This document shows, one piece after another, positions 1-40,551 of a DNA stretch of 40,551 nt (positions are counted from its first letter, which is position 1; every line of letters begins with the position of its first letter). Both the position numbers and the translations under genes were made by a program. The DNA is from a virus. The stretch covers positions 1 to 40,551 of IMG/VR virus record IMGVR_UViG_3300044733_001520, one strand, 5' to 3'. The notes under the pieces were generated by a model. It worked only from the letters and a program-made list of their open reading frames with translations, was not told where the DNA came from and did no database searches.

Positions 1-90
1 GACGTTAATGGGAATTATGAACGCGCAAACTGTAGATGGGCTGATGCTACAACGCAGAGGCACAACCGGCAGGACTCAGCGAAAATATGA
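1..90 (+). CDS. HNH homing-type endonuclease, C-terminal fragment (cut by window edge)
   Basis: The first frame is open from base 1 to a TGA at 88-90 and encodes 29 residues beginning DVNGNYERANCRWADATTQ. The pattern D-x-NGxY-x3-NCRWA-x4-Q-x2-N is the hallmark C-terminus of phage-borne HNH endonucleases. The catalytic ββα-metal histidines would lie upstream, outside the window, so activity cannot be judged. The stop overlaps the next start as ATGA, so the two genes are translationally linked. Such genes are often free-standing selfish elements. The match is short but very characteristic. Confidence 0.72.
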   Translation, partial: DVNGNYERANCRWADATTQRHNRQDSAKI

Positions 91-215
91 AACCCCGCAA
101 CCCCAAAGACAAGACCCCTGTTGAGCTATTAGCCGAAGGGCTGGTATATGCCTGTCTGACGGTCTCTTTTCTGTTGGTGTTTATGTATGGTGTTGTGACT
201 TACTTTTGGGATTAG
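87..215 (+). CDS. Small single-pass membrane protein (42 aa)
   Basis: This short gene begins with an ATG overlapping the HNH stop (ATGA) and ends at TAG 213-215. Its N-terminus is basic and soluble (MKPRNPKDK), followed by one hydrophobic helix from about residue 20 to 41 rich in L, V, F and Y. It lies directly before a holin-like gene whose Shine-Dalgarno overlaps its stop codon. A lysis role, such as an accessory holin or antiholin, is therefore possible. I do not recognise a family. The overlap, charge pattern and placement support a real gene. Confidence 0.6.
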   Translation: MKPRNPKDKTPVELLAEGLVYACLTVSFLLVFMYGVVTYFWD

Positions 216-224
216 GAGAATACA

Positions 225-413
225 ATGGGTGCTTTAGTAGACAGATTTGGTATTGCATTAGGCGAGGCGAGTACGTGGCGCGGGATTGTAATGCTGTTGA
301 CTGCAGTGGGACTGCAGATTGATCCTGCTCAGCAGACGGCTATTATTCAAGCGGGCCTTGCCGTTTTTGGTGTTATCAGCGTTTTCACAAAGCGCAAACC
401 GTCCGTAGGCTAG
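225..413 (+). CDS. Putative holin / small membrane protein (62 aa)
   Basis: A strong ribosome binding site (TTAGGAG, about 5 nt upstream) precedes the ATG. The protein has a hydrophobic segment at about 19-31 (RGIVMLLTAVGLQI), a short polar turn, a second hydrophobic segment at about 38-54 (AIIQAGLAVFGVISVF) and a basic tail (TKRKPSVG). Two helices with a cationic C-terminus and around 60 residues fit small phage holins. The pattern 'STWRGI..LLTA.G..I.P.Q...II.AGLA..G.I.V.T' is one I associate with holin-like proteins annotated in phages of Proteobacteria. Holins permeabilise the inner membrane at lysis. No separate endolysin or spanin gene is seen in this window. Confidence 0.55.
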   Translation: MGALVDRFGIALGEASTWRGIVMLLTAVGLQIDPAQQTAIIQAGLAVFGVISVFTKRKPSVG

Positions 414-429
414 CTGACAGAGACTCGGG

Positions 430-1548
430 GTGTTAGGCTTCTCGGCTATTGCAGACTCGCCCATTGCGGCACCGCGCATTGATGCCTATTTACTCCTAAC
501 TTCTCAGAGTCTTAGCCTCTCTCTTTCTTCGGCTGCAGTCACGGCTGCAGCTAACTACGCGCTCTCTTCTCAGTCACTTGTAACGACACTCAACAGCCTG
601 ACTGTTGAGGCAGCGGCTCAGTTTGCGCTTAATTCTCAGACCCTAACCACTGCACTCAATGCCGTAACATTAGAGACTAACAACACTTTAGCTCTCGATT
701 CGCAATCTCTCGCTACTACGCTATCTTCCGTAGCTATCTCCGGTGCGGCGGCGGTTACGCTCACTGGGCAAACGCTAACAACTACTCTTAATGCTGTCTC
801 AGTCACAGCAGGTGCAGAAGTCCTACCCACAGGGCAAACCCTCACCACTACGCTCAATTCGGTTACTGTCTCTGCGGCAGCGGGCATAACACCCACGGGG
901 CTCTCCTTCTATGGATATGTTTCGCCGGTTATTCTGAGTGTAGGGGCTACGGTCCCCACTACGGGGTTGATGCTCACATCGACGCTCAATAGTTTCAGAA
1001 AGTTCTGGGTAGATATTTTTACCCCACAGATACCTGAGATTCCCTACGATGACTGCTCGATTGGCTCAACGCCGATATGCTACACCCCACCAGAGCCTAC
1101 AACGCAGGCGACGATTCAGGGAAATTGGAACGAGATAACACTGGATGCGGTAGTAGATGGGCAGGACTGCTCGATTGGGTCACAGCCTATCTGTGTGGGA
1201 GTCAACTATACGAATACCGAACTGTTGGTGACAGCAGTGAATGGTGGTGGAGCCATCACGGGAATTTCGATAAAGCACACCTCGCTCTACGATGAAGTCC
1301 CACCCAATCCAGCCGTTGTAGTAGCAACAAATGGTGGAGCAAATGCCACGTTCAATATACAATACTCCCAAAATGTAGCGATCAGCGTAGCGATTGCCAA
1401 CGGCGGCTCTGGGTATATAGTAGGGGATACACTCTTCGTATTAGGAGGGATTGGATACAATCTACCCTCTACAGGCAAATATCCTGCCGCATTGTGGTCC
1501 AACATTACAACCACCCAGACCAGCAACTGGGTCAATATACCGACATAA
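430..1548 (+). CDS. Virion/tail-associated protein with 22-residue β-repeats
   Basis: The gene opens with GTG at 430, since no in-frame ATG precedes the conserved-looking N-terminus (LGFSAIADSPIAAP), and it lacks a strong Shine-Dalgarno. Residues 24 to about 188 are eight tandem copies (the last partial) of a 22-residue unit, consensus TGQTLTTTLNSVTVSAAAxx. The C-terminal third carries two short DCSIG-x-PIC motifs (about residues 204 and 250) and a GGSGYxVGDTLxVxGG motif common in phage tail proteins. Its place before the tail fibre suggests an exposed structural protein. Alternating T/S/V residues predict β-strands. The exact function is unknown. Confidence 0.6.
   Translation: MLGFSAIADSPIAAPRIDAYLLLTSQSLSLSLSSAAVTAAANYALSSQSLVTTLNSLTVEAAAQFALNSQTLTTALNAVTLETNNTLALDSQSLATTLSSVAISGAAAVTLTGQTLTTTLNAVSVTAGAEVLPTGQTLTTTLNSVTVSAAAGITPTGLSFYGYVSPVILSVGATVPTTGLMLTSTLNSFRKFWVDIFTPQIPEIPYDDCSIGSTPICYTPPEPTTQATIQGNWNEITLDAVVDGQDCSIGSQPICVGVNYTNTELLVTAVNGGGAITGISIKHTSLYDEVPPNPAVVVATNGGANATFNIQYSQNVAISVAIANGGSGYIVGDTLFVLGGIGYNLPSTGKYPAALWSNITTTQTSNWVNIPT
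499..960 (+). repeat. 66-bp period tandem coding repeat (seven full 22-residue units)
   Basis: Residues 24-177 of the preceding gene divide into seven units of exactly 22 residues with no insertions or deletions. An eighth, partial unit follows to about base 993. Each unit has the core (S/T)(S/G)QxLxTTLNxVxV followed by an Ala-rich stretch. The two units at 763-894 are the most alike and the first and seventh the most diverged. This suggests duplication with the register kept by a β-solenoid or Ig-like fold. Confidence 0.8.
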
Positions 1549-1560
1549 AGGTGCGTAACC

Positions 1561-3531
1561 ATGCCTTCATCATATTCATCTAACCTTAGACTCGAACTCA
1601 TCGCCTCGGGTGAGCAGGCCAATACGTGGGGCAACACCACCAACACCAATCTAGGCACGTTGCTGGAAAGTTCTATCGCAGGGCGTGTAGAGCTCTCTTC
1701 GGGTTGGGTGGCTAACTCACTTACGCTGACGGCGCTCAATGGTGCTAACGATCAGTCAAGGCAGATGTGTCTGGTGGTCCCGGCTATTACGATCAGTGCA
1801 GACTCAAACATCGTGGTCCCCGCCAGTGCGGTCACAGCCTCATCGGGCAAGCTATATACCGTCATCAACCGATCAACATCTTATGCGGTCACGATCAAAC
1901 TCTCAGCCACTACGGGCGTAACGATTCCAGCCAACACGACGAAGACGGTCATCTACAACGGCACGGATTTCCAAGAAGCCTTTACTGCGCTGAACTTCCT
2001 TACACTGACAGGCACCCCCACGGTCAACGCACATGCCGTAAACAAAGGCTATGTAGATGGGAAATTTTTCATCAATGCAGGGGCCAATACCGTCACGGGC
2101 AACACTACATTTACAGGCACCGTCACTCTGCCCGTAGCGACACCCACAGGCAACCAAGCCACCTCGTACAACTACGTCAATAGCAACTATTTGTGGAAAG
2201 CGGCGGGTGAAAGCACTCAGACCATGATCCCTAGGCTGAAATTAACCCAAGCGGCTGTTGATAATGATGATGTAATCACTAAAGGATACGCAGACAGTAA
2301 CTTTGTAGGGCTCACCACTGTCCAGACGATTTCTGGCACTAAGACATTTTCTACAAATGTCTCCCTAAGTGGCTCCGCGCAGCTTATTCTCCCCAACGCT
2401 CCCTTGAGTGGCACTCAGGCTACCAATAAGAGCTATGTAGATGGAGAGATAGCGGCGGCGTCATCTCTAGCCGCGAGCACTTTTGTCCCCCAGACGAGGA
2501 CCATTACAGTAGGCACGGGGCTTCAGGTCAATGGCACGGCGAGTGCGGATTTGAGTGGAAATATCAATCTTCAGCTTGTTGGAGGAGGTACGGTCACTTC
2601 GGTTACGGCAACTTCTCCTTTGACCGCTACAGGCACTACGGCGGTTAATTTGTCCATGAATATAGCCAGCACTTCACAAAACGGCTATTTAACCTCCACG
2701 GACTGGAACACGTTTGACGGCAAATGCGATGCTAATGGTTCCAACGCTTCGGGTACTTGGGCCATCAGTATTGCAGGCAATGCCGCTACCGCTACGAATG
2801 CAACAAACGCTACGAATGCAACAACAGCCACGACAGCTACAAACGCCACGAATGCGGTAAACGCTACAAACGCCACGAACGCTACGAATGCGGTAAGTGC
2901 CACGACAGCTACAAACGCTACGAATGCAAATGCTTTGGGCGGTGTAGCCGCTAGCGGTTACGTACTAAAAACCGGCTCCACGATGACTGGGGCGTTAAAT
3001 GTTCAGAATAGCGGTTCTCCATCAGGGTATGTTAGTGTTGATACGGTCTTTAATGGCGCTGATTACTTCCCTGCTGTTTTATCTGTCAATACCGCCGCTT
3101 CTACCTATAGACCAATAGTATTAGCGCAAATAAGCACTTTAGGCACTTATGAAGTTAGATTAGCCATAGGCACAGGGGGCGCTGTAACGATATCTAACTT
3201 AGCTGCTGGCGGTACTGTCTCTGCAGGGGCGGGCACAGGCACACTAACGGTATCCTCAGACCAAAACTTAAAAATAGCTGACGGTTTCATAGAAGATGGC
3301 CTCTCTAAAATAGATGCGCTGCAACCTCGTTACTTTTATTGGAAAGATGAAGAGGGTAATGCTAACCTTGAAGAAGGAAGGCAACTAGGTTTTTATGCTC
3401 AAGAGGTGCAAGCAGTTAGCCAAGAAGCCTCTCCAACGGGGCAAGGCATATATGATAGAGCGATAATTGCTATGCTGGTTAAAGCCGTGCAAGAACTCAA
3501 AACCGAAGTAGAAGCCCTTAAAGGAGCCTAA
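1561..3531 (+). CDS. Tail fibre with C-terminal S74 intramolecular chaperone
   Basis: This 656-residue fibre has a β-rich N-terminal half with 'NKGYVDGKF', 'TKGYADSNF' and 'NKSYVDGEI' spaced modules typical of phage fibres. An Ala/Thr/Asn triplet-repeat linker follows (about 409-458), then a 'TGSTMTGALNV' repeat. The last 92 residues are a peptidase S74 (endosialidase-type chaperone) domain starting SSDQNLK at residue 565. Family knowledge says this domain drives trimerisation and then cuts itself off before a Ser, using a Ser/Lys dyad; S565/S566 and K571 are the candidates here. It ends in a coiled coil (AVQELKTEVEALK). The likely role is host receptor binding at the virion surface. Confidence 0.88.
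   Translation: MPSSYSSNLRLELIASGEQANTWGNTTNTNLGTLLESSIAGRVELSSGWVANSLTLTALNGANDQSRQMCLVVPAITISADSNIVVPASAVTASSGKLYTVINRSTSYAVTIKLSATTGVTIPANTTKTVIYNGTDFQEAFTALNFLTLTGTPTVNAHAVNKGYVDGKFFINAGANTVTGNTTFTGTVTLPVATPTGNQATSYNYVNSNYLWKAAGESTQTMIPRLKLTQAAVDNDDVITKGYADSNFVGLTTVQTISGTKTFSTNVSLSGSAQLILPNAPLSGTQATNKSYVDGEIAAASSLAASTFVPQTRTITVGTGLQVNGTASADLSGNINLQLVGGGTVTSVTATSPLTATGTTAVNLSMNIASTSQNGYLTSTDWNTFDGKCDANGSNASGTWAISIAGNAATATNATNATNATTATTATNATNAVNATNATNATNAVSATTATNATNANALGGVAASGYVLKTGSTMTGALNVQNSGSPSGYVSVDTVFNGADYFPAVLSVNTAASTYRPIVLAQISTLGTYEVRLAIGTGGAVTISNLAAGGTVSAGAGTGTLTVSSDQNLKIADGFIEDGLSKIDALQPRYFYWKDEEGNANLEEGRQLGFYAQEVQAVSQEASPTGQGIYDRAIIAMLVKAVQELKTEVEALKGA
2788..2933 (+). repeat. 9-nt based tandem repeat coding (Asn-Ala-Thr)n
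   Basis: About 145 bp consist almost entirely of AAY-GCN-ACN triplets in tandem (for example acaaacgccacgaatgcg), encoding NATNATNATTATTATNAT-type sequence in the tail fibre. Synonymous third positions vary, so the amino-acid pattern is conserved better than the DNA. Any slippage of 9 nt would keep the frame and change linker length. Such linkers are common before the C-terminal part of phage fibres. Confidence 0.8.
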
Positions 3532-3534
3532 ATC

Positions 3535-5913
3535 ATGCTCCAAAAATTACAGTACCGCCCCGGAGTTAATAGGGAGTCAACATCTCTTGCTAACGAAGGG
3601 GGGTGGTATGCCTGCGATAAGATTCGCTTCCGTTCAGGTCAGCCGGAAAACATCGGTGGGTGGACGTTTGCTTCAGATGATGTGTATCTAGGGGCTTGTC
3701 GTGATCTGACTGAGTGGGAGTCTCTAGCCAATTCCGGGGTGTCTTTCACTCTGCTGGGCATGGGGACTAACCTCAAATACTACATCGACTCCAACCAAGT
3801 CTTTTACGATATCACACCCATAGCAGACTCTTTTGCTGCGGGCACGGTGTCCCTTGATACCATCTATTCAACGCTAGCTTCTTCGATCAGTGCTACTAGC
3901 ACGGACATTACTCTTGTCTCGGGTACGTCTTTTCAGAGAGCTTTTCCTTTGGTCATCACCATTGGTTCAGAAGATATCTTTGTTCAGAATGTCAGTGGCA
4001 ATACTCTCACTGGCTGCTCACGAGGCTATAACGGCACTACAGCGGCGGCGTACAATTCAGGCGTTGCTGTCACCAGTCGATGGTTGATCCTTGCGGCTAC
4101 GGCTCATGGCTCGGGTACAAATAACTTCGTCACTATAGGTGGGGCGACTGCGTTTGGGCCTTACACTGCCGCGCAGTTAAACAAGAACTTTCAGATCAAG
4201 GCGTTTACTACCAATTACGTAGCCGTAGATGTTGGGGTACTGGCGACATCAGCTTTGACAGGTCAGGGTGGTGGTGCCATCACTGCAGAGTTTGAGATTG
4301 ACACGGGTGAGGAGTTTTCTACGCAAGGCACGGGCTGGAGTGCAGGTGTCTGGAACTCTATGGTCTACAACGCCGGGCTCACCACGGTAGCGGAAGAAGT
4401 AGATAACACTGAGACGACGATCACTTTGACCAATGCTTCGACCTTTCCGGCTTCTGGGTATGCACTGCTTGAATCTGAAATCATTCAATACTCAGGCATA
4501 AGTGGTAATGATCTGACCGGATGCACACGCGGAGCGACTTCAAGCACAGCGACCTTCCATCAGAACGGTACGACGATAAGAGGCTTGGTCTATCAGTCAA
4601 CAACACCTAGCGTAACTAATCCTGTCCGTGGATGGAATACACCCGCAGAGTTTGGTATCAACATCCCCATGCGCTTGTGGAGTTCTGACTCGTTTGGTCA
4701 AGACTTGGTTTATAACATTCGCAATGGTGGAGTGTACTATTGGGCGGCGGCTGCTAATCTGGATGATACGGGTGAAGTCACGCTACATAGTGGTGTGAAC
4801 ATTGTTGATCTTCCCGGCGCGGATAGTTGGTCTCCTGAAGTGGGTGCCCATGTCTTTGTCTCTGAAGAACGGCATATTGTGGTGCTAGGCACCAACGACC
4901 CCACAGCCACGGAACCTAGCGCTCAAGACCCATTGTTGCTTCGCTGGTGCGAACAGGAAGACCCATTGATCTGGGAGCCAACACCTATCAACACGGCTGG
5001 GTTTCAACGCATGGCCTATGGCAGTAAGCTGATTACGGCTGAAAAGACTCGACAGGAAGTGCTGATTTGGAGTGATAGTGCGCTGTATTCCATGCGCTAT
5101 CTAGGCCCACCCTACACCTTTGGGTTCAACACGATCTCAAACGAAGTCACTCTCGCCGGTCCTAATGCAGTCGTCACTGCCAGCAACATCACGTACTGGA
5201 TGGGCTTGGAAAAATTCTATGTCTATTCTGGGCGTGTGGACACGCTCCCCTGCAGTCTGCGGCAGTACGTCTTTGATGATATTAACGAGTCGCAGTTGGA
5301 TCAGGTCTATGCAGGCACCAATGAAAAGTTTAACGAGGTGTGGTGGTTCTACCCTTCGGCTTCCACTATCGGTGTGGACAACCCCACAAACGACCGCTAT
5401 GTAGTCTACAACTACCTTGAGAAAGTCTGGTACTACGGCCAAATGCCGCGCACCGCTTGGTACGATTCACATATCAGAGCTTTTCCGCTGGCGACCAGTG
5501 GAGGCAGACTTTTACTTCATGAGAACGGTGTAGACGACTACACCACCAACCCTCCAACACCCGTTGACTCCTTTATTGAATCTTCGGATTTCGACATCGG
5601 TGAGGGTGACAACTTCTCGTTCATAAAGCGCATAATACCGGACGTAGATTTTATTGGATCACTGTCAAATACACCTTCTGTGACGATGACGGTATCGACG
5701 AGGAATTTCCCCGGTCAAGGCACTTTCACCTCTACAGATAGCGAAGTAGTTTCCAGTAACAAGGTGTCACTGCAAGTGTACGATTACACGCACCAAGAGT
5801 GGATTCGCCTGAGAGGAAGACAAGTTGCCTTTAAGATTAGCAGCAATTCTTTGGGTGTAAAGTGGCAGTTGGGAGTCCCAAGAATCCAAGTGCAGCCAGA
5901 CGGACGCAGATAA
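3535..5913 (+). CDS. Large tail/neck structural protein (stabilisation-protein-like position)
   Basis: AAGGAG lies just upstream of the ATG. The 792-residue protein opens LQKLQYRPGVNRESTSLANEG and then GGWYACDKIRFRSGQPENIGG. I recognise this N-terminus from podovirus-like proteins near the head-tail junction, often annotated as DNA stabilisation or tail proteins. Two related inserts, each containing 'ITL(V/T)..(T/S)xF' and ending in TGC(S/T)RG (about residues 120-180 and 285-340), look like a duplicated Ig-like or β-sandwich module. No enzymatic motif is visible. The position between tail fibre and internal virion genes supports a tail or neck role; the precise assignment is inference. Confidence 0.65.
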   Translation: MLQKLQYRPGVNRESTSLANEGGWYACDKIRFRSGQPENIGGWTFASDDVYLGACRDLTEWESLANSGVSFTLLGMGTNLKYYIDSNQVFYDITPIADSFAAGTVSLDTIYSTLASSISATSTDITLVSGTSFQRAFPLVITIGSEDIFVQNVSGNTLTGCSRGYNGTTAAAYNSGVAVTSRWLILAATAHGSGTNNFVTIGGATAFGPYTAAQLNKNFQIKAFTTNYVAVDVGVLATSALTGQGGGAITAEFEIDTGEEFSTQGTGWSAGVWNSMVYNAGLTTVAEEVDNTETTITLTNASTFPASGYALLESEIIQYSGISGNDLTGCTRGATSSTATFHQNGTTIRGLVYQSTTPSVTNPVRGWNTPAEFGINIPMRLWSSDSFGQDLVYNIRNGGVYYWAAAANLDDTGEVTLHSGVNIVDLPGADSWSPEVGAHVFVSEERHIVVLGTNDPTATEPSAQDPLLLRWCEQEDPLIWEPTPINTAGFQRMAYGSKLITAEKTRQEVLIWSDSALYSMRYLGPPYTFGFNTISNEVTLAGPNAVVTASNITYWMGLEKFYVYSGRVDTLPCSLRQYVFDDINESQLDQVYAGTNEKFNEVWWFYPSASTIGVDNPTNDRYVVYNYLEKVWYYGQMPRTAWYDSHIRAFPLATSGGRLLLHENGVDDYTTNPPTPVDSFIESSDFDIGEGDNFSFIKRIIPDVDFIGSLSNTPSVTMTVSTRNFPGQGTFTSTDSEVVSSNKVSLQVYDYTHQEWIRLRGRQVAFKISSNSLGVKWQLGVPRIQVQPDGRR

Positions 5914-5917
5914 ATAG

Positions 5918-6340
5918 ATGAGTAAGTCAGGCAACGTCCCCCCCGCTCCGGTACTCCCGCTAGCTCCGCTAGAGTACGACATTCAGTTTCAGAATAATCT
6001 GGTGCGGCTGGTCAATTACTTCATCGAGCAGGTCAACAATCCCGGCGATGTGCGGTGCACGTCATTGGTTGCGGCTAACTTCAACCCGGATGGAAATGCG
6101 TTCTCTGCGGCTCTTCCAACCCCTATTGCAGCCACGGCTATGGTGGCTCTTTCGTACTATACTATCGTCACGGTAGGCACTACGGACTTCACACTGGTCG
6201 GCGCAGCAGACAACAATCTAGGTACCACATTCAAAACTACAGGTGCAGCGACAGGTACAGGTCGAGTGATTACAGGCTCACCCCACGGCACTATATGGCG
6301 GGACACCGCTGCAGACAACACCCTAAAAATTATTCCTTGA
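5918..6340 (+). CDS. Small virion-associated protein (140 aa)
   Basis: The ATG lies 4 nt after the previous stop, with only a weak Shine-Dalgarno, suggesting translational coupling. The N-terminus is Pro-rich (NVPPAPVLPLAPLEYD), followed by an amphipathic helix (NNLVRLVNYFIEQVNNPGDVRC). The second half holds the widespread phage motif YYTIVTVGTTDFTLVGA...GTTFKTTGAATGTGRV, usually in tail and appendage proteins. The end, GTIWRDTAADNTLKI, is also typical of small structural proteins next to tail genes. No enzyme motif is visible. It is probably a minor structural component of the tail or neck. Confidence 0.55.
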   Translation: MSKSGNVPPAPVLPLAPLEYDIQFQNNLVRLVNYFIEQVNNPGDVRCTSLVAANFNPDGNAFSAALPTPIAATAMVALSYYTIVTVGTTDFTLVGAADNNLGTTFKTTGAATGTGRVITGSPHGTIWRDTAADNTLKIIP

Positions 6341-6350
6341 GGTTACGATT

Positions 6351-7583
6351 ATGAGTTACGGTGGCATAGGCAGTCTTCTTAGTTCAGTAGGTGGCATGGC
6401 CTTGACTCCTGCTTTGGAGACGTATATTCAGGATTATATTGGGGATGTGGACTGGCTAAAAAAGCTCAGCGACGACCCAGAAATGGGAGAAAAAATAGCC
6501 AACGTAGCAGGTGGCACTCTAGGCACTCTACTCAGTACCGGACTCAACGCGGGCTTAGGCTACGCTACGGGGGGTAAAGAAGGCGCAGCAGCAGGCGCAG
6601 CGCAAGGGCTCATTATGGGTGGCGGTGCAGCCCTTCAGCACGACAAGTTCAAAGAAGCTATGGGTATGGGGGCAGCGGCAGCACCTAACAAGCCTGCACC
6701 CGGAACGGCTATGGCTAGCACCTACGGTATAAACGAAGACCCTACAAAGATCACGGGTGCTGAAGCATGGAATGAAGCTGCTAGGAAAGCGCCTGTACAA
6801 ATAGGAAACACCTCGACAGCAGCCTCCGTACCAGAGGTTTCAAAAACGGTTGAAGTGACAGACAACACGAAGCCGGAAACGTCCGCAGATGACAAGCCCG
6901 GATATTTTGAATTAGCAGGCAAACTGGGGCTACCGGCTTGGACTATTGGTGCTGGGCTTGGCAGTTCTATGGCTTACGCTAACAGGCAAGAGGAAATTGC
7001 GCGAAAGCTGGAAGCTGAGAAAGCAGCAGAGGCTGCGAAAATGCAGGAGTTCTACTCAATGCTAGGTGATTTATATCGCCCTGCGTATGCTGAGGGTGGT
7101 GGACTGACAGTCTCTTCCAATGCGGGGGCTCCTGCTTCTGTAACCTTTCCTGATTGGTTTATAGATGAGTTTGCGGGTACGGGTGGGTTAGGTAGTTATG
7201 CTTCAGGAGGGTATATCAACACCGAGCCGATGGACCCTGATACTGCCTATCCTCAGTCGATGATTCATAGGGCACAGCCCTATCCAGCCGCATCTCCCAT
7301 ACCGCACGAAGTTGTCAGTATGGAGAAAGGAGGTTTGCTAGAAGGCGAAGGATCGGGGATGAGCGATGATATACCCGCTAATATAGATGGAAAAGAGCCT
7401 GTACGAGTAGCCGATGGGGAGTATGTAGTGCCTGCGAATATCGCGGAACGCTTTGGTGAAGAACGCTTACATGCTATGATGAACAAAGTCCGTAGCGCAG
7501 CCCATGCTAAAAAAGGTAAACAAATTGTCGAGAATGCAGGCAAGCGGGCATTCATTCAAACCATGAGCCGAGTCAAAGCGTAA
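6351..7583 (+). CDS. Internal virion protein candidate with C-terminal DGEYVVPA motif
   Basis: This 410-residue protein has a Gly/Ala-rich N-terminal part (about 50-110) with GxxxG-like helices that could insert in membranes. A charged linker follows, then a coiled segment (AYANRQEEIARKLEAEKAAEAAKMQEF, about 207-233). The C-terminus carries YAEGGGL and EKGGLLEGE, then DDIPANIDGKEPVRVADGEYVVPANIAERFG. The 'DGEYVVPA' segment recurs as 'EGQFIIPA' in the 303-residue neighbour downstream. Location and composition suggest a protein ejected with the DNA. The function is otherwise unknown. Confidence 0.55.
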   Translation: MSYGGIGSLLSSVGGMALTPALETYIQDYIGDVDWLKKLSDDPEMGEKIANVAGGTLGTLLSTGLNAGLGYATGGKEGAAAGAAQGLIMGGGAALQHDKFKEAMGMGAAAAPNKPAPGTAMASTYGINEDPTKITGAEAWNEAARKAPVQIGNTSTAASVPEVSKTVEVTDNTKPETSADDKPGYFELAGKLGLPAWTIGAGLGSSMAYANRQEEIARKLEAEKAAEAAKMQEFYSMLGDLYRPAYAEGGGLTVSSNAGAPASVTFPDWFIDEFAGTGGLGSYASGGYINTEPMDPDTAYPQSMIHRAQPYPAASPIPHEVVSMEKGGLLEGEGSGMSDDIPANIDGKEPVRVADGEYVVPANIAERFGEERLHAMMNKVRSAAHAKKGKQIVENAGKRAFIQTMSRVKA

Positions 7584-8017
7584 TGAGCACAGAAGTTGCA
7601 CCCGGATATGTTATCCATGAGTTTGGTCTAAAGCTGCAAAAGGCTCTAGCTGATGGAGAAGTCAATCCGGGTGTACAAGAGATTACTCACTACCAGACAG
7701 ATGACCTCTATGGCAGACGATGCCGCATACCTTCGGGCACCGTTGGAGCTACACTCGTTCACAAGTATGACCACATAGCCATCTGCCTGTCGGGGACTGT
7801 GGTGCTAGTAGATCAGAACGGGGAGAAGCAGACTATCACCGCTCCTGCTGTAGTCATCACAAAAAAAGGCACACAACGGGCAGTCCTCGCTGTTACAGAT
7901 GTTGATTGGGTAACTGTCCATCACTGCGAGAACCAAGACTTGGACAACATTGAGAGTATTCTGGGATGTAAGACAATGGCTGAGTACCAGAATCTACTGA
8001 CGCATACGGAGCACTAA
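7583..8017 (+). CDS. Cupin-like β-barrel protein
   Basis: Its ATG overlaps the previous stop as TAATG. Residues about 48-115 look like a cupin core. It starts GTVGATLVHKYDHIAICLSG, then VVLVDQNGEKQTITAPAVVITKKGTQRAVLAV, ending VDWVTVHHCE. The GATLVHKYDH and VTVHH histidines lie where metal ligands would be expected, although the classical second cupin motif is weak. Similar small proteins occur among phage virion genes, where the fold may be structural or bind a glycan or metal. Whether it is an enzyme cannot be said from sequence. Placement inside the virion operon favours a particle-associated role. Confidence 0.5.
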   Translation: MSTEVAPGYVIHEFGLKLQKALADGEVNPGVQEITHYQTDDLYGRRCRIPSGTVGATLVHKYDHIAICLSGTVVLVDQNGEKQTITAPAVVITKKGTQRAVLAVTDVDWVTVHHCENQDLDNIESILGCKTMAEYQNLLTHTEH

Positions 8018-8018
8018 C

Positions 8019-8930
8019 ATGTCGCTATTTGGATCATTGGCTGCAATAGGTACAGCTATTTCTTCTGGTATCGGAGCAGCAGTGGGTGGGGCAGCTACAG
8101 CGGCGGGCATTTCAGGTACTGCAGGTACTGCAGCGACACTAGGGGCGGCTACATCAGGGGGTCTTGCTGCTACGGGGGCAGCGGCGGGTACGGGTGCGGC
8201 AGGGGCTATAGGTAGTGCGGCAGGAGCGATTGGTACGGGGGCTTTAACAGGTTCAGCGGGCGGTGCTGCTATTAGTGCAGCTACAGGTGGAGACCCCGCT
8301 CGCGGTGCGGGTCTTGGTGCTCTTACTGGTGGTGCTATGGGAGGTATTGGAGCGGCATTTGCCCCCGCCGCAGCGCCAGCAGCGACCACAGCAGGAGAAG
8401 CAATTCTTAACCCCACAGCACAAGCTGCAGCCCCCGGTGTGCAAACTGTTGGCGATATAGCTACCGAAACGGCTATGAACCAAGTAGGCAACGCCGTGAC
8501 TCCCGGTGCAGCAAATATAGCATCTACGGCTCCTGTGGCTACTAATGGGGGCAACGCTCTAGGGGGTATTGGTTCTCTTCTTAGCAATGACACCGTTAAA
8601 GGTGTCGGCATGGACCTCGCCAAAGAAGGAATCGGAACGGGAATGGATAATATGCAGCAAAATGCCCAAAACACCGCAAACAGTAGAATGGCACAATCTT
8701 ACGCGCAGGCAAGCGCTCAGCAACAAAAAGAAAAGGATGACGCATTCAAAACGCAGCTAGCTAGAACCCAAGGGGGTATTAGTGGAGGCCGGGGTATGGG
8801 TATGAACAAAGGTGGCGAGGTAGCCCTACAAGAAGGGCAGTTCATTATTCCAGCCGATGTTGTCAGTGCGCTTGGTGACGGGTCCACTAAAGCCGGTGCT
8901 AATTTCTTGGATGAGTTCTTTGGTGTATGA
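8019..8930 (+). CDS. Gly/Ala-rich internal virion protein candidate
   Basis: The first 200 of 303 residues are dominated by Gly, Ala and Thr in GxxxG/AxxxA-spaced runs, which favour packed transmembrane or internal helices. A Gln/Asn-rich helix follows (about 205-245, NMQQNAQNTANSRMAQSYAQA). The last 45 residues read MNKGGEVALQEGQFIIPADV and then VSALGDGSTKAGANFLDEFFGV, a C-terminal motif I associate with marine-phage virion proteins and a partial match to the 410-residue protein two genes upstream. Candidate roles are pore formation or DNA ejection. The stop overlaps the next ATG (ATGA). Confidence 0.5.
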   Translation: MSLFGSLAAIGTAISSGIGAAVGGAATAAGISGTAGTAATLGAATSGGLAATGAAAGTGAAGAIGSAAGAIGTGALTGSAGGAAISAATGGDPARGAGLGALTGGAMGGIGAAFAPAAAPAATTAGEAILNPTAQAAAPGVQTVGDIATETAMNQVGNAVTPGAANIASTAPVATNGGNALGGIGSLLSNDTVKGVGMDLAKEGIGTGMDNMQQNAQNTANSRMAQSYAQASAQQQKEKDDAFKTQLARTQGGISGGRGMGMNKGGEVALQEGQFIIPADVVSALGDGSTKAGANFLDEFFGV

Positions 8931-9340
8931 CGCTCCGTGTTGAAGTGGTTCCCTCAGAGTTTTTGAACATCACTTGGCCGAAAGTTGAAAAGTACATTGC
9001 AGCGGCTGTTGAGTATTCTAATGGCATGCTCTCTGTAGAAGAGGTCAAGGTCAGAGTTTTGGATGGAGTATGGACACTCATCGTAGTCATTGACAATTCT
9101 GATACAATACAGGGAGCCGCTGCGGTTTCTTTTTTCAATAGAACAGACAATCGCGTTGCTTATGTCACTAGCATAGGCGGCAGACTGATTTCAAACAAAA
9201 AGGCTTTTTCGCAACTGCGCGATCTCCTCAAAAAGTACGGGGCCACTTGTATAGAGGGCACCACTAGAGATTCGACACTGCGCTTATGGGAAAGGATTGG
9301 TGCCCGTAAACAGTCCAACTACATACAAATAACCCTGTAA
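8927..9340 (+). CDS. GNAT-fold-like protein (possible internal virion protein)
   Basis: Start and previous stop overlap as ATGA. The 137 residues follow an acetyltransferase-like order: an N-terminal helix, β-strands (VWTLIVVID, IQGAAAVSFFN), an 'AYVTSIGG' strand, a helix (KKAFSQLRDLLKKYG), a strand (ATCIEGTT) and 'STLRLWERIGARKQSNYIQITL', which matches the GNAT C-terminal 'fyek.GF' pattern. The acetyl-CoA loop (Q/RxxGxG/A) is not clear. T7 gp13, an internal virion assembly protein, has a comparable short GNAT-like sequence and position, so an assembly role rather than catalysis is plausible. That comparison is from memory. Confidence 0.45.
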   Translation: MTLRVEVVPSEFLNITWPKVEKYIAAAVEYSNGMLSVEEVKVRVLDGVWTLIVVIDNSDTIQGAAAVSFFNRTDNRVAYVTSIGGRLISNKKAFSQLRDLLKKYGATCIEGTTRDSTLRLWERIGARKQSNYIQITL

Positions 9341-9357
9341 ATTTAGAGGATACGAAC

Positions 9358-11847
9358 ATGGCATCTCCTCCCGGCCAAAAGCCTGTCACATTCTCAGAGA
9401 GCACTGTAAGAGACCCCATAGCAGAACAGAAATGGGCATACCTAACAGCGCATGACTACTCTCCGTTAAACATTCTGACAGCCGACGCTTCTCGAAAAGC
9501 GCAGATTCTAGCGGGTATGGCAAAAAATGACCCGAAAGCGCAGAAAGCGTTCTTTGGGCGCAAACCTACCGCTGCAGATTGGGCTAACTTGAAGGGAGGC
9601 ACGGGGCAACCTATTCCTCAGCCTACACAAAAAGCCGCACAAGGCGGGCTGATGGCTCTGCGGGGGTACTCTTCGGGTGGTTCTCCAAAAGCAACAAATG
9701 CGCCCAAAAAGGACGCACCCAAAAAGGACGCACCCAAAAAGAATGCCCCTGAAAAACAAAAACCCCCTGCTAAACCCAAGCTAGCCCCGCCGCCTAAAAA
9801 TGAAACCGCGCAGCAGCGTAGCGAACGCTTGATGGCCTTTGAAACTGCAGGCGGAAAGCTAAACAAGCAGCAGAAAGGCTACGTGGCTAACTTTGCGGAG
9901 TACGCCGATAAAGGCTATCCCATAAACCCGAAGACGGGTATGCCCACTCCGCCTAAACTTCCTTCAAATGCTACCAAAGCCCAGAGAGAGGCGGCAATGG
10001 AGAAGTTTACTGCGGATACTAATCTCAACGTAAACGATAAAGGTAAGCTGGCTCCCAACACGGGCGGTCCTAACCCGAACATCTCCTTAGCCGATAGTCT
10101 TACACAGACCCCTGTAGGGTTTGACCCGCAGTCCTTGAAATCGACTATGGCTAAGGACGGGAAAACAGTAATCCCGCCCAGCTTTATGACTGACCCCTAT
10201 GCGGGCATAACAAACCCTTTCTATCGTCAAGCGATAGACTACCAAAAAAATATGAAGATGCCCGGTGAGTATGGGCAAGCCTCTGATATGTATCGAACGG
10301 CTGGGGCCGGATTAGAAAGTCTGGCTGGGTACAAACCACAAGATGTTTCTTACCAAAATGCTTCGGCTGAAAGAGCCAGTGCAGAAAAAGCCGCCGCCGC
10401 ACAGATGGGCAGTATTGCTAATGTCAGTGCGGAACGCGCAGCGGCAGAAAGAGCTCAAGCCTCTCAAATGGCCGCTATTGCTGATGTTAATGCACAGCAA
10501 GTAGACCTCGGGCAGTATAACGTAAACGCCTCGCAAATGCAGCGCCCAGAGGATGTAACCGCTAAAGAACTGCAGCGGTATCAGATGGACAGCGCAAACC
10601 CCGTCACCACCCAAGCACTCGAAGCCTATCAAATGGCAGGGCCGGGGTCTTGGACCGATGAGGGTGTGTCTAGCAAATACATGAGCCCCTACATGCAGGG
10701 AGTCATTGACATCTCAAAGCGCGAAGCGGAGAGAGACTATACCAAGCAGATGAATGCACTGAATGCCAAGGCTGTATCGGCTGGAGCGTTTGGTGGGTCT
10801 AGGCAGGCTTTGGAGCGCTCTGAAGCACAGCGTAATTACAACGAGCAGTTGCAAGACATTCAAACGCGAGGTCTGCAGCAAGCTTACGAATCAGGTCGTT
10901 CTCAGTACACTGGGGAATTAAGCATGTCGCAGCAGGCGGCTCTGCAGAATCTGCAGTCTAAACTCTCCACACAGTCGCAGTCTTCGCAGCAAGAGTTGCA
11001 AGCGATGCTCTCTAACCAGAACATCGACTACCAGACCAAAGTGCAGAACCTACAGGCTATGCTGGGTGTACAGTCTCAAGAAGCACAGCAGATGCTCAAT
11101 GCGTCACTGGCTAATCAACAGGCTGAAATGGTAACTAGCCAAACCAATGCACAACTGGCACAGCAGGCAGCACTGGCTAACCAAGGCGTAAACTCTCAAG
11201 GTGCTCTGGCTAATCAAGCAGCAGCGCTTCAAGCGGCTCTAGCTAATCAACAAACACAGTTTGGCACAGGGCAGTTCAATGCTGGGGCGCAGAATCAAGC
11301 CTCTCTTGCTAATGCTCAGTTGGGAACACAGGCCAATCTAGCCAACCAACGGGCGGCACTTGAAGCGGCTCTGGCTAATCAGCAGACTCAGTTCGGTGTG
11401 GGCTCTTTGAATGCAAATCTGGCGAATCAAACCAACCTGCAGAATGCTTCGCTGGGAACACAGGCGGCTCTTCAAAATGCTCAGTTGGGTACAAACGTCA
11501 ACCTTGCCAACTCTCAATATGGCCTCAGTGCTGCTTTGGCTAACCAACAAGCAGGGCTTCAAGGAAACCAACAGAACATCGCAGCCTATGGTGCTATGGG
11601 TAACATGGCTACTGGGCTCGGGTCTATCGGCACTAACATTGCTAACTTCAATCAGCAGCAGTTTGGCAATCTCGGGGCTATGGGTAATACGTGGCAGAGC
11701 GGTATGACTACAGCAGAAAACCAGCGAATGATAAACGAGTACAATTCTATCAACCCCGCGACTCCTCTGGGGCCTGTCTGGAGTGCCATAGGCGCTGCTC
11801 CTAGTGGGGGTGGTGGTAGTAGCTCCACTATAAATCGTACACCATAG
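9358..11847 (+). CDS. Ala/Gln-rich internal virion (ejection or tape-like) protein
   Basis: This 829-residue protein has a lysine/proline linker with a 15-nt tandem repeat (about residues 115-140). A conserved-looking central segment begins YMSPYMQGVIDISKREAERD and includes NAKAVSAGAFGGSRQALERSE (about 440-495). From about 520 to 750 there is a long Gln/Ala-rich helical region with repeated ALANQQ(T)QFG and ANLANQ units, predicted coiled coil. QGGLMALRGYSSGG near residue 96-109 matches a motif in the next gene. The position before two larger putative ejection proteins and the helical composition suggest a T7 gp14/15-like role. No catalytic motif is seen. Confidence 0.55.
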   Translation: MASPPGQKPVTFSESTVRDPIAEQKWAYLTAHDYSPLNILTADASRKAQILAGMAKNDPKAQKAFFGRKPTAADWANLKGGTGQPIPQPTQKAAQGGLMALRGYSSGGSPKATNAPKKDAPKKDAPKKNAPEKQKPPAKPKLAPPPKNETAQQRSERLMAFETAGGKLNKQQKGYVANFAEYADKGYPINPKTGMPTPPKLPSNATKAQREAAMEKFTADTNLNVNDKGKLAPNTGGPNPNISLADSLTQTPVGFDPQSLKSTMAKDGKTVIPPSFMTDPYAGITNPFYRQAIDYQKNMKMPGEYGQASDMYRTAGAGLESLAGYKPQDVSYQNASAERASAEKAAAAQMGSIANVSAERAAAERAQASQMAAIADVNAQQVDLGQYNVNASQMQRPEDVTAKELQRYQMDSANPVTTQALEAYQMAGPGSWTDEGVSSKYMSPYMQGVIDISKREAERDYTKQMNALNAKAVSAGAFGGSRQALERSEAQRNYNEQLQDIQTRGLQQAYESGRSQYTGELSMSQQAALQNLQSKLSTQSQSSQQELQAMLSNQNIDYQTKVQNLQAMLGVQSQEAQQMLNASLANQQAEMVTSQTNAQLAQQAALANQGVNSQGALANQAAALQAALANQQTQFGTGQFNAGAQNQASLANAQLGTQANLANQRAALEAALANQQTQFGVGSLNANLANQTNLQNASLGTQAALQNAQLGTNVNLANSQYGLSAALANQQAGLQGNQQNIAAYGAMGNMATGLGSIGTNIANFNQQQFGNLGAMGNTWQSGMTTAENQRMINEYNSINPATPLGPVWSAIGAAPSGGGGSSSTINRTP
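9700..9744 (+). repeat. 15-nt tandem repeat, three copies, coding (APKKD/N)3
   Basis: The unit gcacccaaaaaggac occurs at 9700-9714 (one mismatch), 9715-9729 (exact) and 9730-9744 (last codon changed to aat). It encodes APKKD, APKKD, APKKN in a flexible basic linker of the 829-residue virion protein. The near identity indicates recent duplication. Confidence 0.85.
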
Positions 11848-11856
11848 GAATCATCA

Positions 11857-13752
11857 ATGAATATGAACTCTAATATCACTGGTCAGGATTCCAGCAAACC
11901 GGCTGAGTTTGTTAATAGTACGTATGAAGCCTTGAAGTACAATCCACAGGCCGCGCAGCAGACTCTACAGAAAGGAGCTAATGCTGGACTTGCGGGACTT
12001 GGGGCTATGGCGGCTGTTCGATATCAACAGCAAGCACAAGATGTACAAAAGGTTGAACAGGCGCAACAAGCTGGACAACAACCGCAGCCTACGGTATTAC
12101 AACAGCTTCAAATGATCGCTGCACAACAAGGTGGGATCATGGGCCAGTTACCTAGCAATATCGCTATGGCGCAGCAGCCAGAGCAAGGGCCTCAAGTGGG
12201 TGGCGGACTCGGAGCTCTTCCCGTTGACCCTCGTACTCTGCCGCAAGAGATGGCGGGTGGTGGGCTCGTTGCTCTAGCCGAAGGTGGGTTCCTTGACTAC
12301 GGTTATGATGGCGGTGAAGGCTACGCCGAGGGCGGCGAGGTAAGAGGGTTCTTTGGTGGTGGTGATACGGGTTTGTACGATCCCACAGAAAAACCTTTTG
12401 ATTATGCTAAGAATGCTGTCACCCGCGCCTCTGACCTCATCATTCCGGGTTATGAGGATTATCGTCGTAAAAGGGAAGCAGAGTATGATGAAGATGTAGG
12501 TGACGAATACTACGATACCACTGAGGCTTCGCCAGAAGAGAAGGAAATACGTCGCCTGATGGGACTACCTGAAGCCTATGCCGAAGCTATGAAGGCTGGC
12601 GAACCCATGCCTGAGACAAAAACGCTGAAGCATGAAGCAGGTGGTCGTAACGGTGAAGTCCCTGCGGGTCAAGAGTCTATCAGAAACCCCAAACCGCAAG
12701 TAACAAAAGAAGCTACTAAAGTAGATAAGCAGTTCAAGAGTGGGCAGAGAGACGACAACCATCTTGTTTCCGATGCCCAAACGCCTGCGGCTTCGGGATT
12801 AGAGCCTATTCCTGCTGAAGAAGAGCGCCGTGCTCTCATGGACCGAGCTAGACAGGAAACACAAGAAGAATTTGCCCTTAAAGAAAGAGCAGATAAAAAC
12901 ATGGCTCGCGCTGAAACTATAGCTCAATCTGGAGGGCTTCCCGCTATTCAAGGACAAAGAGCAGCAGCGTCTGATACTGGAAGCAGCTTTGAGGAAAATG
13001 CTAGACGAATGAACGAGCTCTATGGTGCTACACCTCAGATGTCACCTGAAGAACGTGCATGGCGAAAAGAGCAGATCGAATCTTCTAGGGCGGATAAATG
13101 GCTGCAGACTCTGACGGCTATGGCGGGTGGTACTTTTGCTAGTGGAGAAACTACTTGGCCTGCGGCGATAGGGAAAGGCGCTCTGTTTGGGTTGTCTACT
13201 TATCGTCAAGGTGCTCAAGCAGAAGCCGAAGCTGAACTGGGTCTAATCCAAGCCGACGCTGCCTATAAAGCCGCCGAAGCCGCCCAACGCAAAGAAGCCA
13301 CTAAAGATGTATCAAGCATCCTGCAGAACATGGCTAAACTGGGTAATGCATCGGATATTGCTAGCTTGAAAGAAAGAGCCGCTGCTGGTCGTGAAGAATA
13401 CAAAGCAGAGAACAAGGCTAGCGAGAAAGAGCTAGACAGAATAGCTGCTCAAATACGTGCTGAGACTGTAGCAGGAAGTCGAGGCGATGCGACTAAGGCT
13501 CAGTTAATCAATGCTAGAACTGAAACTAGGAAACTGGCTAGAGAAGAGCTAATAGGAAAGCACGGCAATGAGGCTTTGATCCCTCCCGGTGCAATAGAAA
13601 TACTTGCAGAGAAATACTTCAACGACGCCTTACAAGCTGCCGGTATCCCCCCTTCAAGTCTAGGTGGCGGTCAAGGGCTTGGTGGAGGTATGGGCATGGG
13701 GAACAGGCCAATTGTGCGAAGAGATCGTATAATACCCGCTGCTCAACAATAA
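11857..13752 (+). CDS. Internal virion / ejection protein candidate (631 aa)
   Basis: The Q-rich N-terminal third (about 20-110) has helices with KVEQAQQAGQQPQP-type sequence. A glycine cluster MAGGGLVALAEGGFLDYGYD, GYAEGGEVRGFFGGG follows at about 135-170, sharing the GG(L/E)xAL motif with neighbouring virion proteins. The remainder is acidic/basic helical sequence rich in Glu, Ala and Lys (about 320-580), predicted largely coiled coil. It ends in a glycine-rich tail (GGGQGLGGGMGMGNRP). No enzymatic motif is seen. It lies between the 829- and 2221-residue proteins, the place held by ejection proteins in T7-like phages, so that role is inferred from context. Confidence 0.5.
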   Translation: MNMNSNITGQDSSKPAEFVNSTYEALKYNPQAAQQTLQKGANAGLAGLGAMAAVRYQQQAQDVQKVEQAQQAGQQPQPTVLQQLQMIAAQQGGIMGQLPSNIAMAQQPEQGPQVGGGLGALPVDPRTLPQEMAGGGLVALAEGGFLDYGYDGGEGYAEGGEVRGFFGGGDTGLYDPTEKPFDYAKNAVTRASDLIIPGYEDYRRKREAEYDEDVGDEYYDTTEASPEEKEIRRLMGLPEAYAEAMKAGEPMPETKTLKHEAGGRNGEVPAGQESIRNPKPQVTKEATKVDKQFKSGQRDDNHLVSDAQTPAASGLEPIPAEEERRALMDRARQETQEEFALKERADKNMARAETIAQSGGLPAIQGQRAAASDTGSSFEENARRMNELYGATPQMSPEERAWRKEQIESSRADKWLQTLTAMAGGTFASGETTWPAAIGKGALFGLSTYRQGAQAEAEAELGLIQADAAYKAAEAAQRKEATKDVSSILQNMAKLGNASDIASLKERAAAGREEYKAENKASEKELDRIAAQIRAETVAGSRGDATKAQLINARTETRKLAREELIGKHGNEALIPPGAIEILAEKYFNDALQAAGIPPSSLGGGQGLGGGMGMGNRPIVRRDRIIPAAQQ

Positions 13753-13767
13753 CCCGCGAAGGCACTC

Positions 13768-16700
13768 ATGGCTAGAGACACAGGCTTAGGCGCTCTTTTT
13801 ACTCCTTCTTATAGAACGGGCGATCCTGAAATGGACGCTCTCTTCGGCCTGATACGAGAGCAGCAAGAGCCACCTGAACTCAAACGACCAGAAACCCGCT
13901 CCGCTCCTAGAGGTGCTAGGGAACAAGAAGAAGTCAGGAAAGAGCAAGGTGCCCGAGGGCGTGTAAAGACGGCGGTTAATAAAGACCTGTCTCCAGAAGC
14001 TAGAGCGCTTCTTGACACTATTGCAGGGGATGAATCTCCGGACTACCGCACTGTTTATGGCGGTAGAAAAGTCAATGATTTATCACGGCATCCCGGTATT
14101 GCTGTGCCGATTCATAGCGGGCCTAATGCGGGTAAAACCTCTTCCGCCGCTGGGCGATATCAATTTCTAGGTTCTACGTGGAACGATCAAGCTAAAAAGC
14201 TAGGGCTGCATGACTTCTCACCTGAGAGTCAAGACTTAGCTGCGTGGAATTTGGCTGTTGAGTCTTATGGCCCAAACCTAGAAGCGGATTTGCGCTCTGG
14301 TGATCCTAGGAAGATCGCTGAAATAGGGCATGCGCTCAGAAGAGTGTGGACTTCTTTGCCCGGAGGCATAGAGCAGGGAGCGCAGGCGTCAAAGTTTGCT
14401 AGCAGATACCTAAGTAATTTAGGGGCAGAAAGCGAAGCCCCGCAGCAGGCTTCTCCTCAACTAGCTTCAACTCAAGAATCTCCATACTACCCTGTTAGGC
14501 TCACTGATGGGCAGATATTTGACGTAGAGAAGGGCATGGGTTTGGATGAAGTAGATGCCATGTTACAGAAGAATGGTATCAATGCCCGCCCACTACGCCC
14601 CTATACGGCTCCTGATGGTCGTCAGTTTGATGTCGAATACGATATGACTGATGATGAAATCATGGGTATGCTGCAGAAAGCACCTCAACAGCCGGGGCAA
14701 GAGGAAGAATCGAACTATCTAGGTGCGATGAAGTACAACGCACAGCAGGCGCTTTCAGGCATAGCTCAGGGTGCGGGTACGGAGTTGGGTGAGCTAGGCA
14801 AAGCCGCTCAGGGTGCAGGGTTCCTTGGAGATTATGCTAAGCCCGTCAGTGAGTTTCTTACAGAAAAAGGAGCGCAGAGCCGCACCTATGGCGAGCAGTT
14901 AGGTAAAGATATCGAAGGCACCTACGAGCGCCCTAAGAACCTCAATGCTGTTGAGGAATACTTCTCCTATCCATTGGTTGAGACGGTTGGCGGTATCTTT
15001 CCTTATGTCGCTGCAGGCGGGCTATCTATGGTCCCCGGTGTCGGCGGTGTTCTTGGCCCTGCGGCTGTGGCTGGTGCTGTCCATGCAGGGGCTATGGGTG
15101 AGGGAGAACAACTGGCAAAGGCAGAAGGTAAAGAGTTTGTCCCTAGTGAGTATAGATTCCCCTATGCTGCGGCAGTCGACGCCGCCAATTTGGTTGGGTT
15201 GAATGTTCTTAACAAGGCACTCAAGGTTTTCGGCAAAGAAGCTATTCTGGGTTCCCGCGAAGCTATCCAAGCTGCTGTAGAGAAAGGCGGTATAGAGGAA
15301 GCCAAGAAAGTAGTAGGCTCTCGTCTTAAAAATGTAGCGGGAGAGTTCCTAAAAGGCGAAGCAGCATTGGTTAGTGGAGAGGTTATAGAAGATGCTATCA
15401 ACCGTGAGTATCTAGGCAAACCCCTGCTGAGTGAAGAAGCGTGGCAGCAATATTTTGAGACTTCCAAACAGGTCGGTCCTCTGGGTCTGTTCACTGGGCC
15501 TATGGCTGGGCTGGGTACTCACTACAACAAAGCCACTGAAGTAGCACGGTTAGAAGAGCAGCAAGCCGTACAAGAAGCCCTTGCTCAACAAGAAGCGGAG
15601 CGTCAGAAGATTGGAGAGTTGCGTGATGTCGGCGTGTCTCCAGCACAATTAGAGAAATTCAAAGTTAAGAATGAGTTAGAAGGACTCAGTGATGAAGATG
15701 CCCTTGCTGCTTACAAAGCCGATCAAGAAGCTATTGCCCAACGTAAAGCGGCTAAGATAGAAGAGCTTCCAGAAGAACTCAGGGACGTGCCTTACAAGGA
15801 AGCTAAGGTATACCAACAAATGCAGGAAGCTCAAGCAGCAGAGGTGCCTAGTGAAGAAGTATCTGGAGTACCCGAAGAGCCTACTGCTCCTGTTGAGCCT
15901 GTTAGTAGTGTTGCCCCTCCTGCCGTTGAAGTGGGTGCCCCGGAAGTACCAAAAGCCCCAGAAGTACAAGCTGAAGCCCCAGAAGTAAAAGCGCCAGAGG
16001 CAGAGGTCCCTTATTACGATACGCTAGGACTCAAGAACCCCAAGAGCAACCTGCCGTATAAAGCCCTCAAGCAATTCGATATCAACAACCCAGACCATGC
16101 TGCGTCTATCAATACCATTCTGGACGAAATAGAAAAGAAAGGTATGCCGCGAGATCAAGCGGCGGTCAACGCAGTCCGTGCCAAAACTGAAGAGGTAAAA
16201 CTCAATGCCCAGCCAATCCCCCAAGCAGGCCCGTTTGTTCGCAGCGGCAGCACACAATCCGAAATTCGCCAAGAAGGTGGGGATCAAACAGTCAGTAGCC
16301 AAGGAGTGGAACCAAGCCGACAAGGGATCGAAGTTCCTGAAGTCCCCGAAGCCAAAGCGCCGGAAATAAAAGAAGCAAAACTGTTCACAGCCGGAAGAGA
16401 TGAAGGCTACGTTGTATATGATGAAGAAGCTCTACAACGCGCAAGTCTAGATAAAGGAGACAAACCTGTGCCATCTGGCGGTGGAATGGCTCCTGAATAT
16501 GAGTCAATGTTTGGTAAGCATTTTTATGAAGAGGCTAAAAGGTACTTCGCTCCGGGTGGCGGCTATGAGAAAGGGGAAAAGTATCGTGTTGTTACACCTA
16601 AAGGGGCTTATTTATTTACGGATGTAGATCAGGCTAAGAACTTTGCTGCTACTAGCGGTATGAAGAAGGGTGCGACTAGAGAGCTAAAGCCTTTTGAGGC

Positions 16701-19700
16701 GACCGTGCCTAAAATAGACAAATACGAAAGCCCCTATATAGGTAGCAAGAAGCTCGACCTCAATAAGTTCACTGATGTTAAGACAGGTGCCGACCTCCTC
16801 AATAGATACCTTGAGCATGGCACGGATGAAGGTCTGAAGTCCCTTGCCTCTTTGTTCTTACAGTCTCCGCATGCGGCTTCAGTCGGGGTTAATTTCCATA
16901 AGGCTGGAGATGTACTGCCCGCGCATATTTTGAATGCTATATCCAAGTCACATGGGATATCTGTAACGGGTCCTGAAGGCTCTGCAGTACACTTTAGATC
17001 GGATGCCCCCAACTCCTTTACAGAAGATACGTTAGTTCACGAACTGCTTCACTCTCTTACGACAGGCGCTATTCATCGTAGCCCGCACCTTAAAAATAGC
17101 CTAGATAGCCTGTCGAAAAACATCGCAATGGAGTTAAGCCACACTGCGGATATGTTGGGTTATCATAAAAAGGACAACGCTAGGATTAAAGAGCTTGCTG
17201 ATTTTTGGCAAAAACACGTTAAGTACAAACCGGGTGAAATGCTTGCCTACGGGCTAACGTCTCCGGCTTTTAAGGAAGTTTTGCAGGGCTTCACTGCTGA
17301 CGGTAAGCGACTGAATTTAGTAGAACAGGAGACTTTGCGTAGTCACTATGACTACACTACCCGAAGACCTTCTGCGCCTAAACCGTTGACTCTATGGGAT
17401 AAGTTTGTTGATCTGATGCGTAAGCTGTTCCGTATACCGGAGAAGAACAAGGCAGCATTTGAACAGGCGGTAGCTAAGTATCATGAAGATGTAGAAGCTC
17501 GTAGACAAGAGATTGAAAGGCTTGTCACACCAAAATCTCTGGCGGCTCAACTAGATGAACACCTCAATGAACTGCTGAAAGTCACTAGAGAAAAAGGTCT
17601 GGGCCTTCCGACTAAAGGTGAAGACATATCCCAAGCTAAAAAAGCTGAAGCCCCCACACCCAAGCCATCCAAAGAAGAGTTAGCCGAAGCGGAGAAGCGT
17701 CTGAAAGACTCCGGTATGGTCGGTGCTGTTAAAGACAGAACGCTGGGCACCAAGATGCGAGATGTTGTGAATGACCTCTTCACAGAGGGGCGCAATAACT
17801 CTTTTGTATCTGAATATGTAGACGTGCGAGAGCCTATCTCCAAGGCTGTGCAGGACTTGCCGGATAACGTAGGTGAGAAGCTTAGGAGTGACTATATCTA
17901 CAGCGCCTATGAGCAACGGGGCAATGTCATCCAAGAGTCCTACCGTAAAGGCTTTGTCGCTATGGGTAGGGATGGCACGATTGAGGTTGTTAAGGACAAC
18001 CAGCTTGCTTTGGCTGAAATCTTTAAGCGTGTCGGTGCCAAGAACCAAGAGCTTTTCAGTAATGTGTTGGTAGCGCTTCGCGTCAGGACTATTAGGGCTC
18101 AGGATGCTGAGATCAGAGCGCAGGCCAACAAACTGCTTAATATGGCTGAGGAGATGCAGGACTATGCCAGTACCCTGAAGGATGCGGCTAAGCGTAAGAA
18201 GTTCAACGCGGCGGCTAGAAACCTCACAAAGATAGCGGAGAAAAACCTAGAAAGAATTAACTGGGAAAAAGGCCGCACCAAGTTTACAGCGCAGGAAGTT
18301 AGAGATGCTGAGACTGTTATAGCAGGGCACCCAGAGCTTGCTCGTGAAGCCGAAAACGTCTATGCACTGCTGCGTAAGTCTGTTGATCTGTGGGAGAACG
18401 ACGGGCTCGTAGATGCTGATAAAGCGAAGGAGTGGAAGGAATACCCCAACTACTTCCCGCTCTATGAGACAGCCGATTACGAGAAGCAGATGGCAGACCC
18501 TTCCAAGCATATTGATAGCTATGCTGCCATGATGGGTAAGAGCCCTAAGAACCTTCCTACTGTACACGCTCAAGAATGGCATGCACATCAGGTCTTTACA
18601 GAGAACAATCTACTGCGGCACATCTCCTTCTTTGCTTCTGCGGCGGCTGAGCATTCAGCACGTAAGAACACGGCCTATAACCTTGAGATGGTAGGTAAGG
18701 CTGAGCGCATCAAGAAAGGCACTGAGAAGAAGGGTGAGCTTGTCGTTAAATTCAGAGAGAATGGTAAGGACGTATTCTATAGAGTAGACGATGCTCCTGC
18801 GTACTATGCCATGCAGTCGGCCATGCCGTTGATGAGCCCTCTCCTGAAACGTATGCGTAGTGTCGGCAACTTCGCTCGTGTTGTGATGCTTATGAACCCA
18901 TTATTCTGGTTCCGTCAGGCATTCCGTGAGCCTATTCAAGCGAGTCTTGTAGGTCGTGCAGGGGTCATCACTACGTTTGATACGCTACGTGCTGTTAGTG
19001 AGATAGCCGCTGGTAAGTCAAAAGGCTACGAGCGTCTGCGAGCCAAAGGTACCATTGGTCCGGTGGATATCATTCCTGACCCTGCTGAGTTTATTAAAGT
19101 AGCCCAGAACGGCAAGAGCATGGTATCTAAGGGTCTGACGGGTATAAAGCATATCCACGAAGCAATGGATGCTGCGACTCGTGTGGTGGTGTACGAAAAG
19201 GCTAAGGCTGACGCGCTCAGTAAGGGCTTCGATGAAGAGACGGCTGACGCTATCGGTGTGATGAAAGCACGAGAGATCATCAACTTCGCCAAACAAGGAC
19301 GTAGCAAGATCATTCGAGCCGTCCGTGCGACTACTCCATTTTTCGGCGCAGCACTGAACAGTTTAGACGTTATGGCTCGTGCAGCATCACCTCGTAAGAT
19401 AGGGCATCTGAGTAAAGCTGAGGCTATGGAGGCTAGGAGAAATTTTTACTCTACAGCATTCATGCTGGCTACGTTCTCTACGGCCTACGCTGCGGCTATG
19501 TCAGAGGATGAGGACTATCTGAAAGAACCTGATCGTATAGGTAATTGGTTGATTCCTATCGGGGGTGGTAATTTTATAAAAATCCCTATCCCGTTTGAAG
19601 CAGGGTGGTTTACCAAAGAATTGCCAGAACTTACGATGCTGCTCAACATGGGGGCTATCAATACACGCGAAGCGCTCACTGAGGCTAGAAAAGGGTTTGC

Positions 19701-20433
19701 GGCTAACGTGCTTCCTCCTATGCCGACGATGTATGCACTGCAACCTTTCTTGGAAATATTGGTTGACTATGACTTCTTCACTGAGTCTTCGCTTGAAGGC
19801 AGAGACTCCGAATTGGCGGTACGTGACAGAAATAGTAAAGCCAGCGAACTCTCTAAGCTAATTATCAACAAGATGGAAGATGCTGGCGTAAACATCTTCG
19901 GCATGTCCGCCAACCAGCTTGAGCATCTGAATAAGAAGTTCTTGGGTCAGCTATGGGCAGTGACCCGTACCGCCTCGGATGCTTACATAAACAGAGGGCG
20001 TGTTACCCCTGAGAAGGAATGGTATGAGATGCCCCTAATCAGTGGGGCCGTGACTTCAGGCACTAAGGATCGCGCTGTCGATCAGTTCTATACAGTGGCT
20101 AAAGAAGTATCGGAGGTCAATAAATCGTTTGAACGTGCCAAGTCCCATGCAGATGTAGAGCGCTTCAACCAGATCACGACCAATCCAGAGAATGTTAAAG
20201 CCCTCAAAGCTAGCAAATCTTTGCGAGATAAAAAAGCAGATATAGGTAAGTTGGCTACTGATATAGAGAAGATCAAACAGAGCCAACCGCCGAACTACGA
20301 CAAGATGTCTGACAGAGAAAAGAAACAGGCGGCTAAGGATATGGCCGCTAAAATCAAGATGCTCAAAGACAGACAACGCCTTATTGCTAAGCTCGGAGTT
20401 GAGGAAGCGCGTAAGCTAGGGTTGGATATTTAG
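13768..20433 (+). CDS. Giant polyvalent virion protein: GH104 transglycosylase, HExxH protease-like, LPD38-like regions
   Basis: Residues 74-217 match lambda endolysin R (GH104) in pattern: LLDTIAGDESP, YGG, SRHPG, AAGRYQFLGSTW, LGLHDFSPESQD, VWTSLPGG. E89 sits at the position of the catalytic Glu. Residues 246-270 and 282-306 are a duplicated 'DGxxFDVE..M..DE(V/I)..MLQK' motif. Residues 395-445 are hydrophobic. HELLH at 1091-1095 with E1157 (GEMLAYG) looks like a gluzincin-type zinc site. Residues about 1695-2045 resemble the large polyvalent-protein-associated region (LPD38) of phage proteins. By analogy with T7 gp16 it probably enters the host and opens peptidoglycan during DNA ejection. 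It is the last gene of the rightward operon. Confidence 0.75.
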   Translation: MARDTGLGALFTPSYRTGDPEMDALFGLIREQQEPPELKRPETRSAPRGAREQEEVRKEQGARGRVKTAVNKDLSPEARALLDTIAGDESPDYRTVYGGRKVNDLSRHPGIAVPIHSGPNAGKTSSAAGRYQFLGSTWNDQAKKLGLHDFSPESQDLAAWNLAVESYGPNLEADLRSGDPRKIAEIGHALRRVWTSLPGGIEQGAQASKFASRYLSNLGAESEAPQQASPQLASTQESPYYPVRLTDGQIFDVEKGMGLDEVDAMLQKNGINARPLRPYTAPDGRQFDVEYDMTDDEIMGMLQKAPQQPGQEEESNYLGAMKYNAQQALSGIAQGAGTELGELGKAAQGAGFLGDYAKPVSEFLTEKGAQSRTYGEQLGKDIEGTYERPKNLNAVEEYFSYPLVETVGGIFPYVAAGGLSMVPGVGGVLGPAAVAGAVHAGAMGEGEQLAKAEGKEFVPSEYRFPYAAAVDAANLVGLNVLNKALKVFGKEAILGSREAIQAAVEKGGIEEAKKVVGSRLKNVAGEFLKGEAALVSGEVIEDAINREYLGKPLLSEEAWQQYFETSKQVGPLGLFTGPMAGLGTHYNKATEVARLEEQQAVQEALAQQEAERQKIGELRDVGVSPAQLEKFKVKNELEGLSDEDALAAYKADQEAIAQRKAAKIEELPEELRDVPYKEAKVYQQMQEAQAAEVPSEEVSGVPEEPTAPVEPVSSVAPPAVEVGAPEVPKAPEVQAEAPEVKAPEAEVPYYDTLGLKNPKSNLPYKALKQFDINNPDHAASINTILDEIEKKGMPRDQAAVNAVRAKTEEVKLNAQPIPQAGPFVRSGSTQSEIRQEGGDQTVSSQGVEPSRQGIEVPEVPEAKAPEIKEAKLFTAGRDEGYVVYDEEALQRASLDKGDKPVPSGGGMAPEYESMFGKHFYEEAKRYFAPGGGYEKGEKYRVVTPKGAYLFTDVDQAKNFAATSGMKKGATRELKPFEATVPKIDKYESPYIGSKKLDLNKFTDVKTGADLLNRYLEHGTDEGLKSLASLFLQSPHAASVGVNFHKAGDVLPAHILNAISKSHGISVTGPEGSAVHFRSDAPNSFTEDTLVHELLHSLTTGAIHRSPHLKNSLDSLSKNIAMELSHTADMLGYHKKDNARIKELADFWQKHVKYKPGEMLAYGLTSPAFKEVLQGFTADGKRLNLVEQETLRSHYDYTTRRPSAPKPLTLWDKFVDLMRKLFRIPEKNKAAFEQAVAKYHEDVEARRQEIERLVTPKSLAAQLDEHLNELLKVTREKGLGLPTKGEDISQAKKAEAPTPKPSKEELAEAEKRLKDSGMVGAVKDRTLGTKMRDVVNDLFTEGRNNSFVSEYVDVREPISKAVQDLPDNVGEKLRSDYIYSAYEQRGNVIQESYRKGFVAMGRDGTIEVVKDNQLALAEIFKRVGAKNQELFSNVLVALRVRTIRAQDAEIRAQANKLLNMAEEMQDYASTLKDAAKRKKFNAAARNLTKIAEKNLERINWEKGRTKFTAQEVRDAETVIAGHPELAREAENVYALLRKSVDLWENDGLVDADKAKEWKEYPNYFPLYETADYEKQMADPSKHIDSYAAMMGKSPKNLPTVHAQEWHAHQVFTENNLLRHISFFASAAAEHSARKNTAYNLEMVGKAERIKKGTEKKGELVVKFRENGKDVFYRVDDAPAYYAMQSAMPLMSPLLKRMRSVGNFARVVMLMNPLFWFRQAFREPIQASLVGRAGVITTFDTLRAVSEIAAGKSKGYERLRAKGTIGPVDIIPDPAEFIKVAQNGKSMVSKGLTGIKHIHEAMDAATRVVVYEKAKADALSKGFDEETADAIGVMKAREIINFAKQGRSKIIRAVRATTPFFGAALNSLDVMARAASPRKIGHLSKAEAMEARRNFYSTAFMLATFSTAYAAAMSEDEDYLKEPDRIGNWLIPIGGGNFIKIPIPFEAGWFTKELPELTMLLNMGAINTREALTEARKGFAANVLPPMPTMYALQPFLEILVDYDFFTESSLEGRDSELAVRDRNSKASELSKLIINKMEDAGVNIFGMSANQLEHLNKKFLGQLWAVTRTASDAYINRGRVTPEKEWYEMPLISGAVTSGTKDRAVDQFYTVAKEVSEVNKSFERAKSHADVERFNQITTNPENVKALKASKSLRDKKADIGKLATDIEKIKQSQPPNYDKMSDREKKQAAKDMAAKIKMLKDRQRLIAKLGVEEARKLGLDI

Positions 20434-20442
20434 GCAAAAAGA

Positions 20443-20466
20443 AGCCCCTGCGGAGGGTCAGGGGCT
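20443..20466 (-). terminator. Rho-independent terminator of the leftward transcript
   Basis: A perfect 8-bp stem AGCCCCTG / CAGGGGCT encloses an 8-nt loop. Read on the minus strand, the stem is followed at once by TCTTTTTG, a proper U-tract. On the plus strand the sequence after the stem is not T-rich. It therefore mainly stops the leftward transcript, 54 nt past the primase-helicase stop, and protects the convergent virion operon from antisense reading. Confidence 0.85.
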
Positions 20467-20519
20467 GAGTTGGGAGAGTCCCAAGGAGCAATGAACAATG
20501 ATGTGTTACGATAGCATGC

Positions 20520-23471
20520 CTAAAGAGGTGTGTCAATAGGATCGTCTGCTTTTGACAGCATATCGACATCGAACAGGTAGCACGGGACGGGGGCTGTGGA
20601 ATAATTTGCCGTTGCTTCACCTAGATTCGTGGTTAGTTCTTCTATCAACGTGCCGGATGACGTGAGCCCTTTCATTACTTGTAGGGTAGGCATGCGCTTG
20701 GTATTCAGCCATCCTACAAAGTCGGAAACGGAGATATACAGGCGACGAGTCTGCACCTCATGCCGACCCTTGAGAGCGCCGATGACAGGCTTACTGACGG
20801 ATTGATTCATTAGCGCATTATCCACGTCAGTCTGTCCACTCTGCACCACCAGAATCTGATGTATGAACTCATTCCAGTAACGGTTCACAGCGCTTGCATA
20901 CGAGCTTCCCTCTTGAATCATTGAGGCTTTTTGTACCGCAGTACGAGTCTCGGTGAACAACTCTATGGCCCACTCCCATACAGGCTCAATGGGGATATTG
21001 ATGATGCCCAGACGGTTAGCTATCTCTCCACCCGCAAAGGCTGCTGCCATACACCCAGAATAAAATCGCTCCTTGCCTTTTGAGTCCACTTCCGCATCAA
21101 ATCTACGCCGTGTGTCTAGGAGCTTTTCACGCACATTCTCAATGTTAGGCACAACGTACTGCATATAGGGCTCACACGCTAACCCATAGTTGTTTGGCAG
21201 TAGTTGACCGAATAGCTCATCCGCCTCTGCTTTAGTGAGGAGGTCATCATTCTCTACGGGCACTTGCAGTATGCGGAGCATTTCGCCTTCGACAGATTCT
21301 TTGTATTGCTTCAGCACCCCATGCAGGCTGTTGTTACCAGAGGTCAGAAAAATCGTAGCCCATGTCGTGTCATTGGTGCGCTCCATGTTGTCATGAGTTC
21401 TTAGCCGGTTCTTGCCTCTGCCTGATGATAGGTCAAAACTAAAGCGGCTTACCGCTTCTGGCAGCATATTAGTCACTTCGTCTATACATGCCGGGATATT
21501 GTTTAGTACCCCCGCCCTATGCAGCTTGGCGTTCACCGTGTCGTTGTCGGTCAGCATACCCCGTATAGGATCACCCCAGATGCTGGTAACGGCTTTCTGC
21601 AATGTAGACTTACCCACGCCTGATGCTACGTTAGTCAGATGGACGATCATGCTCCCTTCACCGATGAACTTATACAACGGAGCACCGAACCCACAGAACA
21701 GAGCAAAGGCTCTAGCCTCATTTCCTTTACTAGCATAGGTGTTCACAACCTTCTGCCAGTTCTCTAGCTTGCCTACTTTTGCGTAAATCTCAGCGATTGA
21801 TTGCGCTCCTTTGGTAATAGGGCTGTGGCCGATAGTGCCTGTGTCATTTACCTCTCTATTGCCAATAACAAACCGTGTGTCGTTGTCATGCCATCCGAAC
21901 TGTTTACGGGCGTTTGCGGCTTTGCCGTCATCTTGCAGCTTCTTTGTCCATGCTCCGATATAGCGACGAAGTAACTCAAGCCGTTTGTTATTTGTGACTA
22001 CATGCACTCCCTTGGCAGCAAGGATATCTCGTAGGGTGTCCATTTTATATAGATAGGCCAGCGGAGCCGTGACTTCAGATAACCCGTCATTCGGCAAACA
22101 AATACACAGCGTAGCATACTCCTGCTCTCCGTCTTTCGATCTATCCTTTACCCACAAGTCGCGTTCGTAGACCATGAACTCGTCAGGATCATCACCACTG
22201 TCAGGATTATCATTTTCTACACTGCCTCTATAAGCTACCCCGCCACCTTTCGGGCGTATCCAAGGAAAAGGGTAGTCAGTAGGAATTTCTACGGAGACAG
22301 TCTCGTTCAGCCCTTCATGCTTGACCTCAATGATGTGCTCTTCTGGTAGTGCCTCTTCTATCACTACACCCAAGGATATAGGCGATGTGATTTTGCCCTT
22401 GTGTATACAGGCGCTACAGAGTTGAGGATGATTGAGCTCCTTCCATTTCTCACAGGTGCGAGGTCCTTCTGCTCTACTCGCCTTGGCAAACCATTCATCA
22501 GGTTCAGTGCCGGGGTAATCCCTCGACACCATATCAATCCCTTCGACTCTATCAATACAGAACTGCGCGATGGATAGCGCAGCATGCCACATGGGTTCTT
22601 CTAGGGTTGCTCGATTAGATACACAATAGGCGATCTGTGGGCACCCAGCACTGCGTTCCACTTTTCTTTTTACCAGACGGTCAATCTTGGTGCCATCTGC
22701 CTGCTCTATCTGCTCAATAGTTTCTTCGACGCGCTCAATGGTATCAATGCTTTTTTTGTAGATTCTGCTAAATTTGAATGTGCGGCTTACCTGCATCAAC
22801 TTCTCCATGACAGGATCGGCTGAGTGAACAGGAGAGTAAGCCTCGCGTGATACATACCCTACACAGGCTGAAAAATGCGCTAGGGTTATAGGGTCTGCGA
22901 CTCGTTTAAGTACGACTTTCTTATGGTTGCTGTCGCGTTTTTTGTTCGTGGTGTTCGGGACTCGTAAGATTCGCGCTCCATCTGCCGTCACTACAGGATC
23001 GGCCTTTAGTTCTAATTCGTGAGTTTTGCGTTTGAATGCGTCAGCTACAGGCTTCCATGTGTTGTACTCTACAGCGGCGTTTAAGCTCCAATAGGCATGT
23101 ACTCCGAAACCGGAATCGACCAGTGTGGGGAGCGGGAGTTTGATCGTGTCACAAAATTTCTGAAGAGCCTCAATAGCCTCCTTCTTGGTCAGGTAGCCGT
23201 TCTCCTTGCCGCAGTCTAGGTCAAGATAGAAGCTCTTGAGCGCTTGGATATTTTGTACGTTTTTTGGTTTGTCTTTGTTTTGGAATGTGGCACAGGCGAA
23301 GTAAACCTCTCTGCCTTCCTCATCCATTGAGGCTATTGTCCTTGCTATTTCTGGATCGCCTTGCTCGAAGTAGCGCACCTTTGGCATGGCTGAGCGATCA
23401 CTCCTCAAACCTGTTAAGCAGAGCAGACCATCCTCGGCCAATACGGTGTTAAATAATGTTTCTGGTTCCAT
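20520..23471 (-). CDS. Primase-helicase: AEP-type primase fused to SF3/D5-like AAA+ helicase
   Basis: The N-terminus has archaeo-eukaryotic primase signatures: SFYLDLDCG with the metal pair D84/D86, DSGFGVHAYW at about 119-128, and DPVVTADGARILRVPNTTN at about 158-176. A cysteine-containing segment follows (C...C-x2-C in CEKWKELNHPQLCSACIHKG), possibly zinc-binding. The C-terminal ATPase has Walker A VASGVGKST (K621), Walker B IPACIDEV and a sensor-like TIFLTSGN. A GGCAGGGAGC-ATG start supports initiation at 23471. It should synthesise primers and unwind the fork for the family A polymerase. It is the last gene of the leftward transcript. Confidence 0.82.
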   Translation of the reverse strand: MEPETLFNTVLAEDGLLCLTGLRSDRSAMPKVRYFEQGDPEIARTIASMDEEGREVYFACATFQNKDKPKNVQNIQALKSFYLDLDCGKENGYLTKKEAIEALQKFCDTIKLPLPTLVDSGFGVHAYWSLNAAVEYNTWKPVADAFKRKTHELELKADPVVTADGARILRVPNTTNKKRDSNHKKVVLKRVADPITLAHFSACVGYVSREAYSPVHSADPVMEKLMQVSRTFKFSRIYKKSIDTIERVEETIEQIEQADGTKIDRLVKRKVERSAGCPQIAYCVSNRATLEEPMWHAALSIAQFCIDRVEGIDMVSRDYPGTEPDEWFAKASRAEGPRTCEKWKELNHPQLCSACIHKGKITSPISLGVVIEEALPEEHIIEVKHEGLNETVSVEIPTDYPFPWIRPKGGGVAYRGSVENDNPDSGDDPDEFMVYERDLWVKDRSKDGEQEYATLCICLPNDGLSEVTAPLAYLYKMDTLRDILAAKGVHVVTNNKRLELLRRYIGAWTKKLQDDGKAANARKQFGWHDNDTRFVIGNREVNDTGTIGHSPITKGAQSIAEIYAKVGKLENWQKVVNTYASKGNEARAFALFCGFGAPLYKFIGEGSMIVHLTNVASGVGKSTLQKAVTSIWGDPIRGMLTDNDTVNAKLHRAGVLNNIPACIDEVTNMLPEAVSRFSFDLSSGRGKNRLRTHDNMERTNDTTWATIFLTSGNNSLHGVLKQYKESVEGEMLRILQVPVENDDLLTKAEADELFGQLLPNNYGLACEPYMQYVVPNIENVREKLLDTRRRFDAEVDSKGKERFYSGCMAAAFAGGEIANRLGIINIPIEPVWEWAIELFTETRTAVQKASMIQEGSSYASAVNRYWNEFIHQILVVQSGQTDVDNALMNQSVSKPVIGALKGRHEVQTRRLYISVSDFVGWLNTKRMPTLQVMKGLTSSGTLIEELTTNLGEATANYSTAPVPCYLFDVDMLSKADDPIDTPL

Positions 23472-23493
23472 GCTCCCTGCCTACTAACGAAAG

Positions 23494-23514
23494 GGGCGGT
23501 GCAGAACACCGCCC
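23494..23514 (-). terminator. Stem-loop between SSB-like and primase-helicase genes (weak terminator or processing site)
   Basis: An 8-bp perfect stem GGGCGGTG / CACCGCCC with a 5-nt loop lies in the 71-nt gap. On the minus strand it is followed by CTTTCGTT, a poor U-tract. Partial termination or an RNA-stabilising 3' hairpin would raise the SSB-like mRNA relative to the primase. That function is inferred; the stem itself is clear. Confidence 0.5.
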
Positions 23515-23542
23515 ATAAAAAGGATATCAACCTATCCAGTTA

Positions 23543-24436
23543 TCAATCGTCAGTAGCCCATTCGTCAAGGATGTTTTCCACCGATTCGCTTTTGACCGGC
23601 GCAGTGTTTGTCTTCGACTTACGGACAGTGGGCTCCTCTTCAACGGCCTCAATCGCTACAGGCTCTTCTCTGAAGGGTGATACCTTGGGTGCCGTAGCTT
23701 CAGCGGTCTTGGCTAAATCCATCTGCGCTGGGTTGAATGCGATAGCAGACAAGGCTTCTGGGCTCTGACCCTTCTCAATAACCGCAGCAATTTCGGCATC
23801 AGTCAAAGATCGTGCAGCGCGGAAAAATAGCTTGGGAGACTCAGCGGATTCATCAAACCGCATCTCCGTCACGACACGAGTGATAGAGTAATTGAACCCC
23901 GCCAGATGCTTAACATACGCATCCAGTGCCATATCATCCTCGCCCTTTGCCTTACCAAATATAGACGTAGCTGGAAGCGTTAGCTGGTAGACATCGCTGT
24001 TTTCTACATTATTAGCTAGTACAACTGCCAGCCTACGGCTGAAGCGACAAGCGCGACCCTTACCGTTGGTGCCAGACCCAGCGATGTTCTTTGGGCAACT
24101 ATCACAGGTCTTACCTTGAGGAGCAGGAGCTTTAGGATCAGGACGCCTGCCATCATTCGACCAGCAATCGGGTAGACCTACTGCGTTAGGATCAAAGGTC
24201 TTGGCATAGAAGGTACGGCTCACATCAGGAGCCGCGTTGACGACTACTACATCCATCTCGGGCTTGGGGCTCCGTGCCGTCTCTTGTCCATTGACGATCA
24301 TACGGAACTTACTACCCCGCAGAGAAATGCGCTTGTAGTTACCACCATTACCCAGCAGTTTTTTGGTTACATCGTCCAGACCTTGAGCGCTAGAAACAAC
24401 AGAAGTCTGGTCACGGAAAAGCGTTACATTAGACAT
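23543..24436 (-). CDS. Probable single-stranded DNA-binding protein (zinc-containing, acidic tail)
   Basis: This 297-residue protein has a central cysteine cluster (about 95-135: a Cys in LPDCWSNDG, then KTCDSCPKN and GRACRFSRR) that could bind zinc. β-rich sequence surrounds it (FRMIVNGQE, DVYQLTLPATSIFGK, FNYSITRVVTEMRF). After a charged linker it ends in an acidic tail, SVENILDEWATDD. Acidic C-termini are typical of phage SSBs such as T7 gp2.5 and T4 gp32. The gene lies between the primase-helicase and the SNF2 helicase. Similar proteins occur in replication modules of uncultured phages. I see no catalytic motif, so the SSB assignment rests on tail, composition and context. Confidence 0.5.
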   Translation of the reverse strand: MSNVTLFRDQTSVVSSAQGLDDVTKKLLGNGGNYKRISLRGSKFRMIVNGQETARSPKPEMDVVVVNAAPDVSRTFYAKTFDPNAVGLPDCWSNDGRRPDPKAPAPQGKTCDSCPKNIAGSGTNGKGRACRFSRRLAVVLANNVENSDVYQLTLPATSIFGKAKGEDDMALDAYVKHLAGFNYSITRVVTEMRFDESAESPKLFFRAARSLTDAEIAAVIEKGQSPEALSAIAFNPAQMDLAKTAEATAPKVSPFREEPVAIEAVEEEPTVRKSKTNTAPVKSESVENILDEWATDD

Positions 24437-24448
24437 GATATTTACCTA

Positions 24449-24859
24449 TTAAAGTTTTTTGGAAGGGCGGCGTACAGTAACGGAGTACGCACGGTCAGTA
24501 TTCATACCCATTGGGAACACATCGGGATGATCCTCTAGGAAGTCCCGCATAGCCCCGTTGCTGATTCTCTTCTCAAGCAGGTATGGTGCTTGATGAGCAT
24601 TGATGAACTGATACAAAGAGTCCCAGTCCGTCGTATAGTATTTAGTTGCTACACTCCTTATGATTGTCCCATGATTTGTTTTTATGCTTCCAGCACCTAG
24701 CTCTTCACAGAGCCTGTTCATCTCGGCTTGTAGCTCCTCCATTTTACCTTTCAGGACCGCTTCCTTCTCTTCGTTCTCTTTTTTCAAAGCGTAGTACGTG
24801 TCCCGCAGGTTCAAGAAAGCAGCAGCCAAGCTGTCCGCTGATAATTTTTCAGTCTCCAT
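24449..24859 (-). CDS. Conserved-type phage protein with N-terminal coiled coil (136 aa)
   Basis: I start at ATG 24859 (METEKLSAD) because GAGGATATT precedes it. The frame extends 28 codons further to a TTG at 24943, but that part overlaps the predicted promoter. Residues 20-55 are a heptad-rich coiled coil (ALKKENEEKEAVLKGKMEEL). The second half, IKTNHGTIIRSVATKYYTTD, then WDSLYQFINAHQAPYLLEKR, then FLEDHPDVFPMGMN, is a pattern I have seen in phage replication neighbourhoods without an assigned function. The coiled coil loosely recalls Gam-like DNA-end protection proteins, but I do not claim this. It is the first gene after the promoter at 24927-24956. Confidence 0.55.
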   Translation of the reverse strand: METEKLSADSLAAAFLNLRDTYYALKKENEEKEAVLKGKMEELQAEMNRLCEELGAGSIKTNHGTIIRSVATKYYTTDWDSLYQFINAHQAPYLLEKRISNGAMRDFLEDHPDVFPMGMNTDRAYSVTVRRPSKKL

Positions 24860-24900
24860 AATATCCTCGCGTAGTGTTGCGTGATTGCGTATCGACATCT

Positions 24901-24917
24901 CCCACATAACGTGTGGG
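24901..24917 (-). other. 5' leader hairpin of the replication transcript
   Basis: CCCACA / TGTGGG forms a 6-bp stem with a 5-nt loop, starting only about 10 nt after the TATAAT box. The predicted transcript would therefore begin almost with this hairpin. 5'-terminal stems commonly protect phage mRNAs from decay. The role is inference. Confidence 0.45.
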
Positions 24918-24926
24918 GCCAGACAT

Positions 24927-24956
24927 ATTATACCAAGAATCAAAGGGTTACGTCAA
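24927..24956 (-). promoter_or_regulatory. Sigma70 promoter for the coiled-coil, SSB-like and primase-helicase genes
   Basis: On the minus strand TTGACG (24956-24951), an 18-nt spacer and a perfect TATAAT (24932-24927) form a near-consensus host sigma70 promoter. The -35 element overlaps the stop codon of the SNF2 gene. Initiation is expected near 24920, about 60 nt before ATG 24859. This gives the last three genes of the leftward block an extra dose independent of upstream transcription. Confidence 0.75.
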
Positions 24957-26512
24957 ATATCACCTCCCAAAAAGTTTTTATACATGGACAACAAGTTGTT
25001 CTGTGCCAGTGTACGATCTTCCAGCGCCTTATACAACTGCTTCTCTACCCCGCTGCTGCAAAGGTGGACGACCAAACAAGGATTCCTCTGTCCTGCTCTG
25101 TGGACTCGGGCATTGGCTTGCAGGTACGTCTCCGCGCTAGTCGTGGGGGAGAACCATATTACAGTATTTGCTGCCGTAAGTGTAACCCCATGCGCTGCTG
25201 CTTGTGGCTGAATGATAAGAACATGAGGCTCTGTGCTCTCTTGGAATTTTTTGAAAATCTCCGTTCTTCTCTTTGGGCTCACGCCACCATGAATGGCATC
25301 GCTAGAGACTCCGTGTTTCTTTAGAAACTCTCCTACGATGTCTATCGAATGCCGGAAAGCACAGAAGATCAGTGTCTTGTGAGAAGCCTGCTGTACAACA
25401 TTTAGCATCTCGTTCAGCTTGTTGGAGGCATCGAACTGCACTGTCTCCCCCGTGTCAGCATAGACTGCTCCGCTTGAAATCTGTAATAGCTTACCCAACT
25501 GTACTGCGGCATTGACTGCGGAGACTTCCTCTCCCGCCGCTTGTATTAGCATATCCTTACGTAGCTTCTTGTAGTATTTCTCCTGTTGTGGAGTCATTGG
25601 TACTTCGTAGGTTGTATACAACTGCTCTGGTAGGTCTAGGCACTCCTCTGTTGTATATCGAATCGCCGGTTGGAGTACGCTGTGTACGATCTCCTGAGCA
25701 TCAGGCTTTGGAATCCATTTGAACTGATTGATCTTTATCATCACCTTGTCTCTGAACGCACCCGCATAGGATGGCACAGCGCTAGGGTTCACAATCTTTG
25801 CCTGCCCGTATGCGTCCTCTGGCGACTGCGCTGCTGGAGTACCTGTCATGAGCCACACCCATGTGTCAGCCCCAATCAGAGAGTTAAAGGCTTTCCATCG
25901 TCTTGTCTTGGCATTCTTCAGGTAGCTCGACTCATCGGCAATAATCAGATCGAACCCGCCTACCACTAGCTCGTCTCGCACCACTTCAACCCCGTCATAG
26001 TTGATGATGACAAAATCGTAGTTGCCCTTAATTACCTGAATGCGCTGGTCTCTGGAGCCGTGAGCGATGCCTACTCTTCGGTGCATAACCGTCTTGAACA
26101 GATCAGAGCGCCATGCACAGTCCATGATAGACAGAGGGCATACGACCAACACTCTGCGAATCGCCCCCATACTTAGCAGATAGTCAGCCGCCCACGCTGC
26201 CGCATTCGTTTTCCCACTGCCCATAGCGTTTAAGCAAAAGGCCCGCTTGTGAATCGTCAAAAATGCCGCTGTGTCTTTCTGATGAGCAAACGGGCGGTAC
26301 ATCCCCGGCCATTGGTAGTGCCCCAGTATAGGCGACAGAGGTTTCTTGAAACCAAGATTCTTGAGGATGACAGCATTTCCAAGGTCCCAATGGACCAATA
26401 CTTCTGAGATACCTTCTTGCTCTCCGACCACCTTAGACTTCTGAATCACTTGTGTAATCTTGTCAGGATTACGTGTACGCACCAAGAGGGCGTTGTTATG
26501 CACAATTTCCAT
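24953..26512 (-). CDS. SNF2-family (SF2) DNA helicase/ATPase
   Basis: The 519 residues include Walker A NAMGSGKT (95-102), motif Ia VLVVCPLSIM, DEAD-equivalent IIADESSYLKN (190-200), motif III MTGTP (222-226), helicase C-domain KTLIFCAFRHSIDIV, and motif VI QANARVHRAGQ (from 465). These define compact phage SNF2-like helicases. Phage homologues lie in replication operons and are thought to remodel or unwind DNA during replication, recombination or origin opening. AAGGGA precedes the ATG at 26512. No nuclease domain is fused. A 50-nt gap separates it from the next gene upstream. Confidence 0.9.
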   Translation of the reverse strand: MEIVHNNALLVRTRNPDKITQVIQKSKVVGEQEGISEVLVHWDLGNAVILKNLGFKKPLSPILGHYQWPGMYRPFAHQKDTAAFLTIHKRAFCLNAMGSGKTNAAAWAADYLLSMGAIRRVLVVCPLSIMDCAWRSDLFKTVMHRRVGIAHGSRDQRIQVIKGNYDFVIINYDGVEVVRDELVVGGFDLIIADESSYLKNAKTRRWKAFNSLIGADTWVWLMTGTPAAQSPEDAYGQAKIVNPSAVPSYAGAFRDKVMIKINQFKWIPKPDAQEIVHSVLQPAIRYTTEECLDLPEQLYTTYEVPMTPQQEKYYKKLRKDMLIQAAGEEVSAVNAAVQLGKLLQISSGAVYADTGETVQFDASNKLNEMLNVVQQASHKTLIFCAFRHSIDIVGEFLKKHGVSSDAIHGGVSPKRRTEIFKKFQESTEPHVLIIQPQAAAHGVTLTAANTVIWFSPTTSAETYLQANARVHRAGQRNPCLVVHLCSSGVEKQLYKALEDRTLAQNNLLSMYKNFLGGDI

Positions 26513-26562
26513 ATTCCCTTATCCACCGCTTGAGGAGCGGCAACCTGTTAAAATCGAGACAG

Positions 26563-26802
26563 TTAGAGGATGTCGTAAGCGTCTTCTATGTCCACTGTTG
26601 GCTTAAGCAACTCTAGCAAATCCATCTTGTGTATCTCAGGATCATGCACCCAATTCCGTGCCGTTTTATAGCAGTGCTTGCGCTCTCGCTTGGCTACAGC
26701 AAACGTAAAGTTTATGAACTGCTCTATATACCGCTCTACTACGTCATGAGGGAGCCCAGAGTTTGCAGCTATCTGCCTAACGGCTGTTGGTGTAACTCTC
26801 AT
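26563..26802 (-). CDS. Small hypothetical protein (79 aa)
   Basis: The start overlaps the upstream stop as ATGA. The helical sequence begins VTPTAVRQIAANSGLPHDVV and continues to FINFTFAVAKRERKHC. 'TPTAVRQIAANSGLPHDVVERYI' could be a small helix-turn-helix (AVRQIAANSGLPHDVV), which would fit DNA binding, but the rest is too short to decide. It sits between the HNH-like protein and the SNF2 helicase in the replication operon. Confidence 0.55.
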   Translation of the reverse strand: MRVTPTAVRQIAANSGLPHDVVERYIEQFINFTFAVAKRERKHCYKTARNWVHDPEIHKMDLLELLKPTVDIEDAYDIL

Positions 26803-27092
26803 TTTTTCTTTTTGGGTGCGTCATAAGTCGCCGCTGGCTTGTGATTGCTGGAACGCTTGAAGCTACGGTTTTCAGAAGGAGATGCTAGGAAAAAACCATC
26901 CTCATTACCCCCGCCTTTCGAGAGGTTCTTCTTATGAGCGATGTCCTTACCTTTGCGGTTTACCCCCTCCTTGTCCAGCTTCCTACGTAGTGTCTGACGG
27001 GCCAGCTTAGCCTTCAGCACACCCCCATCTTTCTCTTGGCGGGCTTTCTCATTTTCCCAGTCTTTCTTCCAGTTTCTTTTCTTTTCGGCCAT
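26799..27092 (-). CDS. Small basic HNH-like protein (97 aa)
   Basis: TAATG overlaps the upstream stop. The protein is very Lys/Arg-rich. Residues 44-80 show GKDIAHKKNLSKGGGNEDG and then FFLASPSENRSFKR, which fits the small HNH pattern D-x-H-x-K-x-L-x2-GG-x-N...L-x3-EN-R. The second His of a full HNH site is not obvious, so it may be a DNA-binding derivative rather than an active nuclease. Lying next to a Cas4-like nuclease it could act in DNA processing. The family assignment is moderate. Confidence 0.5.
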   Translation of the reverse strand: MAEKKRNWKKDWENEKARQEKDGGVLKAKLARQTLRRKLDKEGVNRKGKDIAHKKNLSKGGGNEDGFFLASPSENRSFKRSSNHKPAATYDAPKKKK

Positions 27093-27769
27093 TAGAGTGA
27101 TCCATTATGAGGGCATTGAGTACGGCACCACTTAGCACAGAGTCCGTTAGGTTTAGGGTTCCAGATATTGTGAGTATAAGCCATTTCTCTTTGCGTCAAC
27201 AGCCCATGCAGGTCAGCAAAAATCTCGAATGCCTTATCACGAGTGTATTCTGACTTGATGAAATCGCCAGACACAACGAACAGCAGGCCCGCCTTGACCC
27301 GTTCTAAATCAGGGTACTTGGCAAACAAACACGCTGCCATCAATGCTAACTGCCGTGGGTCTGCATACCGTGCATTCTTATTGGTCTTGTAGTCTACAAG
27401 CCATCCCTTGGGTCCATCGACAATAACAAGGTCAGCAACACCGCGAAACCAAACATCTCTATCTTTGAAACCACAAGCAACAAATCTTCCATCTTCTTTT
27501 TTCAACCCTACCTGCAACTCACATATCTTTTCGCCGGGGATATTGTTCAGCTTTTCCAAGTAAGGAAGCACAAACCCAAACCGGGGAGGGATAGGTTTGC
27601 CATCCCTCATAAACTCTTCACACGCCAGATGAAGCTCCTTGCCGTAGATCGTGGCATCGCTGTCTGTGTACTTTACTTCCTTGGTAACTCTCTCGCTCTC
27701 GTACTTGCGATGGCAGGTGTCGAAGAGCTTGATGCTGCTGTAGCTCCATGCTGGCGGTGCTTTACTCAT
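27092..27769 (-). CDS. PD-(D/E)XK nuclease, Cas4/RecB-like, with cysteine cluster
   Basis: The core RGVADLVIVDGPKGWLVDYKTNK (about 109-131) contains the GxxD and D-Y-K elements of PD-(D/E)XK enzymes, and ARYADPRQLALMA provides the following Q-helix. The N-terminus WSYSSIKLFDTCHRKY is typical of Cas4/RecB-type nucleases. C19 together with C211, C215 and C219 at the C-terminus could hold an iron-sulfur cluster as in Cas4 and AddB. At 225 residues it matches stand-alone phage exonucleases used in recombination or DNA-end processing. Start and stop both overlap neighbours (ATGA, TAATG). Confidence 0.82.
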   Translation of the reverse strand: MSKAPPAWSYSSIKLFDTCHRKYESERVTKEVKYTDSDATIYGKELHLACEEFMRDGKPIPPRFGFVLPYLEKLNNIPGEKICELQVGLKKEDGRFVACGFKDRDVWFRGVADLVIVDGPKGWLVDYKTNKNARYADPRQLALMAACLFAKYPDLERVKAGLLFVVSGDFIKSEYTRDKAFEIFADLHGLLTQREMAYTHNIWNPKPNGLCAKWCRTQCPHNGSL

Positions 27770-27972
27770 TGAGCAAATGCCCCGTTGTCTTTTTCCTCGT
27801 AGATAGCCTCTGCACAGGCTATGAGCATTTTTCCGTACAGCCTAGCTCTATCTGCGGTCATCGTTAGGTGTGTTGTCTTGTATCCGTTTTCGCTGAGGTT
27901 GAGCATAACAGACAGCCCTTCAACAGCGTCATCATAAATACCGATAGATATTCCAACAGGTTCTTTACTCAT
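27766..27972 (-). CDS. Small hypothetical protein (68 aa)
   Basis: ATG 27972 lies one base after the polymerase TAA, and the stop overlaps the nuclease start (ATGA). The sequence EPVGISIGIYDDAVEGLSVM followed by an amphipathic helix (DRARLYGKMLIACAEAIYEE) suggests a small α/β protein. I do not recognise a family. Its tight placement between DNA polymerase and nuclease genes suggests a replication accessory role, but that is context only. Confidence 0.6.
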   Translation of the reverse strand: MSKEPVGISIGIYDDAVEGLSVMLNLSENGYKTTHLTMTADRARLYGKMLIACAEAIYEEKDNGAFAQ

Positions 27973-27973
27973 T

Positions 27974-29803
27974 TTATCCTGCTTCTTTCAAATTTACTCC
28001 TATGCTGCCTTCTGCAGCGAGTGGTATGCCCGGTGCCCACTCAGGAGCGCGTGTTAGTTCTTGCATCATAAAGTCATAGACCCCTTGCGCCTCATCCTGA
28101 GGCACTACGCAGTAGCAGCTATCGTGAACAGTCAGGGCTATGGGGTGCTTTCTGTTTATCCTAGCCATCGCTTCTCCAATGACGCAACGTGCCAAAGCCT
28201 GAGTCGTCTGCTGATAGCATTTGCCGCCGTGAGTATGGACAACCCCTTTTCTCGTGCCGTATACCCATTGTTTCCGGCCTTGCTCATCTTCGGTCGTTCT
28301 CAAATCAGGATACGTCATGAACAACCCTGACGGTAGCTTTATACCACGCCGCCCTGCGACTTGCAACTTTAGCTTGCCTAATCCGATCTCAATCCCTTCG
28401 TTGTTGATGACGGCATCGAGCGCTTTCCCTGCGTCATACCAAGCAGCTTTAACTCTAGGATTCTCCTGCCGGTATAGGTTTACAACACGCTTAGCCTCTG
28501 CCTCTCCTATGTCAGTGCCAGATAACTGTTTTATAGAAGCTCTTAGTTTCCCTGCTCCAACACTATATATCAACGATAAAACCGACACCTTCCCGATAAA
28601 CCTTTGAGGAGTCGTAACATCCTCATAAGCCACATTAAACACTTTAGATGCAAAGTCCTTATACAAATCAAGCCCATCACCCAGCATATTTAACTTGTCC
28701 ATCTGCCCAGCATAGTATAAACCCACACGTAGCTCAATGTTGCTCAAGTCAAGCCCGACAATGCTGTACCCCATAGGAGCGATGATAGCTTTCTTTAGCT
28801 TCGACCCTCTTGGTATGTTCTGAAGGTTGATGGAATCTACCGCACTCCAGCGCCCAGTGATAGCCCCGTAGTATTTCAGCGGTACAGGCAATGCTCCACC
28901 TGCCTCATGGATTCTTATGAATCTCTCGGTTCTCGTTTCTTCGATGGTGCTCCGAATCCCTAGCCTAGCGGCTACAATCGCTTGGACTCTTTCATCTTCA
29001 TGCTCTAACAACGCCTTGAACGCTTCATCACTCTTGGCGAAAGCATAGGTTTCCTTACCTGTTGTTGGGCTTATTTTAGTCGGAGGCTCCACACCAAAAT
29101 TCTTTAAGACCTCAGCCAGCTTGGGGTTGCTCATCAGGTCATCTTTTACGATGCCGCACTCGTCCAGTAGCTGCTCCTTTCTTTGCCTTACATTTTGCAG
29201 ATGCTCCTCAAGAATGCCTCTGTCTAGCTCGAACTGCGGCATGGTGTGCATCTTGATCGTCATGTCGATCAACGCGATCTCGGTCTTGTCAAAAGATGAA
29301 GCTAGTTGTCGAAACAGATCGTAAGTAAGGGCGACATCGTTTTTGCAATACTCCCCATACCGAGCCAATTCCGCTTCGCTAAAGTCTGCCCTACGCTTGC
29401 CCATAGCATCGACCACTTCAGTACCCTTCACCCCTAGGTTGTAGCGTTCAGCCAACTTAGCTAGCGAACCTCCAGCATCCACGCCATGTACAGCACGAGC
29501 CATTGACAGTGTGCAAAGCAGAAGTTTGGGGTATATTCCGAATTTCCACGCTAAGATCGTGGCATCAAATAGAGCATTATGCATCAGAGCAAAGGAGCTC
29601 TCCCAATCAAACTGCTTCAGCCAGTCTTTAGTCTCCTCATGAGTGCCGCTAAACCATTGTGGCTCTTCGCTATTTTTCTTTACTGATACACCGATTACCT
29701 CAAACCTCTCATCGTCAATGTAGCTCTGAGTAGTTGTGTCTTTCTTGGATAGGGAATAGTCTTTACTCCACGCCGTTTCAAAGTCAATCGAATATACGTC
29801 CAT
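27974..29803 (-). CDS. polA: Family A DNA polymerase with 3'-5' exonuclease
   Basis: I choose ATG 29803 (609 aa), which overlaps the upstream stop as TGATG; a GTG lies one codon earlier. Exonuclease motifs are DFETA (D7, E9), HNALFDATIL (D80) and YCKNDVALTYD (D156). Polymerase motif A is GLDLSNIELR (D352, E357). Motif B runs R401-x3-K405-x7-Y413 with leucine (L409) at the place of E. coli Phe762. Motif C is TVHDSCYCVV, so the usual HDE is HDS. There is no 5'-3' exonuclease domain. It is the replicative polymerase of this phage, clustered with VRR-NUC and primase-helicase genes. Confidence 0.93.
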   Translation of the reverse strand: MDVYSIDFETAWSKDYSLSKKDTTTQSYIDDERFEVIGVSVKKNSEEPQWFSGTHEETKDWLKQFDWESSFALMHNALFDATILAWKFGIYPKLLLCTLSMARAVHGVDAGGSLAKLAERYNLGVKGTEVVDAMGKRRADFSEAELARYGEYCKNDVALTYDLFRQLASSFDKTEIALIDMTIKMHTMPQFELDRGILEEHLQNVRQRKEQLLDECGIVKDDLMSNPKLAEVLKNFGVEPPTKISPTTGKETYAFAKSDEAFKALLEHEDERVQAIVAARLGIRSTIEETRTERFIRIHEAGGALPVPLKYYGAITGRWSAVDSINLQNIPRGSKLKKAIIAPMGYSIVGLDLSNIELRVGLYYAGQMDKLNMLGDGLDLYKDFASKVFNVAYEDVTTPQRFIGKVSVLSLIYSVGAGKLRASIKQLSGTDIGEAEAKRVVNLYRQENPRVKAAWYDAGKALDAVINNEGIEIGLGKLKLQVAGRRGIKLPSGLFMTYPDLRTTEDEQGRKQWVYGTRKGVVHTHGGKCYQQTTQALARCVIGEAMARINRKHPIALTVHDSCYCVVPQDEAQGVYDFMMQELTRAPEWAPGIPLAAEGSIGVNLKEAG

Positions 29804-30102
29804 CACATTCTCTTCCTTACTTCTTCTTGCAGTAGTGTTTTCAATTCTCCAATGTTCTCCTCATTTATAATGAGCCCTATCCCACCAGCGTCCCTTATTC
29901 TTCGCAACTCTCTGTCCTGAAGGGCGGTCGTCTTGCCCTTTCCTGCCTTTGCTTCGATACCGAAAAAAATGCCATGTAGACATCCGACGATATCGGGTAC
30001 ACCATTCTGTGAGTAGGCACCGCCAATAGGGGAGAAACTGTAGCATTGTAAATCCTTTAGTATGTTCTTAATTTGGGCCTTGACCTTGGCTTCAGGTGTC
30101 AT
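29803..30102 (-). CDS. VRR-NUC domain nuclease (99 aa)
   Basis: This stand-alone VRR-NUC protein carries NGVPDIVGC (D37), GIEAKAGKG (E50, K52) and the following TALQDRELRRI helix, the complete active-site set of this PD-(D/E)XK subfamily. An E near the N-terminus (PEAKVKAQIKNIL) corresponds to the conserved first helix. Phage VRR-NUC proteins are thought to act on branched DNA intermediates; the reaction here is inferred. It overlaps the thyX 3' end by 11 nt and the polymerase start by 1 nt, so it is co-translated with both. Confidence 0.88.
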   Translation of the reverse strand: MTPEAKVKAQIKNILKDLQCYSFSPIGGAYSQNGVPDIVGCLHGIFFGIEAKAGKGKTTALQDRELRRIRDAGGIGLIINEENIGELKTLLQEEVRKRM

Positions 30103-30775
30103 ATTTTTTCCCCATCAGCACATTCCACGACTCAGGAAAAAGCTCGTCCATTATCAAACTGATTCTCTCCGCTACATCGCGGGTTTCCTTCTGGGCATGA
30201 GGGTCGAGGCGCAGGTTACACACCCTAGCGAAGAAATACAGGCTCCCTGTCCACACCCATGAAGTCTCGCTGCACACTGGCAATATCGCCCGCGCTTGTT
30301 CAGCGCATACACCCATCAGCAGTAAATCCTCGTACAGCAGCCTAGTCCTTTTAGCCCAGTTGTCTATCTGCTCTTGCATAGAGGGGTCTATAACAACCAA
30401 CTCATCACTACTCCCCTGCTTCACATTACTTGCAGCTTTTCTCCATCTGGTCGGGGTATCAAAGACTGGCGTGTACTTTACATATCTTCTGCTAACTTCG
30501 TTCTCTGTACCACCTACCTTGTGCTTATAGAGTTGTGACCTGACGTACAGCGGGGCCGTGATGCGAAGGGAGATTTGAGGATGGCTGAAGGGGGTCCAGT
30601 GATTGTTCTCAGCTAGATAACGCAGAAGTTTTGCATCTTTGTTGTTCAGCACAGTTTTGGTTGTGCCGTCTGCGTCTTTCATCATGTCCCATTCTGATTT
30701 CTTATCGAATGACACTCGTGCGTTATTCACTACAGACAGATCGCTTCCCATATATTCAAGCAGTTCTACATTCAT
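30092..30775 (-). CDS. thyX: Flavin-dependent thymidylate synthase ThyX
   Basis: The 227 residues show the ThyX core: RVSFDKKSEW, LLRYLAENNHWTPFSHPQIS, and the signature QLYKHKVGGTENEVSRRYV (K84-H85-K86...N92-E93-x-S95-x-R97-Y98), corresponding to RHRxxSxNExSxRY with Lys replacing both Arg of RHR. It ends with SLYFFARVCNLRLDPHAQKETRDVA. ThyX makes dTMP from dUMP using FAD, methylene-THF and NADPH. It would raise dTTP for phage replication and could complement a host with limiting thymidylate. AGGAAG precedes the ATG. Confidence 0.93.
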   Translation of the reverse strand: MNVELLEYMGSDLSVVNNARVSFDKKSEWDMMKDADGTTKTVLNNKDAKLLRYLAENNHWTPFSHPQISLRITAPLYVRSQLYKHKVGGTENEVSRRYVKYTPVFDTPTRWRKAASNVKQGSSDELVVIDPSMQEQIDNWAKRTRLLYEDLLLMGVCAEQARAILPVCSETSWVWTGSLYFFARVCNLRLDPHAQKETRDVAERISLIMDELFPESWNVLMGKKYDT

Positions 30776-30786
30776 ATGCTTACTTC

Positions 30787-31119
30787 CTATAATATCTCTG
30801 GGTTTGCTTCCTTTATTAAGCGCAGTAGCGCTTCTAGGTAATCTGCATGCCTTTGCCGGAAGCTCTCTTTAGTTTTAGCATGCCCAAAAAAACGAGCAGA
30901 AGGCGTTTCTTGTATACGCAAAGTATCATAGTGATATGTCTTTGCTATATCATTTGCTATTCTAGCTATAAAGACAGGAGCGCAATACTCGCATAAGGCA
31001 AGTCTATTTCTTCCACTATACCATATCCAATCTTTATTCACAGATGGTTCTTCTCCGCAAACGAAGCATTCTGTACCTAATACTTCCGCGTATTCTGCGT
31101 TACCTTTGTATAGAGTCAT
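30787..31119 (-). CDS. Zinc-ribbon small protein (110 aa)
   Basis: TAGGAG upstream of ATG 31119 is a strong site. Two CxxC pairs (C18-x2-C21 and C43-x2-C46) separated by an aromatic-rich stretch (WIWYSGRNRLAL) form a probable zinc ribbon. The C-terminal half is helical (KTKESFRQRHADYLEALLRLI). Family not recognised. Located just upstream of thyX in the same transcript, it may be a DNA- or protein-binding regulator. Confidence 0.65.
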   Translation of the reverse strand: MTLYKGNAEYAEVLGTECFVCGEEPSVNKDWIWYSGRNRLALCEYCAPVFIARIANDIAKTYHYDTLRIQETPSARFFGHAKTKESFRQRHADYLEALLRLIKEANPEIL

Positions 31120-31128
31120 CTCATTCTC

Positions 31129-31350
31129 CTAGTGGACCATTATGGTTTCTTCGTCGATGTGCTCTGCTCTCCATGCAGCGATGTCTACAGCATTGTTTAC
31201 TTCGTGGGAGTTTCTACATTTCGCCACAAAAGAATCGCTCTCCACCATGATGTACAGGGTATCGCCTTCATTATCGTAGACGGGTGCAATCAATACCTCG
31301 CCTGTGAGTACAAACCTCCATCGCTTAGCATCCTTATCCTCTTCAGCCAT
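31129..31350 (-). CDS. Small hypothetical protein (73 aa)
   Basis: The gene overlaps the upstream stop by 8 nt, with AAGGA about 12 nt before the ATG. The protein begins with a charged stretch (AEEDKDAKRWRFVL) and continues with β-strand-like segments (VLIAPVYDN, TLYIMVESDSFVA), ending in an acidic helix (IAAWRAEHIDEETIMVH). No family or catalytic motif is recognised. Confidence 0.6.
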   Translation of the reverse strand: MAEEDKDAKRWRFVLTGEVLIAPVYDNEGDTLYIMVESDSFVAKCRNSHEVNNAVDIAAWRAEHIDEETIMVH

Positions 31351-31558
31351 AGCGTTCTCGTATCCTTGTCTTTTGCTCTGGGGTAAGCTTCGGTAACGGG
31401 CACCAAGCCACTACCAGTGGGTCCGTCTTATCGTAGGTTCCAGCATATCCATTGCCGTACTTTGTTATGAGCCAAATCTTTGTAGCTAGAGGAGGCTTTT
31501 CATCTTCAATCAGCCTTGGTATAGGGCCAAGCTCTGCAAGATATTTAGGTGGCTCCAT
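31343..31558 (-). CDS. Small hypothetical protein, DUF551-like ending (71 aa)
   Basis: It overlaps the ClpX-zinc-like gene by 14 nt and the next gene by 8 nt. The core IWLITKYGNGYAGTYDKTDP followed by VVAWCPLPKLTPEQK resembles the C-terminus of DUF551-type phage proteins, where a strand ends in a 'W.PLP' motif. No biochemical function is known for that family and the match is short. Confidence 0.55.
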   Translation of the reverse strand: MEPPKYLAELGPIPRLIEDEKPPLATKIWLITKYGNGYAGTYDKTDPLVVAWCPLPKLTPEQKTRIRERYG

Positions 31559-31754
31559 CTTTTTCGATCTCTGCTGGCTCTGGGTTCAGCGTCTTTCGCA
31601 TGGTGTCCACACAGGTAGCGCAGATGTTGGCATTCAACCCATTCACCAAGAAGCTACCGAATGCCTTCGACTTTGGTACACCGCAGAAGGAACAGGAAAT
31701 CTCCGGGGTGGGTGTATTCTCACCCGCATCAAATTCAATTATTTCTGCTGTCAT
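31545..31754 (-). CDS. Stand-alone ClpX-type C4 zinc-finger protein (69 aa)
   Basis: Residues 20-55 read SCSFCGVPKSKA...LVNGLNANICATCVDTMRKTL. C21-x2-C24 and C45-x2-C48 match the N-terminal zinc domain of ClpX (CSFCGK...LIAGP..YICDECV). No AAA+ domain follows. I chose ATG 31754; an in-frame ATG at 31805 would add 17 residues that overlap the membrane-protein gene. In ClpX this domain dimerises and binds adaptors and substrates. A free copy could titrate host ClpX adaptors or act as a simple zinc scaffold; that is inference. Confidence 0.65.
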   Translation of the reverse strand: MTAEIIEFDAGENTPTPEISCSFCGVPKSKAFGSFLVNGLNANICATCVDTMRKTLNPEPAEIEKDGAT

Positions 31755-31881
31755 TGTCTTGCTCTTCTTCCTCGTAATACCCGCCATCAAAGAATGCCTC
31801 GTCATTCAATGACCACCAGATGAACCGCCCAGCAAAATATGCCAGCAATCCCACGCCTACTGCAATCGCCCACTCAATCAT
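31735..31881 (-). CDS. Short single-pass membrane protein with acidic tail (48 aa)
   Basis: ATG 31881 overlaps the previous stop (ATGA) and GAGGGAAAG precedes it. The hydrophobic helix MIEWAIAVGVGLLAYFAGRF is followed by IWWSL and a very acidic tail (YYEEEEQDND). It overlaps the ClpX-zinc-like gene by 20 nt in another frame. Size, overlap, Shine-Dalgarno and TM-plus-acid architecture support a real gene. It probably sits in the inner membrane with the acidic tail on one face. Family unknown. Confidence 0.62.
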   Translation of the reverse strand: MIEWAIAVGVGLLAYFAGRFIWWSLNDEAFFDGGYYEEEEQDNDSRNN

Positions 31882-32027
31882 TTCTTTCCCTCTTTTGGTA
31901 CTAAATAGATACGTCCCGTCTTAGGACACCCATAAAACTGCACAGTCCTGTACTGCTCGATCTTGTGCTGCTCTCCGCAGACTTTACATGTGGTTGTCTT
32001 GGGGGGTGTCATCTTTCTGTATTCCAT
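31878..32027 (-). CDS. Zinc-binding microprotein (49 aa)
   Basis: AGAAGGAAC lies directly before ATG 32027, and the TGA overlaps the next ATG. The sequence TTCKVCGEQHKIEQYRTVQF then YGCPKTGRIYLVP has C14-x2-C17 and C34; a fourth ligand (perhaps H21) would complete a zinc site. It overlaps the upstream gene's 3' end by 44 nt in another frame. No family assigned. Confidence 0.58.
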   Translation of the reverse strand: MEYRKMTPPKTTTCKVCGEQHKIEQYRTVQFYGCPKTGRIYLVPKEGKK

Positions 32028-32226
32028 GTTCCTTCTCAATCAACCTAGCAAACCGTTTAGGGTGACTCTCTGCTTCTTCCCACAACTCCGCCAGACGCAC
32101 CACAGGTAAAGGTGTTTTCGCCCAGTACAAAGGACGATGCCCCGGCATGGCGACTTCTCTAAACACACCAAAAGCATTGACCCAATACGCAGGGCTTGCA
32201 TCTTTCCTTCGCTCAAGGGAGCTCAT
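31984..32226 (-). CDS. Small hypothetical protein (80 aa)
   Basis: ATG 32226 lies within the 3' end of the 35-residue upstream gene (14 nt shared). The sequence is mixed: a Trp/Pro-rich centre (YWVNAFGVFREVAMPGHRPL, YWAKTPLPVVRL) and a charged helix (LAELWEEAESHPKRFARLIEKEH). The segment 'GHRPLYWAKTPLPVVRL' suggests a globular β fold. I do not recognise the family. The long 3' overlap with the zinc microprotein makes it less certain than its neighbours. Confidence 0.5.
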   Translation of the reverse strand: MSSLERRKDASPAYWVNAFGVFREVAMPGHRPLYWAKTPLPVVRLAELWEEAESHPKRFARLIEKEHGIQKDDTPQDNHM

Positions 32227-32320
32227 TGATTCCCCCCACTGCGGCTTTTACCGCTTCGTTCCAGTAAGCTCTTACCGCTTCTATTATTCTCCTACTAATC
32301 TTAGCGGTTGCGTTACTCAT
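32213..32320 (-). CDS. Very small helical protein (35 aa)
   Basis: ATG 32320 overlaps the upstream stop as ATGA, and the gene ends at TGA 32215-32213. It encodes one amphipathic basic helix (KISRRIIEAVRAYWNEAVKA) with a Gly hinge near the end. Without it, a gap of about 90 nt would break an otherwise seamless chain of overlaps, which supports reality. Function unknown. Confidence 0.42.
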   Translation of the reverse strand: MSNATAKISRRIIEAVRAYWNEAVKAAVGGINELP

Positions 32321-32496
32321 GCTTCACCCCCATCTTCAGGCGGAAATCCCCCAATTTGCCTAGCCCATGCGTTAAGGTCATCTATTGCTTCCTGTCTTTC
32401 CTCTGGCGGCATAGCCGCTACGTCAGCATTAAATTTGTCGGCAATCTCCTTGCACCGAGCTAGCCATTCATCCTTTGTTAGTATTCCGCTGCTCAT
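32317..32496 (-). CDS. Small helical protein (59 aa)
   Basis: Start and stop both overlap neighbours as ATGA. The protein begins MSSGILTKDEWLARCKEIAD, continues KFNADVAAMPPEERQEAIDD and ends in an acidic tail. It looks like two helices joined by a Pro-Pro turn and has good codon regularity. No family is recognised. The double overlap gives good support for translation in the middle of the small-gene cluster. Confidence 0.58.
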   Translation of the reverse strand: MSSGILTKDEWLARCKEIADKFNADVAAMPPEERQEAIDDLNAWARQIGGFPPEDGGEA

Positions 32497-32897
32497 TCTT
32501 CGTCCCCCATCTTCTTAAGTCCTTGCACGATGTGCAGGGCCAGCGTCATCAGGTCGTCGATAGACTGTGTTTTGTCAACCGCACAGGAATGCTCAGCCTC
32601 GATAGCCTGTAGCGTGTCACACCCAGAGCAAGAACCGTAATCGACTTTGACGTAGTAATAGTCGTATGGTTGATAGCCTTTCGTTCCGATCACATAGACC
32701 AATGTACCTTGGTAATCCCCATCGTCGATCTCATGGATACGCTCTGGGTCAATATCATGGGCGGTGTACTCTTTAGCTGTGATGATCTCCACCACCGCCT
32801 TTACAATGTCCTTATATTCATGGGGGAAATCTGCTTCAATCTTAGCCCGAAGCGTGTCCTTGTTCTGCATAAACCGATCTACGAAATCCTTAATCAT
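32493..32897 (-). CDS. Conserved-type phage hypothetical protein with GSCSGCD motif (134 aa)
   Basis: Both ends overlap neighbours by 4 nt. The central IHEIDDGDYQGTLVYVIGTK, then YDYYYVKVDYGSCSGCDTLQ, is strongly patterned. C90-x2-C93 plus C105 may form a metal or redox site. I associate 'YVKVDYGSCSGCDTLQ' with hypothetical proteins scattered across unrelated phages, but no function is known to me. N- and C-terminal parts are helical (DDLMTLALHIVQGLKKM). Confidence 0.65.
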   Translation of the reverse strand: MIKDFVDRFMQNKDTLRAKIEADFPHEYKDIVKAVVEIITAKEYTAHDIDPERIHEIDDGDYQGTLVYVIGTKGYQPYDYYYVKVDYGSCSGCDTLQAIEAEHSCAVDKTQSIDDLMTLALHIVQGLKKMGDEE

Positions 32898-33130
32898 TCT
32901 CCCACCTCCACGATATTTTCTTTCTTAATACACAAGCGTTCACTACGAGAGGTCTTACCTGCCATCGTGGAATACTTGCTCGGCACTCCGCCTTTCGCTA
33001 TACACTCTTGCGTGAATTTATTCTCCTGTTCCATCGTTGCTGGAATGAGAGATAGCAATACCACAAGGAAAATGACACTCACGATAGTGGCGCCCCACAA
33101 AACGTATTCTATAAAGCTCATTCTTTCCAT
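32894..33130 (-). CDS. Single-pass membrane protein with extracytoplasmic Cys pair (78 aa)
   Basis: A TM helix (YVLWGATIVSVIFLVVLLSLIPA, about 9-31) is followed by a soluble domain with C43 and C67, spaced so they could form a disulfide outside the cytoplasm. The pattern 'C-x5-GVP...C(I/V)' occurs in small phage membrane proteins of unknown function. ATG 33130 is 4 nt after the previous stop; an ATG four codons in is an alternative. Confidence 0.6.
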   Translation of the reverse strand: MERMSFIEYVLWGATIVSVIFLVVLLSLIPATMEQENKFTQECIAKGGVPSKYSTMAGKTSRSERLCIKKENIVEVGE

Positions 33131-33134
33131 CTTC

Positions 33135-33470
33135 TTAATCCCTTGCTGGCTCGGGGGGATTGTTTTGTTCTGCCAAGCATTTGCGCATCAGTTGTCTTAA
33201 TTCCTGAACGCTCAAGCTTCCTTCCTCCAGCGCCTGCAACGCGGTTCTGGCTATAGCCACCATCAAGGGTATCACTCTATCAACTGCGTCCCACTCGTCT
33301 TCTTCAGTATCTTCTAGTGCAGCTATTTTTTCCAACGCCTCAACCAACCCATCAACGATATCTGCGCGTATATAGGGTTCCCCTACATCCTTAAACTCTC
33401 TACACAAAACGGTAGGCCAGCAACCCTCTTCGCACTCAACCCAAATCTTCTTCGGTTCTCGTTGCTTCAT
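33135..33470 (-). CDS. Small hypothetical protein (111 aa)
   Basis: ATG 33470 overlaps the upstream stop by 1 nt (TAATG-type). The N-terminal part (EPKKIWVECEEGCWPTVLCR, EFKDVGEPYIRADIVDGLVE) is a short β domain with three cysteines, followed by helices (VEALEKIAALED; VIPLMVAIARTALQALEEG). 'YIRADIVDGLVEALEKIA' is a common ending of small phage proteins where a strand leads into a coiled helix. Function unknown. Confidence 0.6.
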   Translation of the reverse strand: MKQREPKKIWVECEEGCWPTVLCREFKDVGEPYIRADIVDGLVEALEKIAALEDTEEDEWDAVDRVIPLMVAIARTALQALEEGSLSVQELRQLMRKCLAEQNNPPEPARD

Positions 33471-33724
33471 TATTCTTCCTCCACCCTTCTATACTCAACA
33501 CATTCAGCTTCCCCCTGCATTATTGCCATCGCTTTCATCCACGCTGCGTAGGCTTCACCTGCGTCTGTGATGCGCTGACCTAGGAATACCATTCCATCTT
33601 TGTCCAGCCTCATGATTTCTTCGTTCTGTGGCTGGAATATGACGAAACTGTGGGGTGCTATATCAGCGCTGGAAAAAATGCCAGCCGGTAGGTCTTCATT
33701 TTTCACGATCAATTTAGTGTCCAT
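33470..33724 (-). CDS. Small hypothetical protein (84 aa)
   Basis: The frame is open far upstream through the glycine/tyrosine-rich gene, but GGAGAAAGCA directly precedes ATG 33724 and the protein-like part starts here (MDTKLIVKNEDLPAGIFSSA). β-rich segments (HSFVIFQPQNEEIMRLDKDG) are followed by GEAYAAWMKAMAIMQGEAE, a helix typical of small phage proteins. The initiation region resembles that of the gene at 34399 (shared AAAGCAATGGACAC). Function unknown. Confidence 0.62.
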   Translation of the reverse strand: MDTKLIVKNEDLPAGIFSSADIAPHSFVIFQPQNEEIMRLDKDGMVFLGQRITDAGEAYAAWMKAMAIMQGEAECVEYRRVEEE

Positions 33725-33742
33725 TGCTTTCTCCATGTAAGG

Positions 33743-33759
33743 CCCGCGTCGTTCGCGGG
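33743..33759 (-). other. GC-rich stem-loop after the Gly/Tyr-rich gene
   Basis: CCCGCG / CGCGGG forms a 6-bp stem with a 5-nt loop in the 40-nt gap between two minus-strand genes. No U-tract follows on either strand, so it is not a classic terminator. It may limit RNA decay or control initiation of the downstream gene, whose Shine-Dalgarno lies about 10 nt away. Confidence 0.4.
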
Positions 33760-33764
33760 GTTCT

Positions 33765-34112
33765 TTATCTACGCCTATCGCGGTTGTGTGCTGTGCCTTC
33801 GCCGTAGCCATATCCTCGACCGTCGTCGTAGCCATATCCGTCACCGCCGTTGCTATACTGGTAGGCGTATCCGTTGCCGTGGCCGTTGCCGCTCCTGTTG
33901 CCGTAGCCGTAGCCGTAGCCGTCGCCGTCCCAGTAACCGTCAACGCCGTCGTGGTTTTTCTGGTAGTCAGCGCCCATCCAGTAGCCGTAATTGAAACCGT
34001 CACCGATGCCGTAACCGTCATTGAAACTGGGGCCGTGGAGACTGCCTTCATTGAAACCGTGGCCGTCGCCGATGCCGAAGCCGTCGCCGAAGCCGTTGCC
34101 TATCAGTTTCAT
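33765..34112 (-). CDS. Gly/Tyr/Asp/Asn-rich low-complexity protein (115 aa)
   Basis: ATG 34112 overlaps the stop of the upstream gene (ATGA), so I use it rather than a TTG three codons earlier. After MKLIGNG almost all the sequence is G-x dipeptides, such as GDGYGYGYGN and GRGYGYGEG, with Tyr, Asp, Asn, Phe and His alternating with Gly, ending in a basic tail (NRDRRR). The DNA is a degenerate GGNTAY-type repeat. Similar glycine/tyrosine-rich proteins occur in other phages beside the same upstream family, but no role is known to me. Such aromatic-glycine sequences tend to be disordered and may phase-separate. Confidence 0.68.
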   Translation of the reverse strand: MKLIGNGFGDGFGIGDGHGFNEGSLHGPSFNDGYGIGDGFNYGYWMGADYQKNHDGVDGYWDGDGYGYGYGNRSGNGHGNGYAYQYSNGGDGYGYDDGRGYGYGEGTAHNRDRRR

Positions 34113-34399
34113 AGGCCCCAATCCTTATGAACTGGAACGCAGAAAATCTCCGATATTTCCGGCAGTTCAACATCCTCGCAAGGGCGTATGTCAGCATGTG
34201 ATGTATCTTTGACCATTCCGGCGAAACCTACTGAGTGCCACTTGAATACCCAAACAGCACGAGTGAGATAGATTCGTCCATTCTTGCGCTCTACATCTCC
34301 AGCGAAAATCCATCCCCTATCTACGACGATTACAGCTCGATTACCTTCATGCTTTTTTACGGGTGCATATTCAATGCCGTCGATTGTTATAGTGTCCAT
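34109..34399 (-). CDS. DUF6948-like protein (96 aa)
   Basis: The sequence (VIVVDRGWIFAGDVERKNGR, IYLTRAVWVFKWHSVGFAGM, VELPEISEIFCVPVHKDWG) matches in outline a conserved phage/prophage family that I recall as DUF6948, with the 'DRGWxFxGDV', 'VGFxGM' and 'E(I/V)FxxPV' signatures. It is β-rich and has no known biochemical role. The Gly/Tyr-rich gene overlaps its stop, and this gene pair recurs in phages as far as I remember. It is the first gene after a 164-nt structured intergenic region. Confidence 0.6.
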   Translation of the reverse strand: MDTITIDGIEYAPVKKHEGNRAVIVVDRGWIFAGDVERKNGRIYLTRAVWVFKWHSVGFAGMVKDTSHADIRPCEDVELPEISEIFCVPVHKDWGL

Positions 34400-34563
34400 T
34401 GCTTTTCCGTTTGTTTTATGACCAGATTAGGAGCCCCGGTAGATTTTGATCGAACTCCCCATACCCAACGGGTATGAAAAATAAGGACCGGGGCATAAAA
34501 GGGTGGGTGCTGAAGTCGTTTGTTGAACCCCTGTTAAAAGGATTTACAACAGCACCCATAAAC
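34400..34563 (-). promoter_or_regulatory. Structured intergenic region: nested stems and long inverted repeat
   Basis: This is the largest gene-free gap of the leftward half. GCCCCGGT (34433-34440) pairs with ACCGGGGC (34487-34494) around an inner perfect hairpin CATACCC-AAC-GGGTATG (34460-34476). A second inverted repeat, GGGTGCTG (34505-34512) with CAGCACCC (34550-34557), has a 37-nt loop and on the minus strand is followed by ACCCTTTTATG, a possible weak terminator. I see no convincing -35/-10 pair. The arrangement fits termination or attenuation and then a structured leader for the DUF6948-like gene. Confidence 0.5.
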
Positions 34564-34890
34564 TTAGGCTATCTTCCAAACTCCAATGGAGCCATCATCT
34601 AACATTCTTGCAATCAGCTTGCTCGGCGTTACCGAGCGTTTTTTGTATCCCGTAATGGATGCTCGTACAGAGGCTAACCCCTTGGCAGGTACGGCATCGG
34701 AGGGGATCACGAAGGCTTGCCCCACTTCCATTTCAGCGAATGGATACTTGCTCTTTCTTGTGCGCTCTGGAAGGGGAAGGTCATCAAGAATTGTGTACAT
34801 TGTACTCCTCTTTTCGGTTTTGACTACAGGTTTTGCGGAAACATCTTCATTTAGTTGAGACAGGAAGTCTCTTGCGCTCATTGTTGGCAT
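34564..34890 (-). CDS. DUF7303-like phage protein (108 aa)
   Basis: The C-terminal two thirds, RTRKSKYPFAEMEVGQAFVI, then ASVRASITGYKKRS and KLIARMLDDGSIGVWKI, are of a type common in phage early regions, which I recall as DUF7303. 'YPF.EMEVGQ.F.(V/I)P' and 'GVWR(I/V)' are the signatures. The N-terminus is a variable linker with a MSARDFLSQL helix. DNA binding through the basic RASITGYKKRS segment is plausible but not shown. It follows the MazG-like gene by 2 nt. Confidence 0.62.
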   Translation of the reverse strand: MPTMSARDFLSQLNEDVSAKPVVKTEKRSTMYTILDDLPLPERTRKSKYPFAEMEVGQAFVIPSDAVPAKGLASVRASITGYKKRSVTPSKLIARMLDDGSIGVWKIA

Positions 34891-34892
34891 CG

Positions 34893-35201
34893 TTACACCA
34901 CATCTTTTACAAAAATACCGTTGACCATTCGCCCCTCTCTTTTCCTAATCACTTCGTAGGCTTCTGAAAGGCAATCTACCAAATCGGTCTTGAGCAGGTC
35001 GGCTAGGATAATCAACGTCACCAGCACATCACCAAAGGCATCGTTGATCTCATCCACATCCCCCACTGCGACACCATCAGCCAACTCCCCGGCCTCTGAT
35101 ATAAACTTCAGGCACTGCGTCTTGGGGTCAGACTTCTGTAAAATGCCCTTGGCCTCGGCCCAGTCGAGCACCTGGCTCTCTAACACATCATATTCACTCA
35201 T
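34893..35201 (-). CDS. MazG-like nucleotide pyrophosphohydrolase (102 aa)
   Basis: The all-α NTP-PPase motif ExxE-x11-ExxD is present as E36-x2-E39 (SEAGEL), E51-x2-D54 and D58 (EINDAFGDVLVTL), with the expected helix before it (KTQCLKFI). Phage MazG proteins hydrolyse (d)NTPs or modified nucleotides and have been proposed to lower (p)ppGpp-type signals or clean nucleotide pools. The substrate here is unknown. A strong AGGAGAAGAGCA-ATG start, identical to that of the gene at 40278, supports initiation at 35201. Confidence 0.82.
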   Translation of the reverse strand: MSEYDVLESQVLDWAEAKGILQKSDPKTQCLKFISEAGELADGVAVGDVDEINDAFGDVLVTLIILADLLKTDLVDCLSEAYEVIRKREGRMVNGIFVKDVV

Positions 35202-35215
35202 TGCTCTTCTCCTGT

Positions 35216-35506
35216 TTATAACAACTCATCATCTACGAGCATGGGGATCGCAATGTCCCGCTCCATCTGCTCATCCTCTGGACCCATCTCAATGAAGGTC
35301 GGCTCTCCTTTTTCTGGAAAAATAACGTAGCCATTCCCTGATTTTGTCACTGACGTTATCTCATTTTTTCTCAAGTCGATGATGTTGAACCCGCTCCCTG
35401 ATGGCTGAACATCAACGATCCCGTCTGGACGATACACCATAAAAGCTGAAGCTAGTTGTCCGTAGACAGACAATGCTAACAAACACAGTCCAAATAAAGT
35501 CTTCAC
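35216..35506 (-). CDS. Exported (periplasmic) small protein with Sec signal peptide (96 aa)
   Basis: The N-terminus MKTLFGLCLLALSVYGQLAS followed by AF has the n, h and c regions of a signal peptide, with probable cleavage after LASA (residue 21-22). C8 lies in the hydrophobic core, and no lipobox is evident at the cleavage site. The mature part is small and β-like (IVDVQPSGSGFNIIDLRKNE, GYVIFPEKGEPTFIEMG) with an acidic end. Start overlaps the upstream stop (ATGA). A phage early gene exporting a periplasmic protein could act in superinfection exclusion or envelope modulation, but that is inference. Confidence 0.6.
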   Translation of the reverse strand: MKTLFGLCLLALSVYGQLASAFMVYRPDGIVDVQPSGSGFNIIDLRKNEITSVTKSGNGYVIFPEKGEPTFIEMGPEDEQMERDIAIPMLVDDELL

Positions 35507-36033
35507 AGTAGCACCTCACCTTTGATATTAAGTAGTTTAAGTAAGCCCTTCAGGACACTCTGCCTTCCAGCATTGTACGCATCCCTATGGCTGTGGAACA
35601 TCGCATCGTTGTACCCACGAGTGTAAGCCTCCTGATAGTTGAAGGGTATTTTCTCTGTGCCTAATTCTTCTTTCAGTTTGTTTAGATCGGACGGTGCGTT
35701 GTCCTTCTCTTCTTTCTTAGCTATGCGTTCTTCGGCTTTCGCTTTAACGATCCCGTTGTTCTTGCCTCGGCTGTGGTATGCAAGAGTGTTCTGGTCAGGT
35801 AGCTTCCCTGTCAGATAGTAACGCGGCACTCCAAGATGATCGTTCTCAATGCCAAGATAGCCCATACTCACCTGATTGTTTATGCTTTTTCTTAGCTGCT
35901 CTCTTGTCACTGTACCCAACCGCTCTAGTATCTCCTGCCTAGTCAGCTTGTCTGAAGACCTGTTAAGCACGTCCCTTGTGCGCTCGGAAATGGTTGGCGC
36001 AGCTTCTACTTTTTTCTTTGCTCGTGTACTCAT
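35503..36033 (-). CDS. Putative winged-helix DNA-binding regulator (176 aa)
   Basis: ATG 36033 overlaps the upstream stop (ATGA) and GAGGATAGAAGA lies before it; a GTG seven codons earlier is less likely. Residues 12-75 look like a winged helix: ISERTRDVLNRSSDKLTRQE, ILERLGTVTREQLRKSINNQ, then a wing 'MGYLGIENDHLGVPRYYLTG'. A lysine/glutamate-rich linker follows. The C-terminus has a Tyr-rich repeat-like helix (YQEAYTRGYNDAMFHSHRDA, YNAGRQSVLKG). It may regulate early transcription or bind the replication origin; no target site is evident. Confidence 0.6.
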   Translation of the reverse strand: MSTRAKKKVEAAPTISERTRDVLNRSSDKLTRQEILERLGTVTREQLRKSINNQVSMGYLGIENDHLGVPRYYLTGKLPDQNTLAYHSRGKNNGIVKAKAEERIAKKEEKDNAPSDLNKLKEELGTEKIPFNYQEAYTRGYNDAMFHSHRDAYNAGRQSVLKGLLKLLNIKGEVLL

Positions 36034-36197
36034 TCTTCTATCCTCATATTGCACTCGTCTGTGTCCTTGTCAATTAAAGTCGTTGTGTAGGAGATTCTTC
36101 TCTCTATCCCATCTGTCACCTGTCTATCCGCTTCGATCTGCGTATGTCTGCGGCATTGCTCCTTCTTGCTGCATCCTGCTCCATAGCATCTAGCCAT
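36030..36197 (-). CDS. Small cysteine-rich protein (55 aa)
   Basis: I favour ATG 36197, giving MARCYGAGCSKKEQCRRHTQ; the frame extends 12 codons to an ATG at 36233 that would overlap the upstream gene by 44 nt. C4, C9, C15 and C50 could bind zinc or a cluster. 'ARC.g..C..r..C.R' at the N-terminus recurs in small phage proteins. The stop overlaps the winged-helix start (ATGA), linking the two translationally. Function unknown. Confidence 0.52.
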   Translation of the reverse strand: MARCYGAGCSKKEQCRRHTQIEADRQVTDGIERRISYTTTLIDKDTDECNMRIEE

Positions 36198-36390
36198 GTC
36201 GTAAGGTAGAAAGCGGAAGTTTCTCGTAACCATAGTGATCGCGCCCTTGGGGTTTTCTGTTTGGATGGTATCGCTCTGCTTTGATTAGCCAGCCTAGCTT
36301 GGCTGTCACCTTGTAAAAGATGTTGCGATTTTTAGACGGTCTAAAAATCTGATTTTCCTGCAAGTTCTTCTTTAGAAAATACTTTGTCAT
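36190..36390 (-). CDS. Small basic protein (66 aa)
   Basis: GGAGG lies 9 nt before ATG 36390, so I use that start although the frame is open 17 codons further. The protein is basic and β-like (MTKYFLKKNLQENQIFRPSK, YKVTAKLGWLIKAERYHPNR). The codons for QIFRPSKNR contain the 23-bp palindrome described at 36327-36349. It shares 50 nt with the gene upstream in another frame. Family unknown. The 3' end overlaps the Cys-rich gene by 8 nt. Confidence 0.52.
   Translation of the reverse strand: MTKYFLKKNLQENQIFRPSKNRNIFYKVTAKLGWLIKAERYHPNRKPQGRDHYGYEKLPLSTLRHG
36327..36349. repeat. Palindrome copy 1: GATTTTTAGAC-G-GTCTAAAAATC
   Basis: A perfect 11-bp inverted repeat with a 1-nt centre lies inside the 66-residue basic protein gene. 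Its 9-bp core is identical to the palindrome at 38693-38711 and partly present at 40295-40310. The perfect symmetry and A/T-rich arms with a GAC/GTC centre suggest a dimeric DNA-binding protein site. Confidence 0.65.
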
Positions 36391-36535
36391 TGGTTGGTCC
36401 TCCATTTTCATGCCACTCAATACATGCCTGCCACCCCGCATAGAAAGCCTCGAACCTATTGGGTACTCTGTTCAAGTCTTTCATAGCATCGGCTCTCCAC
36501 TCATCAAACGCTGCGGTGAGTTCATCCCTACTCAT
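36341..36535 (-). CDS. Small hypothetical protein (64 aa)
   Basis: ATG 36535 (MSRDELTAAFDEWRADAMKD) overlaps the stop of the upstream membrane protein (ATGA), so I take it rather than a start 10 codons earlier. 'RFEAFYAGWQACIEWHEN' near residue 27-45 is a helix common in short phage hypothetical proteins. It ends in an acidic/lysine helix that overlaps the next gene by 50 nt. No function is known to me. Confidence 0.58.
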   Translation of the reverse strand: MSRDELTAAFDEWRADAMKDLNRVPNRFEAFYAGWQACIEWHENGGPTNDKVFSKEELAGKSDF

Positions 36536-36711
36536 TTGTTTACTGTCCTTTCCATGCGTATGCACACTTGTTCTCCATCTTCTACATCATACTCAGCACA
36601 GGCCCAGTTGCGCTTGTCATAGGTGCCTGACTTTTGCTCCACTGGTATTAGGTACAAAGCTATACCGAGCACAGCCATCCATAGCACATAGCCCCATTTA
36701 TTTGTTGTCAT
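36532..36711 (-). CDS. Short membrane protein with Cys pair (59 aa)
   Basis: ATG 36711 starts within the 3' end of the upstream gene (14 nt shared) and the TGA overlaps the next ATG. A TM helix (WGYVLWMAVLGIALYLIPV, about 6-24) precedes a soluble tail with C38 and C50, spaced for a disulfide if outside the cytoplasm. AAAGGA lies about 9 nt upstream. Topology resembles the 78-residue membrane protein at 32894-33130. Function unknown. Confidence 0.58.
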   Translation of the reverse strand: MTTNKWGYVLWMAVLGIALYLIPVEQKSGTYDKRNWACAEYDVEDGEQVCIRMERTVNK

Positions 36712-36934
36712 TGGGTAAGTGTCCTTTGATAGTTAAATAATATATCTTGCCCGGTAAGTCGGGTTTAAGCCCTATCCCTTGTATCTCATTACCAACCCCC
36801 GCTATGTCTAGCAGGGCCATCGAGGACTGCATCCAGTCGGGTATATCCTTAGTAGATGTTTTTACAGCATCATTGAAATTATAAAGGAGGTATCTGTCTT
36901 CTAAGGACTCTACCCGTATCCTAGCTGCTCTCAT
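36698..36934 (-). CDS. Small hypothetical protein (78 aa), coupled to the VWA gene
   Basis: ATG 36934 overlaps the TGA of the VWA/metallopeptidase gene as ATGA, which decides this start over one 20 codons earlier inside that gene. The protein begins RAARIRVESLEDRYLLYNFN, continues DIPDWMQSSMALLDIAGVGN and ends YYLTIKGHLPNDNK. No family is recognised. The strict overlap suggests it is made in step with the VWA protein and could be a partner. Confidence 0.58.
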   Translation of the reverse strand: MRAARIRVESLEDRYLLYNFNDAVKTSTKDIPDWMQSSMALLDIAGVGNEIQGIGLKPDLPGKIYYLTIKGHLPNDNK

Positions 36935-38067
36935 AGCTCCATAGTCAGGCTCGTTCCAATGGGGGCGGATAGCCCTTTTGTTGTTATTGCCCATAGTGTT
37001 GGATGCTCTATAGTTTCCGGGAAAGGTGTGTAGCCATCTGTTAGTACGATAATTGCTTCTGGTTTAAGATTGTTTTTCTGCACGTACTTGAATATCTCAC
37101 GCATGTCTGTGCCACCGCCACCATGCAACTCTGTAATAGCCCCTAGCTGGTCTAGGGAACCTTGGTCGAAGACCTTGTGTGATTGTATGGTAGCGTCACA
37201 CTCAAGCAAATGCAACAGTTCAGGAGAAACATTTTGACAGATGCCCACCACCTCGGATAGAAACGCTGACACCATCGGCCCCGACACACTACCACTTGTG
37301 TCCACACCTATCACCAAAGCACCCATAGACTCAGAGATGGATGACGGCATATACATATCCTCACCCAGCCATCTGCGGTTCGGCCTGCGCCATGTAGAGT
37401 CATCATGCCCCTGAGATACAGTACTCATGAACTCCTGCAACTGCTCACGCCAGTCGATCTTGGGGGCAGTCAACTCGCCTATCACACGGCTCTCGTCGCC
37501 ACCCATCTTGCCAGCCATGAGCGCACCTTGACGTATGGCCTGCTCTACCTCTTTACCTAGTTGGGCCTTGTCCTCCTCAGATAGCTGGTCGAACTCATGC
37601 TCATCGAAGCCGCCCTCACCACCATCCTCACCCTCTTCCTTGAGCCTGCGATACACCTCACCTGTATCCATACCTCTGAAGTCCTTACGGTACAGCCCAC
37701 TCTGGGGCAGAGCGATGAAGCCGGGATGCTCCTTCTCTAAGTCCTTGATCTCTACGTTGATGACGTAATCAGCCGCCATGTTTGCCAGCTTGGGGTTCTC
37801 CTTCCATAGATGCTTCCACAACCACGCATGTTGGTAAGCCTTGTGTAAGTTCTCATGCAGCACCACCCCAGCCAGCTCCTGCTCTGATAAGCCCTCAACG
37901 AAAGCCCTGCCGTACATCACATCACGACCATTGGTACACGCGGTAGGTATTGTGTCCGTTATCTTTGAATCCCCCACCATAATCAAACCAGAGAAAGCCA
38001 TCGTTGCCTTGTGTCCCATGAGCCTGACGTGGGACTTCTGTATGCGTTGCTCTGCTGTTAAGTTCAT
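36931..38067 (-). CDS. DUF2201-type protein: metallopeptidase-like domain plus VWA-like domain
   Basis: GGAGAGAAGCA precedes ATG 38067 (378 aa). The N-terminal half has LAGVVLHENLHKAYQH, an HExxH-type site (H71, E72, H75), and ANMAADYVINVEI, the second hallmark of DUF2201 putative metallopeptidases. An acidic linker (GEDGGEGGFDEHEFDQLSEE) follows. The C-terminal VWA-like domain has the MIDAS residues DTSGS (D256, S258, S260), GGGGTDMREI and IIVLTDGY. Such proteins typically pair with MoxR/CobS-like AAA+ ATPases, and one is encoded about 0.9 kb upstream. The expected role is an ATPase-driven remodelling or proteolytic machine; its target is unknown. Confidence 0.85.
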   Translation of the reverse strand: MNLTAEQRIQKSHVRLMGHKATMAFSGLIMVGDSKITDTIPTACTNGRDVMYGRAFVEGLSEQELAGVVLHENLHKAYQHAWLWKHLWKENPKLANMAADYVINVEIKDLEKEHPGFIALPQSGLYRKDFRGMDTGEVYRRLKEEGEDGGEGGFDEHEFDQLSEEDKAQLGKEVEQAIRQGALMAGKMGGDESRVIGELTAPKIDWREQLQEFMSTVSQGHDDSTWRRPNRRWLGEDMYMPSSISESMGALVIGVDTSGSVSGPMVSAFLSEVVGICQNVSPELLHLLECDATIQSHKVFDQGSLDQLGAITELHGGGGTDMREIFKYVQKNNLKPEAIIVLTDGYTPFPETIEHPTLWAITTKGLSAPIGTSLTMEL

Positions 38068-38084
38068 TGCTTCTCTCCTATAAG

Positions 38085-38354
38085 CTAACAATTTATGACG
38101 TAGCCTTTCCTAAAATACCGTACATAGGATTTCCATACGGATAACTGGGTCCATCCTCCTAACCCATCCACAAAAACCCCTTCGTCTAGGAGGTCAATCA
38201 TGTAAAGCGCGTGCTGTTGTTCTTTAGACAGCCTGTCTACGTATCTAGGCCTAGCACAGATTACTAGGTTGGTTAGAAACTGTTTGCGCAGCGTTCCCTC
38301 TGGATAATACATGGTGTTTTTCCATATCTTTATAGACCTTTTATCTCTCTCCAT
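38085..38354 (-). CDS. Small hypothetical protein, paralogue A (89 aa)
   Basis: The gene starts 3 nt after the previous stop. The C-terminal half YVDRLSKEQQHALYMIDLLD, then GVFVDGLGG and GYVINC, aligns with YVDELTKRQQNAINLIRIAE, HFIESIGC and VYILDC of the protein at 38712-38966. Both begin MER(D/E)(K/R) and end in a Cys. I do not recognise the family. Its place between the VWA and AAA+ genes makes it a candidate component or substrate adaptor of that system. Confidence 0.65.
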   Translation of the reverse strand: MERDKRSIKIWKNTMYYPEGTLRKQFLTNLVICARPRYVDRLSKEQQHALYMIDLLDEGVFVDGLGGWTQLSVWKSYVRYFRKGYVINC

Positions 38355-38357
38355 CGC

Positions 38358-38681
38358 TCACTTCCTCAATAAAGCAAAGTCCTTGGGGTCCATGATCGGC
38401 GCACCTGCTTGTCTATTTCTAATCGCGTCACTCCACACCATGTAGTCAGAATCTGTCATACCCTCGCAGTCATAGTCGGGGGCCTTGGCTATCTCTACTG
38501 GCCCCATTTCCCAAGAACGTATGCAATACACACTCGGGTTGCCCTGCCCACAATAGACAGAATCTACCTTTACCGCATGTTCAGCGAGTAGTGCCTGAAC
38601 CTTATGCGCTACGTCCAACGGCATGGTCAGCGTGGTATAGCTGAACGTCATCGAACCATATACTTCTTTCTTGCTTTTCAT
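38358..38681 (-). CDS. Hypothetical protein between the paralogues (107 aa)
   Basis: AAAAAAGGAG stands about 6 nt before ATG 38681, which I prefer to the ATG two codons earlier. The protein is α/β: VYGSMTFSYTTLTMPLDVAH, a helix (KVQALLAEHA), VYCGQGNPSVYCIRSWEMGP and an acidic segment (PDYDCEGMTDSDYMVWSDAI). Four cysteines are spread without a clear motif. The Shine-Dalgarno directly abuts a palindrome (38693-38711), suggesting regulated translation or transcription. Function unknown. Confidence 0.62.
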   Translation of the reverse strand: MKSKKEVYGSMTFSYTTLTMPLDVAHKVQALLAEHAVKVDSVYCGQGNPSVYCIRSWEMGPVEIAKAPDYDCEGMTDSDYMVWSDAIRNRQAGAPIMDPKDFALLRK

Positions 38682-38692
38682 TGTCATCTCCT

Positions 38693-38711
38693 TTTTTAGA
38701 CCGTCTAAAAA
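38693..38711. promoter_or_regulatory. Palindrome copy 2 in an intergenic gap: TTTTTAGAC-C-GTCTAAAAA
   Basis: A perfect 9-bp inverted repeat with a 1-nt centre starts right after the stop of paralogue B and ends one base before the GGAG of the next gene (minus strand). It is the same site as 36327-36349. It could be an operator or an RNA hairpin partly covering the ribosome binding site. Confidence 0.6.
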
Positions 38712-38966
38712 TCAACAATCCAGTATGTAAACCGAGCCCTTATGCCCGCTCATTCTGCATCCAATACTCTCAATAAAATGCCCGGGTTCTGCTATACGAA
38801 TTAGGTTGATAGCGTTCTGTTGACGCTTGGTCAGCTCGTCCACGTATTGCCCTCTGGCTTGGTAGTATTTAACTAGAAGGTGTCCGTGTGCGATATCGTA
38901 AGCGTCCCTTAATCTGTTCCTTTCTTCTGCCGTTGCTTTGTACACTACCAATCTCTCTCGCTCCAT
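38712..38966 (-). CDS. Small hypothetical protein, paralogue B (84 aa)
   Basis: ATG 38966 is preceded by GAGGTG. A longer TTG-started version would overlap the AAA+ gene's stop and is not needed. Sequence MERERLVVYKATAEERNRLR, then YVDELTKRQQNAINLIRIAE, then HFIESIGC...VYILDC is homologous to the 89-residue protein at 38085-38354. The N-terminal half is a long helix and the C-terminal half a small α/β unit. Function unknown. It is encoded directly after the AAA+ ATPase. Confidence 0.65.
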   Translation of the reverse strand: MERERLVVYKATAEERNRLRDAYDIAHGHLLVKYYQARGQYVDELTKRQQNAINLIRIAEPGHFIESIGCRMSGHKGSVYILDC

Positions 38967-38974
38967 ATCACACC

Positions 38975-40054
38975 TCAAGAAAAGAGGAAGCTATTTTTCG
39001 CAGCCCACGCGCTAAACTCTGTGTTAGTCGTAGCTATGCCTAATTTTTGAGAGCGCATGATGCTTCTGGCGAACAGGGCTTGGGCTTCTTTGCTCAGCCT
39101 ATTTATATAGGTGAACGCTCTGTCGAAGTCTTCCCGCTCGACTCTTTGAATCACCTTGGATATGACCATGCACGATGCTGCTGCACCCTTGGGGACCTTG
39201 GCTACATCTGGGTTCTTAATCACTTGTTCCCATGTGGGTAGCTCCTCATCGAGCTTGACCAGCGTCAGTATATCCATCGCTGCGGCTTCGCCTACTGTAC
39301 CCATCAGTGCATGAATGCGTACCTCGTCCGACAGATGCTCCGTACTCTTTAGTATATCCGATGCTTTCTCCAACGATCTTGGAGTGACACACGCCGTCCT
39401 CGGCTGCTTAGGATGATTGATATAGTGATTAGAGTTGGGGTCTTCTACTTCCTCAAAGCTCTGAAACATGGCGGGGAACTCAATCGCTGCGCCTAGTATA
39501 ACTGGATGCACCCCGGCATTAAGAGCGTAACCTTCTACCCATTCCATCGCCGTTGGTTTGCGTATCTTGGCTTGGCACAGTCGGTTCCTAGCATGGGGTG
39601 GTATGCTGTCCCCAAGACCTTCGATTGAGAGGTTGGTCGTAGCAAACACCATACTACCCTCGGGCAAGGCATACTCTCCGATCTTGCGCTCCAACATAAT
39701 CCTAAGCAGCGCATTCAGCACAGACTTGCTGGCTTTACCTAGCTCGTCCAACATGAGAATGATCGGCTGACCCAAGTGAACACCCAGCGCCTCGTTGGGT
39801 ACGAACGACACTACCTCCTTACCCTCAATAGTCCTAAACTTCGGCATCTGTAAGTCACCCAAGTCGAGCATCTGTGCCTCAAGGTATACCGGCTTATGGT
39901 CAGGGTACCTCCCTGCCAGCGTCTTCAGCATCGAACTCTTGCCTATCCCGAGCTCCCCCGTAAACAGGCACGTCACCTTATCCCCCACCGCAGCAATTAA
40001 ATCCGTAGCCTGTGCCAGTGTAAGGGAACCGTATGTTTTGTTGATCTTGCTCAT
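38975..40054 (-). CDS. MoxR/CobS-like AAA+ ATPase
   Basis: This 359-residue ATPase has Walker A TGELGIGKSS (32-41), Walker B PIILMLDELGKA (D103, E104), a sensor-1 Asn in MVFATTN, and an arginine-bearing SIPPHARNRL segment. YLEAQMLDLGDLQMPKFRT (57-75) resembles the MoxR/CobS-type insert. A C-terminal helical lid and an α-helical tail follow. MoxR-type hexamers work with VWA-domain partners to load metals or remodel complexes, and the partner here is the DUF2201-VWA protein at 36931-38067. AAAAGGAGAGCTATA-ATG supports this start, which overlaps the previous stop (TAATG). Confidence 0.87.
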   Translation of the reverse strand: MSKINKTYGSLTLAQATDLIAAVGDKVTCLFTGELGIGKSSMLKTLAGRYPDHKPVYLEAQMLDLGDLQMPKFRTIEGKEVVSFVPNEALGVHLGQPIILMLDELGKASKSVLNALLRIMLERKIGEYALPEGSMVFATTNLSIEGLGDSIPPHARNRLCQAKIRKPTAMEWVEGYALNAGVHPVILGAAIEFPAMFQSFEEVEDPNSNHYINHPKQPRTACVTPRSLEKASDILKSTEHLSDEVRIHALMGTVGEAAAMDILTLVKLDEELPTWEQVIKNPDVAKVPKGAAASCMVISKVIQRVEREDFDRAFTYINRLSKEAQALFARSIMRSQKLGIATTNTEFSAWAAKNSFLFS

Positions 40055-40278
40055 TATAGCTCTCCTTTTATTACTGCCGTTAAATTGTTTAGTGTGTACC
40101 TAGCTCCATCTGGTGTATGGGTAACACCCGCGTCATTGAGAAGCCCTAGCATCCTAGCCGCTGCCACGCTAGCTTTTCTCCTCTTTGCTATACACTGCAT
40201 CATCAGTAGGTATAGGGCTTCGTCATTTAGTATCCATGAACACACATTATCCTCCGTCCACCCTGCTGGATTTCTCAT
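40054..40278 (-). CDS. Small hypothetical protein (74 aa)
   Basis: The ribosome site TTGGAGAAGAGCA-ATG is strong and matches that of the MazG-like gene for 16 nt. The stop overlaps the AAA+ start (TAATG), so the two are translationally coupled. Sequence NPAGWTEDNVCSWILNDEAL, then YLLMMQCIAKRRKASVAAAR, is helical with a positively charged middle and may be a small DNA-binding or adaptor protein. Family unknown. Confidence 0.62.
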   Translation of the reverse strand: MRNPAGWTEDNVCSWILNDEALYLLMMQCIAKRRKASVAAARMLGLLNDAGVTHTPDGARYTLNNLTAVIKGEL

Positions 40279-40294
40279 TGCTCTTCTCCAAATA

Positions 40295-40310
40295 TTAGAC
40301 GCCTAAAAAT
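40295..40310. promoter_or_regulatory. Partial third copy of the palindromic site
   Basis: On the minus strand ATTTTTAG-GC-GTCTAA (40310-40295) matches the arms of the two perfect palindromes but has a 2-nt centre and an incomplete second arm. It lies just before the GGAGAAGAGCA start of the gene at 40278 and includes the stop codon of the gene at 40303. It is weaker evidence than the other copies. Confidence 0.4.
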
Positions 40311-40551
40311 TCAACTGGAATTTGCTCAAAAGATCATCCAAGTCCTGCTTCACCATCTCTCTCGCACCTGTGTCCTTGCGCAAGTCCTTCACATCCAAGC
40401 CCAGTACAATGCCGCGTAGCTCCTTACGCAGGTCGTCAATCTCCTGATCTTTGGTGAGGTTCAATCCATTTATAGCGTCACATAACTCAACACACGTCTC
40501 AAGCGTCGTCTCATGCACTCGTCCTTTCTTACCATCCGGCTCAGTGCGTAG
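40303..40551 (-). CDS. Hypothetical coiled-coil protein, 5' end beyond the window
   Basis: The frame is open from the window edge (LRTEPDGKKGRVHETTLETC) to TAG at 40305-40303, giving at least 82 residues. A GTG at 40518 could start a 71-residue form, but AAGGA lies only 3 nt before it and the upstream sequence is protein-like, so I treat the gene as truncated by the edge. The C-terminus is helical and charged (LTKDQEIDDLRKELRGIVLG, EMVKQDLDDLLSKFQ), probably a coiled coil. Function unknown. It is the first visible gene of the leftward operon leading into the AAA+ locus. Confidence 0.55.
   Translation of the reverse strand, partial: LRTEPDGKKGRVHETTLETCVELCDAINGLNLTKDQEIDDLRKELRGIVLGLDVKDLRKDTGAREMVKQDLDDLLSKFQLNF

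Follow-up and report, generated by a model that had tools for sequence, protein, structure and literature searches.

Co-occurrence of a MoxR-type ATPase, an HExxH-VWA protein and a DUF3150-like protein in a phage locus and in conjugative plasmids

Several described systems resemble the locus reported here. The gp24 and gp25 proteins of phage N4, which belong to the Schitoviridae core, are a homologous ATPase and HExxH-VWA protein, encoded by middle genes in the same order and on the same strand, and this pair forms part of the core gene set of the N4-like phages, in which its function is listed as unknown (PMC4193335). However, the N4 proteins show about 17-23% identity to those of our locus, and N4 has neither a DUF3150-like gene nearby nor the small gene s2 (described below) between the two. 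A paper on phage fitness measured by CRISPRi-ART was found to contain no passage about N4 gp24 or gp25. A pair with the same two-protein architecture, viz. MoxR and a metallopeptidase/vWA protein, is found in group 2.2 jumbo phages, where it is described for virion assembly as a system of two genes, with no third gene mentioned in the available text of Iyer et al. 2021. In plasmid pCAR1, ORF101 encodes a MoxR-like ATPase and ORF103 a VWA protein, and this gene set is retained in R478, Rts1, SXT and R391 (PMC2642839). Lastly, NorQ-NorD, which provides the closest solved fold for the ATPase, is likewise composed of a MoxR ring and a VWA partner, but it inserts metal into nitric oxide reductase, and the accessible portion of its description includes no HExxH or DUF3150 component (PMC13036017). 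The view taken in the initial annotation, that the locus is a candidate for an undescribed system, is thus too strong for the ATPase-VWA pair, which is known from N4-like (PMC4193335, PMC2784036) and jumbo phages (PMC7824862), and MoxR/VWA genes were also already known in pCAR1-type elements (PMC2642839).

The DNA analysed here (the window) is a virus record of 40,551 bases, which is probably a fragment of a genome, and all genes of the locus are on its minus strand. A nucleotide search with the locus region against sequenced phages gave no match. Elsewhere in the window, a "baseplate" label was not retained, as the underlying match is to a Peptidase_S74 tail-fibre chaperone domain. The first of the core genes (38975..40054) encodes an ATPase of 359 aa belonging to the N4 gp24 family, which matches PHROG_1297 "ATPase" with an E value of 6e-46 and Pfam AAA_5 more weakly (E 2e-4). 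Across 71 homologs there is no variation in its Walker A and Walker B (hhhhDE) motifs, sensor-1 Asn, Arg finger and sensor-2 Arg other than a single G-to-A change at position 38 in Walker A, and the residues K39, D103, E104, N141, R158 and R226 are retained in all 71. The best PDB profile match is to Midasin (E 3e-38). The AlphaFold model of this protein has a pLDDT of 92, and the best folds retrieved with it (Z 13) are NorQ structures, several of them with a bound NorD VWA domain, with CbbQ also among the top matches. In the model, helix 2 contains a beta-hairpin ahead of Walker B (H65-68, E69-76, E79-86), and this feature, together with the closeness to Midasin and NorQ, places the protein in the MoxR class. 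Of the earlier designation "MoxR/CobS-like", the MoxR part is borne out by the NorQ folds and the VWA partner, whereas the CobS part is not, there being no match to a CobS/CobT model.

The second core gene (36931..38067) encodes a protein of PHROG_1314 and the N4 gp25 family, in which an HENLH site and a VWA domain were recognized earlier, and this combination is confirmed by the Pfam matches to DUF2201_N (E 3e-29; 102.9 bits against a gathering score of 23.2) and DUF2201 (E 9e-21; 74.7 bits against 26.4). Although the longest frame of this gene begins at a TTG (38091), a start at the ATG at 38067, which is preceded by AGGAGAG, is more likely, and therefore the gene need not overlap s3; its end is overlapped by c. 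PHROG_1314 and many GenBank phage records label this protein "HNH endonuclease", a label that was rejected as the protein has no HNH Pfam match and is spanned by DUF2201_N and DUF2201. The C-terminal domain matches VWA folds (Z 12) and contains D-x-S-x-S, T and D. The fold search with the whole protein returned the VWA half alone, so that the HExxH half was barely probed, and a sequence search against solved structures gave weak matches to a zincin (MJ1213, M48) and to integrin VWA; no solved relative of the HExxH domain was found in these structure sequence and fold searches, and they do not confirm a zincin fold. In the 90 viral homologs, the metal-site residues H, E, H, H, N and D and the MIDAS residues D-S-S-D are identical throughout, and the MIDAS T is present in 88. 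However, while the conservation of both sites thus holds in phages (four of the 90 having one extra residue, HExxxH), the catalytic Glu or the whole HExxH motif is gone in 7 of 51 plasmid or chromosomal copies. The extra residue and the motif losses make proteolysis doubtful as a shared function; judging from these residues, the MIDAS is kept throughout and peptidase activity is probably optional.

A third core gene at the window edge was overlooked in the initial annotation. The frame at 40306..40551 encodes the C-terminal ~80 aa of a family of about 295 aa, as indicated by its match (E 2e-18) to positions 209-287 of a 288-position profile built from 61 viral homologs. Due to the interruption of this gene by the window edge, the earlier description of the locus as a complete cassette was incorrect. 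Clustering of neighbouring proteins placed this family beside the ATPase-VWA pair in 61 of the 84 viral loci that had been collected with the VWA gene as seed, a number which a profile search raised to 73. A PHROGs scan of the neighbours matched few families, and the informative match came from Pfam DUF3150 (PF11348), which matches 13 of 100 neighbour proteins at E<=1e-4. Single members of the family score 20.9-22.1 bits against the Pfam cut-off of 24.9, or show no match, and the piece in the window is too short for this test. The viral and Burkholderiales proteins are likewise remote from true DUF3150 in profile comparisons (hhalign 30-55%), and the link between them, remote by sequence, is supported by shared gene context. 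A more stringent test of the linkage is to seed the loci on the DUF3150-like family instead. With this seeding (counting those with 3.5 kb on both sides; the combined DUF3150 alignment, being too diverse for the contig scan, was split), the ATPase and VWA genes were both present in 40 of 40 viral loci and 38 of 39 bacterial loci, 36 of which had the order ATPase-DUF3150-VWA. The bacterial loci are mostly from Burkholderiales, with few from Alphaproteobacteria and Bacteroidota and one from a WWE3 MAG, and because of this they should not be regarded as independent samples.

The linkage of these genes extends to other phages. Close relatives of the locus, whose VWA proteins are 57-77% identical to that in the window, retain the gene order 'a'-ATPase-s2-VWA-c as far as their contigs extend. 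Among 80 further viral loci chosen by similarity to the VWA protein of the window, 68 had enough upstream sequence, and in 67 of these the ATPase gene lies just upstream of the VWA gene on the same strand (median gap 180 bp; 100 bp or less in 27 loci). However, the expectation that the genes co-occur side by side across phages holds for these closer loci and not for all distant ones: although the two genes are adjacent in N4, they are 6.4 kb apart in pVa5 and 4.4 kb apart in Bacillus phage G, lie on opposite strands in FV3, and in one distant group of loci (L014-L023) occur in the reversed order, VWA then ATPase. Near the pair in N4-like, jumbo and rV5-like phages no DUF3150 gene was detectable, and one cyanophage has all three genes with small genes interspersed. 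In this phage branch and in plasmids, the linkage of the three genes is near-obligate. The phage triad is divergent from the TerL/portal genes, and the genes that come after it encode VRR nuclease, DNA polymerase, RecB-like and SNF2 proteins; thus in relatives these genes head a replication-type operon, in agreement with the operon position proposed earlier.

The three small ORFs noted earlier between the ATPase and VWA genes, viz. s1 (88 aa; 38712..38978), s2 (109 aa; 38358..38687) and s3 (89 aa; 38085..38354), are present, and further small ORFs lie at the two ends, b (74 aa; 40054..40278; PHROG_871 of unknown function, E 8e-8) and c (98 aa; 36698..36994). Of these end genes, c is kept downstream of the VWA gene in close relatives, whereas no counterpart of b was found in relatives. 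The s1 and s3 proteins are paralogs (E 5e-8), and both, along with c, which is of the same domain family, align with the C-terminal portion of a larger phage family encoded downstream (hhalign 97%). The cultured relative RHph_TM3_14A has the same layout, with an ATPase, three small genes and a VWA gene, but its small genes have no detectable homology to s1-s3. Since relatives have a single copy of s1/s3 or none, and s2 is limited to nine loci, each time between the ATPase and VWA genes, the small genes are features of the lineage and not of the core, and the suggestion that they serve as adaptors of the system is not supported.

Annotated plasmids carry the triad as contiguous genes in one operon. 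In pCAR1, the gene between ORF101 and ORF103 encodes a DUF3150 protein (E 8e-92), so that pCAR1, and by published homology R478, Rts1, SXT and R391, have the same three kinds of genes. Their order is ATPase-DUF3150-VWA, and the VWA partner differs in family from that of the window, being a CobT/NorD-like protein of about 600 aa; the pCAR1 protein is annotated as NorD and lacks a DUF2201 profile match, yet it still has the HExxH and MIDAS motifs. Closer in this respect are plasmids of Burkholderiales and Rhodospirillales (pBcn842-1, pRK1-1 and RHOApb), in which genes for a DUF2201-type VWA protein, a DUF3150-like protein and an AAA+ ATPase are contiguous, although their order is ATPase-DUF3150-VWA rather than the DUF3150-ATPase-VWA of phages, and HExxH is lost in some copies. 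True DUF3150 is found in 1118 plasmid records, of which 969 are typed as conjugative. In pABW_S38a the genes run SSB-RecT-exonuclease-hypothetical-MoxR-DUF3150-(IS3 insertion)-VWA, the exonuclease being of lambda-exonuclease type, and an IncC example has DUF3150-VWA with no adjoining ATPase gene in the incomplete table of PLSDB. For SXT, position and the pCAR1 paper (PMC2642839) suggest that s067, s068 and s070 correspond to the ATPase, DUF3150 and VWA genes. Deletions in the SXT region containing bet, exo, s067, s068 and s070 reduced transfer at most tenfold (PMC2791158), which indicates that the likely equivalent module is accessory in this element; the SetCD regulon paper makes no mention of s067-s070.

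Based on these results, we somewhat favour the interpretation that the locus represents a phage version of a module of three genes belonging to mobile elements, consisting of a MoxR ATPase, an HExxH-VWA protein and a DUF3150-like protein, which acts as an ATP-driven remodeller upon a client of the DNA phase. As the three genes travel together in phages and conjugative plasmids, they probably specify a protein-remodelling machine for mobile DNA. The ATPase would assemble into a hexameric ring, on which the VWA protein would dock as NorD does on NorQ, with DUF3150 as a dedicated third subunit of this MoxR/NorQ-NorD-type remodeller. ATP hydrolysis would then pull on or twist a client, which would be offered together with the DUF3150 protein or by way of it, and the metal site may either cut the client or merely bind it. 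In NorQD, according to the available part of its description, the VWA domain inserts a finger into the pore of the ring, and the linker of the partner is subjected to a twisting force (PMC13036017), and by analogy the same physical principle may be at work here. The least certain step is the client, which would belong to the DNA metabolism of the incoming element, viz. its replication or recombination, or would be a host protein that counteracts it, so that the module would act early, during replication or establishment of the incoming DNA. This placement is suggested by the phage replication operon and by the SSB-RecT-exonuclease neighbours on a conjugative plasmid, both of which are circumstantial indications of a DNA-phase role. 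A more specific form of this proposal, that MOBH conjugative elements and phages share a dedicated, ATP-driven three-protein machine, with an HExxH-VWA co-chaperone and a DUF3150 subunit added to the MoxR ring, remodelling a nucleoprotein complex or host factor during DNA replication or recombination, is put forward tentatively, as a possibility that we consider rather less probable.

Two other explanations are, in our judgement, unlikely. According to the first, based on the proposal of Iyer et al. 2021 for jumbo phages, the proteins are a chaperone of virion assembly with proteolytic processing of structural proteins. The available text of that work reports the same pair with the vWA domain fused to a metallopeptidase, and invokes an archaeal-virus MoxR-vWA pair reported to be necessary for tail assembly (PMC7824862); in RPP1, an N4-like phage, genes for virion proteins also lie near the gp24/gp25 homologs (PMC4193335). 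However, N4 gp24/25 are middle genes, and in the present phage branch the triad is transcribed away from the portal and terminase genes and together with replication genes. Further, bacterial contigs carry the same triad, as do plasmids, many of which are conjugative. Its presence on plasmids makes a general role of the three-gene form in virion assembly less likely, and likewise weakens capsid maturation, one of the roles suggested earlier, although the N4/jumbo pair may differ in this regard. The second explanation, to which we assign a similarly low probability, is host takeover or anti-defence, in which the ring would extract or destroy a host protein and the small genes would supply adaptors. 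It is consistent with the location of the genes at the head of a replication operon, with a constant core amid variable small genes, and with an occurrence common to phages and plasmids, both of which face host defence on entry. However, the core of three genes shows no patchiness in this branch and the small genes are lineage-specific; there was also no match in the PADLOC library, which is weak evidence as this library holds defence proteins. To our knowledge, CobST has no DUF3150 partner. The idea that a CobS/CobT cobaltochelatase works here together with the CobN of the host to increase vitamin B12 follows proposals for viral AAA+/VWA pairs of archaeal tailed viruses and cyanophages; CobS is an AAA+ protein, and a VWA/MIDAS domain is found in CobT (PMC8651126). 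This idea was rightly thought improbable earlier and is very improbable, for in spite of a weak match of the IncC VWA protein to Pfam CobT, no CobS/CobT match was found in NCBIfam (E<=10, window or N4 proteins) or, among window proteins, in Pfam, and the presence of the triad on plasmids also argues against it.

No mention of DUF3150 was found in the literature searched (preprints and subscription journals were outside its scope), and within this literature the three-gene module, as a unit common to phages and plasmids, is apparently not described. Many of the conjugative plasmids with these conserved genes carry resistance. The interpretation of the locus as a phage form of this module is of importance in that the third gene ties the core gene pair of the N4-like phages to conserved plasmid genes, which suggests one shared function, and this function becomes testable in laboratory phages and in deletion strains of conjugative elements.

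In some copies of the HExxH-VWA protein encoded on plasmids or chromosomes (loci L134, L150, L157-L159, L127 and L170), the putative metallopeptidase motif HExxH has been lost and the MIDAS residues of the VWA domain are retained.

In the vicinity of the gene pair formed by this protein and the MoxR-type AAA+ ATPase, a second family of about 316 aa (C1) is found in the IMG/VR loci L035-L113, where it and the DUF3150-like gene tend to flank the pair on opposite sides, such that when one of them is upstream, the other is downstream. Additionally, a gene of the SPFH/prohibitin family lies between the two genes of the pair in Vibrio phage pVa5 (L032:9083-10024), and another is located about 11 kb from the triad, viz. 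the pair plus the DUF3150-like gene, in pCAR1 (L252:6532-7413); these occurrences may be coincidental.

On the minus strand of the window, the operon ends with a DUF927 protein of 983 aa (20520-23471; DUF927 E 3e-27), and overlapping low-complexity repeat frames, which are Thr/Ala-rich and Gly/Tyr/Asp-rich, are candidate coding sequences (33470-34121). In the close relative L012, a stretch of about 0.8 kb splits the DNA polymerase gene (L012:18327-20987) close to the point that corresponds to residues 410-415 of the polymerase in the window, which suggests an intron, an intein or an inserted gene.

The tail protein at 1561-3531 has a PHROG match labelled "baseplate wedge" because of its C-terminal Peptidase_S74 chaperone domain. 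The HExxH-VWA family (PHROG_1314; window 36931-38091) is labelled "HNH endonuclease", or else "anti-sigma factor" or "homing endonuclease", in hundreds of GenBank phage records, and these labels are apparently a propagated annotation error.
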